DNA of 64,000 nt. Origin: a virus. The stretch covers positions 18,726 through 82,725 of the IMG/VR virus record IMGVR_UViG_3300030060_002561, one strand, 5' to 3'. A model generated the notes under the pieces. It did no database searches. It was not told the origin of the DNA and was given only the letters and a program-made list of their open reading frames with translations. Shown piece after piece: positions 1-64,000 of the stretch (positions are counted from its first letter, which is position 1; the number at the start of each line of letters is the position of its first letter). A program made the position numbers and the translations under genes.

Positions 1-1143
1 TCTTTCTCCTACCAACGCTACTCCGCTTCTTGGTGTGACACCACCAGTTGCATATCCACCTAGCCAACTTGGGGCAATGCTTCGATAACCATGGACTATT
101 GCCTTCCCTAGCCCTACTAGAGCCGCTATGATTATCTTACCCAATCCAAACAACGCACCTAGTAGTATATTCCAGAATCCTTTCAGAACCTTCGTAAATC
201 CTTTCCATATCTTACCAAAGTCTCCTTGGAATACACCTTGGAACATGGTGAATAAGCCACCAAGGACATCCTTCAATCCATTCCATATTTGGTCTAATTG
301 CGGTTTTAGCCCACCTAATTGGTCTAATGTAGCCGTAAACTTGGGCCATACCTTTCTAACTATCATGATAAAGAATGTAATTAGCAATAACCCCATAGTT
401 AGTTTTAGAAATATTGAAAGGCCCACATCCAAGAACCTACCAAGAGTAGTTAGTTTCTTTCTAAACCAGTCATTTACTTTCTCTGCTTTCTTTCTAAAAC
501 TACCTTGTAGAACTATTTCTTTAACCCATTTCATTTTCTTGAATGTGTTTCCTAGCATGTTTGCAGTAAATCCACCAATACCTGAATCTTTCATTTCTTG
601 ATTGATTGCTGTTAGTTTTCCATCCTTACCTCTTTCTGCTGATAATTCCTGTACCTTTCCATATTTTAGGAAGTCTCTCATTCCTGCTTTAGTAGTCATC
701 CTACCTTCTAAACCTCTTTGCACTTGAGCATATTGTTTTTGAATTTGGGACTTAGCAATTTCTTCTGCATCACTCTCCGTGTATCCCTTCAGTTGCAGTC
801 CTTTCTTCATCTGCTTGAAATAATCTGATTGACCTATCTCCTTGTACTCCTTCTTCAGTTTCATCATGGTCTTAGCCAAGTTCTGGTTGGCTTCCATCTG
901 CTTCATCTGATTCTCTAGAGCCTTGTTATTAGCCTCGTTGAAAACGTTGATTGTCTGCCCTACAGCACGAATCCTATTCTGTAGTTTCCACAATCCAGAA
1001 CCCGAAAGAATCCTAGATGCTATTGTCCATACTTTACTGCTATCTGAAATCTCACCGAACTTTACTACTAGGCTATCAGTCTCGGCGTTCAATTGTGAAA
1101 TAGCATCAGACAATGCGGAAGTGGATGATGCAACATCAACCAT
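1..1143 (-). CDS. tail tape measure protein (partial, runs off the left edge)
   Basis: The first 381 residues of a long protein that continues beyond base 1. Tape measure proteins set tail length and are threaded inside the tail tube. The N-terminal part is helical and charged. Around residues 245-330 there are hydrophobic, Trp- and Gly-rich segments. The last visible residues include GGVTPRSGVALVGER, which matches the glycine-rich ..LVGERGPE signature common in tape measure proteins of tailed phages. The ATG at 1143 follows an AAGGAG sequence about 12 bases upstream, and the start overlaps the end of the frameshifted chaperone frame by 8 bases. Its place directly after the tail assembly chaperone is the standard order in long-tailed viruses. 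No in-frame stop was found. Confidence 0.8.
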   Translation of the reverse strand, partial: MVDVASSTSALSDAISQLNAETDSLVVKFGEISDSSKVWTIASRILSGSGLWKLQNRIRAVGQTINVFNEANNKALENQMKQMEANQNLAKTMMKLKKEYKEIGQSDYFKQMKKGLQLKGYTESDAEEIAKSQIQKQYAQVQRGLEGRMTTKAGMRDFLKYGKVQELSAERGKDGKLTAINQEMKDSGIGGFTANMLGNTFKKMKWVKEIVLQGSFRKKAEKVNDWFRKKLTTLGRFLDVGLSIFLKLTMGLLLITFFIMIVRKVWPKFTATLDQLGGLKPQLDQIWNGLKDVLGGLFTMFQGVFQGDFGKIWKGFTKVLKGFWNILLGALFGLGKIIIAALVGLGKAIVHGYRSIAPSWLGGYATGGVTPRSGVALVGER

Positions 1144-1707
1144 TTTCTCTCATTCTCCTTGACTCTCTTTCTATCTCATCCGATTTGTATTTCTCTACTT
1201 CTCCGTGTATCAGTATCATCTCCATCATTAGGCTCAATGGAGTATGTTTCGCGTGGTGTGGGTCTATGCCGAATGTCTTGCAATATGTGTATAGAAGAAG
1301 AGAGAATGACACAGAAGCGTCACTCGCTCTTCCTTCTAATGCTTGACGTATCGCTAGACTTTTCCCGTATCAGCCTCCATCAAATCGGTGAATGGGTTAG
1401 GGAGAATATCCTTTAGTTGTTCTCCGATGAAGGGGCTTAACCTAAGAATCTCCGTAGTCGATAGAGATGGCTCGGTCTTGTCGATAAATTCTTCAGCCAT
1501 GAATCTGTACATCTTATTCAAGTCTAGATTCATACTTTCCTCTGATAACTGCATAACAGAAGATAGGGCTTGTTCTACTTGTAGCCAAGTAGGTTCCTTT
1601 ACCCAGACTTTCAGAATCTGGTCTGAATCCGGGCTTACTTTCAATTCATGGCATTCGCTTTCTGTTCTTGCGAACAGCATATTCTTGTCATTTACTATTT
1701 CACTCAT
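1136..1707 (-). CDS. tail assembly chaperone, -1 frameshift fusion (lambda gpGT-like)
   Basis: Reading the 1354-1707 frame to the heptamer at 1360-1366 and then slipping back one base gives a second frame open for 74 further codons. It ends at a TGA at 1136-1138 that overlaps the tape measure start. The fusion would be 190 residues: 116 from the first frame, then an extension beginning SLAIRQALEGRA and ending RRMRENG. The heptamer is in phase as G GGA AAA, the X XXY YYZ pattern. Lambda G/GT uses GGGAAAG at the same place. The extension has no good start codon of its own, which supports frameshifting over a separate gene. The frameshift efficiency cannot be judged from sequence. Confidence 0.7.
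1354..1707 (-). CDS. tail assembly chaperone, short product (lambda gpG-like)
   Basis: A 117-residue acidic, helical protein lying between the tail tube gene and the tape measure gene, the position of the tail assembly chaperone in tailed phages. I recognise it by context and by the frameshift arrangement rather than by a diagnostic motif. Translation starts at 1707 behind AGGTGGAAT. The last codons contain the heptamer GGGAAAA immediately before the TAG stop, and a long open extension lies in the -1 frame. In this family the short form binds the tape measure protein and keeps it soluble before tail tube polymerisation. Confidence 0.7.
   Translation of the reverse strand: MSEIVNDKNMLFARTESECHELKVSPDSDQILKVWVKEPTWLQVEQALSSVMQLSEESMNLDLNKMYRFMAEEFIDKTEPSLSTTEILRLSPFIGEQLKDILPNPFTDLMEADTGKV
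1360..1366 (-). other. programmed -1 frameshift slippery heptamer
   Basis: On the minus strand the sequence is GGGAAAA, followed by GTC TAG in the zero frame. It is in the correct phase for simultaneous slippage of two tRNAs, and the -1 frame is open to the tape measure gene. I did not identify a convincing downstream pseudoknot by eye. Confidence 0.7.
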
Positions 1708-1772
1708 TTTTTATTCCACCTATAACACAAACCAACAAACAAACAATGTTGGTGGAACTTGATTAATGTTGC

Positions 1773-3338
1773 TTACTCGCTCGTAGCAACACCTCCGATT
1801 GACAATACATGCCATCTTCCTTTGTATTGGACTGTACCTAGGCTTCTAGCAGATACTGCCAACTCTACTTCAACTGCACCTTTGTCATCGGGTAGGGGAA
1901 CTGTTACGTTCTGTACCAAGTAATCATTGAGTTGCAACTTGAGAAGTTCTCCAGAATCCTTGACAAAGGAAACCTCGATTACTCCACCAGAATGCTCTGT
2001 CTCTGTTCTCAACTCATCCCATACCTTGGTGTCTGTGATTAATAGTGTGAATGATGCATCATAGTTTCTCTGTCCGGGTACGTGCATTGAGGTAACTTCC
2101 CGACTGTAATTACCTATGAATCTGTGAGGGGTTATGTTATTGTTGATGGTAATGTTACCATTCTTTACTCTGGCAAAGGTCTGCCCAAATATCTTGATTG
2201 CCCCAGATGAGAACATGAAGGGTTGGTTCTCTGCATCTGTACCGAAGTTAAACAACTCGCTTGCCTGTAGTTTCCCTCTGTTTGGTATGTGACCATCGAA
2301 GGTTGCACTTGCACTTGCACCGGGAACATCGAACGCTCTCCTAGTAACGAAGTCCACGGAAGCCTTGACTTCCTGCCCTTCCTCAAAGTTGATTGCAAGG
2401 GAGTTTACTTGGTTTCCTGTGAATACTCTTGCATACATGTTTGAGTTGTTGGTGTTATCATCAACGACCTCTGTTGCAGTTCTACCTTCCTTGGCGTAGC
2501 ACATCTCTATTGCGAATGATGGAAGAGCCGAACCGTTTGCCTCTGTGAATGTATATTCGTACAACTTGCTTTCTACCCCATCAGTAATGCTTGATGCGTG
2601 AACAAGATGAAAATCTGGGTCTGTGGTATCTGTGCTTTCTCTATATGCTGGAGTTAAACTAGTGTGTATGGGTGGATAGAAAGCCCCTCCTATTGCTCGG
2701 ACAATACTCTCATCGCCGTTATTGACGTATGTTCCTTCGTCAGTTGCATGTATGTGCGTAGCAGAAGTTTCCATTGTAGCGTCTATTGCATACTTACCTA
2801 ATGCGTAGTATAGCCAAGAACCATTGTTCAACGCGATGTCAAGAGAACCACCACTTACTGTCTCATTGCCTTTGAACTGGAATCCGAAGTTGCGTGTGCT
2901 TCCAGTTGCTAGATTCAATTGCTTCATCTCGACTTCTACCGAAGGCGGATTGAATGTATTGACTAGTCCTAGCCAATGGTCTGATAGTAGAGTTGTCTTA
3001 CTACTGTCCTTTGGTCCCGGTACTGGTGCGCCAAACGCTAGAATGACCAAGTTAGCATGGTTATTTCCATCCTTTACTAGAGTCTCATCGAATGTGATGG
3101 TCGTAGAAGAGTTATCCTTTATCACAAGATATTGGGTAGATGCCGCGGTACCATTGTGAATTTTAGCAACACATCCCTTGTATAGTCCGGGAACTAAAAG
3201 AAAATCTGCCGTTACACCGGCATCAAGTGTTGCTACTGCTCCAGAGATGTCACATTGATGTAGAAAAATGTCACACTCCGGGGCTAATGTAGTCATTGCA
3301 CCTGCGCCAATAAACACCTCATTACTCACTGAAATCAT
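1773..3338 (-). CDS. putative major tail tube protein
   Basis: A 521-residue, beta-rich, Thr/Asn/Gly-rich protein with few Cys residues. It lies just upstream of the tail chaperone and downstream of the tail terminator candidate, the usual place of the tail tube gene. The C-terminal 120 residues alternate short strands (around NVTVPLPDDKGAVEVELAV) in the way expected of tube proteins. It is longer than typical tube proteins of about 150-250 residues, so it probably carries one or more inserted domains. A sheath-tube fusion or another major tail protein is the alternative. No sheath gene is visible, which favours a siphovirus-like tail. Confidence 0.6.
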   Translation of the reverse strand: MISVSNEVFIGAGAMTTLAPECDIFLHQCDISGAVATLDAGVTADFLLVPGLYKGCVAKIHNGTAASTQYLVIKDNSSTTITFDETLVKDGNNHANLVILAFGAPVPGPKDSSKTTLLSDHWLGLVNTFNPPSVEVEMKQLNLATGSTRNFGFQFKGNETVSGGSLDIALNNGSWLYYALGKYAIDATMETSATHIHATDEGTYVNNGDESIVRAIGGAFYPPIHTSLTPAYRESTDTTDPDFHLVHASSITDGVESKLYEYTFTEANGSALPSFAIEMCYAKEGRTATEVVDDNTNNSNMYARVFTGNQVNSLAINFEEGQEVKASVDFVTRRAFDVPGASASATFDGHIPNRGKLQASELFNFGTDAENQPFMFSSGAIKIFGQTFARVKNGNITINNNITPHRFIGNYSREVTSMHVPGQRNYDASFTLLITDTKVWDELRTETEHSGGVIEVSFVKDSGELLKLQLNDYLVQNVTVPLPDDKGAVEVELAVSARSLGTVQYKGRWHVLSIGGVATSE

Positions 3339-3343
3339 CCCAC

Positions 3344-3922
3344 CTATACTGTCCGAGCGAACCGCTTCATCTCAACCGCTAGTTTGTAGCCCAATAACCT
3401 TTTTCCACGGTCATTGGCTTCCGACCTGCTTTGAAGTTTGATGAGGTCTGCATTACCTTCCACGGTTCCCGAAGTCCCACCACCTACATAGACGGTTGGC
3501 CTCAATGAGTTATTTTCTAGGATATATCGTGCTATTTCGTATAATGCCTTGAGCCTATCTCTAGAGAAAACTAGGCCAGCCTCATAGTCTGAGATATCAC
3601 CCCCAGTCTCAGTAATAGGATAACCATCTGCGAAATCCCTACGATGTAGGACTCTAAGATGAAGTGTGAATGTGTATGTCTCGTTTCTCACGGCATAGTC
3701 TATCGTTGGATAATCTGTGGTGTTGGAATCTTCGTATACAATAAGTATCGCCTTCTGGTCAGCATCTACCCTTCTGCCCTCGTTTGGCTTGATAGAACGA
3801 ACATCAATGAATCTAGGAGTTTCAACGTGACTAGCAGTTATCTTGCCAGCACTAACTAACGCACTAGCGGCGGCAGACCACCTATCAGATAACAAACGTA
3901 GTACCAACGTCACCTCATCCAT
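3344..3922 (-). CDS. putative tail terminator / tail completion protein
   Basis: A 192-residue protein with mixed alpha/beta composition. Its size and position between the connector genes and the tail tube gene match the tail terminator that caps the tube and joins it to the head. An N-terminal helix (EVTLVLRLLSDRW) is followed by strands including YTFTLHLRVLHRR, the layout seen in terminator proteins. Its start overlaps the end of the 3915-4130 gene by 8 bases, so translation is probably coupled. The assignment rests mainly on synteny. Confidence 0.45.
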   Translation of the reverse strand: MDEVTLVLRLLSDRWSAAASALVSAGKITASHVETPRFIDVRSIKPNEGRRVDADQKAILIVYEDSNTTDYPTIDYAVRNETYTFTLHLRVLHRRDFADGYPITETGGDISDYEAGLVFSRDRLKALYEIARYILENNSLRPTVYVGGGTSGTVEGNADLIKLQSRSEANDRGKRLLGYKLAVEMKRFARTV

Positions 3923-4130
3923 CTGTCAAAGCCTCCGACATTTTTCTGGCAAACGCCTCATCTGCGGCCTTTAGAGCCTGTTCATTCAATGCGCTCTCAG
4001 ATAGAGAAAACTCCCCAAGTCCCAAATCAGCAAGCATGGCGTTTCGCTCTATCTCTCTCTCCGCCGCCTCTCTGCCTATCTTCAAGGCTTTGAGCAATTT
4101 TCTTCTTACTTCTTCTACCATTTGAATCAC
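3915..4130 (-). CDS. small helical neck-region protein, unknown
   Basis: A 71-residue, highly charged protein, rich in Ala, Glu and Arg and almost entirely helical. It overlaps the upstream connector gene by 4 bases (ATGA) and the downstream terminator candidate by 8. I do not recognise a family. The position suggests a small head-tail joining or chaperone role, but nothing in the sequence proves it. Confidence 0.55.
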   Translation of the reverse strand: MIQMVEEVRRKLLKALKIGREAAEREIERNAMLADLGLGEFSLSESALNEQALKAADEAFARKMSEALTDG

Positions 4131-5233
4131 GATATGAAATGGATGATGTTCTTCTTACCATCAATAATCTTGTTCGCCTCTTCAATTAGTATATCGTGCT
4201 TGGTCTTCAAGTCGATGTTTGAACCTGTTTCAGCAACAAGGATAGAATTGTCATCATGCCTAATTACTTCGGCGGCTACTAGTTTCGTAGCGGCTTCGTG
4301 AATAGGTGCAGGTACTCTTCCATCACCTGCGACATATGTGACTCTAATGGAGTGATTCTTGATGAATGGATACTTACTATGAAAGAATATCTTACCTTCA
4401 TGGCTTATCTGCCAGAAGTCATCTAGCCTCCCTTGTGTCTCATGGTCTGTAAATCCAGATACACTTCCGACTCCTGCACTTCCATCCTGCGTATCCACAG
4501 AAGCAATGGTGCAACTAGAGCCATCATCACCCATCAACAACGATGAGATTGTTACCTTGTCACCATCCTTGGTAGCATAGAAGAAATCAGATATATTTAC
4601 TGATGTGTTTCCAACGGCAGTCACAGTCTTACGTGCAGTTTCTCCTGTAAACTTAGCCGTTTTCATTGGATATACTTCATTGATTGCATCTACCAATTGA
4701 CTGGCTGTTGTCTTCGGGCCAAAGGAGTCAAAGAAATGAGTTCCCTCTATTATCTCAAAGGTATACGTTCCTGCGGTAAGTGTAATCTTCCAAGTCTGTG
4801 AATTAGTAGTAGCAGAGGATGGCATTGTGATACTAGCAGTAGCAGAAGCCAAGTCCACCCAATCGCTTCCTTGCCATATCTCTAACCTCACAAGTTTCTG
4901 AACCTTCGGAAATTCCAGTTGAACGAAACCAATGTAATCCCTGTACATAGTTACAGGATACATAAGATGGCGATTTGCCTCAAACGAAGAAAACTCATCT
5001 TTGTAGATTAGTGGTCTGTATGAGTGCTTGGTTGCATCATCTATCTTTTCTTCTACTCTCTTGATGAGTTTACCTACCTCTGCTCTCGTTGGTGTAGAGA
5101 AGTCTGTAAAGGACTCTATTTGGAGTAAGTTAGAAACATCTGTATGAGTAGTGTAGAATCCATTTCCTATTGTGTAGTTTGGATTGATAGACGTAAAATC
5201 GCTTGGGGAACCTAGTTTAACCATTTTAACCAC
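4127..5233 (-). CDS. putative head-tail connector (gp6/gp15-like adaptor) with a beta insertion
   Basis: The 368 residues fall into three parts. Residues 50-75 (AEVGKLIKRVEEKIDDATKHSYR) form a helix typical of adaptor proteins. The last 70 residues carry VPAPIHEAATKLVAAEVIR and a second helix, as in HK97 gp6 and SPP1 gp15 connectors. Between them, roughly residues 120-270, is a Thr/Ser/Gly-rich beta region that looks like an inserted domain. The gene sits among neck genes, upstream of the tail terminator candidate. The connector call is inference from these helices and synteny, and the inserted domain has no recognised function. Confidence 0.5.
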   Translation of the reverse strand: MVKMVKLGSPSDFTSINPNYTIGNGFYTTHTDVSNLLQIESFTDFSTPTRAEVGKLIKRVEEKIDDATKHSYRPLIYKDEFSSFEANRHLMYPVTMYRDYIGFVQLEFPKVQKLVRLEIWQGSDWVDLASATASITMPSSATTNSQTWKITLTAGTYTFEIIEGTHFFDSFGPKTTASQLVDAINEVYPMKTAKFTGETARKTVTAVGNTSVNISDFFYATKDGDKVTISSLLMGDDGSSCTIASVDTQDGSAGVGSVSGFTDHETQGRLDDFWQISHEGKIFFHSKYPFIKNHSIRVTYVAGDGRVPAPIHEAATKLVAAEVIRHDDNSILVAETGSNIDLKTKHDILIEEANKIIDGKKNIIHFIS

Positions 5234-8153
5234 CGCTATAGATTACTCTTCTTAAGTCTTGATAATTGTTCTTTATCTTCATGAGCGCATTCACATCCTG
5301 TGCTTTCTCTTTATCGAATATGTTCTTCTCACCTTTACGAGAGTCATATGTCGCTCTCCATTGTTTTCTCCCGGCCTTTACTTCTGGCTTGGTACGAATA
5401 AGTTGCCTTTGGTGTATGCTATCCTTGTTCTTGTCAACGGGCTTACCTAGCCACATTAGATTCATTTGGGGTTGTATGAATGGGTCTTCATCATCATCTA
5501 TCTGAACTCCCCCTGCATTTTCTAGAAGTTTCTTGAGGTAGTCCTTATGGTCATAATAAATTTCTATAAGACCTTGGCCCTTATTTCCTATACTTGTCAT
5601 AATTTCCTCATGTGCTGAGTCACCCGACATCGTGGTAAACAACTCCGATAGACTGTAACTAAGACCGACATCTCCCTTTGGCCTGTAAAAGAGACTTGTC
5701 TTTCCAGTTCCCAAACCATCTATGATAGCCTTGTCTTGTGGCTCCATCTTTGCTTTATCTACATCTGGTTTTGCCAGTTCGATGTTATCTATGTACATGA
5801 TAATCTTATTGATATCTTCAACCAATTTAGTTAGGTCTGCTACTGTTTTAGTTGTATATCCCTGTGTAAAATCATTTAAGTCAACCTTAGCAAATCTGAA
5901 CTTTCTAAATGGTGGAGTCTTGTCGTCTACTTCCATTCTCTGACTTTCAACTATTGGAGTGCCTTCTCTATTTTTACCTTCAACAAGACGGCCTTTTTCA
6001 TCAATGGTATCTGCTTCGTAGAATTTACCCGGTTCTGTCGGTTTTTCCTTGACCTTACCTGTCTCCATGTCTACCTCATCAGGTGCATCTGCAACTTTCT
6101 TTTTCCAAGCATTGAACAACTCTGTGTATTGTGGGTTCTCTACTGCTTTCTTCCAATCTGGGTGGTCTTTTATTGCAGGTATTTCCTCTTCTATTTCCTC
6201 ATATGCTTTGGTATCTGGATTGTATCTATTTGCTAGTCTAATTCCACCTTCTGGATTCTTCAATGCATATGCATCGTTAGTAATCAAAGCCGCATACGAT
6301 ACCAAATCTTGCACTAGTTCTTCTTCATCTGTATATCTGTCAAGCATCTTTGCAAGTTCAAACTTAGGCATACTTTGAATCAACTGATTGTATTTGAAAA
6401 GAATGAATGTCACTTTCAGCAACTCTGGTACATATGCCATAAACTGCGAATCTTCTTTTGTGTCCTTTCTCTGTAGTGACATTAGGAATTTATCATATCC
6501 CGCATCTCCTTGGAACGGAGCATAGTTGATTTTGAATTCAGTAGTCCCAATTGATATAGAGCCATTAGAAGGTGTTATGGTTGATAGAATCATTCTCCTT
6601 AATGCATGTACATCTCTACCGCTTTTAGGTGGCTTTGATAGTAGAGCGTTCTTAATGTCGGTTTCTGTCAACTCCGTCAATCTTGCATTGTACGCTTCTC
6701 TAGGTGTCAAGTTATCTAATTCTGTACCGTCAAATCTTTTCAAGGTATAATTTGCACTAGTAATTATCCTTTTATTGTCTTTGTCAGTTCCTTCGATTCC
6801 TTTAGGAGTAAGATATTCTACACTGTAGTTATCTACCTTCTTCAATTCTCTCCTTTGACCTACACTCGATTTGATGATATCCATCGCTTTCATCATCTTT
6901 TCAGCAACCTCATCCTCATCTGGACTTCCTGCCTCTAACACTTCAATCTCTTCTTGAGGTTCTTCTTCGATGTCACCTTCACCTGTCTCAGCATCAGCAC
7001 CAGTCTCAGCACCTCGCATATCCTTTATGCTTTGCTTAGTATCCGCAATCTTATCTTCTAGGTTCTGTAAATAGGTATCGACTTCCTCTGGTGTGAGAAA
7101 GTTCTCTTTCTCCAGTCTCTTGAGTTGTCTCTTGAATTTTCTATAGTCCTTCATATATCCCCTTAAACCCGAAGAACTTTCCGCAGGTTCATCCTCAAAC
7201 TTATCCATTCCCTCTAGGATTTTATCAAGCATGTTCTGCATTTCTTCTGTGTCTGCTCCTTCTGGAGCATCCTTCATCTCAAACTGCCATTCATCCTTCG
7301 CTGGGTCATAGTACCCATGAATAGCCATGATAGCCTTGATGTAATCCTCAGTTTGAATTTTAATCGTATCTCCTTCTATTGATATGTTATCCAAGAACAT
7401 CTGAAAGGTATCGCTGTTTCTACCTATGTCCACTATTGGTTCTCCCTTGTCAAACTTGGATAGTAGGGATATGGTTCTGTTTGGCTTGTCTGCCTCTTGG
7501 AAATCTGGTTTGGGTGCTTCGGGTTTTTCTTTGACCTTACCTGCTTCATACTGCTTCATATCATCTTCATATTTTTTCTGTTGCTCTGGTGTCACCGCAG
7601 TTATCTTACCACTAGGAGAAAGCCCTGTACCTGCTTCATAGCCTACTACCTTCTGAATGGTAGATTCGCTATCCAATCTCTCTAGAGTTAGATTCTCCCC
7701 TTCCTTGCCACCTAGACGTTTTATCGTGGCTTCGGAGAGATTCAACTCCTTTGCTAGAAAATCTTCCTTTTGAAGTATCTTTATCAATAGTGAAAGATTC
7801 TCCTTTCCTAGTTTTTTCATGAATGTATCGAAGTATCTCTTCTTCTTGGTATCAGTAAAACTACCGGGCTTGTTCTTCCTAGTGGATATGTTTGCATCTG
7901 CAAAATCACTCTCATCTACATCAGCAAGTAGTGGCATCACTTTCCTTGCTTTGTTCATCTTTGCAGTTTGATTCTTACCTAGATTTTTGAAAGGATAGGC
8001 CGTTAGATACTGGAATGCTATGTTTCTCAAGAATTCTTCAAAGTCTGCTGATGCAGAAAGATTGTCAAAAACCGCATTCTGATTTTCTAGGCGTATCAAC
8101 TGGCCCGGAATAATCATTTTTTCCTTGTATCTATCTTGTTTAATCAGAACCAT
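5226..8153 (-). CDS. large unknown virion-region protein, 975 aa
   Basis: A 975-residue, Lys/Glu/Asp-rich soluble protein with no signal peptide, membrane segment or recognisable catalytic motif. The middle (about residues 330-430) is a strongly acidic, coiled-coil-like region with runs such as EEEPQEEIEVLE. The flanks contain many short Pro/Glu/Lys-rich linkers. It overlaps the connector gene by 8 bases and is part of the late operon. Candidates are an internal virion protein, a neck-associated protein or an assembly factor. I cannot choose between them. Confidence 0.6.
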   Translation of the reverse strand: MVLIKQDRYKEKMIIPGQLIRLENQNAVFDNLSASADFEEFLRNIAFQYLTAYPFKNLGKNQTAKMNKARKVMPLLADVDESDFADANISTRKNKPGSFTDTKKKRYFDTFMKKLGKENLSLLIKILQKEDFLAKELNLSEATIKRLGGKEGENLTLERLDSESTIQKVVGYEAGTGLSPSGKITAVTPEQQKKYEDDMKQYEAGKVKEKPEAPKPDFQEADKPNRTISLLSKFDKGEPIVDIGRNSDTFQMFLDNISIEGDTIKIQTEDYIKAIMAIHGYYDPAKDEWQFEMKDAPEGADTEEMQNMLDKILEGMDKFEDEPAESSSGLRGYMKDYRKFKRQLKRLEKENFLTPEEVDTYLQNLEDKIADTKQSIKDMRGAETGADAETGEGDIEEEPQEEIEVLEAGSPDEDEVAEKMMKAMDIIKSSVGQRRELKKVDNYSVEYLTPKGIEGTDKDNKRIITSANYTLKRFDGTELDNLTPREAYNARLTELTETDIKNALLSKPPKSGRDVHALRRMILSTITPSNGSISIGTTEFKINYAPFQGDAGYDKFLMSLQRKDTKEDSQFMAYVPELLKVTFILFKYNQLIQSMPKFELAKMLDRYTDEEELVQDLVSYAALITNDAYALKNPEGGIRLANRYNPDTKAYEEIEEEIPAIKDHPDWKKAVENPQYTELFNAWKKKVADAPDEVDMETGKVKEKPTEPGKFYEADTIDEKGRLVEGKNREGTPIVESQRMEVDDKTPPFRKFRFAKVDLNDFTQGYTTKTVADLTKLVEDINKIIMYIDNIELAKPDVDKAKMEPQDKAIIDGLGTGKTSLFYRPKGDVGLSYSLSELFTTMSGDSAHEEIMTSIGNKGQGLIEIYYDHKDYLKKLLENAGGVQIDDDEDPFIQPQMNLMWLGKPVDKNKDSIHQRQLIRTKPEVKAGRKQWRATYDSRKGEKNIFDKEKAQDVNALMKIKNNYQDLRRVIYSGG

Positions 8154-8162
8154 CTACCTCAC

Positions 8163-8885
8163 CTATGCAAGCCACTTGGCCCAAGCAATGCCCTTACTGA
8201 CGGCATTAGCAAGACCAAGCCCGCTTGCGGGCGGGGTGTATGTCATCTGACCGGATACAGGGTCTATCCAATATGGATTGTTCATATTGTCATATCCAGA
8301 AGGAGGTACGGGATATCCAGATTGGTTGTTGAATGCCATTTGTTGTTGCATCATCGTGTTGTTCATCTGGACAGAGGCGTTACCACCTTGTATCATTGAT
8401 GGGTCTATGCCACTAGGATTGGGCTGACCGGGCATACCACCCACCATTGCTTGCTGTTGTGTGACCTGCTGTTCTTGTGGCATAGCAAATCCTTGAGCCT
8501 CAAGGTATTGCGTCTTAGCCATTCTTCTCTGCATGATGACTTCGGAGTTTATCGCAGAAGCAAGGAGAGTCTGTATGTCTAATTCGATGTTTGCCTGTGT
8601 GATAGCATTGAGAGCATTGGTAGAATCTACAGATAGAGAAAGATTACCATTGTTGGAAGTCACGAAAGCGAGATTTGTCAATATCTCACTAACGGTCTTG
8701 TTAACCACATCACCCACTAGTTGTGCTAATGCAGATAGAAATGCCTCACCATGATACTGAAAGAAATCCTCTACGTGATTCTCCTGTAGAGTCAACAGAT
8801 TGTTCATTGTCTTGAACTGAGCCTGTTGATTACTTTGCATCTGATTATACAGGGAACTATTGCTTGTTCCGAAAAGCCCCATCAC
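8163..8885 (-). CDS. Gln/Met-rich structural-region protein, unknown
   Basis: A 240-residue protein with a helical N-terminal half and a low-complexity C-terminal half rich in Gln, Met, Asn, Pro and Gly (about residues 130-220), ending in a Trp-containing amphipathic tail. It overlaps the next upstream gene by 4 bases. Such disordered Gln/Met tails are seen in virion-associated proteins, but the family is not recognised. Confidence 0.55.
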   Translation of the reverse strand: MMGLFGTSNSSLYNQMQSNQQAQFKTMNNLLTLQENHVEDFFQYHGEAFLSALAQLVGDVVNKTVSEILTNLAFVTSNNGNLSLSVDSTNALNAITQANIELDIQTLLASAINSEVIMQRRMAKTQYLEAQGFAMPQEQQVTQQQAMVGGMPGQPNPSGIDPSMIQGGNASVQMNNTMMQQQMAFNNQSGYPVPPSGYDNMNNPYWIDPVSGQMTYTPPASGLGLANAVSKGIAWAKWLA

Positions 8886-9556
8886 GCATCACTCTCCTTA
8901 GTGGTGACCTTCGCACCCTCGGTCAATAACGTTTTCACTCGTTGGTTAATTGTATTTTGCTCTATTAGCAACCGAAACAATTCTTCTTCGATGTTTTCTT
9001 GTTCTGCCGTAGGTGGTTTAATTGTCCAACCGACAGAAGAAAGTGACATGATATCAGTTTCTTTCAAGGTAGTCAAAGGACCAGAGGACAATGGATTCAG
9101 AGTCTGCATGGATGGGGTCTTAGGTATGTATGCGCTGAATGACAATCCATGTTCCTCTGCTAGTACCTGTTGCTCTAGCATCTCGTATTGCCTGTGTATA
9201 CCTGCATGTTTCTCGCAGTAGGTTCCTCGCATTGGGTATCCCTTGCGAACCTTGTGTAGTGGTAGAGGTGGTCGAAGATTATCACTTGCATCCCAGACTT
9301 TGTGTGTACCACACACCACACATCTATCTTTGATGTTGTACTTGAATCTGTATGGTATCTTTAGGAATGTTTTCTTCTCAGGTGTTAGTACCTTGATTAT
9401 CTCTTTCAATTGTTTCTTTGGCTTGACGCTCTTGTATTCATATTGCATTATGGAACCCGCGCTTCTAGCATGTTCCATTCTATCCATGAATGCCGTATTG
9501 GTTACATTCGTTGTCGAAGAACCTATCAAACTTGGTGGTTGGAATGACATTGACAT
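8882..9556 (-). CDS. zinc-binding protein of unknown function
   Basis: A 224-residue protein with a probable zinc site near the middle: CVVCGTH at about residues 80-86 and CEKHAGIH about 34 residues later, giving a C-x2-C ... C-x2-H pattern like a treble clef. The region between is basic and Pro-rich. The C-terminal third is helical. It follows the GTPase gene and overlaps the 8163-8885 gene by 4 bases. A role in the same complex as the GTPase is possible but not shown. Confidence 0.55.
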   Translation of the reverse strand: MSMSFQPPSLIGSSTTNVTNTAFMDRMEHARSAGSIMQYEYKSVKPKKQLKEIIKVLTPEKKTFLKIPYRFKYNIKDRCVVCGTHKVWDASDNLRPPLPLHKVRKGYPMRGTYCEKHAGIHRQYEMLEQQVLAEEHGLSFSAYIPKTPSMQTLNPLSSGPLTTLKETDIMSLSSVGWTIKPPTAEQENIEEELFRLLIEQNTINQRVKTLLTEGAKVTTKESDA

Positions 9557-9568
9557 ATGTTCACCGAA

Positions 9569-10240
9569 CTAGTAGTCCTTTATCATGGTTAGGACACCTC
9601 TGTAGACCATCTCAGAGTCTGTCTTGGCACTTACTATGTATTTGTAACAAGGAATTCCCTTGTCGTTTAATCTTTGAATGCCATCTCTGAATGCAGAGAA
9701 AATAGGATGCTGTTCTATTGGCCCATCATGTTCATACTTGTCTTTCCACAAGTCATACTTGTTAGCCCATATTCCTACTGCTACTGGATAGTCTGATTCT
9801 CTTTTCTTCTTTCTCTTACCATTGATGTTCCATTCTGTACTGCAAATTGTATCCACTAGGAAAGTCCAACACAGTTGTTGTTCGATATCATAATGCTTGT
9901 CCATGTGTCTATCATCCATCATGAAGATGATGTACTTGACTCTTCGATTCCTCATATCGTTTAACCAGTCATTCCAGTATACCGTCTGTCCACCTACATC
10001 AGCAGTCTTCACAGTATGTGCATCCCCGTCTAGTTTGACGTACTTCCTACTTGCACGTTGCAATCCTTCTGTCCTATGTCGAATATCTGGAACATCACCT
10101 CTCGTTCTCAACTGGTGATTCATAGTGGTCTTACCTGCTCTGGTAGCACCATATATTCCGAAGTTGATTGCATGTACACGTTGGTATAGTTTGTTAAGTC
10201 CCTCGACTATCAATATGGCAAAACCTGCCATTACTGACAA
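9569..10240 (-). CDS. Arf-family small GTPase
   Basis: The 223-residue protein has the full set of small-GTPase motifs: G1 GATRAGKT (residues 31-38), a Thr in the switch I region near residue 57, G3 DVGGQ (81-85), G4 NKYD preceded by Ala and followed by Leu (160-163), and G5 SAK (204-206). The DVGGQ form with a Trp a few residues later and the ANKxDL form are hallmarks of the Arf/SR-beta group rather than Ras or bacterial Era. The N terminus (residues 4-20) is hydrophobic and could anchor the protein to membrane, as in SR-beta. A Lys/Arg-rich loop is inserted before G4. The gene lies between two membrane-protein genes and virion genes. Its role in infection is unknown. Confidence 0.85.
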   Translation of the reverse strand: MSVMAGFAILIVEGLNKLYQRVHAINFGIYGATRAGKTTMNHQLRTRGDVPDIRHRTEGLQRASRKYVKLDGDAHTVKTADVGGQTVYWNDWLNDMRNRRVKYIIFMMDDRHMDKHYDIEQQLCWTFLVDTICSTEWNINGKRKKKRESDYPVAVGIWANKYDLWKDKYEHDGPIEQHPIFSAFRDGIQRLNDKGIPCYKYIVSAKTDSEMVYRGVLTMIKDY

Positions 10241-10244
10241 GATA

Positions 10245-10469
10245 TCACCACAGATGGTCCCAGAAGTCTACTAGGCCATTCCAAGCCATTGATAGGGTGT
10301 TGATTCCATAAACCGCTAGGAGTTGTCCAAGTGCAAAACTACTCAGACAGAAGATTCCGCCCCATAGGTAGAACCTAGCCCTAAGAAACCAGATATCAGC
10401 AGAGTGCGCTCTTTGTAGGTCATATGCAAGGGTTGACTCATCCATTCCAAATAGGATTTCGCTTACCAT
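10245..10469 (-). CDS. small membrane protein next to the GTPase
   Basis: A 74-residue protein with one clear hydrophobic segment (about residues 32-60, rich in Phe, Leu, Gly and Ala) and a Trp-rich C terminus ending DFWDHLW. The first 30 residues are polar and helical. It ends 5 bases upstream of the GTPase start, so the two are very likely co-translated. I do not recognise a family. The context suggests a membrane partner or anchor for the GTPase. Confidence 0.6.
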   Translation of the reverse strand: MVSEILFGMDESTLAYDLQRAHSADIWFLRARFYLWGGIFCLSSFALGQLLAVYGINTLSMAWNGLVDFWDHLW

Positions 10470-10484
10470 ACATATTCCTCACAT

Positions 10485-10892
10485 CTACTGGTTTTCAAGT
10501 GTTAAGAACGCAGGAGTCATTGTCTCTGGTTCTTCGGCCTTCACCGTTGGAAGAGTAGTATCCCCGTAGGGAGTGTAGTTCTGCTGGAAGCGAGCCATCG
10601 ACTCTCGCACTCTTCTCTTGTTTTGCTCTTCTCTTTCCTTCCTACCCCAGTAACCATCAATGGCTCTCCTAAGTAGACCTTCCTCAATCATATCGCTAAG
10701 GAACACATCAAATGCCACTTTGACAACAAGTATCCCACCTACCGTACTAATGCCAAATAAGATGGCATGTGCTTCTGGCCCGTATGGGAAGGATATCCCG
10801 TACTGTGAGTATGCGAATACATTCACACCACACATAGAACCTACGAACAGTATCGCCATAATCATGCGGGTGTCTGTTTCTAGGCTTGGCAT
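10485..10892 (-). CDS. two-helix membrane protein near the GTPase
   Basis: A 135-residue protein with two hydrophobic segments (about residues 9-27 and 42-64), then a strongly charged cytoplasmic-type stretch (RKEREEQNKRRVRES) and a Pro/Thr/Glu-rich tail. It precedes the 74-residue membrane protein and the Arf-like GTPase in the same direction, so the three form a cassette inside the virion operon. Holin-like or membrane-remodelling roles are both conceivable. The long tail is unlike a simple holin. Confidence 0.6.
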   Translation of the reverse strand: MPSLETDTRMIMAILFVGSMCGVNVFAYSQYGISFPYGPEAHAILFGISTVGGILVVKVAFDVFLSDMIEEGLLRRAIDGYWGRKEREEQNKRRVRESMARFQQNYTPYGDTTLPTVKAEEPETMTPAFLTLENQ

Positions 10893-10901
10893 ATTTTTTC
10901 C

Positions 10902-11213
10902 TCAACTATAGTTAACGGTGACTGCAACAGTAGCACCTGACGCAGTTACATCTACTAGTATTCCATCTGATAGCAAAGCCCCATGAAAGTCATGCTCTAA
11001 GTTCGTTACTGCGTTTGGTAGGTATATTCTTGCTATCTCGTCAGCACTAACCTTCGTTGTGTCGTGACTGTCATAGATGTTAACTGTCGCAGTAGAACCA
11101 CCATCAGAACTGATATGAATACTGTTTAATCTAACCTTCTGTGGAGACTTACCACCAACTACAACAACGTTGTCTGGACTAACTAACAGTTTGCTAGTTG
11201 CTACTGTGGTCAT
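10902..11213 (-). CDS. putative capsid decoration or head-associated beta protein
   Basis: A 103-residue protein made almost entirely of predicted strands, rich in Val, Ser, Thr, Asp and Gly, without Cys. It overlaps the upstream SAP-domain gene by 4 bases. Small beta proteins just downstream of the major capsid gene are often decoration proteins, but the sequence shows no diagnostic motif. Confidence 0.4.
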   Translation of the reverse strand: MTTVATSKLLVSPDNVVVVGGKSPQKVRLNSIHISSDGGSTATVNIYDSHDTTKVSADEIARIYLPNAVTNLEHDFHGALLSDGILVDVTASGATVAVTVNYS

Positions 11214-11737
11214 CCTTCTGCCTCCAATAGCGCATCAATTAGAATCGACTTCTTACCATCTGCCTTGATTCCTCTCTCATCGAGTAGAGCCTTGAGTTGC
11301 TTGTTGGTGAGTTTCTCTAGATTTGGTGGCAGAGGGGCAAGGACTTCCTTTTCTTCCTTGACTGGCTTCTCCATTTGAGGATGAATCTCTTCCTTAGCCT
11401 CTGGTAGTTTCTCCGGCTTGGGCTTGGCCTTACCACCGAAGAACGACTTGCTCTTTCCGAATATTTTCTCAACCATAGTCGGACCATCATCATCCTCGGT
11501 CAATTTATCATAGTGACCAACTAGATGGCTTCTCTTGTACTTTGACATAGTAGCCAAGTCCTTCTCATCGTTTGAGTCTAGGACTACTGTGTAGTTGTCA
11601 TCTCTAAGAAGCGAACTAGCATACCTCAAGGGTATGTCTACGTCTTGTTTGTATCCTACAACGTATCTGTCAGTACCGAAATTTATTCTCATTGCTCGAC
11701 CATTCAATGGTCTGTTCGTTAGTCTAACCTTAGCCAT
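11210..11737 (-). CDS. SAP-domain protein in the capsid block
   Basis: I choose the ATG at 11737 because AGGTGA lies just upstream; an in-frame start 60 bases earlier has no such site. The product is about 175 residues. The N-terminal half is mixed alpha/beta, the middle is a Lys/Pro/Glu-rich linker, and the last 36 residues form a SAP-like helix-extended loop-helix (LEKLTNKQLKALLDERGI, then GKKSILIDALL). SAP domains usually bind DNA, so this protein may touch the packaged genome or bring a partner to DNA. The role in the virion is inferred from position only. Confidence 0.65.
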   Translation of the reverse strand: MAKVRLTNRPLNGRAMRINFGTDRYVVGYKQDVDIPLRYASSLLRDDNYTVVLDSNDEKDLATMSKYKRSHLVGHYDKLTEDDDGPTMVEKIFGKSKSFFGGKAKPKPEKLPEAKEEIHPQMEKPVKEEKEVLAPLPPNLEKLTNKQLKALLDERGIKADGKKSILIDALLEAEG

Positions 11738-11812
11738 ATTCTCACCTAGTAATAGAGGGTAGCGACCCCCTTCCTGATGTTCTAGGAAGAGGGCCACTAC
11801 TTTATGTTTTAC

Positions 11813-12196
11813 TCAGAGAAGGCCGTAAACTCGACAGCGTACCGCACCGTAATCTGTGGTTCCGGTATGCTCTGCTATCTCGTTACTTACTTCGTGTAGA
11901 ACGTTCAGAACGAACGAGGTCGTAGAAGCAGATGCTCCGCTTCCTGTGTTCGTTGTGTACGAGCCTGTTGACAGTACCTCTGGTACAACTAGTGCAGTAA
12001 ATGTGTCCTGACCAGTCACCATTACTTGGTGTATGGTGCTTAGTCCACAATCTGCGGCATTAACCAGAAGCCCTACAGCATCCGTAGCCGGGTATGCACC
12101 CAAGTCTACTAGGATGTCCACGAAATACTCGTCACCTGATACTCTAGGCGATGTCATTCCCTTGTGGTCTTCAAGTATGGTTACTGCGGTTGCCAT
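11813..12196 (-). CDS. putative head protein downstream of major capsid
   Basis: A 127-residue protein, beta-rich in the first two thirds (with TNTGSGASAST as a flexible stretch) and without charged clusters. It lies directly downstream of the major capsid gene. Candidates are a decoration protein or a head completion protein. The family is not recognised. Confidence 0.45.
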   Translation of the reverse strand: MATAVTILEDHKGMTSPRVSGDEYFVDILVDLGAYPATDAVGLLVNAADCGLSTIHQVMVTGQDTFTALVVPEVLSTGSYTTNTGSGASASTTSFVLNVLHEVSNEIAEHTGTTDYGAVRCRVYGLL

Positions 12197-12207
12197 TCAC
12201 AACCACC

Positions 12208-13629
12208 TCACGCAGACTTTAGGTTGGTTATCTTACCTTGTCCCTTGAAGAACGAGCAAGCAGTCTCGCCCATGGTTCTGTACAGACCTGTGTTACCAAG
12301 CCTGTCAACACCGAATGGGTTGCCGTTAGCGATACCATCCTCAAAGTATTGAGTAGGCTTCATCACACTCATCCACAGATGGTCTGTGTCCAGAAGAAGG
12401 ATGTCGCTCAATCCGTTGGTAACTGACGAAGCAGTTGTGGATGGCATGTCCTTTGCTGGTATGATGGGTATGTCGTAGTAGGTTGCTACACGGAAACCGA
12501 CTTCAGCACCTTTGGGTCCACGGACACCGTTGTGGGTAGGTACAATCTCCTTCCTGTCCATGAACCTCTCTTGGCTCTGTAGTAGGTCCGAGATGTGCTG
12601 GATAGTATCGTATCCAGTAATCATTACCTTCGGGTTTCCACCGTTCTGCCTTATCTTCCTAATCATGTCGTTAAGGATGGATAGAGTTAGAACCCTAGCA
12701 GATGCGTATGATGTACCGAAGTCAACCTCTGCATCTAGGTAAGTCCTGTCTCCAGTATTGTTTATCACAACATCGTCAACGCTTCCTGCGTCACCACCAT
12801 CGGCGGCAGACGTAACTTCTCTGTCTGTTCCGAAAATCTTCCTTACTGCAAGGGAGATGTCGGTTACACCAGTATCGTTCTCGCTCCTAGCCGTTATGTT
12901 GTCTAGGTACATCTGTCCGATTTCCTCGGCAGATGAGACAATCTTGTGGAGCGAAGTGTAGTTCTCCATAACTCCAGTCTTGTTGCTGTCTGTGATGTCA
13001 TCTCCGTTGACTGCGCCATCGACATCCGAGTATCGCTCTAGTGGCATCAGAAGCATAACGTTCTGAACCTCTGCGTGGTGCTTACCCATGTCCTCTCTAA
13101 CGATAGAACGAATGTCACCTACACCGTCATCAATAGCGGCCATCTCCATACCAACCTCTGAGAACTCAAACTTGTGAGCAATCGTCTTAGGGCTGATGTA
13201 GAGTTTGGTGTACTCTGGAGATAGAGCAGGGATGTCTGCTAGAGCCTCGTTCTCTGTGACTCCACCTAGTCTGTCTGCTCTAGGGGTTGCAGAACCTGCG
13301 GCTCCGCTTCCTACTCCGAAGGCGGCAGAAGCCCCACCGGATGGTCGGCTTCTTAGAACCCTCCAACCAGAGGAAGTGTAAGGTCGCTTTGCCATCATCG
13401 AAAGTGCGTTAACTTCCTGATTCAGCATTGACCAAACCTTCTGTCCGTATAGGACTCCGTATAGGTCGGACAATCCAGTGGCGGCAGTAAAGTCTCTGCC
13501 ACTTGCATCGTGTGGTGTTCCAAATCCTCCGACTACACCTGCGCTCTTTAGTAGTGCATTGCCCTGTGCGCCCCTCATTCCATAGGTTGCGGCTTCAAGG
13601 TCTTTCATTGTCTTAATATATCCAGTCAT
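12208..13629 (-). CDS. major capsid protein, HK97 fold
   Basis: A 473-residue protein directly after the prohead protease/scaffold gene, the standard head-gene order. The body has the usual composition: an N-terminal helical and Gly-rich portion that could be trimmed by the protease, a central acidic helix corresponding to the E-loop/spine region (around SALREDMGKHHAEVQNVML-type sequence, residues 165-185), and a C-terminal half resembling the A-domain with DTDHLWMSVMKPTQYF followed by an Arg/Gly-rich end. The protein is abundant in Ala, Gly, Asp and Val with few Cys. The assignment depends on synteny and size, and I regard it as secure. Confidence 0.85.
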   Translation of the reverse strand: MTGYIKTMKDLEAATYGMRGAQGNALLKSAGVVGGFGTPHDASGRDFTAATGLSDLYGVLYGQKVWSMLNQEVNALSMMAKRPYTSSGWRVLRSRPSGGASAAFGVGSGAAGSATPRADRLGGVTENEALADIPALSPEYTKLYISPKTIAHKFEFSEVGMEMAAIDDGVGDIRSIVREDMGKHHAEVQNVMLLMPLERYSDVDGAVNGDDITDSNKTGVMENYTSLHKIVSSAEEIGQMYLDNITARSENDTGVTDISLAVRKIFGTDREVTSAADGGDAGSVDDVVINNTGDRTYLDAEVDFGTSYASARVLTLSILNDMIRKIRQNGGNPKVMITGYDTIQHISDLLQSQERFMDRKEIVPTHNGVRGPKGAEVGFRVATYYDIPIIPAKDMPSTTASSVTNGLSDILLLDTDHLWMSVMKPTQYFEDGIANGNPFGVDRLGNTGLYRTMGETACSFFKGQGKITNLKSA

Positions 13630-13631
13630 AT

Positions 13632-14306
13632 TTAATCACCCCTCGCTAGGTTGTGTATATCTCCCCATGACAGACCGTGTGCATCCTCAACTGATGTTGG
13701 GAAGTTTTCGGGTAAGTCAAAGGCGACTTCCTGTGCCTTGCGAATTTCTTCATCCTTCTCAGTGAGAGACTTTCTCAACTCAGCAAACTCTGCCTTTAGT
13801 CCAGCAACGTCTGCGCGAGCATCGTACTCGCTTCTCTCTGCGGCGGATTTCTTCAAAGCAAGTTCCTCTTGGAACCTAGCACCGAAGGTTTTGCTTAGGT
13901 TGTCGTAAGCAAGTTTCTCCAATTGCTCTGCTTTGAAAGCCTCGTAAGCCTTCTCTACGTTCTCGGCACTGAGGTCCAAAGTAGAGAAATCAGTCGATTC
14001 TAGACCCTTAGAGACTGTGAGTGGTGGAGGTGTTGCTTTGGGTGAACCACCGCTAACAACTTCCTCTCCCGCCTCACCATGTTCTCTTGTGGTGTCCTCA
14101 TCGAGTGCCTTCTCTTCCTTGTCCTCGTCATCATCCTCTTTGTATGACATGTCGCCCATCAGTTCTTCTTCCATGTCATCGCCTTCATCGGCTTTCATTT
14201 CGGATGTTGCCATCTTTTCATCTTCTTCTTCTTCCTTGTTAAGTTGCTCAACCTGCTTCATTAGGCTGTTCAACTCTTCAAGTGCTTTTTCCAGTTTTTC
14301 ACTCAT
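13632..14306 (-). CDS. scaffold protein from internal start
   Basis: An in-frame ATG at 14306 (Met185 of the protease-scaffold gene) is preceded by GGAGGTGA, the strongest ribosome binding site in this region, with 8 bases of spacing. Translation from here would give a 224-residue scaffold without the protease domain, beginning MSEKLEKALEEL. Nested scaffold genes of this kind are known, for example lambda Nu3 inside gene C and herpesvirus UL26.5 inside UL26. The internal start is inferred, not demonstrated. Confidence 0.6.
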   Translation of the reverse strand: MSEKLEKALEELNSLMKQVEQLNKEEEEDEKMATSEMKADEGDDMEEELMGDMSYKEDDDEDKEEKALDEDTTREHGEAGEEVVSGGSPKATPPPLTVSKGLESTDFSTLDLSAENVEKAYEAFKAEQLEKLAYDNLSKTFGARFQEELALKKSAAERSEYDARADVAGLKAEFAELRKSLTEKDEEIRKAQEVAFDLPENFPTSVEDAHGLSWGDIHNLARGD

Positions 14307-14858
14307 ATTGTTTTTCACCTCCGACTCTTGTTTCAAGATGTCGAATTTCGCTTCCGGGTTGATTCCTTTCTCGCAGATTGTGACTTCATGTAATTCCAAC
14401 TTATCTATTTCGTTGTATTCTCCATACTCGTCAGATGTTCTCTGCTTCTTAGAAATCGCTTGCCCTCCTATACTAAATGACCTAAGTGTTCCTTTTCGGA
14501 TGTTTCTAGAGATTTCCTTCGCTTTTTCTATGTCATCTCTCATTTTGATAACGACATAGAATCCAACGTCATCCACACTTGTTTTGTGTAAGATTCCGTT
14601 TTTATCACGATATTTCTCTACTACCTCCCCGACTTGAACATTTGAATGGTTTGACATTACATTTCTGTACTTCTTCTCTCCCATGTATTTCTTGACTGCT
14701 TCATCCAATGCATCTAGTGTGATAAGGTCGTTTTGCTTGTCAACGATTTCTATTGATGCATATCCTCCTATTACTAATCCGTCAGACTTCAGTATACTAA
14801 ATTCTCTTTCCTCATTTGCCTTTAGTAGCAGTTCTCCTGATGCTAACACTTTCGACAC
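13632..14858 (-). CDS. prohead protease fused to scaffold
   Basis: The 408 residues are two functional parts. Residues 1-175 form a prohead serine protease of the HK97/herpesvirus-assemblin type (S78/U35 group). The likely catalytic His is H71 in SNHSN and the likely Ser is S127 or S129 in GTLRSFSIGG, followed by the strand ELHEVTIC. Residues from about 185 onward are a scaffold: acidic, Glu-rich coiled coils and a disordered Ala/Lys/Glu stretch. The C terminus, LSWGDIHNLARGD, resembles terminal peptides of many other late proteins here. An internal start at 14306 could produce the scaffold alone. The protein would guide capsid assembly and then cleave itself and other head proteins. Confidence 0.8.
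   Translation of the reverse strand: MSKVLASGELLLKANEEREFSILKSDGLVIGGYASIEIVDKQNDLITLDALDEAVKKYMGEKKYRNVMSNHSNVQVGEVVEKYRDKNGILHKTSVDDVGFYVVIKMRDDIEKAKEISRNIRKGTLRSFSIGGQAISKKQRTSDEYGEYNEIDKLELHEVTICEKGINPEAKFDILKQESEVKNNMSEKLEKALEELNSLMKQVEQLNKEEEEDEKMATSEMKADEGDDMEEELMGDMSYKEDDDEDKEEKALDEDTTREHGEAGEEVVSGGSPKATPPPLTVSKGLESTDFSTLDLSAENVEKAYEAFKAEQLEKLAYDNLSKTFGARFQEELALKKSAAERSEYDARADVAGLKAEFAELRKSLTEKDEEIRKAQEVAFDLPENFPTSVEDAHGLSWGDIHNLARGD
14315..14322 (-). promoter_or_regulatory. ribosome binding site for the internal scaffold start
   Basis: The minus strand reads GGAGGTGA, complementary to the archaeal 16S rRNA tail, 8 bases before the in-frame ATG at 14306. It lies inside the protease-scaffold gene and has no other obvious use. 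Confidence 0.6.
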
Positions 14859-14879
14859 CTTTTTTTCTTTCTATTTAAG

Positions 14880-17474
14880 TTAATCTGATTTTTTAGTTGG
14901 AAATGACAAATCTGCGTATTTATCTTCTGTAATATCCCAGAGTTTTGTATCATCCTTCATATCCAACATCTCTTGTTTCTTACCTGTCCAGACAATCCAA
15001 GTCTTCTTCTCATCTAGAGGTACAACTCTAACGTGGAATCTAGTATCGAACTTGTCACCTTCTAGTTTGTATTCATGGTATCCTTCTTTCTGTACACCTA
15101 GTATTAACTTACCAGAATCTATCTCCTTCTTATGTTGACCTAACCGTTTTCCTACAATAGCAGGGAACTTCCCAGACTTACCAAACAAGTCGTATATGTC
15201 CTCACTGTTTTCTATATCAATCTCCCAGAAGTTTCTCTTGTCATTAACATCCATGATGAAATCCAAGTTGCCATCTTCTCTCAAGATGATGCTAAACGAA
15301 CCTGTTTCTCTTTTTTTTAATTCCTCGACATCCTTCTCTAGTACATCTGGTATGGCAGTAAACTTGTTGGGATGATGATATCTCAGACTATCCTGCTTCT
15401 TCATCCAAGTCATCAGATTCTCATCGCTACTCTGGAAAACCTCTTCGTATGTCTCTGGGAACTCCTTCTTTACGAAATCAACTATCTTAGGAAAGGCAGT
15501 TGGTTTGTTCTTGTATATGTCTATTATCTCATTCTTGATTGCGATTCTTAATTCTGACCTTCTGGTTTTCAACATCCTCTCTAGTTCAGACTTCCACATG
15601 TCTAGATTGTACAATGCGTTCTTCTGCATAAGTGAATCACCTTCAAATCCATATATGGTGAAACCATCAAAGTCGCTCTTCAAGATTATCTCAGCAGTAC
15701 CATGTATGTCATCAGTTATCATATACGACTTCTTTTCATTGGTCTTGTCCTTTATTCCAGTTGTGATATTGAACGGGCTGAGTTGTCGAACCCCAATCAT
15801 AGCATCTGAAGTCAATGATTTCTTGGTCTTGGTAGATAACTTCTCCAATGTGGATAGTTTGTCTGACTGAGTTACTTCTGGTATCTCTATCACTTTAGCA
15901 GAGTAGAGATTGAATCCCTTCTTATTCTTCTTGACTTCATCCACCTTGACTCTAACTATGTCTCCGACACTTACCTTTACCTTGGTGTTGAGTGCCTTAC
16001 CAACTGAAACATATGCCTTGTCATCCATCTCCGTAGTTGTATAAGTCCTAGCCTCTTCCGCAGTAATCGGGCCTACTCCCATAGTGTAAGTATGCATTCC
16101 ATTGTTAGTGGATTTCTTATCTAGTACAATAACATCCAAGTCAACGAACTTTTTCCACTTAATCCACTTCGGATTCTTCTTCTTTGTAATTGGATATGTT
16201 GACTCCATATCCTTGATTACCACTCCCTCCGATGCAGGTAGTTCCATGATATCCTTCGCATACTCTCCTACTTCCTTGATTGAGTCTGCGACTCTGGTAT
16301 CTTTCTTCGATGGGAATGCGAGAGAATCAGATGAGTGTTGACTGAATTGGTATAGAAGGATGTTATGTCTCTCTCTCAATGGTTCATCATGAATGTCCTT
16401 GCCCTCATGTTGCATTATGTCAAACACATGCGCTCTTAGTTCTCCACCTTTCTTGTTCTTGAAAACATGAGCAATGGTAGAAGCCCGATGTAGTGGTTCA
16501 TCATCCTCAAACAGAACCAACTCTCCATCTAGTATACAATCCCCGAACTGCTTCTTCCTTAGTTGCTCGACTTGCTTCTCACATTTGTCAGTAATATCCT
16601 TCTTGTTGTATGAGTATACCTTGATGTTATCCTTCTTCTTGTGAAGTTGTATTCTCATGCCGTCATACTTCTCTTGAACCAACCACTCTCCAGTAAATCC
16701 CTTCAACTCCTTCAAGTCATCTAACTCAAATATCCTGTACATCGGTTTGTTTGGTATGATGAAATCTATTTCCGATTTCTCATCTACACTCTTCTCGTCT
16801 TCGCTCTTCTCTAGGTCTAACTCAACTAGATTGTCCCATTGTTCATCTTCGTATACGCCATTGAACATCTTGTCGAGTCGCTTCAATGCTCCCTTGAACT
16901 TTGACTTGATTCTGCTTTGGTCTTCATCTTCTGCCCCATAGTGTTCTATGATGTAGAGAGGTATGTCATCCATCTCTAAATCCAATCCCATTGCACCTTG
17001 AGTGACATTATCTCCCTCCATGTCGTGTTCTTCCCATATTTTATCGGGAAGTGCATTGGAATGGGAACGTAGTGCATAGTGAATAAATGCAATGAAGAGT
17101 CTGTCACTCTCCAATAGGGTGTTTATCACATCCCCTTCAAACTTCTTGGAGAACGGGTCGCTAACTTTCTTGGACTGGAACCTCATGTCCTTGACGGCTT
17201 CGTATACCTTCTTGGCTTCTAGAGTGGTTGGGTCTTTAGCAGACTTGTCGAATAGAACCTTCTCTTCTAGATACTTCTTCAATTCCTCAGACAGTTTGTT
17301 TAGTGAGTCGAAGTCATCTCTGATTTTATCTATGACTTCGTGCCATTCCTTCTCATACTCTGCTTTGTCCTCTCTGGCTGAAAGATAGGCGTATCGTGTC
17401 TTCTCAAAGAAATCAAGAATTGCTCTAGTCAAATCCTCAGTTTCTTTCTCAAACATCAATCCTGTTTCAACCAC
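14880..17474 (-). CDS. ATP-dependent DNA ligase in the late module
   Basis: An 864-residue protein. Residues 1-240 are a helical, acidic N-terminal region. The nucleotidyltransferase core follows: motif I EKYDGMR with the AMP-accepting Lys near K269, the motif LDGELVLF near 315-322, motif IV SEGVVIKD (415-422) and motif V WIKWKK (437-442). An OB-fold region follows to about residue 520. The remaining 340 residues are unusual for a ligase; one stretch (about 700-830) has strands reminiscent of a LigD-type 3'-phosphoesterase domain, but I cannot see its catalytic residues clearly. It lies between head genes, far from the second ligase at 54635-56161. A role in genome repair or end-joining after entry is possible. 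Confidence 0.85.
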   Translation of the reverse strand: MVETGLMFEKETEDLTRAILDFFEKTRYAYLSAREDKAEYEKEWHEVIDKIRDDFDSLNKLSEELKKYLEEKVLFDKSAKDPTTLEAKKVYEAVKDMRFQSKKVSDPFSKKFEGDVINTLLESDRLFIAFIHYALRSHSNALPDKIWEEHDMEGDNVTQGAMGLDLEMDDIPLYIIEHYGAEDEDQSRIKSKFKGALKRLDKMFNGVYEDEQWDNLVELDLEKSEDEKSVDEKSEIDFIIPNKPMYRIFELDDLKELKGFTGEWLVQEKYDGMRIQLHKKKDNIKVYSYNKKDITDKCEKQVEQLRKKQFGDCILDGELVLFEDDEPLHRASTIAHVFKNKKGGELRAHVFDIMQHEGKDIHDEPLRERHNILLYQFSQHSSDSLAFPSKKDTRVADSIKEVGEYAKDIMELPASEGVVIKDMESTYPITKKKNPKWIKWKKFVDLDVIVLDKKSTNNGMHTYTMGVGPITAEEARTYTTTEMDDKAYVSVGKALNTKVKVSVGDIVRVKVDEVKKNKKGFNLYSAKVIEIPEVTQSDKLSTLEKLSTKTKKSLTSDAMIGVRQLSPFNITTGIKDKTNEKKSYMITDDIHGTAEIILKSDFDGFTIYGFEGDSLMQKNALYNLDMWKSELERMLKTRRSELRIAIKNEIIDIYKNKPTAFPKIVDFVKKEFPETYEEVFQSSDENLMTWMKKQDSLRYHHPNKFTAIPDVLEKDVEELKKRETGSFSIILREDGNLDFIMDVNDKRNFWEIDIENSEDIYDLFGKSGKFPAIVGKRLGQHKKEIDSGKLILGVQKEGYHEYKLEGDKFDTRFHVRVVPLDEKKTWIVWTGKKQEMLDMKDDTKLWDITEDKYADLSFPTKKSD

Positions 17475-17486
17475 ACAGAACCCACC

Positions 17487-18284
17487 TTATGCTTGAGTCG
17501 GGGCTGGGCCAGTATTGTCACTCATCCTTCTATTGTGTTCCTCTTGACTATGTTGACGCGCCCTAAGTTTGCTTACTTTTCCTAACCCGCGACATAAATC
17601 ACATGTCTGCATTCCCGGATTCTTACCACCTTTAGCATCACCAAGATACATCTTAACTGGCCGTCCTCCTAAACTTCCACTACCACCGCATTTGGGACAG
17701 GCTACCATTTCACCCATGGTTTTCGGATTCATCGGTTCTTCTATTCTATATTTCAAAAGAGTCTTCCATCCCTCAACTGACTTATCGAGATAGATTTTTT
17801 CTTCTTCTTCCTCATCTTCTTTATCTAATCTCTCATCTATGTCTGCTTCACTTCTAAACTCGCTATCCATCGAAGGTGCGGAACTTAATACTCTAGGACT
17901 ACCCTTGATGTCTCTTAGAATCTCATGCATCTTTTCCTCTAGTTCTCTCTTATCTTTTCCTTGCACTCTTTGTATTGCTTGAGTCAATTCATCTAGAAGT
18001 CCTTCCAACTGTGGGGACAACTTCTCAAGTGAGTCCAGTCCCTTGCCGAAGTATTCCTTGCTTCCGACATGACCGTATCCAGAGTTGATGTCATCCGTGG
18101 ATACCGGGTTGTCTACCTTCTCTTCTGCTGGCTTCTTCTTTGGTCTTTTGACCTTGATTTCCTCTCCTATAAGTGGGTCTTTGTTCTCAATGATTCCTAG
18201 GTGTTCGGCTTCCTGTATGCTTTCCTTTGCTTTGATTATAGCGGTTCTTACCAGCATCTCGTCTTTGCTTACTCTATCTGGCAT
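17487..18284 (-). CDS. DnaJ-type zinc finger protein, unknown
   Basis: A 265-residue protein. Residues 1-190 are charged and mostly helical. Near the C terminus it carries CPKCGGSG followed about 28 residues later by CDLCRGLG, the CxxCxGxG pair of DnaJ-type zinc fingers, then a basic tail. No J domain is present. An internal segment, EGWKTLLKYR, resembles the Trp-containing terminal peptides of neighbouring proteins. The finger could bind an unfolded partner, and a role as assembly chaperone is plausible but only inferred. Confidence 0.6.
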   Translation of the reverse strand: MPDRVSKDEMLVRTAIIKAKESIQEAEHLGIIENKDPLIGEEIKVKRPKKKPAEEKVDNPVSTDDINSGYGHVGSKEYFGKGLDSLEKLSPQLEGLLDELTQAIQRVQGKDKRELEEKMHEILRDIKGSPRVLSSAPSMDSEFRSEADIDERLDKEDEEEEEKIYLDKSVEGWKTLLKYRIEEPMNPKTMGEMVACPKCGGSGSLGGRPVKMYLGDAKGGKNPGMQTCDLCRGLGKVSKLRARQHSQEEHNRRMSDNTGPAPTQA

Positions 18285-18512
18285 CTAACTCATCCTCTCT
18301 ACCATAGTGTGAATGTCATCCCAATCCATCTTCGCAATTGTATCTCCTGTAGGCAACTCTCCACCTTGAGCCATTGCGGGAGTTGGAGTGTCAACCACAA
18401 CCATTCCACTCTTCATCAATAGATTATCCTTGTGATAAACTGCATCTTCTAAATTCTTTACCTTGTTTACTAATTCTTTCAATAGTAGCATCATTTCATT
18501 GTCTTCTGTCAT
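18285..18512 (-). CDS. small coiled-coil protein with scaffold-like C terminus
   Basis: A 75-residue protein: a helical N-terminal half (LLLKELVNKVKNLEDAVY), a Gly/Pro-rich linker and a C-terminal peptide MDWDDIHTMVERMS. That end closely resembles the scaffold C terminus LSWGDIHNLARGD. It overlaps the upstream gene by 4 bases. It could dock to the same capsid or scaffold site. The family is not recognised. Confidence 0.6.
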   Translation of the reverse strand: MTEDNEMMLLLKELVNKVKNLEDAVYHKDNLLMKSGMVVVDTPTPAMAQGGELPTGDTIAKMDWDDIHTMVERMS

Positions 18513-18838
18513 TTCTTCCCATCTCCTTTCTTCTTTGGATAAATCATATTTCTAATCTGACCGTAGAGAACCTCGTAGTCCTTCCTTAGTTCTGCGGCAG
18601 AGGCAACTATTTCTAGGTTCTTCTCATCGAACGATTCTATTTTCTTGTTCAGACTCTCATCGCCCTTCATCATATCCAGTGATTTCATCTCTGTAATCAA
18701 GTCACCTAGTTGTGTCATGTCCTTTCCGAAGAACTCAGTAGGTTGAGATGATTGCAATAGTTTCTTGACTCTCTTCTTTTCCTTCGGGTCTAGTTTCTCC
18801 AGTATCGGACTAGCCTTTAGAATAGATTGCCAACTCAT
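18509..18838 (-). CDS. small late protein with N-terminal MSWxxILK tag
   Basis: A 109-residue, Lys/Glu-rich helical protein beginning MSWQSILKASP and ending in a Lys-rich tail. The start peptide recurs on several neighbouring proteins. It overlaps the following gene by 4 bases. No catalytic motif is visible. I infer an internal head protein or assembly factor. Confidence 0.6.
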   Translation of the reverse strand: MSWQSILKASPILEKLDPKEKKRVKKLLQSSQPTEFFGKDMTQLGDLITEMKSLDMMKGDESLNKKIESFDEKNLEIVASAAELRKDYEVLYGQIRNMIYPKKKGDGKK

Positions 18839-18845
18839 TTTTTAA

Positions 18846-19256
18846 TTACCTCGGTAGATATGGTTGTCCAAAGACCTCTTCCCTTTGTTTGCTTCTTTCC
18901 TCATAAGTTGGTTTAGGTTTGATTTTCTTACGTTCATGTGACATACCTTGCTTTTTGAGTGCTTTCAAATCTTTTATGAATTGAGAAAATGTCTCGTATA
19001 ATTTGTTATTCTGGTCAACATCATACTTGTATGATTCTAGACCAGACATATTCATGTACGGATTGTCATCATAATATCCTTCTTTCTCTTTCCTTTCTAC
19101 ACGTTTTTGCGCCTGTGTTAATACCTTCTTGTACATAGGCTCTATCGAATCTATCATTTCATTTATTGCATTGAAATCTTCCATATCTTTAGGTGCATAC
19201 TCTTCTGCTATCTCTCTTTCAAGAGGTGAAACTTTGATTATATCTTCCCAACTCAT
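18846..19256 (-). CDS. small late protein with N-terminal MSWxxIIK tag
   Basis: A 136-residue charged helical protein beginning MSWEDIIKVSP, with a basic, Pro-rich C terminus. The start peptide matches that of the next gene downstream (MSWQSILKASP) although the rest of the two proteins is unrelated by eye. Family unknown. Confidence 0.6.
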   Translation of the reverse strand: MSWEDIIKVSPLEREIAEEYAPKDMEDFNAINEMIDSIEPMYKKVLTQAQKRVERKEKEGYYDDNPYMNMSGLESYKYDVDQNNKLYETFSQFIKDLKALKKQGMSHERKKIKPKPTYEERSKQREEVFGQPYLPR

Positions 19257-19264
19257 AACGTCAC

Positions 19265-21418
19265 CTACTCTTCTTCTTTACTAGGCGGAGAGAGAGGCGG
19301 TAAATCAAACTCTCTATCGGTGTCGAATGGTATCTCTTCTGTAGTGGCGATATCTTCTACACGTTCTAATGCGACATCAGATATTCTCCTACTCTTCCCT
19401 ATGTGTCGTAGGACAGCATATAGGAATTCTATCATTTCAATATCAGATGCTAATTCATCTGTCTTACCATCATCATAGTCATTACGCAATTTCTCTATTA
19501 CCTTGAATAGTAATTTTCTGTAAGTGTTACCTGCGCTACCTCGTAGTGGAAGTTGCTTATCTTCCCCAGATATGAATTGCTTTACTTCCTTCATCATCTC
19601 GGACAACGTGTATTCCTTTCTTCTAGGCTTACCCCCTTCTTGGTCGAACCTAGTTAACTTGAAGTCTGGAGTTGAGAATTCTTCTAACTCAGAAAGTATC
19701 TGCCCTTGTGTCCTTCTATCGGGAAGTATTCTCTTTTTGTTCTTGTTGAGTATCTCTGGAATTAACTCAAGCGTACTCCTACCTGCGTATGTCTTGTATG
19801 CAGGTTCGCCTGTTTTCTTGTTTACCCACCTTTTCGTCTTAGCATCCCACTTGCTATCATTGTAATTTTCTATCAATGCATCTCTTGCTGTTCGGGCCAA
19901 CTTCTTATTTCCTCTAGTGAGAAACTTTTGTATAAGAATCAGATTGTCTGCGCTTATTTTTGAAAGTGCTTCACCTGCTGTTTTTTCATTGCCTTCTGCA
20001 TGGTTCTTGAGAATTCTTGCTAGTGTTCTACCAAGTTGGTCTTGTCGCTCTCTCTTTTCCTTGGCTGCTTTCTTTCCCTTTACACCAATTCCAGCAGTAA
20101 CATCCAAAACCTCGCTCTCCAAGGTAGGTGCTTGTTCGACAGATAGGATGTTGAATACTTCATCGAAGAAGTTCTTTACTCTTTGATAGAGTTCTGAGAC
20201 TTTCCCGGCAACTGGGCCAGTTCTTCTAGTGACCTTGCTACCAATCTTCTGCTTGGGTTGGTCTTTACCCGGTTCTGGAGCATCTCTCAACATAGCCTCT
20301 CTGATGTCCTCTCTTTCCTTTGGTGTCTCACCAAGCATCTCAAGCAGTTTCTTATCCGCATTCAATTTGTTGAAAGTCCAAGTCCTTTCGACTATGGTTC
20401 CTTCTTCTGTAGTGTTGTGTGTATCAGATACTTCCTTTGTTTCTTCCTCAGAAGACAGTCCTAGGTCACTTGCATATTTCTTGAGTCTTCTTGTGCTGAT
20501 GCCGGGTACTCGGAAATCATCTCCAGTAGGTGCTTGAACGGTTATCTCCCTAGTTGGGGTTTTCTCTTCATCATCACCTTCTATCGTCATCGTGTGTGGT
20601 TCTCTCTTTCTTTGGAATAGGAGAATCTCTGGAATCTTTCCTCCTGCCTCATCGAACTTGTCAAGGAGCGTTCTCATTACTGACATGTCTTCCTGTGTAT
20701 ATTTCTCGGAAGTCTTAGGCATCTGCATGGGAATTGGTTTTCCTTCCTCATCTGTTCCCCTTTCCTCTCTCTGTCTTGCAGATTCTCGTTCTTGCTCGGA
20801 TACCTCTGCGTCTGTGAGTTCTCTTGGTTCTTGGTAACCAACCCCCTTCAATGCCTCAGATACTGCCTTGTCATAATCCTTGACAACTGCTTGGAATTGT
20901 CTTCGATGTTGACTTCTAAGTTTACCTCGACCACCAGCCTCCTTGAATTCCTTTCCAGTTGGTCGCATTCGTTGAGAAGTTGGCCCACCAGTTACCATGA
21001 TGTTTCTAGTGAATGGGTTCTTGATACCTAATTCAACTGCAATTCCATCAGCACTCTCTTCTGCCGTAAACAGATTTCTTGTCCAAGAATCTAATCCGCC
21101 CATGATATCGTCTGAATACCAAACCCAAACTTGTAGCCACGAATCATCTATGTCCTTTCCTAAACTATCATAGGCACTTTCTATCTCACGCTGACTGATT
21201 CTTTCTCTTTCCTTATCCTTTTGTTTGTATCCAACTTGACCGAATAACACTCTTGTTTCTGGTGGTTTAACCTTCTTCTTCGGTTTCTCTTCTGGTTTCT
21301 TTTCTTCGGGTCGTTCGGCTCTTTGCTCATATGTACCATCATCCTTGATACCTAACATTTCTCTCAAACGTGCCGCATCATCTTCCGCGTCTTTCCTTAG
21401 AATATCCATGAAAGACAA
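19265..21418 (-). CDS. large late protein with MSFMDILRK tag, unknown
   Basis: I place the start at the TTG at 21418 because GAGGTGA lies 5 bases upstream and overlaps the stop of the preceding gene; an in-frame ATG at 21502 would overlap that gene by 70 bases. The product has 717 residues and begins MSFMDILRKDAED, a Phe variant of the Trp tag seen nearby. The rest is a charged, Lys/Glu/Arg-rich, largely helical protein with Pro/Glu/Lys linkers. A region around residues 350-420 has TRRLKKYASDLGLSSEE and similar stretches. No enzyme motif was recognised. I infer an internal virion protein. Confidence 0.65.
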   Translation of the reverse strand: MSFMDILRKDAEDDAARLREMLGIKDDGTYEQRAERPEEKKPEEKPKKKVKPPETRVLFGQVGYKQKDKERERISQREIESAYDSLGKDIDDSWLQVWVWYSDDIMGGLDSWTRNLFTAEESADGIAVELGIKNPFTRNIMVTGGPTSQRMRPTGKEFKEAGGRGKLRSQHRRQFQAVVKDYDKAVSEALKGVGYQEPRELTDAEVSEQERESARQREERGTDEEGKPIPMQMPKTSEKYTQEDMSVMRTLLDKFDEAGGKIPEILLFQRKREPHTMTIEGDDEEKTPTREITVQAPTGDDFRVPGISTRRLKKYASDLGLSSEEETKEVSDTHNTTEEGTIVERTWTFNKLNADKKLLEMLGETPKEREDIREAMLRDAPEPGKDQPKQKIGSKVTRRTGPVAGKVSELYQRVKNFFDEVFNILSVEQAPTLESEVLDVTAGIGVKGKKAAKEKRERQDQLGRTLARILKNHAEGNEKTAGEALSKISADNLILIQKFLTRGNKKLARTARDALIENYNDSKWDAKTKRWVNKKTGEPAYKTYAGRSTLELIPEILNKNKKRILPDRRTQGQILSELEEFSTPDFKLTRFDQEGGKPRRKEYTLSEMMKEVKQFISGEDKQLPLRGSAGNTYRKLLFKVIEKLRNDYDDGKTDELASDIEMIEFLYAVLRHIGKSRRISDVALERVEDIATTEEIPFDTDREFDLPPLSPPSKEEE

Positions 21419-21428
21419 CTTGCTCACC

Positions 21429-21665
21429 TCAGAATGGTATGTTTTCCTTTCTTCCCTTGCTTTTCTTAGGTAGTATAACGACATCTGGAATCTCGGAAGC
21501 ATTAGGTATCTTCTTCTCGACAGTAGAATCCTTGTCGATGCCTACACCAAGAGAGTAGTCTCTACTCTTGTTCTTCTCGATGCGAGCATCATGCTCGTTC
21601 TTCTGCGCTATCCTTGCTTGCTTCAGTTCTCTTTCCAGTTCCCTTACTCCTTTTTCTTCACTCAT
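21429..21665 (-). CDS. small charged late protein
   Basis: A 78-residue protein starting at the ATG at 21665, which follows AAGGTGAGAAAG. An earlier in-frame ATG at 21674 lacks this site. It is helical at the N terminus (RELERELKQARIAQ) and ends in a basic, Pro-containing tail. It overlaps the upstream mini-gene by 8 bases. Function unknown. Confidence 0.5.
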   Translation of the reverse strand: MSEEKGVRELERELKQARIAQKNEHDARIEKNKSRDYSLGVGIDKDSTVEKKIPNASEIPDVVILPKKSKGRKENIPF

Positions 21666-21780
21666 CTTTCTCACCTTTGTCCTTAACTGCGTCTTTCATT
21701 GATTCTTTCTTGTCGCCGTCATCATCTATGTCAATGTAATCAGGCTTGATATTCTTTCTTAGTATTTCTTTCCATTCCAT
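21658..21780 (-). CDS. 40-residue late protein with MEWKEILRK tag
   Basis: A short gene of 40 codons plus stop beginning MEWKEILRKNIKPDYID and ending in a Lys/Asp/Glu-rich tail. GGAGGAAGGAAT precedes the ATG. Its first nine residues match the tag on larger proteins such as MSWQDLLRAD and MSWKDILKAE. It is close to a bare tag plus an acidic tail, which makes it useful for testing what the tag does. Confidence 0.55.
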   Translation of the reverse strand: MEWKEILRKNIKPDYIDIDDDGDKKESMKDAVKDKGEKDE

Positions 21781-21881
21781 ATTCCTTCCTCCACAAATAA
21801 TCTAATTCTTTCATCTGTCTCTTCATTTAGTTTGTCAATTTCTTCTTTCCATTTTCTTGCGACTTCAAGCAATCTGCTCAA
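21759..21881 (-). CDS. possible 40-residue coupled peptide after portal
   Basis: A frame of 40 codons starts at a TTG at 21881 that overlaps the portal stop codon (TTGA) and ends at 21759, inside the next mini-gene. The product would be amphipathic and helical (SRLLEVARKWKEEIDKLNEE). There is no separate ribosome binding site, so it would rely on coupling. It is weak evidence, but it fills the only gap here. Confidence 0.35.
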   Translation of the reverse strand: MSRLLEVARKWKEEIDKLNEETDERIRLFVEEGIWNGKKY

Positions 21882-23527
21882 CCGACTCGCCTCTCTGTCC
21901 TTTTATCCACGTTTTCATTACCTGCTTCTCTAGGTAATCCGCTAAATCTCTTGTCTGGACCTTTGTTCATAGATGGCTTGTTTCTCGATTTTACCTCTGC
22001 GGGTTGACCTGCCTCTGCCATTGTTGGCTTGTTTCCAGACTCCATCATCTGTCCTAGTTGTGATTGGTCAATGTTAGTACCTGCGTATGGGTCTAGTTCT
22101 ATTGGTGCATCTCCATCACCCTTAGCACCTTCTTGTTCTTTTGGCTCTGGCTTGAAGTAGTTGAATCTACCTTCATCATCCATGTCAACCTCAAATCCTA
22201 GATTCTTAATTGCCGCCGCAACGTTAACCTCAATCTCCCTCTTCCTCAACTTAGCAATTTCATCCTCTTCTTCGGAAGGTGGTAACTTGAGAGTCCAGTC
22301 TGTAATTCCAAACTGCTTGACCATGAAGGGAAACACATAGTTGTTCCAGATAGTTTGAGCCATCTCTACTGCTCGATTGGTAACTAGTATCTGCATACCC
22401 TCGTTGTTCAATCCACCACTTGCGGAATTGTCTGCCATGAAGATTTTACTCACACCGTAGAATGCTGAGATTCTATCACGTAGTTCGTCTTTGACGGCAA
22501 TGTAATCCATCTCCTTCAAACTGTCCATGAATTTGACCCACTCTACAGAGCCTTTGCCGTTCTCTGCTTCTACGCCCATGACTGGAATAAAGTGAGGGTC
22601 AACTTCCATCTTCTCCTTTACACTACGCCAGAACGACTTCATCGAATCTATGTTTCTGGTTTGTACTGCCAACAATCCTCTTGGCATTCTAGCCTTGGTG
22701 TATGATGAGTTAACGTAGTTCTCCATTGCCATCAAGGTCGTTACCATGTTCCAGAGAGTAAGAATCGGTGAGACACCATACAGCCTAGATGGTGAATACT
22801 TGCTGAAGTGTACAACCTCTCCTTCTATGAAATACTGCTCTTCACCATTTGCCCTGTTAACATAATGAACAGGATGTAAAGCAGAATTACAGTGTTCGCA
22901 AAGGTCGGATGCTTCTTCGGAAATGTGATTCCTGTGTTTTAGACATGTGAATCCCTTTACTCCCCTTTCACCAACCTCATTTGAATAGATGTGCATAGTT
23001 ACAGGGTCACCTCGATACAATTCCTTTATTCTGTGCATCTTGATACAATTTGTGTTATCCATGTAGTATTCCTTTACTAGCACTAAGTATGCATCATCCA
23101 TTATGTTCAAGTCATCCTCTAGTTCTTTCAGAACGTCAATGAATAATTGTTCGGACTTGTTGACATATCCTTCTAGAAATTTATGAGCATAATCTAATTG
23201 TGCTTTGTCTGGCTTCTGTAAGTTTGCAGAACCACATGACTTACATTCCTTGACTGGACTCTCATGCTTCTCACCACAATCACCACACTTGAGAACAAAT
23301 GCTTCTTCCCACTTGTATCCCCTTCGGAATATCTCTTGCTTTAGTTGGGTGATGCAAGTCCTAACTATTGTGGATTGCTTTGCTAGTGAGTATATGACTG
23401 GACTCGTTAGAAAATAAGATGTGTCTTTTTCTTGAATTCCCGGATTGTATATTGTCCTGTCCTGTGGTTTAGGTGTTGATTGCCTAAACAAATTGAATAT
23501 GCTGAATCTTCTCTTTTCTTCTGTCAT
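21878..23527 (-). CDS. portal protein with zinc-ribbon insertions
   Basis: A 549-residue protein downstream of terminase with portal-like segments: SRLYGVSPILTLWNMV, then ARMPRGLLAVQTR, the clip/stem region around KDELRDRISAFYGVSKIFM, and the crown region with NNEGMQILVTNRAVEMAQ. It would form the dodecameric ring through which DNA enters. Two features are odd: a Cys cluster at residues 81-98 (CGDCG...CKSCG) and another at about 200-225 (CLKHRNH...CEHC). Both look like zinc ribbons inserted in the wing. The C-terminal 80 residues are disordered and Pro/Gly/Lys-rich. Confidence 0.85.
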   Translation of the reverse strand: MTEEKRRFSIFNLFRQSTPKPQDRTIYNPGIQEKDTSYFLTSPVIYSLAKQSTIVRTCITQLKQEIFRRGYKWEEAFVLKCGDCGEKHESPVKECKSCGSANLQKPDKAQLDYAHKFLEGYVNKSEQLFIDVLKELEDDLNIMDDAYLVLVKEYYMDNTNCIKMHRIKELYRGDPVTMHIYSNEVGERGVKGFTCLKHRNHISEEASDLCEHCNSALHPVHYVNRANGEEQYFIEGEVVHFSKYSPSRLYGVSPILTLWNMVTTLMAMENYVNSSYTKARMPRGLLAVQTRNIDSMKSFWRSVKEKMEVDPHFIPVMGVEAENGKGSVEWVKFMDSLKEMDYIAVKDELRDRISAFYGVSKIFMADNSASGGLNNEGMQILVTNRAVEMAQTIWNNYVFPFMVKQFGITDWTLKLPPSEEEDEIAKLRKREIEVNVAAAIKNLGFEVDMDDEGRFNYFKPEPKEQEGAKGDGDAPIELDPYAGTNIDQSQLGQMMESGNKPTMAEAGQPAEVKSRNKPSMNKGPDKRFSGLPREAGNENVDKRTERRVG

Positions 23528-23528
23528 G

Positions 23529-24995
23529 TCACTCCTTCTCCATTACTTTGTGTTCAAACAGATAATCCGATGCATCATCTACTGAACTCCATTCATCTTC
23601 GGATAAATCATGCTCTTCAGCAATCTCTTCCAAGTCGTCTATGGCATCATCCACATCAGACGACTTCAAGATACCTTCTATCTTATCCATTTCGTTCATC
23701 TTAGAATTGCCATAGAGTTTCTCTATGCTATTGACATCAATATCAAACTCTGACCAGTTAAAGCCAACGTGGTCTTTGTGGTTCTCGTACTTCATCAACT
23801 TGAATAGTTCCTCTTTTCTTGCCTTGTACCAATCAGCCTTCTTGTGAGACTTCTTCATTCTTACTAACTCAAGAAGTATCTCCGCATTGCCCTTCTTCAT
23901 CTTGAAGTGTGGAAGACACTTTGTTAGCAACTCTGTGACATCAGCCGCAGAGTAGAAGTTCAGCCTGTTCACTGGTCTGGTATTCTGTGGTGATTTCTGG
24001 TCTAGATGTAATCTACCGCACCCAAGGGATTTATGCATCTCCATCATGAATGCCTTTCCCCTATCTCCTGTAGCAACCAATCCAACTCTAGGATTGAAGT
24101 TCCTATCCATTGTAATGTATCCATCCGAATCTATGAAAGCGGCAGTATAGGCATAGATGTCTTTCTTGATATCATCTGATAACTTGTAGAATGCACCATC
24201 CACCTGTGTTATGTTATTGACCTTCGCTATCTTTGAGATGATAGTTGGACTAGATTTCTTGAATAGATTCTTAGGGAGTCTCTCATGTATTTGTCTAGAA
24301 GAAATACCGGGTTCCTCTGAAACCGACTTTACTATGTGGTCTGCTAGAACATCCTTCTGATTCTCACGATGAATATGATTCTTGATAATCTGCTTGAACT
24401 CTCTCTTGGATGCAGTCATCGACTTGCTTAACTCTCCATATCCCTTCTGATATTCTACCATGTTGAAGTCTTGCCTGTCTTCCCAATACTTACAAAGAAC
24501 ATCTACCAATTTTCTTCTAGTAGTAACATCTTGAATCTTTGATAGTTTCAAGAGATTGTCCTCACTACAGTTCATCTCCTTGAGTACGGGCTTGTACTTT
24601 GCTATCCAATAGATTTCATCTATTGATTTGTCTAAGTGGTCTGAATACGCTTCAATCAAACCATCAATTGATTTTGTGATAGCCAGCCTTGGTTCTCCTT
24701 TCAATGACCTTCTGTACTTTCTGAGACTCTTAATCATCTGAGGAATGTCCTGTCCCTCTATCTCATACTTGTTAACTGAATTCTTCAGCATCTTCTTTGC
24801 ATCTGTTAGTGATATCTCAAACTCCCTAGCAAAATTTTTCTCGATGGAGAAGTGGTCATCTAGTGAAACTGTGAGAAGCCATTGCTTCTGAGTTCCATCC
24901 AAGTCGTCAATTAGAGTCTGTTGCTCTTGCTCCAACTCTTCTTGCTCATCAGCGAGTTGTGCCGCTTCTCTGAATTTATCACCTTTAACACCCAT
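23529..24995 (-). CDS. LAGLIDADG-domain protein between terminase and portal
   Basis: A 488-residue protein. Residues 1-210 are helical and charged. A winged-helix-like part follows (about 215-270, with ISSRQIHERLPKNLF). Then comes a LAGLIDADG-type domain: AAFIDSDGYIT at 285-295, LGCGRLHL, and LNFYSAADVTELLTKCLP with a following Lys. This is the fold of homing endonucleases. The last 80 residues are very acidic. It stands alone as a late gene rather than inside an intron or intein. It may be a free-standing homing endonuclease that settled between the two genes, or a domesticated packaging factor. Confidence 0.65.
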   Translation of the reverse strand: MGVKGDKFREAAQLADEQEELEQEQQTLIDDLDGTQKQWLLTVSLDDHFSIEKNFAREFEISLTDAKKMLKNSVNKYEIEGQDIPQMIKSLRKYRRSLKGEPRLAITKSIDGLIEAYSDHLDKSIDEIYWIAKYKPVLKEMNCSEDNLLKLSKIQDVTTRRKLVDVLCKYWEDRQDFNMVEYQKGYGELSKSMTASKREFKQIIKNHIHRENQKDVLADHIVKSVSEEPGISSRQIHERLPKNLFKKSSPTIISKIAKVNNITQVDGAFYKLSDDIKKDIYAYTAAFIDSDGYITMDRNFNPRVGLVATGDRGKAFMMEMHKSLGCGRLHLDQKSPQNTRPVNRLNFYSAADVTELLTKCLPHFKMKKGNAEILLELVRMKKSHKKADWYKARKEELFKLMKYENHKDHVGFNWSEFDIDVNSIEKLYGNSKMNEMDKIEGILKSSDVDDAIDDLEEIAEEHDLSEDEWSSVDDASDYLFEHKVMEKE

Positions 24996-25006
24996 TTTTT
25001 CACCCC

Positions 25007-26446
25007 CTAGAAGTTCAACCCAAGTATTCCGTTACGGGGATTGTTAATTGTTGTTGTGGGGTCTTCAAAGATGTCCATGTCATCTAATAGCATGAAAACC
25101 TCACCTTGATGTTGTGATGCGGCATTGGCTAGAGCGAGGCTCATAACCAAGTCATCGTGCGCTCCCACACCTTCAAACTTACCAGAGTGAGTAATGGAGA
25201 ACATAGACAGTTCCTCTACTATCATGTTGCTAATCCGTCTACTTGCGGCATCAGCATACGGTAAATGCAACTTTTCATTTTCTATATTCATCTGCAATGC
25301 AAGAATTATCTCTTGCTTGTTCTTTCTAGTTGTATTGAAATCTCTTATGTTCAAGTCGGAGATGCTTCTCAACTCCTGCGTAAATGCTTTGGCAAATGTA
25401 TTCGTTTCATAGAGAATCTCTTCTGGTTGGAATATCTGTCCAATCAATCTTATCTTCTCTATGTTCTCTCTGAACTCAACGTTCTTCGCTCTGTCAACAT
25501 GAACGATTATCTTGTTCTTATTCTCATCGACCTCTAGAACTGTGATGACGTTATAATCACCATCTGTTGATATTGCAGGGTCAACACCAACGTAATACTT
25601 GTAGCCTTTGTCTTTCCTATTTCCTAGTTTTAACACGTAGTCCTTGTTCTTACATTTCTCTACAAATTCGGGATTGAATAATGCAGTTCCAGTGGAAATG
25701 GGGACACAAAGGTACTCCCTTGTAAATTTCAAAGAACCTATCTCAGCCTTCCTTTGCATAAGAGCATCATAGTCCCAACGCTCCGGCCACAATGGTTCAT
25801 TCAAGGAATTCAAACACGGATACTTTCTAACAGTGTATGCTTCATTATCCTCTAACTGTGCAAAGATATCTGTGTATGTGAAAGGCGTACCAATCATTCT
25901 GAGATTAGAAGTATGGTGTAGTGTAGGTATCATGTCACCGAAGAACCAATCAGTTACTCTTTGGATAGCAGATAGGCTGAACTCCTTCAAGGGGTCGTCA
26001 ATGATGATTTCCTGTGGGTGAAGACCACGAATCTGAGAACCAACGGAACGCTCTAGAATCGCGTTGCCATTGGTTAGTTGAATGTTACCAATAGCCCATC
26101 CTCTACTCGGTCTAAATTTCTTAAGTGATGGATGATTGAAGTATCTGTCAATCTCCCTCATGTGAACTAGAGTCTGCTTCTGGTTCGATGAGATGTATAG
26201 CATCTGATATGGCGGCTCTTGGAAGACTAGATTCCATACCACCCAACAATGCATGAAGACAGACTTGCCGTGGTCACGACTACATACAATGACTGTTCTA
26301 TCTGTACCTTGCATGGTTTCCAACCACTCTTCCATGTACTTCGGAAACATCATTCCCAAAACATTCTGGAAGAAGTAGGGAAACGATGTCTTGGATATCT
26401 CCATATCCATCTCTGAAACGAAATCTAAACCTTCCATATCAGACAT
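25007..26446 (-). CDS. terminase large subunit
   Basis: The 479-residue protein has the ATPase and nuclease domains of the packaging motor. The Walker A is the deviant CSRDHGKS (residues 55-62), the Walker B is EIIIDDP (about 146-152), and a coupling region with MIGTPFT follows. The RNase H-like nuclease has VGVDPA with Asp289, a Glu in YETN, and AHDDLVMSLALA near residue 440. The start overlaps the GNAT gene by 8 bases. Length and motif order are normal for a tailed-virus TerL. Confidence 0.92.
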   Translation of the reverse strand: MSDMEGLDFVSEMDMEISKTSFPYFFQNVLGMMFPKYMEEWLETMQGTDRTVIVCSRDHGKSVFMHCWVVWNLVFQEPPYQMLYISSNQKQTLVHMREIDRYFNHPSLKKFRPSRGWAIGNIQLTNGNAILERSVGSQIRGLHPQEIIIDDPLKEFSLSAIQRVTDWFFGDMIPTLHHTSNLRMIGTPFTYTDIFAQLEDNEAYTVRKYPCLNSLNEPLWPERWDYDALMQRKAEIGSLKFTREYLCVPISTGTALFNPEFVEKCKNKDYVLKLGNRKDKGYKYYVGVDPAISTDGDYNVITVLEVDENKNKIIVHVDRAKNVEFRENIEKIRLIGQIFQPEEILYETNTFAKAFTQELRSISDLNIRDFNTTRKNKQEIILALQMNIENEKLHLPYADAASRRISNMIVEELSMFSITHSGKFEGVGAHDDLVMSLALANAASQHQGEVFMLLDDMDIFEDPTTTINNPRNGILGLNF

Positions 26447-26978
26447 GTCTTCTCAACACCTGCATCCACTTTGACACACCCCAATCATCTACGTTATCTA
26501 GATGCGCGATTCGCTCATTCATGAACGCCAAGACATCATCTGGAATTACCTCATCAGTTTCTGGCTTGTCCAATGTAAGTCCAGATTTTTGTCTCATGGT
26601 AGAGAAACCTGCGATTCTTGGCATTCCACGAATTCCTTCTAATGCCTTCTCTCGTATACCTCTCATTAATCCCCTACCTCGATAGTCGGGATGTGTCTTT
26701 GCCCCACCGAAGTATGCGTATGGTTTACCTTCCTTCCCCTCTCTAACTGCATGACCTATTACAGATACGAGTCTGCTCTTGTCACCTTCTCTCACGATTG
26801 TCCCAAACCAGTTTTCTACTGGATACTTCCACTTGTCATTAGAACGCATCTCATGTTGCATGTCTGGATTACTTGCATCCCACAATTCCTTCATGTCTTC
26901 CTCTGAGCCAATCTGAACATCTACCTGTTCTTGTCCTTGGGACAAATCTCTCAGTCTTGGATGGAACTTTCTAATCAA
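26439..26978 (-). CDS. GNAT-family N-acetyltransferase
   Basis: A 179-residue protein with the acetyl-CoA binding signature: the strand YAYFGGAKTHP followed by DYRGRGLMRGIREKAL (about residues 87-113), the Q/RxxGxG/A motif of GNAT enzymes. It probably transfers an acetyl group from acetyl-CoA to an amine; the substrate is unknown. It overlaps the terminase start by 8 bases and is expressed with the packaging genes, so a virion or host protein modified late in infection is one possibility. Confidence 0.7.
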   Translation of the reverse strand: MIRKFHPRLRDLSQGQEQVDVQIGSEEDMKELWDASNPDMQHEMRSNDKWKYPVENWFGTIVREGDKSRLVSVIGHAVREGKEGKPYAYFGGAKTHPDYRGRGLMRGIREKALEGIRGMPRIAGFSTMRQKSGLTLDKPETDEVIPDDVLAFMNERIAHLDNVDDWGVSKWMQVLRRHV

Positions 26979-26982
26979 CTAA

Positions 26983-29900
26983 TCACCTGAAATTCGCTTT
27001 GAGATAATAGACACTATCAGAAGGAACTCCATATTTCTTAGCAAGTGACTCCATAGAATCAAATTCATTGACAATGTTCTCAATCTCTACTGCTGAGATG
27101 TCTACATTGTAAGACTTCACTAGCGTATCTTGTGCCTTGGCTATATGTCCGAAGTCATCTAGATTGGATGTTCCATAGTAAATTGGCTTACCTAGCATCT
27201 TTCTTATCCCATCATGTGCGGCAAGAACCCTCATCTCTTCAATGCTCTTCGTAATGTTGAATCTCTCTCTGATTTCATTGAAGACCTGTAGTGCCTCTCT
27301 AAGTTCCGAGTCATCACTACCTCTTCCCTTTTCTCTCAAGTATCTACCCTTGTCACTACCAGTGCCACTCTTGGAACCCTTGCCAGAACCTCCGGCATTT
27401 CTCCTAACATGGTTAACAAATGAGATGAAGGGTGCGGCGGCTTTCCTTGGATTCTCCTTGTGTCTATCCTTCCATACTCTTGCAGGGGTATTCCAGAGAA
27501 GTATGTCCTCATAGCCATCGACATTGTTTCTCTTTGCCATATGGAAGAAGTACGAACCTAACTCTTCTTTCATTCTCTCCCCTAATGTCGATTTAGGACT
27601 TTGACCGAATACTCTAATCATTACATCCTTTTGTAAGTCTACTATTATACTCTTGAAGCCTTTCGCGTTTTCTGCGAAACTTGGTTCGGATAGGGTCTTC
27701 AAGACATCAGCGAAATCAATGATGTCTTCTCTATCAACGAACGTTCCATCTTCCTTCTCCTTCGCCATGACTGCGAACAGTCCATCATCTACCATTCCCT
27801 TCGTCAATGCACCAAACACACCCCCACTTGTTTGCTCACTAATGAATGAACTGTCATCATCGAAAGGCATGTACATTCCCTCAATGGGTATGACATAATA
27901 ATCAATGACTGCATCTAGCAAGTCATCGAATTCTCTTCTCACGGTTTGTATGTCGTTGAGATAGGATTCGTCATTGCTTCTGGCTGGGAAGATGGAGTCT
28001 ATTCCCATTGGGTCTGTAGTAATTGCTTGTTGACTGGTCTTCGTTCTAACGCTACTTGATGGCCCAGACCTTCTATCTCCCTTCTCCACGAACGATGCCA
28101 TGAGTTCCAAGAATTGGCTAATGTTCTTCTTGTTAGTTTCCAGTCTTCTAGGAGATACTGCTTCTATGATTCTGAACAGAGCCTTGCCCTTTGATTCCCT
28201 GCTCTTTCCTAGTATTATTTCTTCTAGGGTAGCAGATAGTGGAAGGTAGTATATCTGTCTAGTATCTCCTTGTGTAGCGACCTTGGAAAGAGACTCTATC
28301 CAATCGGTAATCCTTTCATCGTAATCCAAGTCCAAACCGAAGATGTTGGTTTCCAATCCTATCTTGAGTTTGTTTAGTTCGCGCTCTAAGATGGCGGTGT
28401 TCTTGAACGCGCTACCATCCTTGGAGAATGCATATGCGAATAATGGGTCAACATCTTCTGCCAATGCGTCAAAGTCAAACTTTTCTTTGGCTTCTATCAA
28501 CTCATCTATTTCTCTAACTGTTTCCCCTATACTCTCAAGGTATCTTGCTTTCTCAGACTGTCTTGCCAACCTGTACTGTGCGCCCGCGTCTTCGATAGGT
28601 CTTTTGCCGTCAGTACCTATCTCGGTTCTTGCTGATGCAGAAGTAGTCTCATCTTCTCCTTGTCCTCTCTGAGTCACAGTAGTTCTTGTTTCATCTCTCT
28701 CTACCGCACCTATTTCCAGAAGTCTCTCTCGTAGAGTCTCCATGTCCAACTCGGTCTTTGACCCTGTATCTACTAGATTCATCTCTCGTAGGAATGTATC
28801 GAAGAGAGTCCTCACCTTATCAGATGAATCTTTAGCGGCGGCTTGCATAGGTGATGCCTTGAATGGCAAGACGTAATTCATACCATCATCATATGCAGAT
28901 TCAAATTTAGCATCAAACTCAAGGTACTCATCTATCAGTTCACTCAGAGGCTCATTCAGATTCTCCCCTTCGCCAATGAGGATATCCTTGTGCTTGAGGA
29001 AAGCCTTTCTCAAATCATCATACTTGGTTTGAAGATTCTTGAAGTCCTTGGTGGCTACTCCTTCCCAATACTTGTAAATCTCATCTCTGCTCTCAAGGTC
29101 TGCTAGGTTCAAGTCACCAATGAGATATTCACCAGATATACTTGCTCTGGTAATTTTGATATCTGCTTCCTCATCCTCTTCTATGAATTGTCTAATCTGA
29201 TTTGTCAGGGGTTCCAACTGAGATGAAGTCTGGTCTTCCATAACTCGTAGATGTTGCCTTGCCTGTGTCTTGTCCTCTGGTCTGTATACAAAACCACTAG
29301 CATCCCTCTCACCTTGCATTACCTGCTTTCTTTCTGAAACGCTCATTGGTTTGCTAGAAACCAAATTGATGAACCTACCAAGAACTCTTGTGACTGCTTG
29401 TACATCTCCCTCAAATGAACTTGTCAAATCTCCTGCCTTCATTCCCTTTTCGCCAGATAACTGAGTAACTGCATATCTCAGTTGTTCTTCAAAGAGGCTC
29501 TTACCAATATTCGTTCCACGTAAGGTAGTTTTCAAAAGTGGCCTAATCGCATCTTTGAAGTCATCGAACAAAAGTCCCTTTGATTGTATATCTCTCACAG
29601 TTTCTCCAATATGTGGCTGAACGGTGTAATCCCCATCAACAGAGAGAATCAGTTTGCTCTCATCCTTCTTCGTGGAAGTAAAGCCATTGCTATCATCTAT
29701 AAGATATCTGTAAAGTAGGTCTTTTTCCCTCTTATATTCCCTTTTCTTATTCTCCATGAGAACATCTAGTTCACCGTCTATCTGTTCACCAATCTGGGCT
29801 TGGAATACTGAATCTAGATTGTCACCAGTCAACTCTTGTCCTTTTGGCAAATCTTGCTTGATGTTCCTAGGATTATACTTGCTACCGCCTTCCAGATACT

Positions 29901-29988
29901 CCTTCCCTATCTGAGCGAGATAAAAATCCTCAATTTCATCCATTGAGGACTTCAACCACATAGCAAACTCTGATTCATCAACCGTCAT
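26983..29988 (-). CDS. very large late protein, about 1000 aa, unknown
   Basis: I choose the ATG at 29988, which follows GCAGGTGG and overlaps the preceding stop codon; an in-frame start 24 bases earlier has no such site. The product has about 1,001 residues, begins MTVDESEFAMWLKSS, and is acidic and mostly helical throughout. A Gly/Ser/Lys-rich linker (GSGKGSKSGTGS) occurs near residue 885. The last 80 residues, with VNEFDSMESLAKKYGVPSDSV, resemble a helix-turn-helix. No enzyme motif was found. Its size and position next to terminase suggest an internal or injected virion protein. Confidence 0.65.
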   Translation of the reverse strand: MTVDESEFAMWLKSSMDEIEDFYLAQIGKEYLEGGSKYNPRNIKQDLPKGQELTGDNLDSVFQAQIGEQIDGELDVLMENKKREYKREKDLLYRYLIDDSNGFTSTKKDESKLILSVDGDYTVQPHIGETVRDIQSKGLLFDDFKDAIRPLLKTTLRGTNIGKSLFEEQLRYAVTQLSGEKGMKAGDLTSSFEGDVQAVTRVLGRFINLVSSKPMSVSERKQVMQGERDASGFVYRPEDKTQARQHLRVMEDQTSSQLEPLTNQIRQFIEEDEEADIKITRASISGEYLIGDLNLADLESRDEIYKYWEGVATKDFKNLQTKYDDLRKAFLKHKDILIGEGENLNEPLSELIDEYLEFDAKFESAYDDGMNYVLPFKASPMQAAAKDSSDKVRTLFDTFLREMNLVDTGSKTELDMETLRERLLEIGAVERDETRTTVTQRGQGEDETTSASARTEIGTDGKRPIEDAGAQYRLARQSEKARYLESIGETVREIDELIEAKEKFDFDALAEDVDPLFAYAFSKDGSAFKNTAILERELNKLKIGLETNIFGLDLDYDERITDWIESLSKVATQGDTRQIYYLPLSATLEEIILGKSRESKGKALFRIIEAVSPRRLETNKKNISQFLELMASFVEKGDRRSGPSSSVRTKTSQQAITTDPMGIDSIFPARSNDESYLNDIQTVRREFDDLLDAVIDYYVIPIEGMYMPFDDDSSFISEQTSGGVFGALTKGMVDDGLFAVMAKEKEDGTFVDREDIIDFADVLKTLSEPSFAENAKGFKSIIVDLQKDVMIRVFGQSPKSTLGERMKEELGSYFFHMAKRNNVDGYEDILLWNTPARVWKDRHKENPRKAAAPFISFVNHVRRNAGGSGKGSKSGTGSDKGRYLREKGRGSDDSELREALQVFNEIRERFNITKSIEEMRVLAAHDGIRKMLGKPIYYGTSNLDDFGHIAKAQDTLVKSYNVDISAVEIENIVNEFDSMESLAKKYGVPSDSVYYLKANFR

Positions 29989-31889
29989 ACTGCCACCTGC
30001 GTCTTCAGCCAACTAGCCATGTTAAATTGTCCTTTTGTTGGATATTTTTGTGGATTTGCCAAAATTCTATTCATCTTTATGCGAAGCATTTCTAAAAATT
30101 TGCTTCTGATGGTCGAATACTTGCTACTTAATGCAGTCTCAAGTGCTTCCTTCTTCTCTTCCACTTCTTTCCTGTTCTGTTCGATGATTTCCGCATTGGT
30201 ATCTTCATCATCACCTTCGTCTGCTACGAATTGCAAGAATCCAAAGTAATCCTTAGCGGCTTGCTCGACTTCCTTGCTTTGTAGGGTTGCCTTCTCCAAA
30301 GTAGATAGAACTACGATAATCTTACCAAGACTCAGACTCGTTGGGTCACTCTCCTTGATATTCCTCTTTATCTTCTTCCAGTACCTAGTTGGAACCGTGG
30401 TTGTTCCCTCAAAAGTTCTTGCGCCCCTTGAACCAGTCTTATCTAGTAAGTTCAATGCCTCTTGAGCCATTTTTTCTCTCTGAGACTCGACTGATTCAGA
30501 AAAAAGAGCAGAAATTGCGTCTTTGTCTTCTTCGATGGTGTTTGCTTCTGGATTTAGAACGTATCTTCCGCCCTCTCCGCTTTTTTCCATCTTTTTCAGT
30601 GCTTTTTGCATTGGAGAAAGGAACTCAAACACCTCATCTCTCGATTTACCTTCCAAAACATGTGAAAATTCAGAATTTTTCAATTTTCGCAGGGAAGAAC
30701 GGCTAATGGACTCGGTATCTATCTCACTTTCATCTAAAATCAGTGCTTCGTAGTCATTTTCTGGTATCGAGAACCTCTGAGACTCGACCATTGCTTTGAA
30801 TTCATTCAAACGAGGCGTATTTTTACTCAATTGCTGTAAAAACTTCTTTTTATCGGTGATATTTTCTCCGAAGAGCCTTGCAAGAGCCGAAAGTCCCTCT
30901 CCTTCTGGGTTGTTCTCATATTCTCTCTTCAAATTGGCAAAAACATTGTTCTCTGCCCTACTTTTCCTACCGATATTGTCAATATTACCTAGTTGCTCAT
31001 TCTCTAGGATGTAAATCATACCCGGAGACAGGATTTTGTCTCTAATGAATATGTCATTGAAGAAATCATCCTTACCTGCTAATGACAACCCCTTCCTAAA
31101 TGGCAAAAACTCAGTTCTACCTGCAAATTTGGAACTTCTACCAGAAGAGCCTACCTTGTTGCCTACTTCCTCCAAGTATCGTACTGCGAACTGTCCTGTG
31201 ATGTCACCAACCTGCTGACTCTCTGCTTGCATCGCTTCTGAGAAACCCGCTTTCTCAAACAGGGCAGTTATTTCCTCGTTCGCTAGTTCCTCTACCTTAT
31301 CCAACAGTTCGTCATTCTTGTTCTCCCATGCTCTTAGGTCTTTCAAGAATCGGTGATACTTTTGTTGTCCAGTATCTAGTTTCTCTTCAAGTGCTTGCTT
31401 CATTCTATCTACAAGAGGTTGAGTGTCTCCATTGACGAACTTCCTAGCAAGTTGGGATACCTCTGGAGATATCGTTCTACCACCACTAGTTAGACTCTTT
31501 ATCGCATCCATCGCCTGTTTGTAGTTGGCTCTCCACTCATCATCCATCAGCATATCTTCATCGTTATACTCTAAGAATTCCTCATCGCTCATGTCGTTGA
31601 ACTTGCTCATCTCTCCTACCAAGACTCTCTTTACAGAACGAAGGTCAAGCATCCTGTCCTTTATTGCTTGAATGAATTGTGCATCATCTAGTAACTTGAC
31701 ATCACGCTTTTCCTTTGGGTCTTCTTGTGGCCCATATCTGAAAGACCTACGTTCAAGGCCACTAAGCACACTGAAGATTTTGGCTTTCGTGGAACTCTTT
31801 CTCCAACTGTTAACTGATTTGGCAGGGTCAACCTTCTTGGGGGTTTTCTCAGATTCTATATCTGCCCTAAGTAGGTCTTGCCATGACAT
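29985..31889 (-). CDS. large late protein with MSWQDLLR tag, unknown
   Basis: A 634-residue, Lys/Glu/Ser-rich, mostly helical protein beginning MSWQDLLRADIESEK. It overlaps the next gene by 4 bases. The middle contains acidic stretches such as EALILDESEIDTES, and the C terminus is basic with RSKFLEMLRIKMNRIL. No catalytic motif was recognised. Together with the 1001-residue neighbour it probably makes up internal head or injection proteins. Confidence 0.65.
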   Translation of the reverse strand: MSWQDLLRADIESEKTPKKVDPAKSVNSWRKSSTKAKIFSVLSGLERRSFRYGPQEDPKEKRDVKLLDDAQFIQAIKDRMLDLRSVKRVLVGEMSKFNDMSDEEFLEYNDEDMLMDDEWRANYKQAMDAIKSLTSGGRTISPEVSQLARKFVNGDTQPLVDRMKQALEEKLDTGQQKYHRFLKDLRAWENKNDELLDKVEELANEEITALFEKAGFSEAMQAESQQVGDITGQFAVRYLEEVGNKVGSSGRSSKFAGRTEFLPFRKGLSLAGKDDFFNDIFIRDKILSPGMIYILENEQLGNIDNIGRKSRAENNVFANLKREYENNPEGEGLSALARLFGENITDKKKFLQQLSKNTPRLNEFKAMVESQRFSIPENDYEALILDESEIDTESISRSSLRKLKNSEFSHVLEGKSRDEVFEFLSPMQKALKKMEKSGEGGRYVLNPEANTIEEDKDAISALFSESVESQREKMAQEALNLLDKTGSRGARTFEGTTTVPTRYWKKIKRNIKESDPTSLSLGKIIVVLSTLEKATLQSKEVEQAAKDYFGFLQFVADEGDDEDTNAEIIEQNRKEVEEKKEALETALSSKYSTIRSKFLEMLRIKMNRILANPQKYPTKGQFNMASWLKTQVAV

Positions 31890-31891
31890 AT

Positions 31892-32188
31892 CTATTCCTG
31901 CCTTGACTTCTTATTCCTTTCTTTTATTCTAGCCAGAAGTTCCGCTTCATTCTCTTTGGTTCTCTTGGCGGCTTCTTCATCTTGACCTGTAGATGGCGTT
32001 GTAGATACTCTCTCCTGTGGTGTCTTAGACTCCCCCATGACATGTCTCACGTATTGTTGAATTTCATCCTCAGTTAACGGTTCTGGTCGCACAGCAATCC
32101 CTAATCTCTTTGCATCTTCCCTAAAGTTACCACTAGGTACGAAATCCTTTGGCAATTCTTTTTTCTTTATCACTTCTTTCCATTTCAT
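31892..32188 (-). CDS. small late protein with MKWKEVIKK tag
   Basis: A 98-residue, charged protein beginning MKWKEVIKKKELPKDF, a variant of the late-protein tag. It has a short strand region (GIAVRPEPLTEDEI) and a long basic helix at the C terminus. It ends two bases before the start of the next gene. Function unknown. Confidence 0.55.
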   Translation of the reverse strand: MKWKEVIKKKELPKDFVPSGNFREDAKRLGIAVRPEPLTEDEIQQYVRHVMGESKTPQERVSTTPSTGQDEEAAKRTKENEAELLARIKERNKKSRQE

Positions 32189-32243
32189 CTGTATATCTCT
32201 CCTTGGTTATACCATGTCTCAAAATCTATCTTAGTTGTAAATA

Positions 32244-32600
32244 TCATTCTATGTACTCACCTTTGACTTTCTCATATACTCTACGAACCTCTTCCTCATT
32301 CTCATACTCACCGTTAGGATACATAGTTACGGGGTTAATAGCGTAATCTGCTACTTCTTCGTCTGACATCGTTCTCCACGTATCTTCTATCTCCTTGGCA
32401 TCCTTAACAGGGTCCAATTTTTCCATATACTCTATGAATTCATAGAATTCCTTTGCCTCTTCTGCTCTACTACCGTCTTCAACAGGACTTTCATACCTTC
32501 TAGCAAACACATACAAGTCGTATATGAAAGCCTTGTATATCTCTCTGAGCATTTCATTTAGTGAAATTTCCTCCGCTTTCAGAATATCTTTCCAACTCAT
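32244..32600 (-). CDS. small acidic late protein with MSWKDILK tag
   Basis: A 118-residue, acidic, Tyr-rich helical protein beginning MSWKDILKAEE. It overlaps the upstream zinc-finger gene by 4 bases. Between its stop and the next gene there is a 55-base gap with no clear structure. Family unknown. Confidence 0.6.
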   Translation of the reverse strand: MSWKDILKAEEISLNEMLREIYKAFIYDLYVFARRYESPVEDGSRAEEAKEFYEFIEYMEKLDPVKDAKEIEDTWRTMSDEEVADYAINPVTMYPNGEYENEEEVRRVYEKVKGEYIE

Positions 32601-33253
32601 TGTAACTTATCCTCCATCTGCTTCCTCACATCCAACCATACATCTGGATGGTTCTGTGCTAGAACCTCCTTGATTACTTGCATCTGGTGAACGATAACTG
32701 TGTCTTGCCTCTTGTGAACCAACTTGCCCTTGAACTCCATGAGGTACTTGAGGCTCTCACGAATCTCCTTTGCCAACTTGGTTAGAGAGTCAATGTACTT
32801 CGGGTCAAGTGCATCCTGTGCGAACAACTCATCCACCTTGGCCTCAAGCCTGTTGATGTTGTTGCTTAGAGTATCTATCTCATTGACTTCCTTCTGTGCA
32901 ATTAGGTTCGCCGCAGATTGTTGTACCAATGGTTGTAGGTGATGTGTCATGTGCCTGAACACTTGGTCGTCTGTGCAACCTAGGAAATCAGCAACCTCAG
33001 ACGGTGATATTTCGCCAGAGTGAATTCTCGTTTCCAACTCAGAGCGACTCTCGGAAGTGCATAGTACACACTTTGGATTCGCAGACTTGGTGTATCCTGT
33101 CATGTGGTTCCTCTGGTGTTTGGCAGATGTCCCACTAGGCCAGTTCTCCAATCTATCTAACTCATCAGCAGTAATTACCATGTCATCTAGGTCTGCCTCA
33201 AGTTGGTCACGATTCTCATGTTGGCAGAGTTGACATCGCTTTCTGGTAATCAT
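32597..33253 (-). CDS. putative terminase small subunit with tandem CCHH zinc fingers
   Basis: A 218-residue protein with two similar N-terminal units. Each has a Cys pair followed 35 residues later by a His pair: C7-C10 with H46-H50, and C62-C65 with H101-H104 or H105. Each could bind one zinc, and the second has a helix-turn-helix-like middle (SPSEVADFLGCTDDQVFRH). The rest is helical (NNINRLEAKVDELFAQ, then DSLTKLAKEIRESLKYL), suiting an oligomer. DNA-binding N terminus plus oligomerising helices, located upstream of terminase in the late operon, suggest a small terminase. This is a structural inference. Confidence 0.45.
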   Translation of the reverse strand: MITRKRCQLCQHENRDQLEADLDDMVITADELDRLENWPSGTSAKHQRNHMTGYTKSANPKCVLCTSESRSELETRIHSGEISPSEVADFLGCTDDQVFRHMTHHLQPLVQQSAANLIAQKEVNEIDTLSNNINRLEAKVDELFAQDALDPKYIDSLTKLAKEIRESLKYLMEFKGKLVHKRQDTVIVHQMQVIKEVLAQNHPDVWLDVRKQMEDKLQ

Positions 33254-33257
33254 GTAA

Positions 33258-34490
33258 TCACTCTGTCTTCAATGTATTGAACCACTCACTCTTGTTCATG
33301 CTAGTTTCCATTTCGTCATCGGCTTCCTCTTCTGGGTCAACCGTGAATTCCTTTCCTCTTGTTCTGGGTTCTCCAGTCTCTGGGTCTGGTGGCCCTTGTG
33401 ACATGTTAGGTGCAGGTGCGGGTGTCTGTGGAATCATTGGCATTCCTATTCCCATTGAAGCAGGGTCCATTCCAGACATGTCCATTGGAGGTGGCGCACC
33501 CGGAGGTTCTGCTAGTGGTGGAACAGGCGGTTGCTTGTTCACTCGGTAGTGGTCGTTCTCTTGGTCTGGGTCTACTCCTTTTCTCATTTCTTGTTCCTCC
33601 GTGTTAGATGGATTATATCTATCTCCGTACATTAATCGGCTAAACCAATTACTTGCGGCAGATGACTTTCTTCCTCTCTTTGTTGGCATGGGAAGTGCCT
33701 TACCTGTCTTTAGGTCGTTAATTCCTCCACTATACAGGTTCTCTATTTGATTCTCAATGGCTCTAATCTGACCATCGCTTAAGCCTTCCAATTTGTCTGG
33801 GTTGCTTAGTGTAGCCTCTAATTCTTGAATCTGTGATATAACTTTCTCATCTTCAGCAGTTATGTTCATCTTATCCTTGTCTTTCTTAGAACCGTCTGGA
33901 TTGATGTTTCTAGTTAGGAAACTCCTTGCTCTAGCATCCGTAGCATAATCTCCCATCTCTGATTGTATCCTAGATTGTTTAGCCTGATTTTCTTCGCTGA
34001 GTTGTTGACCACTTGCTAATCTAGTCGCAGGGTCTGCTACTCTCTGTCCTATCGCACTAGCATATCTTGCCGCCTGTTCTCTCCCCGGTTTAGTAATCCT
34101 ATCTGCCGCACCGCCAGTTACTGTGTTTACTGTCGAAGCAATATTACTAGGGCGCATAGCATCCATGGCACTCCCGATTGCTGGAATTACCTTGCCGGGT
34201 AAACTTGCGACATTTGATACTGTTTGCATGTTTGGTAGTGAAGGTTCACCTAGTAACCGAGAGGCTTGTTGTCCTATCTTGGCCTTAGCACCTTCCATTA
34301 ATTTACGTTTATTAGCCGCTTCAATCTCTTTCTGTCTTGCTAGTTCTACTTGTTTCTTTTGTTTCGCGGCCTCGGCTTTTGCTCTAGCCGCTTCTGTCTG
34401 GGCTTGTTGTTGTGCAAAGAACGCGAAGTTGTCATCTTGCATTTTACCTCGTTCCTCATCAGTTTGCTTTAACACAGCCGTCCAACTCAT
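33258..34490 (-). CDS. late protein tagged at both ends, unknown
   Basis: A 410-residue protein beginning MSWTAVLKQTDEER and ending KSEWFNTLKTE, so a Trp-containing tag occurs at both termini. Residues 25-75 are an Ala/Lys/Gln-rich helix, residues 85-230 are Ala/Ser/Gly-rich, and residues 310-390 are a Pro/Met/Gly-rich low-complexity stretch. It looks flexible and multivalent, as expected of an assembly adaptor or internal protein. No enzyme motif was seen. Confidence 0.6.
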   Translation of the reverse strand: MSWTAVLKQTDEERGKMQDDNFAFFAQQQAQTEAARAKAEAAKQKKQVELARQKEIEAANKRKLMEGAKAKIGQQASRLLGEPSLPNMQTVSNVASLPGKVIPAIGSAMDAMRPSNIASTVNTVTGGAADRITKPGREQAARYASAIGQRVADPATRLASGQQLSEENQAKQSRIQSEMGDYATDARARSFLTRNINPDGSKKDKDKMNITAEDEKVISQIQELEATLSNPDKLEGLSDGQIRAIENQIENLYSGGINDLKTGKALPMPTKRGRKSSAASNWFSRLMYGDRYNPSNTEEQEMRKGVDPDQENDHYRVNKQPPVPPLAEPPGAPPPMDMSGMDPASMGIGMPMIPQTPAPAPNMSQGPPDPETGEPRTRGKEFTVDPEEEADDEMETSMNKSEWFNTLKTE

Positions 34491-34573
34491 TTTCTACCAC
34501 CGCCACCACAGTATGGACATACGGTGATTGCAAGATTCTCTCTTGATATCTTCATATCACAGCAAGTTAACAT
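34487..34573 (-). CDS. 28-residue zinc-knuckle-like peptide
   Basis: A mini-gene overlapping the stop of the gene upstream and, by ATGA, the start of the gene downstream. The product has two adjacent Cys near the N terminus and CPYCGGGG near the C terminus, enough for one zinc site. The tight overlaps with both neighbours support translation. Function unknown. Confidence 0.4.
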   Translation of the reverse strand: MLTCCDMKISRENLAITVCPYCGGGGRK

Positions 34574-35913
34574 TTGAGAATTTCCTCCCATGACTTCTTC
34601 ATGTTCTTCTCCCCATCCTTCTTCTGCTTGTATTCCTCTGCTCTCTGTCGAGATGCTTGTTGCGCTCTCTCCTGCTTCAAGGATACGAACAGGTATAGCG
34701 TGTCTGCACCTGTACCTAGTTTCGGCAAGTCGTTATCTAGAACCAGATTCGCCTTCTTCATGAAATGGAACATCAGTCTGTTGACCTGCTTCCTAGCAGG
34801 GAATGATATCCAGATAAAATCTAATTCTATGTTCTCCCTCAGACCTGCTAGTTCTTGCGCTTCGTCACTCTCACCATCTGTGGGTATGGGGTTTCTCTCA
34901 AACTCGCTTGCTACCTCAGACCAGTTCAAGGTTCCAGACCTGCGAACGTACTTGCTCTGTCTCTTCTGGGATTTGATGTCGTCAATTATCTCGTTGGCTA
35001 TGTCCTCTACGCCATCTAGTTTGACTGCTTTCTGCCAACTGCCCTTACCTGCCGTTGACTGAATCTTGATTCTGTTCTGCTTGGGTATTCCACCACCCGC
35101 ACCTGTTGACTTGCCCCATGACTCCCTTAGTTCCTTGACAATTGTATACAGGCTTTCACTCTTGAATTCACCAGTACCATCACCATACATGGCTTGCCAC
35201 ATAGGAGGCTTTGCTTGCCCTTTGGTGGGTTTGTACCAATCTTCTGGCGCGGCCTTTCCCCAATTTCTTCCCTCAAACTGGTCACCAAGAGCATCTGCCC
35301 TCGTATCTATCCTATCCACATACTCCGGGGTAACGTAGTGTCCGTAAACTGGCTCGGTGTCTATGGTAATTCCAGCATCATTGAAATCTGTGGGATTACT
35401 GAACATCACGTTCTGTGGATTGAGATTGCTTTCTGACCTATCTACCTCTTTCATCAATGCTTCCAGTTTCTTCAGCGCGGTAAGGTTCTGTCCGGGCAGA
35501 CTCTTACCCGGTTTTGACAGTTTATCCAGAACATCGAGCATGGCACTACCGCTTCTCTCACCAGTACCTTGGGGGCCGCCTCCCTTCGTTCTACCTGTGA
35601 TTCCATGAGCCTCTATTATCTTCAGGAGATTGTCTCCACTTGCTACGAATAACTTGTCACCGGAGAGACTCTTTGCGGCATTCTTCCACTTCTTCAACCG
35701 CTTGGCTAAATCGTTCAATCCGCCGGGTAGCGGAACCATCACTATTTGCCCGCTTGCATCAGTTATGGGGATTAACTCAGCCTTCCTTATCTCGCCGTTT
35801 CCTGCGCTTCTTTTTCTTGTTCGCAATTGAGTAGCCCCCCGTTTTATTGTTGAATAATGCACTTGTTCCAGAAGAGGTGCTTGTGACAGCACCCGCCATT
35901 CTGAGTATGTCAA
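34567..35913 (-). CDS. late protein with C-terminal SWEEILK tag; start uncertain
   Basis: The open frame runs 448 codons from a TTG at 35913. The first 50 residues overlap another gene in a different frame (35777-35959) and have unusual composition, so the true start may be the ATG at 35739. Alternatively, the N terminus may come from the 35777-35959 frame through a +1 shift. The body has a basic helical region (LAKRLKKWKNAAKSL), a central mixed part and a Gln/Arg/Lys-rich C-terminal helix ending KKSWEEILKC. That end is the same motif that other late proteins carry at the N terminus. Function unknown. Confidence 0.6.
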   Translation of the reverse strand: MTYSEWRVLSQAPLLEQVHYSTIKRGATQLRTRKRSAGNGEIRKAELIPITDASGQIVMVPLPGGLNDLAKRLKKWKNAAKSLSGDKLFVASGDNLLKIIEAHGITGRTKGGGPQGTGERSGSAMLDVLDKLSKPGKSLPGQNLTALKKLEALMKEVDRSESNLNPQNVMFSNPTDFNDAGITIDTEPVYGHYVTPEYVDRIDTRADALGDQFEGRNWGKAAPEDWYKPTKGQAKPPMWQAMYGDGTGEFKSESLYTIVKELRESWGKSTGAGGGIPKQNRIKIQSTAGKGSWQKAVKLDGVEDIANEIIDDIKSQKRQSKYVRRSGTLNWSEVASEFERNPIPTDGESDEAQELAGLRENIELDFIWISFPARKQVNRLMFHFMKKANLVLDNDLPKLGTGADTLYLFVSLKQERAQQASRQRAEEYKQKKDGEKNMKKSWEEILKC

Positions 35914-35959
35914 ACCATGCCTCGTTATTCATTCTTGTCTTTGAGGGTGCTTTTGACAT
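35777..35959 (-). CDS. small late protein with internal AWFDILR tag
   Basis: Translation probably starts at the ATG at 35959, which follows AGGTGATAAG; an in-frame start 27 bases earlier lacks a site. The 60-residue product begins MSKAPSKTR, carries NNEAWFDILRMAG a few residues in, continues through a Ser/Thr/Gly stretch, and ends in a run of Lys and Arg. It overlaps the next gene by over 130 bases in another frame, which is unusual in this compact operon. Confidence 0.5.
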   Translation of the reverse strand: MSKAPSKTRMNNEAWFDILRMAGAVTSTSSGTSALFNNKTGGYSIANKKKKRRKRRDKEG

Positions 35960-36090
35960 CTTATCACCTGTTAGTTGGTAGAGCAAACAAAGATTCTCAA
36001 AAATTGGGCCGTAATTTTTGTGCCACTAGCGAAATTTTACCTTCCTACCTTGCCCCATTCCCAAGATAAGGTTCACCTTCTAGGTAGAAA

Positions 36091-36333
36091 TTAATATTCA
36101 CCTAGTTTAGTTTGCTTCAAGTTACCTCCTTCTTCTACTCCCTTCGCGGGAACTACCTTTGGATTGCGTCTTTTTATCTCTTTTACCTGTTCTTCCGATA
36201 ACGCAGTATCTAGGAGTTCTTGGGGCAAGGTAGTTTGTTCTTTTGTATGGGTAGCCCGTTTTTTATTGCTACCTTTTTTACCCGCTTCATCATCTTGCTT
36301 GATAATGTTAAACCAAGATGAGTTAGATACCAT
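36091..36333 (-). CDS. small late protein with SSWFNIIK tag, first gene of the late run
   Basis: An 80-residue, Lys/Glu-rich protein beginning MVSNSSWFNIIKQDDE, a further variant of the Trp tag. It is the first gene of the long minus-strand late run after the control region, and a palindromic CATATG element lies 86 bases upstream of its start. The rest is helical and polar (SEEQVKEIKRRNPK). Function unknown. Confidence 0.55.
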   Translation of the reverse strand: MVSNSSWFNIIKQDDEAGKKGSNKKRATHTKEQTTLPQELLDTALSEEQVKEIKRRNPKVVPAKGVEEGGNLKQTKLGEY

Positions 36334-36410
36334 TGGTAGGCCCGAAACTTACCAATTAGATTAACCTTGGCCCACCATTTTCTATCTACCTAAGAAAAAA
36401 ATTTGAACTG

Positions 36411-36438
36411 CAAAGCCATATGGTTGTAGGATACTTTG
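36411..36438. promoter_or_regulatory. palindromic CATATG element 1
   Basis: The plus strand reads CAAAG directly followed by CCATATGGT, then nine bases, then CTTTG. It is one of six related elements in the control region and lies 86 bases upstream of the 36333 start codon on the minus strand. The left spacer is missing in this copy. Confidence 0.55.
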
Positions 36439-36478
36439 TTAGGATAATCATACCTGATGGGAGGGGAGAGAAGATTAC

Positions 36479-36814
36479 CTATCTTCCCTCCGCCTCCTTT
36501 GCGAGTCTCTCTGCTTCCCTGTCCAGTAATACTTGGTGCTTCTCTGAAATGGGCCAGTGAGGATACTGTGATGCGAGCCTTTGAGCAAACCAGAGGTTAA
36601 CCTTGGACTCTTGGACCTTGCCTCTTTTGTCCTCAAAGCGGGTTCTCCAAGAAGCATACCTGTTCCAGTACGCCCTTTGTCCTTGTTTCCTACTGATGGT
36701 GTCTCCTGCCTTACCTTCAACTACTTCCTTGTGTCTGTTAGACCAAGTGTTAGTGTTTCTGCCTTTGATGGTAGGTTTATCTTCTGCGTAGTCAAACTCA
36801 GGATTGTAAGTCAT
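36479..36814 (-). CDS. small basic protein, unknown
   Basis: The ATG at 36814 overlaps the preceding stop (ATGA) and follows GGGAGGT, so I prefer it to the in-frame ATG at 36844. The product has 111 residues, rich in Arg, Trp, Gln and Glu, with an aromatic middle (RAYWNRYASWRTRFEDK) and a helical C terminus. It could bind nucleic acid. It forms a two-gene unit with the 36814-37068 gene. Confidence 0.5.
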   Translation of the reverse strand: MTYNPEFDYAEDKPTIKGRNTNTWSNRHKEVVEGKAGDTISRKQGQRAYWNRYASWRTRFEDKRGKVQESKVNLWFAQRLASQYPHWPISEKHQVLLDREAERLAKEAEGR

Positions 36815-37068
36815 CAGGGTTGACCTCCCTTTGAGAACTGCCAACCGTTTCCTATCCTCTCTTCTAAGTCTTCCATCTTAGTTTCCATCCAGATAAGACT
36901 CTCAATCCATCCACAGTGAATGTAGTAATCGTTAGGCAACGGGTTTCGTGTTGTACCTGTCTTTATCCTATGCTCGATTATACTATCCATCATCATTCGG
37001 ATGTCACTCTTAGCAATCTCTATTTCATCACACATTATTTCTAGATTAGTTCTCCTAGTTTTGTTCAT
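36814..37068 (-). CDS. small helical protein, unknown
   Basis: The frame is open from 37149, but its first 27 codons would encode a palindromic regulatory element, so I place the start at the ATG at 37068 (MNKTRRTNLEIM). The 84-residue product is helical and acidic, with one Cys-Gly-Trp segment. CATATG is centred 53 bases upstream of this start. That spacing matches the other small genes and supports the choice. Confidence 0.55.
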   Translation of the reverse strand: MNKTRRTNLEIMCDEIEIAKSDIRMMMDSIIEHRIKTGTTRNPLPNDYYIHCGWIESLIWMETKMEDLEERIGNGWQFSKGGQP

Positions 37069-37106
37069 GTCTGTATCTGGCAATGCGAGATGATAAGGTG
37101 AGTTGA

Positions 37107-37139
37107 CAAAGTTACTACCATATGGTATTGTACACTTTG
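37107..37139. promoter_or_regulatory. palindromic CATATG element 2
   Basis: CAAAG, five bases, ACCATATGGT, eight bases, CTTTG. The centre of the core lies 53 bases upstream of the preferred start at 37068. Confidence 0.65.
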
Positions 37140-37149
37140 CTCTGGACAA

Positions 37150-37485
37150 GCACCTGAAGTTTGTCGGGGGAAGGAGTTTAATTGCTGAATTTGCGAGTTA
37201 ATTCAATGTTCAAGGACAGCAATCTCCAACCCCCGACTAGGAGTTTATCTATAGGACATCCGGAAGGTAGAGGTTCACCTAGAATGTGTTAAGCAGGAAT
37301 TTCGGAATCACGCTTTTCGCGTACCTTAGTCTTACCATCGAATACTTCTCTCAACCCAACTAATTGCCTAGGGTAAGTTGGTTGTTAGCGAGGGCTATGG
37401 AGTTTCGCGTTGCTACCCATTTGTCATAACATGCGTATTCATCATGGGTGTGGAAACTTATCCTTCCTTCAGTCCTATAGGAGTG
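37150..37485. other. 336-base untranslated gap with a long hairpin
   Basis: No supported gene lies here. The left part holds a long imperfect hairpin (37163-37237, listed separately). The right part has one shorter inverted pair (CCAACT near 37355 with AGTTGG near 37376). One minus-strand frame downstream of the 37486 gene is open for some 40 codons but lacks any start codon. The gap may hold a transcript end or a small RNA. Confidence 0.5.
37163..37237. repeat. long imperfect hairpin (19 base pairs in three blocks)
   Basis: Three complementary blocks are nested in order: GTCGGGGG with CCCCCGAC (8 pairs), GGAG with CTCC (4 pairs) and ATTGCTG with CAGCAAT (7 pairs), separated by short symmetric or small internal loops and closed by a 29-base loop. 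It lies just beyond the 37107-37139 element in the untranslated gap. It could be a terminator, a small RNA or a structured DNA site. Confidence 0.6.
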
Positions 37486-37677
37486 TTATTTGTGGAACTC
37501 TTCAACAGAATCGTTGAAACTGCGAAGAGCCGCGTATATTTCTTGTAGGGCCGTGTTCAAGTCATCACTTCTAACCTTGAGTGACTTCAACACTACTACA
37601 TGATTAGAGCCAGACTTAGAATGTCCGACATCTATCTCATATTGATACTGTTTCAAATCTACTTGTCCAGTATTCAT
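37486..37677 (-). CDS. small protein, unknown
   Basis: A 63-residue protein whose start overlaps the stop of the 37674-37940 gene by ATGA, so the two form one unit. It has strands at the N terminus and a helix at the C terminus (LNTALQEIYAALRSF). Function unknown. Confidence 0.5.
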   Translation of the reverse strand: MNTGQVDLKQYQYEIDVGHSKSGSNHVVVLKSLKVRSDDLNTALQEIYAALRSFNDSVEEFHK

Positions 37678-37940
37678 CTATCCACCCCATCCAGTTGAAA
37701 GAGATGTTTACCGTCTGCATCTATTGTGAAGACACCAAGTAGCCTGTTACCTGTTCGTGCGTTAGAACCACCAGTTGACCATACTATGAACCAGTCTTTG
37801 TTTGATTCTGCGTCAAAGTATGCTCTTACCTTGATTCCAGACTCCCAACCGTTGCTAGTCATTGTTAAGCCGCTTGATTTAGTACCAAGTCTTGACGCTT
37901 CGCCTCTGTTACCTTGTATTGTGCCTCTGTATTGTGCCAT
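37674..37940 (-). CDS. small conserved-looking beta protein
   Basis: An 88-residue protein with an N-terminal RGTIQGNRGEASRLG and a middle WESGIKVRAYFD. From memory this resembles a small protein family found in marine virus genomes, whose function is not known to me. I could not check this. A palindromic element is centred 56 bases upstream of the start codon. Confidence 0.55.
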   Translation of the reverse strand: MAQYRGTIQGNRGEASRLGTKSSGLTMTSNGWESGIKVRAYFDAESNKDWFIVWSTGGSNARTGNRLLGVFTIDADGKHLFQLDGVDR

Positions 37941-37979
37941 GGTTCCCTATGGCCTATCGGGGTTAAGGTAATTAGCGAG

Positions 37980-38015
37980 CAAAGTGCTACTACCATATGG
38001 TTTGTAATTACTTTG
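37980..38015. promoter_or_regulatory. palindromic CATATG element 3
   Basis: CAAAG, seven bases, ACCATATGGT, nine bases (TTGTAATTA), CTTTG. The core centre lies 56 bases upstream of the 37940 start codon. One of the best-preserved copies. Confidence 0.7.
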
Positions 38016-38040
38016 CTATCGGAAAATTCCTCAAGTTGGC

Positions 38041-38088
38041 CCACAGTGGGGAGGTCGGTGTTCTGACCCCCCCTCTGGGGTTATGTGG
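38041..38088 (-). terminator. GC-rich hairpin after the 38109 gene
   Basis: CCACA and TGTGG enclose a second stem in which GGTC pairs with GACC beside a C-run and G-run. It begins about 20 bases beyond the stop of the minus-strand 38109-38708 gene. There is no T-run, so the terminator role is a guess. Confidence 0.4.
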
Positions 38089-38108
38089 TTCCTCGGTACT
38101 CGGTTCGC

Positions 38109-38708
38109 CTACTTAGAGGACTTCTTGGCCTTCTTCTTAGGTTTCTCCGGCCTATCCGCGAGCGGGATTTGGGTGAAGGCGACTGTCCAAGACCAATCCT
38201 CGCTCTCTGGCTCGTAGGTGCCATCCCAACAGCGACCATATGCATCCCCGGTCCTAGGTTCTGCATTGTGACCCCTAAACTGAGCATTCAGAGCGTTTCT
38301 GATTGCCGTTTCATCTCTCTGGGAGAATTGTGAGCCACTAATGAACCATCCACCATCGGAACGGCCCGAAGCAGTCTCAACAATCTTCACGGAGACATTA
38401 TTCTCCCAAGACCGGGTTCTCTCTGCCTTGATATCGGTAATAATTGCCTCTCGGCTCACTATCATCTCGGCAGTTAGACCAACTGGTATCTTCACGGTGA
38501 CGAAGGGTGAGTCTGGAAGGTCTTCAAAGACCTCCTTGATTGATGTACTTAGCCTACCTCGCCTTGTTGACATCTTGTCTCCCTTGTCCAACCACTTGTG
38601 TACGACCTTCAACTCTGCTTTCTGCTCTTTGTTAAGGTCTGGGTGGTCTTTCTCCCAATCTTCCACTTTCTTTCTTGTTTCTTTCCATTCTTCATCGCTT
38701 ATTGCCAT
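38109..38708 (-). CDS. early small-gene-block protein, unknown, 199 aa
   Basis: A 199-residue protein: a charged helical N-terminal third (EEWKETRKKVEDWEKDH), a mixed middle with SASTSIKEVF-like helix and strands, and a C-terminal part with Trp-rich WDGTYEPESEDWSW followed by a Lys tail. AGGTGAT precedes the ATG, and a palindromic element is centred 55 bases upstream. Family unknown. Confidence 0.6.
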   Translation of the reverse strand: MAISDEEWKETRKKVEDWEKDHPDLNKEQKAELKVVHKWLDKGDKMSTRRGRLSTSIKEVFEDLPDSPFVTVKIPVGLTAEMIVSREAIITDIKAERTRSWENNVSVKIVETASGRSDGGWFISGSQFSQRDETAIRNALNAQFRGHNAEPRTGDAYGRCWDGTYEPESEDWSWTVAFTQIPLADRPEKPKKKAKKSSK

Positions 38709-38747
38709 GTATCACCTAATACCGACATGGGTATATAGGGTAATGAA

Positions 38748-38782
38748 CAAAAGTAACAACCATATGGTTTGTACATACTTTG
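38748..38782. promoter_or_regulatory. palindromic CATATG element 4
   Basis: CAAAAG, five bases, ACCATATGGT, nine bases (TTGTACATA), CTTTG. The core centre lies 55 bases upstream of the 38708 start codon. Between element and gene the minus strand has TACCCTATATACCC, which also occurs with one change after element 5. Confidence 0.7.
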
Positions 38783-38806
38783 TTCGGTAAACTACCTCGA
38801 TTTGGT

Positions 38807-38835
38807 GAGGGGGGGATGGAGGTATTCCCCCCCTC
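38807..38835 (-). terminator. perfect 9-bp G/C hairpin after the 38847 gene
   Basis: GAGGGGGGG at 38807-38815 pairs perfectly with CCCCCCCTC at 38827-38835 across an 11-base loop. It begins 11 bases beyond the stop of the minus-strand 38847-39107 gene. A transcript end or an RNA-stability hairpin is likely; no T-run is present. Confidence 0.55.
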
Positions 38836-38846
38836 AGTATGCGAGG

Positions 38847-39107
38847 CTAGGTTTCCACTATCCTCTCTATGATTGTCCATACTCCGGTGGTAATTTCGTG
38901 CTGGATTCTCTGGGCCTCAAAATAGTCCTTGCTGTTTTTACCAGTCCCGGACAATTTATGATATGCTCTGAATAATCTGTTGTTCGATATAGCATTCATT
39001 TCTCTGAGATGTTTCTTTGCATCTTCATGGTTCAGAAAGACCTCTATTCCATAATGCGTTCTCTTTTCGGGCTTTGTTTTGCATACTTCGTATATCACTA
39101 ATGACAT
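38847..39107 (-). CDS. small protein, unknown, 86 aa
   Basis: An 86-residue protein with an N-terminal strand-helix arrangement (IYEVCKTKPEKRTHYGIEVFL) and basic middle. A palindromic element is centred 53 bases upstream of its start, shared with the divergent gene at 39259. The family is not recognised. Confidence 0.55.
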   Translation of the reverse strand: MSLVIYEVCKTKPEKRTHYGIEVFLNHEDAKKHLREMNAISNNRLFRAYHKLSGTGKNSKDYFEAQRIQHEITTGVWTIIERIVET

Positions 39108-39144
39108 AGTATCCCCTGACCATCTGGGTACATAGGGTACAGTT

Positions 39145-39175
39145 CAAAGTGTGCAACCATATGGTAGTCACTTTG
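39145..39175. promoter_or_regulatory. palindromic CATATG element 5, between divergent genes
   Basis: CAAAG, six bases, ACCATATGGT, five bases, CTTTG, the most symmetric copy. Its core is 53 bases from the minus-strand start at 39107 and 99 bases from the plus-strand start at 39259, so it could act in both directions. Confidence 0.7.
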
Positions 39176-39258
39176 CTCGACTCGCCTTATGTATCCGAAG
39201 GGCCAAAAGTAATTGTTCAGAGGGTAAAGAACCCCACAACAAAGAAAAGGTGAATAAA

Positions 39259-39729
39259 ATGACGGCAATGGATAATTGGACAGAATTTAGTAAAACGATG
39301 AATGACTTTGCAAACAAAGGCACGATGGATGAAGTCGATGCTGAGTATGTGAAGAGACAGATAGCGAAGGGAACGGACAACCCAGAAAGGCAAAGCCGAA
39401 TCGCTACTGCTGTTAGGGAAACCGTGAGAGATTACGATGATAGCCCTGTCAACAGTAGAGGTTTCTCTCTGCCCGCTGTGGCACAGGCTGTTGTAGACCT
39501 AGCAATCGCGGCTGTTGTAGCAATGGGTCAAGCATTCGACTCGGCTCCATCAGTACGCGCACTATGGATTCCACACGGCAAGTGCAAGTTCGACCACTTT
39601 GAGAATGGTGAGCATTGGGCCACCTATCACAGTGCGAAGATACAGGAGGCCGCCGAGGAAATGTACAAGGCGGGCGAATGGGATGGCTCTGAGAAGAGTC
39701 TTCTAGCCACAATCGGAGGTTCTCTCTGA
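39259..39729 (+). CDS. first plus-strand gene, unknown, 156 aa
   Basis: I choose the ATG at 39259, which follows AAAAGGTGAATAAA; the open frame extends to 39151, but that part would translate the palindromic element. The 156-residue product has a helical acidic start (WTEFSKTMNDFANKG), a hydrophobic central helix (VAQAVVDLAIAAVVAMGQ) and a Cys/His-containing segment (HGKCKFDHFENGEHW). No family is recognised. It is the first rightward gene next to the control region, which suggests early expression. Confidence 0.6.
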   Translation: MTAMDNWTEFSKTMNDFANKGTMDEVDAEYVKRQIAKGTDNPERQSRIATAVRETVRDYDDSPVNSRGFSLPAVAQAVVDLAIAAVVAMGQAFDSAPSVRALWIPHGKCKFDHFENGEHWATYHSAKIQEAAEEMYKAGEWDGSEKSLLATIGGSL

Positions 39730-39770
39730 TTGTGGAACGTTCGGACCCTTCTGAACACTCCTTCGGGGGG

Positions 39771-39790
39771 GCAGGTGTTAATTCACCTGC
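39771..39790 (+). terminator. hairpin after the 39259 gene
   Basis: GCAGGTG pairs with CACCTGC across TTAATT, 42 bases past the stop codon, with a G-run before and a C-rich tail after. It probably marks the transcript end. Confidence 0.5.
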
Positions 39791-39822
39791 TCTCCCACCC
39801 CCAGATAGTCAGGTCGAGGCGA

Positions 39823-39856
39823 CAAAGTGCCTAACCATATGGTTGTATGGCAGATT
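39823..39856. promoter_or_regulatory. palindromic CATATG element 6 (right arm degenerate)
   Basis: CAAAG, six bases, ACCATATGGT, TTGTATGG, then GATTT in place of CTTTG. No obvious gene starts 55 bases to either side. It stands at the edge of the long untranslated region. Confidence 0.5.
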
Positions 39857-40136
39857 TCTAGGTAGAATCGGATTACCGGGATATGGGCGGGAGTATATAT
39901 ATCGAGGGGGCCAAGAGGGAATTGTCCGATGACCTAGGGATTCCGACATCGAATGCGCTCACCTAACCAGAGCAATATATCAAAGTCGAAACCTACCTGT
40001 TAGATTTTTCAACTAACAAAAAAGAATAGGTTCACACAAGGTCCATCTAGTTCTTACATATAGTATAATACTAATACAATATATACAGTACAAGTATCTA
40101 TACTACAATACTCAATATTAGTTAGATTTCGTATTA

Positions 40137-40319
<183 letters not shown>

Positions 40320-41120
40320 AAGTGGTGCGTTCCCATCGAATACGCACGATTCAGGATTATCACAACCGATAATTATCTGATAATTATAAATTCGATACAT
40401 TACATTCGATACACCAAACCTTGACGGTTGATTGAAAGGTGACATGAGGCATCGTTGAACAGTTTAGCGACTTAGTAAACCTCGTCTTTGTCATATGGGT
40501 AATACCATGCTTGTCCCATGAATGAAGTAGTGGGACATAGATGAGTAAATCACAAGGGTCGAAACGGGGAGTTCTACGGAACATCTTCGGATGAAACAAG
40601 TAAAGATACAGGGGTTGACTCCACTCTTTCCTATGACCACTTAGCCGTGGCTCTGAACGGGTGTAGTAACTGACTTGGTAGGGATGGCTTCTCTACCAAC
40701 TGTGCGCTATAAAGGAGAAATCCAACAGTAGTCGTCAGCGTCATAAAACAAATCGCTCAACAAGCCCGTTAGTTGAGAAGCCCATTTTCCCTGCGTAGCA
40801 ACGGCATAGCACGTTCTTGTTCTCTCCCCATAACTATTCACACCTTTTCTTGGGGCTTTACCCAAGACCGGGGGGATATCCACATTGCCGCGATATCCTC
40901 CCACCATCTCAAAATAATCGAAATGATTATCATACTCCTACCCCCGATTAGTAGGACGTAGTTTGCTAAGTAATACGGAGAAAAACACATTTTCTACTGT
41001 CGTGTTCTTTGTTTAGCGGGTTCTCTCCCCAAAGAGTTCCTCTCCGTCCTACACCTACTTTTACTACGGGGGCTAGTGATTATATTCAGTCCTATACTGA
41101 ATGTCAGACATACAAGGGCG

Positions 41121-41306
41121 ATGTTGAATTGGGCCACCTTTAACATGATTGCACTACTTAGTAGACTTTCGTGGGTGTTCGTACCTGTTGTTTTACTCGC
41201 AAGAGCGAGTTTGTATGCAATAACAAACAACGAAACTTTCACACTCAAGACTCACTTATGTGGGTTTAACGCTTGGACGCAACTCTCTGTTCAGAGAATG
41301 AGATAG
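41121..41306 (+). CDS. possible small membrane protein
   Basis: An ATG at 41121 with a weak upstream AAGGGCG opens 61 codons. The product has one hydrophobic segment (LSWVFVPVVLLARASLYAI) and a short polar C-terminal part with one Cys. It could be a real early gene at the edge of the untranslated region. Composition alone does not settle this. Confidence 0.3.
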   Translation: MLNWATFNMIALLSRLSWVFVPVVLLARASLYAITNNETFTLKTHLCGFNAWTQLSVQRMR

Positions 41307-41428
41307 AGAACATATTGGGAAATGTGGTTGCTTCTGAGTTAGAGCGAGGTTTAGCAGTAATGCAGAGAATATCTTCTGAGATAAGTTATGAACGAAGGAT
41401 ACCAGAGTCGGAAGAGAAAGGGTATTAG
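41273..41428 (+). CDS. possible 51-residue helical peptide
   Basis: A frame open from a TTG at 41273 gives an amphipathic, Glu-rich helix (ENILGNVVASELERGLAVM). It overlaps the end of the 41121 frame. No ribosome binding site is clear. The protein-like composition is the only support. Confidence 0.3.
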   Translation: MDATLCSENEIENILGNVVASELERGLAVMQRISSEISYERRIPESEEKGY

Positions 41429-41642
41429 AAATGTAATTTTATCAAAACATAATTTCTAAGTAAAATTTGAGTAAAATTTTGTTTAGTAGGGTGGTATCAT
41501 GCCACTCAACTTCATGTTACCGAGACTAACTAACGGTACGCTCTCAGGCTATCAGCGTAGAGATTCCTACGCACTAGTCTTAGGCATATGCTTGATGACT
41601 CTGCCCCTCGCTACAATATTACACTCCAAAGGAGAACTAAAA

Positions 41643-43091
41643 ATGACAATAGTAGGAACAAAAGAACAAGAAGAAATATGGAATGAAATGGAGAATGGCG
41701 ATAGTCACATGGTCGTTAAGGCTGGTGCAGGAACGGGTAAAACGTTCACTATCGTAGAAGGCGCGAAGAGGATTCGTGGTGGCAAGAAGGGATTCTTGGC
41801 ATTCAACAAATCAATTGCGACTGAACTTGGTAAGAAACTACCACTTGATTGTAAGGCTATGACCTTTCACAGTCTTGGGTTGTCTTCTATCAAGAGGTAC
41901 AGGAAAGATGCAAAAGTGGACACCAAGAAAGTCTACAACATCATTCGGAACATCTTCGGCCCAGAGTACAAATCAGCACCTGCTCTCAACAAACTAGTCA
42001 GCCTGTTGAAGTCTTCACTAGCAGATTGGGAATCCATCTCGGATATCAGAGCAATCATCGACCAGTATAACATTGAGTTCGATGGCATCAAGGATGAGAA
42101 GATGGCAATCGACATGCTTCCAACAATAAGGAACATGTGTGAGGATATCTCTGTGGTTGATTTCGATGACATGATATGGCTACCTGTGGTTCTAGAACTA
42201 CCAGTAGAACACTATGATACTGTCTTCGTTGATGAAGCACAGGACTTCAATGAGTCTCAGAGACAACTAATACTACGCGCATGTAATGGTGGTAGGATGA
42301 TAGTTGTCGGAGATACCAAGCAAGCAATCTATGGTTTTCGTGGAGCAGACTCTGCTAGTATGGATATATTCAGGGAGGAACTGGTGAACAAGTCTACTCG
42401 CGGAGTCAAGGACTACACTCTCAGTATCACATGGAGATGTCCAAAGTCTATCGTAGCAGAAGCCAACCGATTCTTCTCAGATTACACATGCAGGGAAGAT
42501 GCACCAGAAGGTGAGGTGAATGTCAATGCGGCATTCGTGCCAAAGGGCGGTGACTTGGTTCTATGCAGAGTAAACGCACCTCTGGTTTCAGAGTGCTTTT
42601 CTCTGATTACCCAAGGCATACCTGCCTACGTTCTAGGTAGAGACATCGGCTATTCACTACAGGTTCTAGTCAAGAAGGTGACAGATGATTCGTCAATGAC
42701 TCTTGAGAGATTCTTACCTGCACTAGCAGACCATGTTGACAAGAGAATCAACGCTCTGAAACTACAGGAGAAGGACAAGCAGATTCAGTCCTTGACTGAT
42801 AAGCACGATTGCATTCTGGCTCTTGCTGGAAATGTGAACACAGTCGGTGGTCTTCTAGATAACATCAAGGAGATATTCGGTGAGCAAGGAAAGAAAGCAG
42901 GAGTTGTCTTCTCCACTATCCACAAGGCCAAGGGTCTTGAAGCAGAGAACGTATGGATTCTGGAACCACAACTCATGCCACATCCTATGGCAACTACTCC
43001 TGCTGATAGACAACAGGAAACCAATCTGTGTTACGTTGCTATCACTAGAGCAATGAAGACTCTCAACTACGTTGGTGATAGAGTTGGTTGA
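41643..43091 (+). CDS. superfamily 1 (UvrD/Rep-like) DNA helicase
   Basis: The start at 41643 follows AAAGGAGA; an open extension to 41499 has low-quality composition. The 482-residue protein has the SF1 motifs in order: Walker A AGAGTGKT (27-34), motif II VFVDEAQDFN, motif III VGDTKQAIYGFRGA, motif IV ITWRCPKSI, motif V STIHKAKGLEAENV and motif VI LCYVAITRAMKTL. It unwinds DNA with ATP, probably 3'-5'. It is short for UvrD because the 2B and C-terminal regions are reduced. As the first large rightward gene next to the candidate origin, it likely serves replication or recombination. Confidence 0.9.
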   Translation: MTIVGTKEQEEIWNEMENGDSHMVVKAGAGTGKTFTIVEGAKRIRGGKKGFLAFNKSIATELGKKLPLDCKAMTFHSLGLSSIKRYRKDAKVDTKKVYNIIRNIFGPEYKSAPALNKLVSLLKSSLADWESISDIRAIIDQYNIEFDGIKDEKMAIDMLPTIRNMCEDISVVDFDDMIWLPVVLELPVEHYDTVFVDEAQDFNESQRQLILRACNGGRMIVVGDTKQAIYGFRGADSASMDIFREELVNKSTRGVKDYTLSITWRCPKSIVAEANRFFSDYTCREDAPEGEVNVNAAFVPKGGDLVLCRVNAPLVSECFSLITQGIPAYVLGRDIGYSLQVLVKKVTDDSSMTLERFLPALADHVDKRINALKLQEKDKQIQSLTDKHDCILALAGNVNTVGGLLDNIKEIFGEQGKKAGVVFSTIHKAKGLEAENVWILEPQLMPHPMATTPADRQQETNLCYVAITRAMKTLNYVGDRVG

Positions 43092-43278
43092 ACACTTAAT
43101 ATACTCTCAACACGATTGTAAGTTATGTGGGGGCAAGGGAGTTGTACTCGTTAACAACTACGCAAATGGTGAGCGCGATGATGTGCCATCATTGGAAGAA
43201 TGCGAAGATTGTGCCGAGTATGACTTTCTTGCAACTCACGCACCAGAGATGAATAACCTAGGAGATGATGAAGAATGA
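43084..43278 (+). CDS. small zinc-binding protein
   Basis: The probable start is a TTG at 43084, which follows GGTGATAGAG and overlaps the helicase stop. The product is about 64 residues, with CKLCGGKG and, 26 residues on, CEDC, likely one zinc site, followed by an acidic tail. It overlaps the next gene by 4 bases. Function unknown. Confidence 0.5.
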   Translation: MVEHLIYSQHDCKLCGGKGVVLVNNYANGERDDVPSLEECEDCAEYDFLATHAPEMNNLGDDEE

Positions 43279-44186
43279 GATATTGGGCAATAAGATTTAC
43301 AGATGGAACAGAGAAGACCTTTCGTGCTGATGAAGTAGACCAAATAGAACTACTCAACACGGAGTCGGTTCTGTTCAGTAGAGATACTAGTATCCTCCAA
43401 CCAGAAGACATGCCTACTCAACAGTTGGATAATCCAGTGAGTAACATGAGTAGGACATTGGTATCTAGCGTAGGTAAAACCGGAAATCCACTACACTTCC
43501 ATGAGAGACTAAAGTTTGCTCTTGAAAGAGAAGCAGTAGTTGGAAGTCTAGTCACAATGCCAGATGGTAATGAGTGGCTAGTAGTGAGATGGGTTGATGG
43601 TGTGTTGTACGTTGTTCAGAAAGCAGACGACATCAAGGTGTTTGCACCTGCCGTCTGGTTGAAGAGCAAGAACGTATGGAAGTGGTTTGAGAACAGACCC
43701 AAGAGGGAGAAGCGGAAAGTAAGGTATGCTTCTAACCGAACAACCACTATCATTGATGACTCAACAAGCGACTATCCTTATCCTGTGAAGGGTGAAACAG
43801 ATAGGTCTGGTTGTTGCGCTACACCAAACGCACACATTTGTAAAGACTCTGAGACAATTATGGAACATGGTTTCTGTAAGGGTTGCAAGGTTGAAAATGA
43901 ACGTGGGGAATTAGACGTAGAACTTACTCTTGACAACAGAGACAAGATAAGAATGTCACGCGGATTGAATCCAATAGCACCCGGAACCTATCCGGTATTT
44001 GCAGAGGAACAACTTCTGAGTGTAACACCAGTCTTCAATGAGAACCAATTGGAGTTAGCCGATTCTGCTATCGGTGAGTTGCTAAAGCGAAACTCAAACA
44101 ATGCAGATGAATGGAAGTCTGCTTTCAATGAAGCATATGAAAGTGGAAAGGACATAACGTGGAGAGAAGAAGATGGAACGAATTGA
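43275..44186 (+). CDS. early protein of unknown function, 303 aa
   Basis: The N-terminal 130 residues are beta-rich (YWAIRFTDGTEKTF; GSLVTMPDGNEWLVVRWVDG) and the middle has a Cys/His cluster (GCCATPNAHICKDSE...HGFCKGC, about residues 180-205) that may bind zinc. The C-terminal part is helical. Its ends overlap both neighbours. I do not recognise the family. Confidence 0.6.
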   Translation: MRYWAIRFTDGTEKTFRADEVDQIELLNTESVLFSRDTSILQPEDMPTQQLDNPVSNMSRTLVSSVGKTGNPLHFHERLKFALEREAVVGSLVTMPDGNEWLVVRWVDGVLYVVQKADDIKVFAPAVWLKSKNVWKWFENRPKREKRKVRYASNRTTTIIDDSTSDYPYPVKGETDRSGCCATPNAHICKDSETIMEHGFCKGCKVENERGELDVELTLDNRDKIRMSRGLNPIAPGTYPVFAEEQLLSVTPVFNENQLELADSAIGELLKRNSNNADEWKSAFNEAYESGKDITWREEDGTN

Positions 44187-44373
44187 GAACCATATGGTCG
44201 TAGGGCCAGATGAATTTGATGAAGTAATAACATATGATTGTGAAGTCTGTGGAGATTTAACAGACACGTTTCACAGTTATGAAGGATATTGTAGCATAGG
44301 TTGCTACGAAGAAGGACTAGCAGAGGAAAGAAGACTGCTAGAGAAATATGAAACTTTAATGGAAGAGGAATGA
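44173..44373 (+). CDS. small zinc-binding protein
   Basis: A 66-residue protein with CEVCGDL and, further on, CSIGC, compatible with one zinc site, then an acidic helix. Its first codons include the CATATGG core (44189-44198). It overlaps the previous gene by 14 bases. Confidence 0.55.
   Translation: MERIENHMVVGPDEFDEVITYDCEVCGDLTDTFHSYEGYCSIGCYEEGLAEERRLLEKYETLMEEE
44189..44198. other. isolated ACCATATGGT core within a gene
   Basis: The ten-base core of the control-region palindrome recurs here inside the start of the 44173 gene, without the CAAAG or CTTTG arms. It may be chance or a degenerate site. Confidence 0.3.
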
Positions 44374-44376
44374 AAG

Positions 44377-44616
44377 ATGAATGAAAATGGAAAAACAGTT
44401 GAATTCAGGTTGGTCAACGATGAAGAGTTGCCACCTGTTGTAATAACAATGAATGACGATGATGAGCCAAAGGTAGTAATCAATGCTTATCACAAGATAT
44501 GGTTGTCACTACATCGCAAGACTATCGGTGGATGTGGACAACCACTGTTCGATAAGATAGATGCTATACTAGCAGGATTCCTGACAGAGCAGAGAGACAA
44601 TGAGAGGATGGCTTAG
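44377..44616 (+). CDS. small protein, unknown, 79 aa
   Basis: A 79-residue protein with a strand-rich start (EFRLVNDEELPPVVITMN) and a helical end. The start lies three bases after the previous stop. No recognised family. Confidence 0.5.
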   Translation: MNENGKTVEFRLVNDEELPPVVITMNDDDEPKVVINAYHKIWLSLHRKTIGGCGQPLFDKIDAILAGFLTEQRDNERMA

Positions 44617-44718
44617 ATGCTTTTCTTATTCACGGCAATATGCAATGTGCTTATCGTGATAGGAATGTTCTTTTTGTATGTTGTAATTATGCCACTATTA
44701 CCAGTCATAGGAGGTTGA
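44617..44718 (+). CDS. 33-residue single-pass membrane peptide
   Basis: An ATG directly at the previous stop opens 33 codons, almost all hydrophobic (LFLFTAICNVLIVIGMFFLY), ending VIGG. It fills the gap between the neighbours exactly. A small membrane protein is the likely product. Confidence 0.45.
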   Translation: MLFLFTAICNVLIVIGMFFLYVVIMPLLPVIGG

Positions 44719-44722
44719 TATC

Positions 44723-46039
44723 ATGGATGTAGTATATACTAGAGATGACATCGAAGACGGTGCTACAGAGAAGATAGAAGCCAAGCGTGACTTAGGTGAA
44801 GGTAGATGGGACAGAGTTCTCAAGCAAAAGATGGTTGAGTTGTCTGTTGCCGATAACTATGAAGACGCTAAGAAAGAATGGAAAGCAACTGGTAATGTAT
44901 GGTGGTCATCTAGGTACAACGTTACTGACCCCTATGGGAGAAACGAGGATGCCCCAGATTGGGTTAACAACTCTACCAATGGATGTAATCAATGTCTATG
45001 TGGACACAACATCGTGTATCACTTTGAGATAGCGAATACTGAGAATGGTAACGTAGAGTGTGTTGGTTCAGACCACATCACTTCTTACTTGATTCTGAGA
45101 GAGATATCAGAGTCTACTGGTGTTGACATGGATGCAATTACCGAGAGAATGATTCAGGATTGGATTAACGTTCGTGTGAAGTCTATGATTCAAGATGCAT
45201 GGTGGGCAGAGAACGGAGAAGAGTTTGAAGAGATGTTCGATGAGGTCAAGGAAGCAGACTTGAGAATCAATGTTAGATACCATCCTACCAAGCACTATTG
45301 GGATAGTACACTCAGACAACACAAGCGCGTTAGATATCTTAGGAAGAGAGCAGAGGGTTCTGGCCCTGCGCGAAGAAGAGAAATGGCTTCGATTGTATGG
45401 AGATGGAACCATCCAGAGAATGCTAGGAATCAACAGACTACCAGAGGATATCCTAACGAGAGACTATGGTTGGACATGAACAGGTTCTCTTCTCTGATTG
45501 AGGAACATCTTGAGGACATAGAGAAGAAGGACATGACCAAGCAACAGAGAATCGAATGGTTGGAGAACTTCGATGCTGAGTTTGATGCCAAGATGGAAGC
45601 ACAGGGAATGGTGGAAACAAGATTCACTACTAACTGTAAGCGATTTGGTATCCCACTATTCAGTTGGCAAGATGCTCCGACTGCTTGGGACAAGTCCTTC
45701 TTGAAGAAGATGTACTATGCTATCCGAGATAGTGGCGATGAACCTAAACTCGGAAAGTCAGACATCGACAGATTGGAGAAGACATTGGATATGATGTCCA
45801 ATCTAGCAACCAAAGAGCAGAAGGATGTGATTAGTAACTATAGGTCACAACTAGTCGAGGCTAGAAGAACCGACTACGTTCCTAAGTTTCCATACCAGAT
45901 GAAACCGGACATGACATCCGATGAAGCAGAACAACAAATCTCCACTTTGAGGGACATCTTGGATAGCGTTAGGGCTATGCAAGAGATAAAACTTGAAAGG
46001 GAGATAGAGAGTCGTCAACTTACTGACGGAGGCGAATGA
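44723..46039 (+). CDS. early protein, unknown, 438 aa, Cys-rich segment
   Basis: A 438-residue charged protein. Around residues 88-118 it has NGCNQCLCGHN and ECVGSDHI, a probable zinc site. The rest is largely helical with many Trp, Arg and Glu residues. An AGGAGG lies before the start codon. No known family. Confidence 0.6.
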   Translation: MDVVYTRDDIEDGATEKIEAKRDLGEGRWDRVLKQKMVELSVADNYEDAKKEWKATGNVWWSSRYNVTDPYGRNEDAPDWVNNSTNGCNQCLCGHNIVYHFEIANTENGNVECVGSDHITSYLILREISESTGVDMDAITERMIQDWINVRVKSMIQDAWWAENGEEFEEMFDEVKEADLRINVRYHPTKHYWDSTLRQHKRVRYLRKRAEGSGPARRREMASIVWRWNHPENARNQQTTRGYPNERLWLDMNRFSSLIEEHLEDIEKKDMTKQQRIEWLENFDAEFDAKMEAQGMVETRFTTNCKRFGIPLFSWQDAPTAWDKSFLKKMYYAIRDSGDEPKLGKSDIDRLEKTLDMMSNLATKEQKDVISNYRSQLVEARRTDYVPKFPYQMKPDMTSDEAEQQISTLRDILDSVRAMQEIKLEREIESRQLTDGGE

Positions 46040-46287
46040 AAATGAGCAAGAAAAACGAAAAGAAAAATGAAGATAAGAAGGCCGAAGACGAGACTGAGAT
46101 GGCATTGCAACAGATGGCCGCGAACAACCAACAACTACAGGGGACCGCGCAGAATCTAGCAAACCAACTACAACAGTACATGGCACTCTGCTCGCATTAT
46201 GAGCAGACCATTAACGTCTTAACCGGAAGAGTCCAAGAACTGAAGGGACAGATAGCGAACATGTCCCAACAGGGACAACAAGAATGA
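46036..46287 (+). CDS. small coiled-coil protein
   Basis: An 83-residue protein: a Lys/Glu-rich start, then a heptad-like helix rich in Gln, Asn and Ala (QLQGTAQNLANQLQQYMALC). It could start at 46042 as well. Overlaps the previous gene. It resembles small coiled-coil adaptor proteins, function unknown. Confidence 0.5.
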   Translation: MKMSKKNEKKNEDKKAEDETEMALQQMAANNQQLQGTAQNLANQLQQYMALCSHYEQTINVLTGRVQELKGQIANMSQQGQQE

Positions 46288-46309
46288 AAATGAAAGGAGG
46301 TAATGAATT

Positions 46310-46516
46310 ATGGTAAAATTGACTATAATGAATGAAACCGGACATACCGAGATGGTTGCATCAGCCGCCGAGGTCATCGAACAGATAACGGACCACCCAA
46401 CACACTGGGTATTCGTTGACGGTGAGATGGTCACGCGCGAAACTGTTGATACCGTCAATTGGGAGAGCGTAGAGAACGTCACGCTTGCACCTGCGGTTGT
46501 CGGTGGAATTCGCTGA
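46310..46516 (+). CDS. candidate ubiquitin-like (ThiS/SAMP-type) protein
   Basis: A 68-residue protein whose strand order and C-terminal part fit a beta-grasp protein of the ThiS/MoaD/SAMP kind. WVFVDGEMVTRETVDTV resembles the ThiS segment with an aliphatic strand, N/D-G, x-x-V-x-R. The end is VTLAPAVVGGIR, a Gly-Gly followed by only two residues. Ubiquitin-like modifiers end in Gly-Gly or are trimmed to it by a JAMM-type protease. Early genes downstream encode an E1-like enzyme (51510-52094) and a JAMM protease (52573-53055). The call is inference from sequence pattern and context; the fold could be tested by structure prediction. Confidence 0.5.
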   Translation: MVKLTIMNETGHTEMVASAAEVIEQITDHPTHWVFVDGEMVTRETVDTVNWESVENVTLAPAVVGGIR

Positions 46517-46694
46517 ACAAGGTAGGTTAAGCCCTACAATCAAGAGTAATCTTGGTCGGAAAAACGCAAGCCGCTTCTGGGTATTATATTCATTAGCGGT
46601 AATTACTAAGTAGTGCATTTCGCACCCTTAGTCTCCCAGCAACGAGTGGTTGCCGTGTAGGTGGAATGCCTACTACTTAAGGGGGTTTTAGATA
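46517..46694 (+). promoter_or_regulatory. structured leader before the class II ribonucleotide reductase gene
   Basis: The 178 bases before the reductase gene fold readily by eye: GTAGG/CCTAC (46522), CAAGA-GTAA-TCTTG with a GNRA-type loop (46541-46554), CTAAG..CTTAG enclosing GTGC..GCAC (46606-46631), GCAAC/GTTGC (46639-46653) and GTAGG/CCTAC (46657-46673). GCCGCT (46570) pairs with AGCGGT (46595), and CTGGG (46577) with CCCAG (46635). The last two interlock as a pseudoknot. A conserved RNA motif upstream of nrdJ genes has been described from metagenomes; whether this is it needs a covariance search. The cobalamin box is not obvious. Confidence 0.55.
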
Positions 46695-48587
46695 ATGCAA
46701 AATAAATTAGAAATAGAACAACAAATGATGAGCGATTTGATTGTACCTACAAAATATGCTAGGTATGATTGGGAGTTGGGAAGGAGAGAGACACTCGATG
46801 AAATAATCACAAGGAACATGAACATGCACCTTGACAAATTCAAAGGGAACGAAACTGTCTGTACCAAGATTGTAAAGGTATACAATGACTATGTGAAGAC
46901 GTTGAAGGTATCACCTTCTATGCGTTCCTACCAATTTGCAGGAGATGCTATTCTACGTTCACCTAACAGAATCTACAACTGTTCATTCATGAACATTACA
47001 GATATTAGGTGCTTCGGGGAAGCAATGTTCCTACTACTAGGTGGGACTGGTGTAGGCTATTCAGTGCAGAAGCATCACATAGCACAACTACCACAAGTCA
47101 TGAAGCCTAACCCAGATAGAACCTACAGACATCTGATAGGTGATTCACAAGAAGGATGGGCAGAAGCAATCAACGTACTCTTTGAGTCTTATACTGGTAA
47201 GAGAAGCACTACACCTCGCTTCGACTACTCAGATATCAGACCGAAGGGAGCGTTACTCAAGACTAGTGGTGGCAAGGCTCCCGGCCCGACACCATTGAGA
47301 AACTGCCTCACTATCATAGAAGGCATGTTGATTGACAAGGAGAATTTCACACAACTCAGACCAATAGAAGTACATGACATGCTATGCAGAATTGCAGAGG
47401 CCGTACTATCTGGTGGTATCAGAAGGTCAGCGATGATTTCACTATTCAGTGCAGATGACAGAGAGATGTTGACTGCGAAGACGGTGACTACATACGAGAG
47501 CCATCCATATAGGAAACATGCTAACAACTCTGCGGTTCTAGTTAGGAACAGAGTAACCAAGAAATTCTATGATTCCTTGTGGGAGATAATACAGGCAAAT
47601 GGTGGACATGAGCCGGGTTTCTACTTCACTAACGATAAGGAATGGGGGACCAATCCTTGTGCAGAAATTGGATTACGGGACATGCAGTTCTGTAACTTGA
47701 CTACCTGTAACGTATCAGATGTAGAATCACAAGAGGAATTGAATGCTAGAGTAGAAGCGGCGGCGTTCCTAGGAACATTGCAAGCGACCTACACAGACTT
47801 TCACTTCCTACGTCAAGGATGGAAGAAGACTACTGAGAAGGATGCACTACTTGGTGTATCTATGACTGGTATTGCCAATGGTAAGTTGGATGACTTAGAC
47901 TTGAATGAAGCAGTCGATGTCGTCAAGATGGTGAACAGGGATTGGGCAGAGAAACTAGGCATCAATCCTGCCGCCAGACTTACCTGTGTCAAACCAGAAG
48001 GAACTGCTAGTCTGGTATTCGGAACATCATCGGGGATTCACCCTTGGTGGTCTGACTACTTCATTAGGACTATCAGATATAACAAAGAGGAACCTATCGC
48101 CCAATATCTAATGGAGAACATTCCAGATTTGATAGAAGACGATAGATGGGAAGAAGGCAACATAGTAGTCTTCGTTCCTCAGAAAGCACCAGAAGGTGCA
48201 GTCACTCGCTCGGAGTCTGCTATAGACTTCTTAGAGAGAGTGAAGCATGTGACAGAGAATTGGGTGAAGCCCGGTCACATAGACGGAATGAATACTCACA
48301 ACGTTTCAGCAACAGTTAACGTTCGTGAGAATGAATGGGATTTGGTGAGAGATTGGATGTGGATAAACAGAGATTCCTACAATGGGCTTTCTCTACTACC
48401 TTTCAGTTTCGATGTTGAGGATGGTATAGAAATGCAGATGCCCAACACGGCATGTGACAAGGAGACTTTTGAGAAGTACCTACCACTACTAAAGAAGTTA
48501 GACACCTCGCAGATAATGGAGGATGACGACAACACTCAACTTCAAGGTGAACTCGCATGTTCTGGGGGAACGTGTGAGATACTGTGA
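46695..48587 (+). CDS. nrdJ: adenosylcobalamin-dependent (class II) ribonucleotide reductase
   Basis: The 630-residue enzyme makes deoxyribonucleotides. Cys96 in NCSF, NPCAEI (Cys322, Glu324) and Cys333 fit the active site. The Cys322-Glu324-Cys333 spacing equals that of the Lactobacillus monomeric class II enzyme (408-410-419), and the C-terminal pair Cys622/Cys627 has the same spacing as its 731/736. PEGTASLVFGTSSGIHPWW is typical for class II. It needs cobalamin, presumably from the host. It is preceded by a long structured leader. No class I partner genes are present. Confidence 0.92.
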   Translation: MQNKLEIEQQMMSDLIVPTKYARYDWELGRRETLDEIITRNMNMHLDKFKGNETVCTKIVKVYNDYVKTLKVSPSMRSYQFAGDAILRSPNRIYNCSFMNITDIRCFGEAMFLLLGGTGVGYSVQKHHIAQLPQVMKPNPDRTYRHLIGDSQEGWAEAINVLFESYTGKRSTTPRFDYSDIRPKGALLKTSGGKAPGPTPLRNCLTIIEGMLIDKENFTQLRPIEVHDMLCRIAEAVLSGGIRRSAMISLFSADDREMLTAKTVTTYESHPYRKHANNSAVLVRNRVTKKFYDSLWEIIQANGGHEPGFYFTNDKEWGTNPCAEIGLRDMQFCNLTTCNVSDVESQEELNARVEAAAFLGTLQATYTDFHFLRQGWKKTTEKDALLGVSMTGIANGKLDDLDLNEAVDVVKMVNRDWAEKLGINPAARLTCVKPEGTASLVFGTSSGIHPWWSDYFIRTIRYNKEEPIAQYLMENIPDLIEDDRWEEGNIVVFVPQKAPEGAVTRSESAIDFLERVKHVTENWVKPGHIDGMNTHNVSATVNVRENEWDLVRDWMWINRDSYNGLSLLPFSFDVEDGIEMQMPNTACDKETFEKYLPLLKKLDTSQIMEDDDNTQLQGELACSGGTCEIL

Positions 48588-48913
48588 GATTCCAAATCAC
48601 CCGTAAGTTAGGTCATTACTTTGACGTAAACGAGATTGATTTCATCAGAGATGAGATAATCCGTATATGTCCAGACAATGCGAGTAAGGCTTACGTTGAC
48701 CAAGCGATAGAAGTTGCCAAGAGTGGTAACATGTCTAAAGCAAGGTTGAACAGAATACTAGGACATCAATTACATCGTAGTTGTAAGAAGATGTTCGACA
48801 CCTATCCGGGTGAAGCAATAAAGGAATTATACAATAGAAAACAATACTACATTAAAAATTATGGAGAGAATGAATATGAAAATAAAATTAGGAATACCCT
48901 CGATTGGAGATAG
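48584..48913 (+). CDS. small helical protein downstream of nrdJ, unknown
   Basis: A 109-residue protein overlapping the reductase stop by 4 bases (GTG or ATG start region), rich in Asn, Tyr, Lys and Arg, helical throughout. It overlaps the next gene by about 50 bases. A nucleotide metabolism role is only suggested by its neighbour. Confidence 0.5.
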   Translation: MRFQITRKLGHYFDVNEIDFIRDEIIRICPDNASKAYVDQAIEVAKSGNMSKARLNRILGHQLHRSCKKMFDTYPGEAIKELYNRKQYYIKNYGENEYENKIRNTLDWR

Positions 48914-50552
48914 AAGAGCAGGTCGCGGCACAGAATACATGCACACATCGTTCTTGTTCAACACGAACAACAAGTTACTGATGAAGCAGTTGTATGGCTC
49001 TAACCGCAACAGAATATTTTTGTCACATGACGGTTCATGGTTTGAAGAAAGAATAAAGAAACTTGACATATCTATGTCAGTCTTTGAAGAAGACATGCCA
49101 GTAATATATGTTAAAGGAAGGAAAGAGTATCTTCGCCAAGATAATGAGAAAGACTGGTACTACTATTCACCTAATTCTTTCACAAAGAGCATGAACAAGT
49201 TTGGTGAGAGAGAGATTAACGTACCGAGAGTCCTTGGTATAGGTCAGCACCACAGTGAAGACCCACTATTGTTTGAAGTGGCGAAGACTGTTGAGCAATA
49301 TCTGTTTGGTCCGACTAAGAAGCAGTACAATCTGCTTGGTGCTGATGATAAGAACTACAGGCACTATCTGGGTTGGAAGTTTCCAGATGGAGAAGTCACA
49401 CTTACTATTCAGAGGAAGAAGTCTTCGTTCTACGTTGACCACACTAGGATGTTAAAGAAGGATGCAATCTATGCAGTAGCCAAGATTCTGATGAGAGCAG
49501 TCTATTGCAGAAGTGCAGAGGTCTTGGAAGAATACATCATCAAGGTCACAGAGACACCACACAATGTTCTCTATGCTATTGAGAACAGGAGTCCTTACTT
49601 CTTCTATGAGATGGGCAGGAAGCAGGAAGTGATGCTCAATACCAAGAGCATTGGTTTGAAAGAAGTAGCCATTGAGATATCAGAAGATATCTGGGCAGGA
49701 ATAACCACGAAGGAATGGAACCAATTCTTGAATGTGTATAGGCATGGTGCTAAGAGAAGCAAGAGATGGCTAGGTATTACTCCTAGAGATTTGTGGATTG
49801 AGTTATTCACAGAAGACAAGAGTAAGGATTCGGAAGGTAAGTATCTATTCCCATCAGAGCCTACATCTGGGCAAGAGAAGATGATGCTCGCATGGCTAAA
49901 GCAGAACAGGAAACATGCTATGGTAGAAGACAGAGCAACTCAACTACTGAGAGGACTAGATGCAGAGTACCCACAACTAACCTATGTCAACTGGCCCGGT
50001 ATCGAAGACCAAGCAATTCATGTCAAGGGAAGAGTAAGAGATTGGGTCATTACTGGTAGAGGTGGTATGAAGGTAGGTCATCAGAACGTTTCGACATACT
50101 GTATAAATTCTAACGAGAAGAACATGTCAAGTTCAAGATTGAAGTTCCGAGGTAGGGAGATTAGCCATAGCATTTGCATAGATAACCTACACAACAACTC
50201 AAGCGTAGGTGACCAGATTGCGGCTAGGGCAATGGTGCTTCTGAATGACGAGTCTGCTTCTCACAGAGTATACACGATTCACGGATATGTCAGAGATAGA
50301 GCAACCGATGAGGTATTGGTTAATCAGCCTAGGATACCTGCTAACGAGTTGATGTCTATTCACTATAGCAAGCAGAAGAAGCGAAGGCAAACCAAGGAAG
50401 CGAATGAGGCTCAGAAGAAGGCCAAAGCAGAGAAGGAAGCCGCAGAACAACTTCAACGGGACTTAGAGGAAAGGAGACTACAACGCGAACGTGAAGATGC
50501 TAGGAGAGCCAGAAGGAGAGAAAGGCGAGCGAGAAGGAGGGCGGTACAATGA
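48861..50552 (+). CDS. large early protein with basic C-terminal helix, unknown
   Basis: A 563-residue protein; starts at 48861, or more likely at one of the next in-frame ATG codons (48870, 48876). The N-terminal 450 residues are mixed alpha/beta with many aromatic residues. The last 90 residues are a long, very basic helix (KKAKAEKEAAEQLQRDLEERR, then repeated Arg pairs). No catalytic motif recognised. The gene stands between the reductase and the TFB, and it may act with the transcription genes. Confidence 0.55.
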   Translation: MERMNMKIKLGIPSIGDRRAGRGTEYMHTSFLFNTNNKLLMKQLYGSNRNRIFLSHDGSWFEERIKKLDISMSVFEEDMPVIYVKGRKEYLRQDNEKDWYYYSPNSFTKSMNKFGEREINVPRVLGIGQHHSEDPLLFEVAKTVEQYLFGPTKKQYNLLGADDKNYRHYLGWKFPDGEVTLTIQRKKSSFYVDHTRMLKKDAIYAVAKILMRAVYCRSAEVLEEYIIKVTETPHNVLYAIENRSPYFFYEMGRKQEVMLNTKSIGLKEVAIEISEDIWAGITTKEWNQFLNVYRHGAKRSKRWLGITPRDLWIELFTEDKSKDSEGKYLFPSEPTSGQEKMMLAWLKQNRKHAMVEDRATQLLRGLDAEYPQLTYVNWPGIEDQAIHVKGRVRDWVITGRGGMKVGHQNVSTYCINSNEKNMSSSRLKFRGREISHSICIDNLHNNSSVGDQIAARAMVLLNDESASHRVYTIHGYVRDRATDEVLVNQPRIPANELMSIHYSKQKKRRQTKEANEAQKKAKAEKEAAEQLQRDLEERRLQREREDARRARRRERRARRRAVQ

Positions 50553-51523
50553 AGTGTGAACTGTGTAAGTCTCGCAACCTAGTATTCAACGAAGCACTTG
50601 GCGAGAATGTATGCTCAGAGTGTGGGTATGTCAACGTGACTGCTCCCTTTGAGAAGCACGTTCTCGTCAAGTGGGATGATAGTGGTCAACCTAACAAGAG
50701 TCCAGACAAAGGACATCTAGGTTCTTTCATCGCTAAGAGTGAGGCGTTTGTAAACAAGAAGTTTCACCTTTGGCAACAGAATGTAAGAACAGAGACTTGG
50801 GCGGCACACAAAAGAAAAGCCGCAACGAAAGAAGTTGATACCAAGATGATGATGTATCTATCTGAGTATGGTGCGTCTAAGGATTTGAAGGAAAGCGCGA
50901 AGGCGTATTATCTGGCTATGTTCAAAGACGACTATCTCAGAGGATACTCAAACGAACGTAAAGCGGCAGGTGTGACTTTCTTTGTATTGAAAGAGGCAGG
51001 TATCATAACTAGCCTAGACAAACATGCTAGGATTACTAGAGTGGACAAGAGATATCTCTCTAAGATTGCTAAGAAAATAGCAAAATATGCAAGGAAGTCA
51101 TACGTGTTTGCTAAAGAAACACCACAAGAATCAGTAGATTCTTTGCTTGGAAACATGAAAAACGTAACAGAATCGCAGAGAAATGCGGCTTTTTTGTTCA
51201 TAGAATATGTTTCTAGGGTCTATGAAGACCTAAATATGCGACTATCTAACAATAGAATAGGAGCAGGTGTTTGGATTGCTACTAAAATGATAAGCGAACC
51301 AATTACACAAACAGACATAGTGAAGTATTGGCTATGTTCTGATTACGGCATTAGGAATAATGCTAAGGAAATGTGCGAATTATTGTCAATAGACAAAGCA
51401 AGTTTATCTTGTTATGACATAGAAGACGTAGTTAAAGGAATAAGAGTGAGGAATGAAAATGAAAATGGAAAGAAAAACAGTGAAAGAAACAAGAACGAGG
51501 TGCTTCTGAATGAGGCATCGTAA
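50549..51523 (+). CDS. TFIIB-like transcription factor (TFB)
   Basis: A 324-residue protein. The N terminus has CELC (Cys3, Cys6) and CSEC (Cys22, Cys25), the zinc ribbon that recruits RNA polymerase in TFB. The rest is helical and fits two cyclin-like repeats (around residues 100-195 and 205-300, with NERKAAGVTFFVLKEAG and NNRIGAGVWIATKMIS). The repeats are the DNA- and TBP-binding part. A virus-encoded TFB would allow the virus to direct the host polymerase to its own promoters, such as the palindromic elements near 36-40 kb. It lacks a DNA polymerase or RNA polymerase companion in this window. The divergence of the cyclin part is notable. Confidence 0.8.
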   Translation: MKCELCKSRNLVFNEALGENVCSECGYVNVTAPFEKHVLVKWDDSGQPNKSPDKGHLGSFIAKSEAFVNKKFHLWQQNVRTETWAAHKRKAATKEVDTKMMMYLSEYGASKDLKESAKAYYLAMFKDDYLRGYSNERKAAGVTFFVLKEAGIITSLDKHARITRVDKRYLSKIAKKIAKYARKSYVFAKETPQESVDSLLGNMKNVTESQRNAAFLFIEYVSRVYEDLNMRLSNNRIGAGVWIATKMISEPITQTDIVKYWLCSDYGIRNNAKEMCELLSIDKASLSCYDIEDVVKGIRVRNENENGKKNSERNKNEVLLNEAS

Positions 51524-52094
51524 GGTACTATTGATTGGGGCAGGTGGAATAGGTAGTTATCTAATTCCAATACTGAACAGACTTGGTGTGTATCAGGTTA
51601 CTGCCTTTGACGATGATAAGGTTGAGCAGAAGAATCTGCGGTATCAGAACTTTAGCGCAGATGACCTAGGGGAACTCAAGGTCTATTGCTTCTCTTCTGA
51701 TATGGGTGGTATGTATGAAGCACAACCATATCTTGTTCTAACAGAGAAGCAGTTGAAGGGATATGACTTGGTTATCTGTTGTGCAGATAATCTAGCAGTA
51801 AGAAGAATGCTATATCGTCAAGGCCACGGCGATGATGCTAAAGTCAAGTGGCTTGATTTGAGAGCGCAAGGTCGCAATGCGGCTTTGATTTCTTACAAGG
51901 TGGATAAGAACTTCCAAGATACATTGTTGAATGGGCCAGAGGGTTCTTTCTCCTGCCAAGGCGGAGATTGGGATGGTACTGGTAAGGAAGTAAACTGTAT
52001 GCACATGCTGATTGCAGGATATGCCGCACAATGGATTCAGAAGTGGTTCAATGACCACGATGATGTTGTTGACAAGGTGGTGCTAAATGTATGA
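51510..52094 (+). CDS. ThiF/E1-like adenylating enzyme
   Basis: A 194-residue protein with a Rossmann-type GAGGIGS (residues 10-16), the acidic cluster D34-D36 and the following KVEQKNLRYQNF segment, typical of E1/ThiF/MoeB enzymes that adenylate the C terminus of a ubiquitin-like protein. A DLVICCADN strand corresponds to the ThiF D-x-x-D segment. Cys149 (SFSCQG) is a candidate thioester Cys. The zinc-binding Cys quartet of ThiF is not evident, so the enzyme is minimal. It overlaps the TFB gene end and is followed by a zinc-ribbon gene and a JAMM gene. Confidence 0.8.
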   Translation: MRHRKVLLIGAGGIGSYLIPILNRLGVYQVTAFDDDKVEQKNLRYQNFSADDLGELKVYCFSSDMGGMYEAQPYLVLTEKQLKGYDLVICCADNLAVRRMLYRQGHGDDAKVKWLDLRAQGRNAALISYKVDKNFQDTLLNGPEGSFSCQGGDWDGTGKEVNCMHMLIAGYAAQWIQKWFNDHDDVVDKVVLNV

Positions 52095-52333
52095 AGTTCG
52101 CAAGTGATTATTGGACATGCAAGTGTGGTGACCCTATGGTATGGACACTAGACATCGGAACACCAATTGCATTGGTACAGAACCAACCACGGATACCCGT
52201 ACTGTATGTTTATGGGTGTCAGTCTTGTGGCTACCAAAAGAATGTACGATTGATGATAATCAATCCTGCTACGCAGAATGTAGTAGATGAGATATCAATG
52301 ATAGAAGACACTATGAAAACAGGAGATGAATGA
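52091..52333 (+). CDS. small zinc-ribbon protein
   Basis: An 80-residue protein with CKCGD and, about 30 residues on, CQSCGYQ, a zinc ribbon. It overlaps the E1-like gene by 4 bases and lies between it and the JAMM gene. Possible adaptor for the E1-like enzyme. Confidence 0.55.
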   Translation: MKFASDYWTCKCGDPMVWTLDIGTPIALVQNQPRIPVLYVYGCQSCGYQKNVRLMIINPATQNVVDEISMIEDTMKTGDE

Positions 52334-52573
52334 ATGAGTGATGCAGAGAAAATAGAGGATTTAACAGAGGAAGACATTGATAATATTGTGGATATACTAT
52401 CGACAGATGGATACTATCCACAAGCGCAGATTGTGAAAGTTACATGTCCCGCATGTGGTGAAGCGTTTCTAGGAACGAAGAGACATGCAGGTGGTTTCAT
52501 TGCAGGTCATAAAGCGTATCACGAATTTGAGAATCAGATGGATGTCATGATTAAAGAAATGGGCGGAGCATAA
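52334..52573 (+). CDS. small C2H2-like zinc finger protein
   Basis: A 79-residue protein with CPACGEAF then H...H (KRHAGGFIAGHKAYH), a C2H2-like finger, and an acidic helical N terminus. It ends GGA, like a ubiquitin-like tail, but the fold is otherwise a zinc finger and I do not treat it as a modifier. It overlaps the JAMM gene by one base. Confidence 0.5.
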   Translation: MSDAEKIEDLTEEDIDNIVDILSTDGYYPQAQIVKVTCPACGEAFLGTKRHAGGFIAGHKAYHEFENQMDVMIKEMGGA

Positions 52574-53055
52574 TGGAGATTAAGAATGAGAATTGGAAGA
52601 GAGATATTGTTGATGCGTTTGTATCCTGTATATCACATACCACAGGGCCAGTACCATACAACAATCCAAACAACGAATTAGAGGCTTTTCTCTCAGTTAT
52701 CTGGGAGAAGTCGATGAAGGCTTTCGACAAACCTAGAGAAGTACAGGTAGTCGTTGACGCGAAGAACACAGTCTTCATCAATGTTGGAACACCTAGTTTC
52801 GTTTCGTTTGATGGTGCAGACGAAGAAGAATTGGAAGGTATGAAATTGCCATTCAAGTGTTGGATTCACACCCATCCATTTGGTCAAGCGTACTTTAGTG
52901 GAACTGATTGGAAGACGCTGAACACATGGAAGCCAATGCTCGCCAATGCAATAGTATTGGGTGATAACGAGTATTGGGCATATGACGTAAAGAGGGAGAT
53001 AGTAAAGCAAGTAAAGTATGGACTGCTTCAAAGTCCGAAAATAGAAGAGGAATAA
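52573..53055 (+). CDS. JAMM/MPN+ metalloprotease (deubiquitinase-like)
   Basis: A 160-residue protein with the JAMM zinc motif: H99-x-H101, seven residues, S109, x-x, D112. An N-terminal Glu needed for catalysis is likely within residues 30-45 (NNELEAF). In archaea such proteases remove SAMP modifiers and trim their precursors. The E1-like gene lies 480 bases upstream. Substrate unknown. Confidence 0.8.
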   Translation: MEIKNENWKRDIVDAFVSCISHTTGPVPYNNPNNELEAFLSVIWEKSMKAFDKPREVQVVVDAKNTVFINVGTPSFVSFDGADEEELEGMKLPFKCWIHTHPFGQAYFSGTDWKTLNTWKPMLANAIVLGDNEYWAYDVKREIVKQVKYGLLQSPKIEEE

Positions 53056-53057
53056 AA

Positions 53058-53303
53058 ATGATAGGAAAAGAATTGGATAATATAAAGAAGAAAGTAAACA
53101 AGATAGAGAAGGAGCGAAAGCAATACCTAGACCTACTTGTATATTGTAGAACTGAACTGGAGAAACTAGGATGGTGCGAGGATATACAATGGGACAACAA
53201 GAAGATGCAGAAGTCGTATGAGATTATGATGGACACGCTTCATGGTCAAGAGACAGACGATGAAATCGAAGGTAGTCAAGCAACATTAGAAGAGGGATTC
53301 TGA
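53058..53303 (+). CDS. small coiled-coil protein
   Basis: An 81-residue protein with a strong N-terminal coiled coil (ELDNIKKKVNKIEKERK) and acidic end. It overlaps the next mini-gene by one base. No known family. Confidence 0.5.
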   Translation: MIGKELDNIKKKVNKIEKERKQYLDLLVYCRTELEKLGWCEDIQWDNKKMQKSYEIMMDTLHGQETDDEIEGSQATLEEGF

Positions 53304-53458
53304 TGCGTAAAGAGATGCTATACAGATTGTATCAAGACTGGACTAGAGATGATTTAGTGAATGTTGTTGTAGAACTCCAACAGAGACTAATCAAGTTAGA
53401 AGGTAGAGTCGCAGTAGTAGAGAAGACTATTAAGAAATTCACAGAGGAATCACAATGA
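53303..53458 (+). CDS. 51-residue helical protein
   Basis: A 51-residue gene whose start overlaps the previous stop and whose stop overlaps the lipoprotein start (ATGATG). It is helical and rich in Lys, Glu and Val (QRLIKLEGRVAVVEKTIKKF). The two overlaps support translation. Confidence 0.5.
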   Translation: MRKEMLYRLYQDWTRDDLVNVVVELQQRLIKLEGRVAVVEKTIKKFTEESQ

Positions 53459-53835
53459 TGAGAGTCTTACTGGCATTGCTTCTACTGTCTTCATCATTGG
53501 CGGGTTGTGCGGAGATGATACCTGACCCTCCATTAGAAGAAGACAAACCACTCTGGGTCACAGAGTATCATAACTTCACCTACGAGAATAACACCACACT
53601 TCCAATGATATCATTCGGTGACAACACCACATTGTTTGAGGTGTTTTCAGCGAGTGTGGTTATGTACAATGAAACGGTCAATCAAACAATAGAGATGAAA
53701 CCATACTTTCTGATTGACGATACAAGATTCAAACAACAACATGCACCTGCTATGGGAGAAGTATCCTTGGTGTTAATAGACTTGGAAGGATATCAGTACA
53801 ATTGCACAGTTGTGTATAGGTTGTGGAAACTATGA
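53455..53835 (+). CDS. secreted lipoprotein with many N-glycosylation sequons
   Basis: A 126-residue protein with a signal peptide (MRVLLALLLLSSSLAG) ending in a lipobox at Cys18. The mature part is beta-rich. Seven N-x-T/S sequons are visible within 90 residues (NFT, NNT, NTT, NTT, NET, NQT, NCT), so it may be heavily N-glycosylated. It would sit on the outside of the host membrane, an unusual place for a viral early product. Superinfection exclusion is one possibility. It overlaps both neighbours. Confidence 0.65.
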   Translation: MMRVLLALLLLSSSLAGCAEMIPDPPLEEDKPLWVTEYHNFTYENNTTLPMISFGDNTTLFEVFSASVVMYNETVNQTIEMKPYFLIDDTRFKQQHAPAMGEVSLVLIDLEGYQYNCTVVYRLWKL

Positions 53836-54020
53836 GTGACCAATTCAATCCAGATTCAAATATGTATTCAGGTGATTTGGAAGACTATCTAGTTTCTTTG
53901 TATCGCTTAGGTAGACAACATATGCGCCTAACTGACAATAACGAACATGATAAAGCGGCTGAAATAGACCGTGACGCTGATGAACTGATTAGAATGATTG
54001 TAGGTGAGGTATTCGGATGA
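53832..54020 (+). CDS. small protein, unknown
   Basis: A 62-residue protein; I choose the ATG at 53832, which overlaps the lipoprotein stop, over an in-frame start nine bases earlier. Acidic with a helical C-terminal half. No family. Confidence 0.45.
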   Translation: MSDQFNPDSNMYSGDLEDYLVSLYRLGRQHMRLTDNNEHDKAAEIDRDADELIRMIVGEVFG

Positions 54021-54412
54021 AACGAGCGATTTCTATCAACTTCCCTGCTCCTATTGGAGCGCAGATATCATGCCCCATTTGTGAAGGCAACAAGTGTAAG
54101 GTATGTGACATGACGGGTAAGATAGAAGTCAATGTCGGTGCAAAGGTTCCCATTCAGCAACACTTGATTGTGAAGTACGTTGCTGAGAATCTAGAAGAAG
54201 TATCATCTGAGTTGTCAAAGCATTTCGGTCTTGTTCCTATGGTACAGACAGAAGACATGTTCAACGTAGGTGAGAAGACGTATGAGTTGGTGAAGATAAG
54301 TAGTGTTGGTGGAGTAGTTTGGGTTGCTCATAGAGTTGATGAGTTGGAGTCCCCAAGGTACTTCACTTCCGTACTTCATCTTTCAAATTTCAAAAGGGGG
54401 ATGAGCGATTGA
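54017..54412 (+). CDS. small zinc-binding protein
   Basis: A 131-residue protein with CPICEGNKCKVCDMTG near residues 19-34, a compact zinc knuckle of the DnaJ-like CxxC type. The rest is alpha/beta. Function unknown. It overlaps the next gene by 4 bases. Confidence 0.5.
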   Translation: MKRAISINFPAPIGAQISCPICEGNKCKVCDMTGKIEVNVGAKVPIQQHLIVKYVAENLEEVSSELSKHFGLVPMVQTEDMFNVGEKTYELVKISSVGGVVWVAHRVDELESPRYFTSVLHLSNFKRGMSD

Positions 54413-54642
54413 GTAATGATAAGATGAAGATAGTGGCTAGGTTTCCTAGAAGCGCAACAACGGAGTTGGTGGTGCAAGAAGGAGAGTATTGGAACATCGA
54501 GGTAATTGACGTTAGATGGTTCAATGAAGGAAAGCCCACAAGGAAGGGCATAAGAATAAACAAAGACGAGTTAGGGAATCTCTTGAAAATTCTCAATAAA
54601 ATTGGTGATAAAAATGTGGATAAGAATGGCGAGGATGCTTGA
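54409..54642 (+). CDS. PC4/Sub1-like protein (putative single-stranded DNA-binding coactivator)
   Basis: A 77-residue protein from a TTG start that overlaps the previous stop. Its central part, IDVRWFNEGKPTRKGIRINKD, followed by the helix ELGNLLKIL, resembles the PC4/Sub1 fold: a basic strand pattern with a Gly-containing turn and a helix. PC4 proteins bind single-stranded DNA and act in transcription and replication. It overlaps the ligase start. The assignment is by pattern and moderate. Confidence 0.5.
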   Translation: MSNDKMKIVARFPRSATTELVVQEGEYWNIEVIDVRWFNEGKPTRKGIRINKDELGNLLKILNKIGDKNVDKNGEDA

Positions 54643-56161
54643 AGTAATAGAGAATGTAAATAGCACTAATGCTAAGGTCGAAGCAATAGAGAGAAATTTC
54701 AGTTCTTTCAACCCCGGTTGGGCCGGGATGATGACTGTACTCTTGGGTGATTATGGGCCTAGCAATATAGGAGAGAAGAGAGCAATCTCTTGGTTGGCTT
54801 CTATACTAGGAGTGCATGAAGAAGAGATAAAGTCGTATGCGGAGTCATATGGTGACTTGGGTGAAGGTGTGTACATGTTCGGTGGTGTTTCAGAAACGCC
54901 TTCTGACATCACCATAACAACCGTATTGAGATTGTTCAATATGGATTGTTCTTCTATAAATGGTCAAGCGTATTCCATGTACGAAGAAATTCTCAGACAG
55001 ATGGATTCTTTGGAGTTGAAGTGGTTTGTTAGATATTGGTTGAAGACACCTAGGAATGGTGTTAGTACATCAACAGTAACGAAAGCCATGGCACAACGAC
55101 ATGGTTCTAGGTTCGTTTCAAGGTTGAGAGACTTCGATATGATTACGTTATTGTCATATGCGGAAGCAAATCCAGATGATTGGGAAAAGCATCTACCAGA
55201 AGTAAGTCACATTGGTAGGTACATCAAGCCCATGCTTGCTAAGAAGTTAGAAGACAACCAACCACTACCAGAAGAATACGTGATTGATATCAAGTATGAT
55301 GGTAACAGGTATCAGATACACCATTCTCCAGATACTACTATGATATTCAACAGAGCAGGTAAGTTAGTCACAGAACAGTATCCAGATGTAGTCAGTATAT
55401 TGGAAGACTGTAATGATACCTTCATTGTTGACGGAGAGATTTATCCAGTTAACCATGATGGCTCTCCCGCAGAACACAAGAAACTAGGAACAAGAGTACA
55501 CTCTAAAGATAAGGCTCAGGCCGTAGCAGATTGCCCAGTAAAACTGGTCGTCTTCGACATAATGTATGATGGATTTGAGTCTCTTCTTGATATGCCATAT
55601 AAAACAAGACTAGAGCAACTGGAGAAGTTTGTTGTTCTAAGGCCATACAATGCAAGGCTTCTATCGCTAGACCGTGTTGCTTCCTACAACTACGCAATCA
55701 ATGAAGGATACGAAGGTATCATGATTAAGGATTTGAATGCGCCATACGAATCTAAGAGAAGTAAGGCTTTGTTGAAGCACAAGCCACCAAGGATAGATTT
55801 CGATGTCGTGATATTATCAGCCAAGTATGGTGGGGGGAAGAGAAGTGATGTCTTTGGCACATATGAGATGGGAGTGGTTAGTGATGATGGTTATACATCC
55901 GTGGGTTCTGTTGGTTCAGGTCTTAGTGATGAAGACCTTTTGTCATTGACTACACAACTAAAGAGGATAGTCGAAAGATATGACAACAAGACAGACACGT
56001 TTCACGTACTACCGAGGATTGTACTACAGGTGACTGCTGATTTAGTATCAAGAGATGCCAATGGAAACTACGGTCTGAGGTTCCCTAGAGTACAGAGAAT
56101 CCGACATGACAAGTATCCTGCTGATTGCAATACCTTAGATGACGTAAGAGGTGAGGCATGA
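54635..56161 (+). CDS. ATP-dependent DNA ligase (archaeal type)
   Basis: About 508 residues from the ATG at 54635 (start uncertain; upstream in-frame ATGs exist). The N-terminal domain has SYGDLGEGVY, as in archaeal Lig1. The core has DIKYDGNR with the AMP-accepting Lys near K220, FIVDGEIYP, the motif III-like KLVVFDIMYDG, motif IV EGIMIKD and motif V LLKHKPPRIDFDVVIL. The OB fold follows and ends near residue 500. It joins nicks in replication. It differs clearly from the late ligase at 14880-17474. Confidence 0.92.
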   Translation: MLEVIENVNSTNAKVEAIERNFSSFNPGWAGMMTVLLGDYGPSNIGEKRAISWLASILGVHEEEIKSYAESYGDLGEGVYMFGGVSETPSDITITTVLRLFNMDCSSINGQAYSMYEEILRQMDSLELKWFVRYWLKTPRNGVSTSTVTKAMAQRHGSRFVSRLRDFDMITLLSYAEANPDDWEKHLPEVSHIGRYIKPMLAKKLEDNQPLPEEYVIDIKYDGNRYQIHHSPDTTMIFNRAGKLVTEQYPDVVSILEDCNDTFIVDGEIYPVNHDGSPAEHKKLGTRVHSKDKAQAVADCPVKLVVFDIMYDGFESLLDMPYKTRLEQLEKFVVLRPYNARLLSLDRVASYNYAINEGYEGIMIKDLNAPYESKRSKALLKHKPPRIDFDVVILSAKYGGGKRSDVFGTYEMGVVSDDGYTSVGSVGSGLSDEDLLSLTTQLKRIVERYDNKTDTFHVLPRIVLQVTADLVSRDANGNYGLRFPRVQRIRHDKYPADCNTLDDVRGEA

Positions 56162-56580
56162 TGTTCAGTAGGGACTATCTTGCGGGAATGCTCTACGCAA
56201 AGGCGCAACCCGTAATCAGAGTATCCAAGAATGCAGACTCTGCTTTGGGATATAGAGTAACCATGATGGTGAATTTCAAGTTAAGAGGTAAGATAGATGA
56301 GCATCACTCTGCCTTATTGAAAGGTATGCAACGAACATTGCTTCAATATAGAATTGAGTCAACTATCAACAAGAAGGGTCTTACTATTGCCAGAATTGAT
56401 TCGATTGACAGTTTGATGGATTTGATGTTACTCGCACCCAACTGTGGAAACAAACTGCCTCTAGAGTATAGCCTGAAAGGAAGATGGGACAAATTCGTAA
56501 GGGTGTGGGCGGTTTACTCTGTAGGAGAACACCTCACCCAAGATGGACTAAATCAGATTATTGAAATACTAGGAGTCTAA
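56158..56580 (+). CDS. LAGLIDADG-like protein, acidic residue missing
   Basis: A 140-residue protein that starts in the ligase stop (ATGATG). It begins with DYLAGMLYAKA, the LAGLIDADG helix in which Ala-Lys replaces the catalytic Asp. Later parts (RVTMMVNFKLRG, IARIDSIDSLMDLMLLAP) match the alpha/beta pattern of the fold. It may be catalytically dead and serve as a DNA-binding partner of the ligase. Alternatively, an active residue lies elsewhere. Confidence 0.55.
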   Translation: MMFSRDYLAGMLYAKAQPVIRVSKNADSALGYRVTMMVNFKLRGKIDEHHSALLKGMQRTLLQYRIESTINKKGLTIARIDSIDSLMDLMLLAPNCGNKLPLEYSLKGRWDKFVRVWAVYSVGEHLTQDGLNQIIEILGV

Positions 56581-56590
56581 GACGATTCCT

Positions 56591-56971
56591 GTGAAGAGGA
56601 CCGAGATTAAGGGCATCAATCTATGCCCTAGATGTGAACTCCGACCAACGGGGTTCCAGAAAAGACATTGTTCCCCATGTCAATTGAGAATATCAATGTC
56701 ACCTACGTTCCCACCTATCTCTGATGATGAGATAATCGACCACTATGTGTTTGAGATGTTGAAGAAGGGATGTAGGGAATGTGGGGAGAACAGAGAAGGA
56801 CACTTCTACTTTGAAGCGGGTGTCCAAGATGAAGATGAAAATGGAATAAAGAATGGATTGAAGTGGTACATGGCGCAAGTAGAATGCCATTCATGTAATT
56901 GCCACTACGATGAACTCTTTGAAGTAAGAGGCGAATTGAATGAGTTTAATAAAAACGATAAAGAAACATAA
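56591..56971 (+). CDS. small zinc-ribbon protein
   Basis: A 126-residue protein from a GTG start with three Cys pairs: CPRCEL, CSPCQL, CRECGE, and further on CHSCNCHY. It probably binds two zincs. It overlaps the next gene by about 30 bases. Function unknown. Confidence 0.55.
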   Translation: MKRTEIKGINLCPRCELRPTGFQKRHCSPCQLRISMSPTFPPISDDEIIDHYVFEMLKKGCRECGENREGHFYFEAGVQDEDENGIKNGLKWYMAQVECHSCNCHYDELFEVRGELNEFNKNDKET

Positions 56972-57794
56972 TGATAGCAAACCAATAATAATTGTAGGAA
57001 AACCCGGAAGCAAGAAGATAGACAAAGCGATGTCTTTCGTATCAGATACTCCGATTGTCACATACGCTAATGAGTATGACATCGAGGATATTTGGAGCAT
57101 CCCATTAGAGAGGGGTATCATAATCCAAGAGGCGAATTTCAAACCCAAGAAGGATTTGATAATGAGAACCCTATCTGGATACAATGGTCAAGTGGTCTTG
57201 ACTTCTGATAATCAGAAGGATGTACCGAAGCCAATCTTCGACATGTGTATGTTGAAGCGGTCTAGGGTACTACGTGATGAGTTGAAGGAGAAAGCACCAC
57301 ATGCCGAGGAACCAGTCAATTACGAGATTGACATCTATTCCTTGGTGATGGACTATCTAAAGAATGCAGATAGAGATGATGTTGCTACCAAGTTGAAACT
57401 GAATGCCCCACCGGATGTTCAGTTTGTTTCTTGGTTATCTCCTAATGTACATCCTAACAAGTTATCATTTGCAGATTGTATAGTAAAGCGTAGGTGGTCT
57501 AACGATTACTTCTACGAGTTACTTGCGTATGCACATGATGGTAGGATGTATAGGAAGATACAGATGCCGAAGAGAATGAAGAGAAATAACTTGGAGAAGA
57601 TTTGCTACAAGTTAGGACTCAAGGGTACAGAGAGATACCTTCTCGCTGACCTGATGAAAGATGAAGGTTTCAAAGCCTACATGAAGAACGAATTAGATGG
57701 TACTGAAACTAGAATGTTGAAGTTAGGTGCTAAGACAAGAAAGAAGAAGTTAGATGTAACTTACGCTAACAATGACCTAAGAAGGTGGATATAA
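56940..57794 (+). CDS. degenerate AAA+ (clamp-loader-like) protein
   Basis: A 284-residue protein with an N-terminal IIIVGKPGSKKIDKAM, a P-loop-like segment in which GKPGSKKI replaces the usual GKT/S. A strand-loop (RGIIIQEANF) follows at the Walker B place, then VLTSDN at the sensor 1 place. The C-terminal part is basic and helical. It could be the inactive partner of the RFC small subunit at 58656, as clamp loaders contain both. This is inference. Confidence 0.45.
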   Translation: MSLIKTIKKHNDSKPIIIVGKPGSKKIDKAMSFVSDTPIVTYANEYDIEDIWSIPLERGIIIQEANFKPKKDLIMRTLSGYNGQVVLTSDNQKDVPKPIFDMCMLKRSRVLRDELKEKAPHAEEPVNYEIDIYSLVMDYLKNADRDDVATKLKLNAPPDVQFVSWLSPNVHPNKLSFADCIVKRRWSNDYFYELLAYAHDGRMYRKIQMPKRMKRNNLEKICYKLGLKGTERYLLADLMKDEGFKAYMKNELDGTETRMLKLGAKTRKKKLDVTYANNDLRRWI

Positions 57795-57796
57795 AA

Positions 57797-57961
57797 ATGA
57801 AAGAAGAAATAGATGAAAGAATAGAAATGATATGGCTACAAACATCTGGAACGGGAACGCAAGCGTTTCCTATGAGATGGGTGAACACCAGTAAGCCAAT
57901 GAGTGCGAAGGAGTATTTCCACAGTATAACGTGGAACAATCAAGGGAATGTGAAACAATGA
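57797..57961 (+). CDS. 54-residue protein, unknown
   Basis: An ATG two bases after the previous stop opens 54 codons; the stop overlaps the next start. It has a helical start and an aromatic, Thr-rich end. Overlaps on both sides support it. Confidence 0.45.
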   Translation: MKEEIDERIEMIWLQTSGTGTQAFPMRWVNTSKPMSAKEYFHSITWNNQGNVKQ

Positions 57962-58140
57962 GTGAGATAGAAGACAATGTGATAATAAAGATAGCAAGAA
58001 GAAGCATAGCAGGGCAGAAAAAATACGGCACTACTATGGAACGTAAAGACCTAACACGCAAGGAATGGTTAATCCATGCTCAAGAAGAAGCGATGGACCT
58101 AGCAGTTTACCTAGAGAGATTGATACAGGAGGAAGAGTGA
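57958..58140 (+). CDS. MazG-like nucleotide pyrophosphohydrolase fragment
   Basis: A 60-residue protein with ARRSIAGQKKYGTTMERKD and EWLIHAQEEAMDLAVYLERL. The E-E-x-x-D pattern (EEAMD) fits the all-alpha NTP pyrophosphatases. The domain is minimal. Such enzymes clean the dNTP pool, as fits the ribonucleotide reductase nearby. The start at 57958 overlaps the previous stop (ATGA). Confidence 0.5.
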   Translation: MSEIEDNVIIKIARRSIAGQKKYGTTMERKDLTRKEWLIHAQEEAMDLAVYLERLIQEEE

Positions 58141-58656
58141 ATGAATATATTTTGTACAGATAAGTCGCCAGTTGTTTCAGCAAACAACGTAATCGACAAG
58201 CACGTAGTAAAGATGCCTTTGGAAAGTTTGCAGATGATGTCAACCATTGCTGACCACTTAGGTTTTGATAGTCCTTACAGGCCAGTAATGTTGAATCATC
58301 CTTGCACTATATGGGCAAGAGAAAGCAAGCAGAACTTCCTGTGGCTATGGGAACACGCAGGTTCCCTTTGTGAAGAGTATACCTCTAGGTATGGTAAGAC
58401 TCACAAGTGCGAACTAACAATGAATGACTACAACCACATTTGGATGGATGTAGTCGAAGCACTACCAGACATAGGATTGACTCCCTTTGCCATTGCTATT
58501 TCAGAGAACATGAAATGCAGACAGATTAAGGGATTCGATGATATGTCTGAGATAGATAAATACAGACAATACTACATCCAAGACAAAGCAAGGATTGCTT
58601 CTTGGAAGAAGAACAAACCTTGGTGGTATACATCATGGTACGGGGTGAATGCATAA
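58141..58656 (+). CDS. conserved phage protein of the DKHVVKM type
   Basis: A 171-residue protein with MNIFCTDKSPVVSANN, DKHVVKMPLESLQM, NHPCTIWARES, CEEYTSRYGKTHKC and KPWWYTSWYG. From memory this pattern is found in many phage proteins, some of which are annotated as pyrimidine dimer glycosylase-like. I cannot confirm the function here. It lies between nucleotide metabolism and clamp loader genes. Cys and His residues are conserved enough to suggest an enzyme. Confidence 0.5.
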   Translation: MNIFCTDKSPVVSANNVIDKHVVKMPLESLQMMSTIADHLGFDSPYRPVMLNHPCTIWARESKQNFLWLWEHAGSLCEEYTSRYGKTHKCELTMNDYNHIWMDVVEALPDIGLTPFAIAISENMKCRQIKGFDDMSEIDKYRQYYIQDKARIASWKKNKPWWYTSWYGVNA

Positions 58657-59573
58657 TGTTGTGGACAGAGAAATACAGACCAGATAGATTGAGCAAGATA
58701 GTTGGACAACCGGGGTTCGTCATGGATGCTGAGAGATGGGTGAAGAATCCAGATGACATGATGAACATCTTGTTGTATGGTGTAGCAGGTGTAGGTAAGA
58801 CTGCGGCGGCTACTGCTTTATCCAATGAGATACTAGGTGAATTCAAGTCTGGTAACTTCTTTGAGATTAACGCATCAGACGACAGAAGGTTAGATACGGT
58901 TAGAAACAAAATCAAGGAGATTGCTTCTACCCAAGTCATCGGTGATGCACCATTCAAGATTATCCTATTGGATGAGATGGATGGTATGACCAAGGATTCG
59001 CAGAATGCTCTCAAGAGAATCATGGAGAGGTATGCTGATAATTGCAGATTCATCATGACTGCCAATGAGAAGTTCAGGATTATCTATCCACTACAATCTA
59101 GATGTGCAAACTATGGCTTCGGCAGGATTAGTGATGACCACATCATGGATGTTCTATGTGACATTCTTGACCAAGAAGGACACAAGAATCGGTACACCAT
59201 AGAGGACTTGACAACTTTTATTAGTCACTTACATGGTGATTTGAGAAGGGGGATAGGCGAGTTACAGGCATCTGTAAATAGTGATTCGACACTCTCAAGC
59301 CAGATAGACAAATCCCTTCAACCATATACAACACTAGTATCTAATCTAAATTCTAATGACTATGACAATTCTATATCGGGTGTGCATAAATTGATTCAAG
59401 ACTCTGCGACAATGAAGGAGATTTGCATTAATCTCCATGATGTTGTTATTAAGTCTGATATGGATTCCGATAGAAAATTCAAAATGTTGAGGGTCATCGG
59501 AGAGGCAGAATGGAGAAGCAGTAATATGACTCCAAAGGTTCTGGCTTCTTGGATGATAGGACAGTTGATTTAA
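58656..59573 (+). CDS. replication factor C small subunit (clamp loader)
   Basis: A 305-residue AAA+ protein. It begins MLWTEKYRPDRL, the RFC box II. Walker A GVAGVGKT (42-49), Walker B LLDEMD (104-109), the sensor 1 segment MTANE and the SRC motif (148-150) follow. The C-terminal collar domain is present. It loads the sliding clamp in replication. The start overlaps the previous stop (TAATG). The clamp is not in this window, so a host clamp may be used or one lies outside. Confidence 0.9.
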   Translation: MLWTEKYRPDRLSKIVGQPGFVMDAERWVKNPDDMMNILLYGVAGVGKTAAATALSNEILGEFKSGNFFEINASDDRRLDTVRNKIKEIASTQVIGDAPFKIILLDEMDGMTKDSQNALKRIMERYADNCRFIMTANEKFRIIYPLQSRCANYGFGRISDDHIMDVLCDILDQEGHKNRYTIEDLTTFISHLHGDLRRGIGELQASVNSDSTLSSQIDKSLQPYTTLVSNLNSNDYDNSISGVHKLIQDSATMKEICINLHDVVIKSDMDSDRKFKMLRVIGEAEWRSSNMTPKVLASWMIGQLI

Positions 59574-59659
59574 TGGATGGTTTGACGGTTCTATTGATAT
59601 TTGTTGTATGGAGATTTATTTACAAACTAATGGATAATGGGCCGAGAGGAAGATGGTAA
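59573..59659 (+). CDS. 28-residue membrane peptide
   Basis: An ATG overlapping the RFC stop (TAATG) opens 28 codons with one hydrophobic stretch (GLTVLLIFVVWRFIYKL). It ends in a basic, Gly/Arg-rich tail. Translation is likely by coupling. Confidence 0.4.
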   Translation: MDGLTVLLIFVVWRFIYKLMDNGPRGRW

Positions 59660-59676
59660 TATGAATGGTGATAATA

Positions 59677-59916
59677 ATGGTAAAGAAAATATTAGATTTG
59701 AATGAAGACGGCGAAGTTAACTTTGACGACTTCAAACATCTCATGCTAAGGTATGAGATAATACTAGTTGGGGGGTTACTCCTAACTATACTTCCCTTGC
59801 TAAAACTAGCAGGGGTATTAACATTAGATTCCGATTGGTTTTGGATATTGGCCGGAGTGGTCATAAGTGCCGAAGCCGTATTGGAAATTCTAAAAACAAA
59901 AAAAGAAAAAAAATAG
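59677..59916 (+). CDS. EF-hand-like membrane protein
   Basis: A 79-residue protein from the ATG at 59677, which follows GGTGAT. It begins with DLNEDGEVNFDDF, an EF-hand-like calcium loop, and then has two hydrophobic segments (YEIILVGGLLLTILPLLKL and WFWILAGVVISAEAVL). The loop would face the cytoplasm or outside depending on topology. Function unknown. Confidence 0.55.
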   Translation: MVKKILDLNEDGEVNFDDFKHLMLRYEIILVGGLLLTILPLLKLAGVLTLDSDWFWILAGVVISAEAVLEILKTKKEKK

Positions 59917-59925
59917 GTGAAAAAA

Positions 59926-61236
59926 ATGGAAATAAGTAAAAAAATGGAAACAGAAATAGGAAATGCCGCGAAGCATCTAGGAATGGATGAAGAAGAAGCA
60001 TTGGAGAAGTTTACGTCAATCTGTGAAAAGAATAACGTAGACCCCTCCGAGAATGAGCAGTTGGCTCTGTCGTTATGGCGACAGTATTTCGTCAACTTGA
60101 GGTCAATGCAAGCAAAACCTGCACCTGCCGGAAAAAGTAACTCCGGTGGAAGCAATGCGTTTTACAAGCAAGCATCTGGCTTCTTTGCAACTGCTGATGA
60201 CCCGTTTGATATGATGGCGATTCAGAGAGACAAAGCAGTTGCTGAGTACGAGAGAGATGGTAGTAATGCCTACAACACAGGTATTGTTGCTATCGCTACT
60301 GCTACGTCTGACGGAACGTATGATGTGAAGCAGACATACCGAGGTAAGGAAGTAGAGAAGAACCTACCACACCTACCTGAGAACCACGTTGAGGTAAGTG
60401 AGGGAACCTTTGTGATTCCCCTAGACACACTTGACCAAGACTGGAACAAGGCTCGGTATGGGAAACCTCTACCAAAGGAGGAATGGAGAATGCAAGGTGT
60501 ATTCTTCGGAATGGTAGACGGTAAGATGGGTAAGTGGTTCTTCCACTACCGAGGTCCATCTGCTGAAGAGTTCACACCAGATACCTTCAGGCTTCTGCAC
60601 TTCTCCTGTGTCTTGAATAGCAACGACCCAAGCAAGATACATGGTGCTAAGGCAACGACCCTAGGTTCAATGGAGTATGATGATGACCTAAGTACCGACC
60701 ATGAGTTGAAGATGGACTTTGATGATGAGGATGTGAGTGAATTCCAAGATGCACTCATGGAGCATTCGTCTGCTAACTACAGTCCTCTAATCGACCTTGA
60801 AGCGTACCACGCTACTGTCGAAGAGAAGGCTTACACAGATAGGTTCGTCTTCACTGATGGTACTGTGAATAGCATCAACATGAATGTATCAGAGAAGACT
60901 GGAAACAGGATAATCAACCTAGATGACATCACTACCTTCGGAGCAGGTGACTTCGACTATGGTGGGGAGCAACAGTCGCTAGGTGTGACATGTTGGATTC
61001 CAGAGAAGATACCAATCAACTTCGGTATCGGTTCTGAGGTCGTAGTAGTAGGAAGGACAACCCAAGGTACAGACCAAGAGACTGGTGAGTTAAGACCAGT
61101 ATCAATCAATGTACTAGGTCTACTACCTACCAGTATCACAGGCTCGGTTCCAGATGCAATCACTAGCGATGGTGATGATGATGACTGGATTCTACCCGAT
61201 GCTGATGACCTAGGCTTTAGTGAGGGAGACAAGTGA
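59926..61236 (+). CDS. RPA-like single-stranded DNA-binding protein
   Basis: A 436-residue protein; the ATG at 59926 follows AGGTGA. The N terminus is helical, then comes a beta-rich part, and the C-terminal third has an OB-like strand pattern (RIINLDDITTFG, SLGVTCWIPEKI, GSEVVVVGRTTQG). The end is very acidic (DDDDWILPDADDL), like the protein-binding tail of SSBs. It lies between the clamp loader and recombination genes. RPA is inferred; the OB fold needs structure prediction. Confidence 0.6.
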   Translation: MEISKKMETEIGNAAKHLGMDEEEALEKFTSICEKNNVDPSENEQLALSLWRQYFVNLRSMQAKPAPAGKSNSGGSNAFYKQASGFFATADDPFDMMAIQRDKAVAEYERDGSNAYNTGIVAIATATSDGTYDVKQTYRGKEVEKNLPHLPENHVEVSEGTFVIPLDTLDQDWNKARYGKPLPKEEWRMQGVFFGMVDGKMGKWFFHYRGPSAEEFTPDTFRLLHFSCVLNSNDPSKIHGAKATTLGSMEYDDDLSTDHELKMDFDDEDVSEFQDALMEHSSANYSPLIDLEAYHATVEEKAYTDRFVFTDGTVNSINMNVSEKTGNRIINLDDITTFGAGDFDYGGEQQSLGVTCWIPEKIPINFGIGSEVVVVGRTTQGTDQETGELRPVSINVLGLLPTSITGSVPDAITSDGDDDDWILPDADDLGFSEGDK

Positions 61237-61529
61237 GTAAGGGATATTATCCCTCATTCACAATCTCATCAATGGGAAGCGGTGACCACGTAATTCATGG
61301 GGGCAGTTATTCTGTCCCTGTGAACCACGTTGACTTCACTACTTGGAAGAAGAACCACGAAACTGGTGAGTTCTGGGTTAAACTCCATACCATGTCTGGT
61401 AAGGAGATAAGGCTCAGAGTGTCCTATGAAGGACTAAATCAAATCCTAAAGATAACAGGAAATGACAACGTACAATATGAAAATGGTGATAATGATGGCA
61501 TGGAATACAACGAACAAGAAAGAAGATAG
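61233..61529 (+). CDS. small protein, unknown, 98 aa
   Basis: A 98-residue protein from a GTG start that overlaps the previous stop. It has strands (HVIHGGSYSVPVNHVDF; FWVKLHTMSGKEIRL) and one helix before an acidic, Asn-rich end. It overlaps the next gene by 35 bases. No known family. Confidence 0.5.
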   Translation: MSKGYYPSFTISSMGSGDHVIHGGSYSVPVNHVDFTTWKKNHETGEFWVKLHTMSGKEIRLRVSYEGLNQILKITGNDNVQYENGDNDGMEYNEQERR

Positions 61530-62373
61530 GATATCCTATGAAGAACGAAGAGAAGCGATAAGGCAACAGAGACTTGCCAGACAAAGAAGAGACAATGAGT
61601 TTCTTCTCTGTGCAGTCCTTGGACATCCCAAGACTACCAAGACAGGTATCGTTCTAGATTGCAGAAGCGAACAGGAGAAGAAAGATGGGTACACGGTTCG
61701 TGTACTTGACTTCGATGACGGTGCTTTGGCTACATGGGATTCTGCTCATGATAGAGATGAAGGAATAGACATCTACGTTCCTAATGTTCTGAGAACAGAT
61801 GGAACGTATGATTGGAATGAAACCTTTGAGAATGCTCTAGCATGGCTAGATGAAACCAAGGAAGAGATTGAGAAAGGTAAGGTAAAGGCAGTTGCGATAG
61901 ATGGTATGGATAAGGTGTACGATGGTTCTGGAGACATAATGCGAGAAGCATTGGTGAACATGAACCAAGACAGACAGGACATCATTAGAGATACAATCAA
62001 TCTGACTGTGAAACCTTTCCAATGGAAGGTAAGGAATGATATCTACAAGAGAATACAAGATACGTTCATGAACCTAGATACACATAGGTTCATCATCACA
62101 CACCTGAAGCCTATCTATGGTAGTGCCAACCTAAGCGAAGGCCCAACACATTGGGAAGCAGATTGGCACAAGAACACACCACAGAGAATGCTACAGACTG
62201 TATGGTGCGAGAAGGTAACTCTTGGAAACGATGTGTCCTACAAGGCTATCTTGAGAGATTGCAAGACCAATCCTTCAGCAGTTGGTAAGACTTGGGAAAC
62301 CTTCAAGGTAAACTCTGGGGAGAAGGAAAACGAATGGTTCGGGTTCCCTCCGTTTGTGGAAGGTAGGTTCTGA
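61495..62373 (+). CDS. RecA-fold ATPase (Sak4-like), putative recombinase
   Basis: A 292-residue protein; I choose the ATG at 61495 behind GGTGATA. Walker A GHPKTTKTG (43-51) and Walker B AVAIDGMD (132-139) suit the Sak4/RadA-like group of phage RecA-fold proteins. A helical N terminus precedes them. Sak4 proteins assist single-strand annealing and often occur next to nucleases; here a Cas4-like nuclease follows 440 bases on. Confidence 0.75.
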   Translation: MAWNTTNKKEDRISYEERREAIRQQRLARQRRDNEFLLCAVLGHPKTTKTGIVLDCRSEQEKKDGYTVRVLDFDDGALATWDSAHDRDEGIDIYVPNVLRTDGTYDWNETFENALAWLDETKEEIEKGKVKAVAIDGMDKVYDGSGDIMREALVNMNQDRQDIIRDTINLTVKPFQWKVRNDIYKRIQDTFMNLDTHRFIITHLKPIYGSANLSEGPTHWEADWHKNTPQRMLQTVWCEKVTLGNDVSYKAILRDCKTNPSAVGKTWETFKVNSGEKENEWFGFPPFVEGRF

Positions 62374-62552
62374 TGTCAGTCAAGAGATATCATTACGAAA
62401 CGGATGAGGAATACTACAAGGCCAAGGACAAGGAAGCCAATGACTTAGTTATGTGGATGCACAACTTCCACATCAAAAGAGAGGGTTTCTGGAAGACTGC
62501 ATGTTGGATTTCTATATTGGTGAATGTCATACTGCTCTACGAGGTGCTTTAG
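62373..62552 (+). CDS. 59-residue membrane protein
   Basis: The start overlaps the previous stop (TGATG). The product has an acidic/aromatic N-terminal half (RYHYETDEEYYKAKDKE) and one C-terminal hydrophobic segment (TACWISILVNVILLYEVL), a tail-anchored layout. The next gene starts directly after its stop. Confidence 0.5.
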   Translation: MSVKRYHYETDEEYYKAKDKEANDLVMWMHNFHIKREGFWKTACWISILVNVILLYEVL

Positions 62553-62816
62553 ATGAAGTATGGAAGGGCAGACCCAACAGGTGCTAAGGTAATCATAGGT
62601 CTTTCAAAAAGTAAGTTGGCTGAATTCAGACATCGAGAAGTGTTTACTTGTGCGTTGTGCGATGAACCTGCTACCTTCTACGTTGAAGATACGCCTGTAG
62701 GTATCAGAGGTTTCTGCACAGAGAAGCACTATGCTGAGTATATGGGTCTGCCCTTCGTAACAGAAGGGTGGTATGGAATGAAGAACAAGAATCCCATAGG
62801 AGAGTTGAAAGAATGA
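62553..62816 (+). CDS. small zinc-binding protein
   Basis: An 87-residue protein with CALCDEPA and, 24 residues on, CTEKHYAEY, a C-x2-C..C-x3-H pattern. Overlaps the nuclease gene by 4 bases. Function unknown. Confidence 0.55.
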   Translation: MKYGRADPTGAKVIIGLSKSKLAEFRHREVFTCALCDEPATFYVEDTPVGIRGFCTEKHYAEYMGLPFVTEGWYGMKNKNPIGELKE

Positions 62817-63679
62817 TGAGAGAATTTACATATGATTGGAAGGTAGATGAGTATCCAGATGGACCTATATTAAAGATAACAAAATCTTCGCAAGGCTCAT
62901 ACAACTGGTGTCCACAGAAATATCACTTCAACTATCGAGAGAGACTGCCACAGGATACTACTGAGGCCATGACCAAAGGGACTATCATACACAATGCCAG
63001 AGAGGATTACTTCAACATTTACGACTTGAAGAAGGCAGAGAGTATGGAGACACTAGAGGAATTGATAGCATACAACTACAGTCTCTATCCGATAGATGAC
63101 TACACAGATGTCTACTATTCGATGGCATGTTTCGATGCTAATCGTTTGATGGATGCTAAGGATGAAGGTAGCACAGATGATTTCCTACCAGTCCTAAATG
63201 AAGTGAAGTTGGATGCAGAGTTTCTAGTTAGGGCTAATGCCTTTGACCACGTTGAGTTAAGAAGAAACTATCTGGTTCACCTGCAAGGTATAATTGACAG
63301 GTTGTATTTCAGCGAGGGTGGCTATATACCCATGGAGTTGAAGACAGGTGCATGGGGCAAACACAAGGCTACAGGTATGAGAAAGGAAATGGCATTCTAC
63401 AAGTTGTTATTCGATGAATCAAGTGATGCCCACCTTAGAGAGAATGGTATCGACCCACAATATGAGATGACCCATTGGGGTTGGTACTTCCCTGTAGCGA
63501 ACCACATTCAAGTGGAGAAGGTGAAGAAGATTAGCGAGAGTGCTATGTTGAAGGGCATTGCCAACTTGCTACATGCTTACGAGAACAATGACTTTGAAGG
63601 TAAGTACAACGAAAGGTCTTGTGCTAGTTGCAGTTATTTCAGCATATGTCCTACTGCTAGTATGGCGGGATGGGTATGA
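62813..63679 (+). CDS. Cas4/RecB-like PD-(D/E)XK nuclease with iron-sulfur Cys
   Basis: A 288-residue protein from the ATG at 62813 that overlaps the previous stop. Motifs: Cys33 (NWCPQKYHF), GTIIH (56-60), Asp162 (GIIDRLY), Glu175-x-Lys177 (PMELKTG) and the motif after it (KEMAFYKLL), and three Cys at 270, 273 and 279. The four Cys can hold a 4Fe-4S cluster, as in Cas4 and AddB. It probably resects DNA ends in recombination together with the RecA-fold ATPase. Confidence 0.85.
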   Translation: MMREFTYDWKVDEYPDGPILKITKSSQGSYNWCPQKYHFNYRERLPQDTTEAMTKGTIIHNAREDYFNIYDLKKAESMETLEELIAYNYSLYPIDDYTDVYYSMACFDANRLMDAKDEGSTDDFLPVLNEVKLDAEFLVRANAFDHVELRRNYLVHLQGIIDRLYFSEGGYIPMELKTGAWGKHKATGMRKEMAFYKLLFDESSDAHLRENGIDPQYEMTHWGWYFPVANHIQVEKVKKISESAMLKGIANLLHAYENNDFEGKYNERSCASCSYFSICPTASMAGWV

Positions 63680-63957
63680 GTGAGGAAGTTATACAGTGCG
63701 TTCTTTGCAAGAAGGACATAGAACACAGAAGCCATAATGGTAAGGTGTATTGGACACATGGAAACAATGCTCAACCTGTTGCTGATGGTAGGTGTTGTGA
63801 TGCATGTGACTGTTTGATAGTCATACCCTACAGAATGGCAAGCATGTTCGGAGATGTGAAGTTTGAGACATCTCTACGGTCTGTGATAGAGTTCGGCAAG
63901 TTTGAGTTAGAACAACGACTTGAAAGATATGAGGCGATGAATCATGGGGAAGAATAG
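63676..63957 (+). CDS. small zinc-binding protein
   Basis: A 93-residue protein from the ATG at 63676 (overlaps the previous stop). CVLCKKD and CCDACDC flank a 30-residue His-rich loop, a zinc ribbon. A helical C terminus follows. It overlaps the next gene. Confidence 0.55.
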   Translation: MSEEVIQCVLCKKDIEHRSHNGKVYWTHGNNAQPVADGRCCDACDCLIVIPYRMASMFGDVKFETSLRSVIEFGKFELEQRLERYEAMNHGEE

Positions 63958-64000
63958 ACACGCAGTTGAATGTACGGTTTGCCATGAGAACCTGTGCTAT
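63944..64000 (+). CDS. start of a zinc-binding protein (partial, runs off the right edge)
   Basis: An ATG at 63944 overlaps the previous gene's end. The visible 19 residues have CTVCHENLC, a zinc-knuckle-like pattern. It continues beyond the window. Confidence 0.4.
   Translation, partial: MGKNRHAVECTVCHENLCY

Follow-up and report, generated by a model that had tools for sequence, protein, structure and literature searches.

The locus examined here raises the question of whether a marine virus encodes a protein-tagging pathway of its own. For the window (the whole 64,000-nucleotide stretch of DNA that was analysed), a first-pass annotation made from sequence alone had proposed such a pathway, with a 68-residue modifier, an E1-like enzyme and a JAMM protease. 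We consider it likely that the virus encodes a reversible tagging system of the ubiquitin/SAMP type; its activity and conjugation are inferred, as is the host. The computational support consists of three folds or motifs, a conserved Gly-Gly, linkage of the genes and a lysine-poor modifier.

The source record, a viral contig, carries genes for terminase, portal, prohead protease and capsid, and a search of 84,980 genomes turned up no cellular relative of the modifier at the sensitivity used. The claim that the set is virus-encoded therefore held. No relative of the modifier was found in named phages either. The virus also has PolB, RFC, TFB and two ligases, and a ligase adjoins the prohead protease. 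An affinity to magroviruses (Magrovirales) is possible, the evidence being only indirect (gene content, and the ligase/prohead protease adjacency as described for group A). The TFIIB-like (TFB) gene in the cassette is a marker that indicates an archaeal host for these marine viruses, a likely inference. The trio lies among early/replication genes, on the strand opposite to the structural genes. A small tag, an activating enzyme and a removing enzyme make up the predicted three-part ubiquitin-like kit of this group of marine viruses, which may label proteins during infection.

The 68-residue protein

The putative modifier gene (46310–46516, + strand) encodes a protein with the C-terminus VVGGIR, in which Gly65-Gly66 (46502–46507) is followed by a two-residue tail, Ile-Arg. 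The AlphaFold (AF2) model, with a pLDDT of 86, shows the order beta-beta-alpha-beta-beta-alpha-beta of a beta-grasp fold. When this model was searched against the PDB with Foldseek, the top matches were ubiquitin and NEDD8, with modest scores (TM 0.4–0.54; best TM 0.54, E 0.01). The profile of the protein matched archaeal ThiS-family (ThiS/MoaD-type) proteins at 82.8% in hhalign, and the alignment ran through PAxxGG. Column-shuffled profiles (n = 100) gave at most 1.5%, and the match dropped to 13% without the tail. Hence, the 68-residue protein with a ThiS-like end held as annotated. A protein not folding as beta-grasp, which had been named in advance as a refutation, was not what we obtained, the fold being predicted by AF2, Foldseek and the profile.

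Gly-Gly was present near the C-terminus in all 102 distinct relatives, followed by 0–3 variable residues (none in 10, one in 37, two in 53 and three in 2). Its codons vary freely, with 13 combinations among the 102 proteins (e.g., GGCGGC and GGTGGA); since the residues are invariant despite this, Gly-Gly is conserved as protein. An origin as by-product of a ribosome-binding site was ruled out by the varying codons and, in the window, by the start of the next gene, about 180 nt downstream. The 68-residue protein is very likely a small ubiquitin-like modifier, with its fold predicted by model and its covalent conjugation to targets inferred. A weak Pfam match to CSN7_HB_subdom, seen for only 3 of 17 members, was taken as noise.

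The E1-like enzyme and the JAMM protease

The E1-like adenylating enzyme (51510–52094, + strand) is minimal, with 194 residues, and matches Pfam ThiF at 6e-17. The GAGGIG reported for it held. A D..NLRYQ segment had also been reported; it is present, and was refined to D-x-D-x4-KNxxYQ, in which Tyr replaces the arginine of the usual NLxRQ. Among 121 relatives, KNxxYQ occurred in 117 and NxxRQ in none. GxGGIGS was found in 119/121 and DxD..KN in 117/121, so that the criteria for a Rossmann adenylation domain are met. Among solved structures, the best match was Cap2 (1e-10), and the AF2 model (pLDDT 89) resembled the folds of UBA5, Cap2 and MoeB at TM 0.65–0.75. The sequences contain no zinc CxxC, no separate Cys domain and no rhodanese domain. 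SCQ is present in 121/121 relatives, and its invariant Cys149 (51954–51956) lies in a flexible loop. From the fold and the invariant residues, Cys149 is possibly the catalytic cysteine, though this is a guess. It may be noted that the start of the E1 gene may be too late to include the arginine helix found at the N-terminus of MoeB-type enzymes.

The fold matches also included AclA, PaaA and MccB. These would suit peptide or small-molecule chemistry, with the enzyme taking a peptide or small substrate as MccB/PaaA/AclA do, and the ubiquitin-like protein serving as carrier, not as protein tag. However, UBA5, Cap2 and MoeB/ThiF match the fold equally well, and a deubiquitinase-type JAMM together with a beta-grasp Gly-Gly partner suits tagging better. 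We see almost no room for this alternative.

The JAMM/MPN+ metalloprotease (52573–53055, + strand; 160 residues) has the motif HxHx7Sx2D (HTHPFGQAYFSGTD), as had been claimed, with Glu56, His99, His101, Ser109 and Asp112. Pfam Prok-JAB matched this protein at 4e-4, and matched 15 of 15 relatives. Profile matches to AMSH-LP (3e-5) and archaeal CsRpn11 (4e-4) place deubiquitinases as its nearest solved relatives. The Glu and HxHx7Sx2D were complete in 129 of 130 relatives, the remaining one being truncated. Named phages yielded one marginal JAMM relative, and ThiF relatives of the E1 that were distant and from crAss-like phages.

Linkage and gene neighbourhood

The co-occurrence of the genes in related viruses, a check suggested by the first-pass annotation, was run. 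An E1 gene and a JAMM gene with complete active site lay downstream on the same strand at 94 of the 95 distinct modifier genes with enough sequence; the exception was cut off. In the reciprocal check, 92/92 E1 genes were accompanied by the modifier, and 80/80 JAMM genes by both modifier and E1. Strand and gene order were the same in 185/185. When relatives were chosen by their capsid gene, modifier and E1 were both present or both absent. One related virus, G023, is without the entire cassette, and the system is therefore dispensable in G023. The other named refutation, E1 and JAMM genes without the modifier and with no conserved Gly-Gly, was not met in relatives with enough sequence. The loci all come from viruses related by descent and are not independent; with this proviso, the three genes co-occur far beyond chance.

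Other members of the cassette, all on the + strand, are conserved as well: a 79-residue protein (44377–44616; 89/96 loci), a 438-residue protein of unknown function that lies a short distance upstream of the modifier and has a conserved CxCGH motif (44723–46039; 90/96), a 563-residue protein with invariant Cys439 (48861–50552; 94/96) and the TFB transcription factor (50549–51523; Pfam Zn_Ribbon_TF 8e-7; 94/96). A class II ribonucleotide reductase between modifier and E1, identified by Pfam (46695–48587, + strand), is optional, being present in 64/96 loci. The 563-residue protein is weakly similar to a protein encoded next to an E1-like gene on a Methanoperedens contig (BLASTP 9e-4 over 50 residues); considered as a possible E2, it gave no family match.

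The two small zinc proteins annotated between E1 and JAMM are present on the + strand. The zinc-ribbon-like one (52091–52333) is not a conserved part, its sole relative being from a near-identical virus, and the zinc-finger-like one (52334–52573) is an optional neighbour in 45/96 loci. The latter has an MGGx-like end, with Gly-Gly in 16/16 cases. It was not accepted as a second modifier, as in most loci GGAGGA directly precedes the following start codon; here, the MGGx end overlaps what is probably the ribosome-binding site of the JAMM gene. By analogy, the C-terminal GEEE of the JAMM protein is probably also a by-product of a ribosome-binding site.

Proposed tagging, its alternatives and known systems

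The lysine content of the modifier is 1.3%; JAMM, which is just as acidic, has 6.6%, and most neighbours have 6–8%. Arginine in the modifier is not reduced relative to JAMM. No lysine occurs beyond the first strand in 84 of 102 modifiers. At the loci of the ten tailless modifiers, which already end in Gly-Gly, the JAMM active site was complete in 10/10. Reversible tagging is favoured over sulfur transfer because the modifier is selectively lysine-poor and JAMM is intact where modifiers are tailless.

As a sulfur carrier, the ThiS/MoaD-like protein would be thiocarboxylated and donate sulfur (for tRNA thiolation or cysteine/cofactor synthesis) via host sulfurtransferases, and JAMM would only mature or recycle it, like Mec+ for CysO. 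In favour of this, ThiS is the closest profile to the modifier, and operons of JAMM, a ubiquitin-like protein and cysteine synthase are known (PMC1779556). Many ThiF-type E1 enzymes serve sulfur transfer. Against it, rhodanese (PF00581), PALP/CysM-like (PF00291) and TtuA-like ATP_bind_3 (PF01171) genes were found in 0 of 22 related records, with positive controls, although host partners could still serve. The E1 has neither rhodanese domain nor CxxC, and a sulfur carrier predicts neither the lysine depletion nor the JAMM kept in tailless lineages. We regard it as unlikely.

In the tagging pathway that we prefer, JAMM would first trim the 0–3-residue tail, where present, to expose Gly-Gly. The minimal E1 with ATP would then adenylate the C-terminal Gly, possibly with transfer to Cys149, as inferred from the fold and invariant residues. 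As in archaeal SAMPylation, the modifier would be joined to target lysines with no recognisable E2; alternatively, an unrecognised partner or host factor would take part. Finally, JAMM may remove the tag, a step inferred from its retention with tailless modifiers. No E2 or E3 was recognised; the control searches for E2 (including Prok-E2_D) were also silent, so that absence is not shown. The initial suggestion that the virus tags its own or host proteins is largely supported, with activity and targets inferred; viral replication/transcription proteins and host proteins are equally open as targets, and we cannot decide between them.

Eukaryotic viruses often exploit ubiquitin. Prokaryotic viruses are known to carry ubiquitin-like or JAMM components, as in the tail genes of lambda and in crAss-like phages, and to be targeted by ubiquitin-like defences. 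A bolder reading, towards which we lean by a small margin, is that a large group of ocean archaeal viruses runs its own complete, E2-independent, reversible tagging pathway with a dedicated lysine-poor modifier, an arginine-less minimal E1 and a JAMM isopeptidase. It would be the first autonomous ubiquitin-like conjugation pathway in prokaryote viruses, controlling proteins during infection. If true, the complete set across many marine archaeal viruses would make such tagging a viral tool in prokaryotes too, and such a very small system without E2 would help in studying the origin of ubiquitin-like tagging.

A virus-borne modifier-E1-JAMM set was not described in the literature searched. Like the archaeal SAMP system of Haloferax (SAMP1/2, UbaA, HvJAMM1), the set has a small beta-grasp Gly-Gly modifier, one E1-like enzyme, a JAMM and no recognised E2. 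Unlike it, the trio is virus-encoded and linked on one strand, the precursor tails are of 0–3 residues, and the minimal E1 (194 residues) lacks the NLxRQ arginine and CxxC; at 37 bits against the UbaA model (cut-off 450), the UbaA-type criterion is not met. The PRTRC cassette (ThiF-related E1, JAB protein A, E2-like and ubiquitin-like genes) supplies the best NCBIfam match of the E1, PRTRC_ThiF (54 bits, 1.4e-14). This is far below the 145-bit cut-off, however; no PRTRC family model matched the modifier or JAMM, and Prok-E2_D was not found, its control being silent. Bacterial E1/E2/JAB/Ubl operons (6A–6E types of Iyer et al. 2006, CBASS Cap2-Cap3, Bub/Bil) share E1 and JAMM, with defence-type conjugation and, in Cap2, the best solved match. 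Those operons are cellular, with a separate or fused E2-like domain, whereas the viral set consists of separate genes with no E2 seen.

Among phages, crAss001 has adjoining ThiF and JAB genes (gp76/gp77) in a replication region with a class II ribonucleotide reductase. Its host is bacterial, however, its proteins are larger, identity is ~28% over part of the E1, and no small Gly-Gly-tailed modifier was found in crAss001. The lambda tail assembly proteins I (Ubl) and K (JAB) likewise bring the two domains together (PMC1779556), but in a tail module without E1, whereas here E1 is present and the strand is opposite to the structural genes.

The first-pass annotation had also raised interference with host SAMPylation, which stays possible without specific evidence. 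The modifier would act as a decoy in the SAMP pathway of the host, or JAMM would strip the tags with which the host marks viral proteins, a role proposed for the deSAMPylases of Borgs. Borgs have many JAMM deSAMPylases, with SAMP in one, and bacterial defence conjugates ubiquitin-like proteins to phage proteins (cited in PMC12660748). Yet stripping requires no dedicated E1 or modifier, and the trio is kept in every locus with enough sequence; there is also no sign of mimicry, because no close cellular relative of the modifier was found. We consider interference very unlikely compared with tagging by the virus itself. As archaeal extrachromosomal elements with SAMP and JAMM proteins, Borgs resemble the present case, but their E1 is reported in the genome of the host Methanoperedens (PMC12660748), whereas the virus described here has its own E1 in a linked set.

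Linkage and loss of the Ubl, E1 and JAMM genes

The first-pass annotation had placed genes for a 68-residue ubiquitin-like modifier candidate (Ubl; 46310–46516, plus strand, C-terminus VVGGIR), a 194-aa ThiF/E1-like protein (E1; 51510–52094, plus strand) and a 160-aa JAMM protease (52573–53055, plus strand) in the window, and all three were found to be real and correctly placed. When viral contigs were scanned with profiles, 134 stretches were retrieved for Ubl, 381 for E1 and 315 for JAMM, and for each gene the analysis covered the top 80; since some loci overlap on one contig, counts are given for distinct proteins. Where enough sequence was available, Ubl lay upstream of E1 for 92 of 92 distinct E1s, both partners were present for 94 of 95 distinct Ubls, and both Ubl and E1 accompanied 80 of 80 JAMMs. 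In the sole Ubl exception, locus L046, the sequence stops shortly past E1. Strand and order were the same in 185 of 185 loci, despite a Ubl–E1 spacing of 2.6–7.7 kb.

In a trio-independent test, 21 records were chosen by their capsid gene and then searched for Ubl, E1 and JAMM. Ubl and E1 were present in 14, 13 of which also had JAMM; the remaining one stops past E1. The other seven had none of the three; judging by how far from the capsid gene the trio should lie, six of them are too short. The seventh, G023, has terminase (86%) and portal (81%) in common, and the flanking helicase, glycosylase and clamp-loader genes too. It showed no match to Ubl, E1, JAMM, the TFIIB-like protein (TFB), the 438-aa and 563-aa proteins or the class II ribonucleotide reductase, and carries other genes between the shared flanks. 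Therefore, the trio is retained or lost as part of a larger cassette, and at least one virus can do without that cassette. Co-occurrence of the trio in related viruses, suggested earlier as a check, held wherever there was enough sequence, G023 lacking all three genes. One of the genes replacing the whole cassette there (G023:C1:26800–32800) encodes a 708-aa protein, SNF2-type helicase-like by eye.

Fold and C-terminus of the Ubl

The AlphaFold model of Ubl, built on 17 relatives (pLDDT 86), had its elements in the order strand-strand-helix-strand-strand-helix-strand, and its four C-terminal residues, GG among them, were disordered. Its top structural matches were nearly all ubiquitin, NEDD8 and their relatives, including the Caldiarchaeum ubiquitin, with modest scores (probability ~0.95, E 0.014, TM 0.40–0.54). 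On this order and these matches, the beta-grasp fold suggested earlier is predicted. In an independent test, the viral Ubl profile (31 diverse rows) was compared by hhalign with four ThiS-family proteins of one Methanoperedens genome, whose C-termini read PAVSGG or similar. The probability was 82.8%, with the alignment reaching the GG, compared with at most 0.4% for unrelated profiles and 1.5% for the best of 100 column shuffles. On removal of the tail it dropped to 13%, the score still exceeding that of every shuffle.

All 102 distinct Ubls examined ended in GG followed by 0 (10), 1 (37), 2 (53) or 3 (2) residues, the Gly-Gly being encoded by 13 codon combinations. Lysine made up 1.3% of Ubl against 6.6% of JAMM, the latter being equal in glutamate and arginine content, and no lysine occurred past the first strand in 84 of the 102. 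We infer that a nearly lysine-free modifier would escape tagging by its own E1, though the scarcity of lysine may have other causes. In several loci (e.g., L002, L008 and L013), a conserved hairpin-like stretch, AGTCTTAGCAGTAGTTAGATTGACTGCC, directly follows the Ubl stop codon on its 3′ side; it could conceivably be a terminator or a regulatory RNA.

The E1 and JAMM proteins and the question of tagging

E1 matched Pfam ThiF at 6e-17, and its model (pLDDT 89) matched UBA5, Cap2, MoeB and ThiF (TM 0.65–0.75). Two of these, UBA5 and MoeB, are E1s built of a single domain, with no Cys domain apart from it. Asp34, Asp36, Lys57, Asp93 and Cys149 were invariant; Cys149 sits in a low-confidence loop of the model, at the place where the catalytic Cys of single-domain E1s is found. 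A tyrosine replaces the arginine of the usual NLxRQ motif. YQ occurs at the same position in the Methanoperedens contig L103, and the arginine is missing from crAss-like phage ThiF as well. No CxxC was found in the viral E1s. The family is divergent; its adenylating activity is inferred, there being no activity data. On L103 (7833–10555), the short E1-like gene adjoins one for a protein of 712 aa, which bears a weak similarity to the 563-aa protein of the viral cassette.

JAMM taken singly matched Pfam Prok-JAB weakly (4e-4), yet 15 of 15 relatives matched. Against solved structures, its profile matched an AMSH-like protease (3e-5) and an archaeal Rpn11 homologue (4e-4). The neighbouring zinc-finger-like protein (52334–52573) carries a strongly conserved GTKRHAGGFIAGHxAYHE and a terminal MGGx; in most loci the stretch coding for this GG coincides in part with what is likely the JAMM gene's ribosome-binding site.

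In ten distinct Ubls the GG is already terminal and maturation is not required, yet their JAMMs are intact. This suggests another JAMM substrate, which we infer to be, probably and most simply, Ubl conjugates. The retention of JAMM with tailless Ubls and the lysine-poor Ubl both favour reversible tagging, which we regard as the likely, though inferred, function. The sulfur-transfer partners rhodanese, PALP and ATP_bind_3 were not found in 22 records, the controls being positive. The claim of a ubiquitin-like modification pathway is supported for its parts and likely chemistry; target and purpose are not settled.

Known systems, virus and host

SAMPylation, the archaeal ubiquitin-like tagging (PMC4443979, PMC4895103), is nearest to the viral set in logic, but the viral E1 is not of the type of its E1, UbaA (37 bits against a cut-off of 450). 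The closest named family, PRTRC_ThiF, was also matched well under its cut-off. E1-JAB-Ubl operons in bacteria and Ubl-JAB tail genes in phages have been described (Iyer et al. 2006, PMC1779556), and Borgs carry deSAMPylases and one SAMP (PMC12660748). In crAss001 (L244, 2265–4663), JAB (gp77) adjoins ThiF (gp76) with no obvious Ubl; this pair may represent a system that is related yet distinct. The full-text literature searched yielded no account of archaeal viruses with a virus-borne Ubl-E1-JAMM set, but key magrovirus papers lie outside it and absence is unproven. Within that literature no paper named both magroviruses and ThiF, and the magrovirus-related papers mentioned neither 'ThiF' nor 'ubiquitin'.

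The window belongs to a viral contig of 82.7 kb. Its left half carries terminase, portal, prohead protease and capsid genes on the minus strand, and its right half helicase, ligase, clamp-loader, TFIIB-like and ribonucleotide reductase genes on the plus strand. The RFC-type clamp loader best matched those of haloarchaeal tailed viruses; together with TFB, it points to an archaeal tailed virus, an inference we consider likely. A ligase gene adjoins a prohead protease gene, much as described for the group A magroviruses, viruses of Marine Group II archaea (PMC7318539); the 'magrovirus' label and the host remain inferences, without comparison with reference magroviruses. A B-family polymerase was present in 20 of 22 related records. 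In most of the related records, among G001–G021, its gene is interrupted or falls into two ORFs; in L247 these are of 467 and 311 aa. The structural module also includes an Arf/SRPRB-like small GTPase (9569–10240, minus strand; GATRAGKT and DVGGQ; Pfam Arf, E 0.0055), and a PC4-like transcriptional coactivator (54409–54642; Pfam PC4, 1.4e-4) shares a cluster with the TFIIB-like gene.
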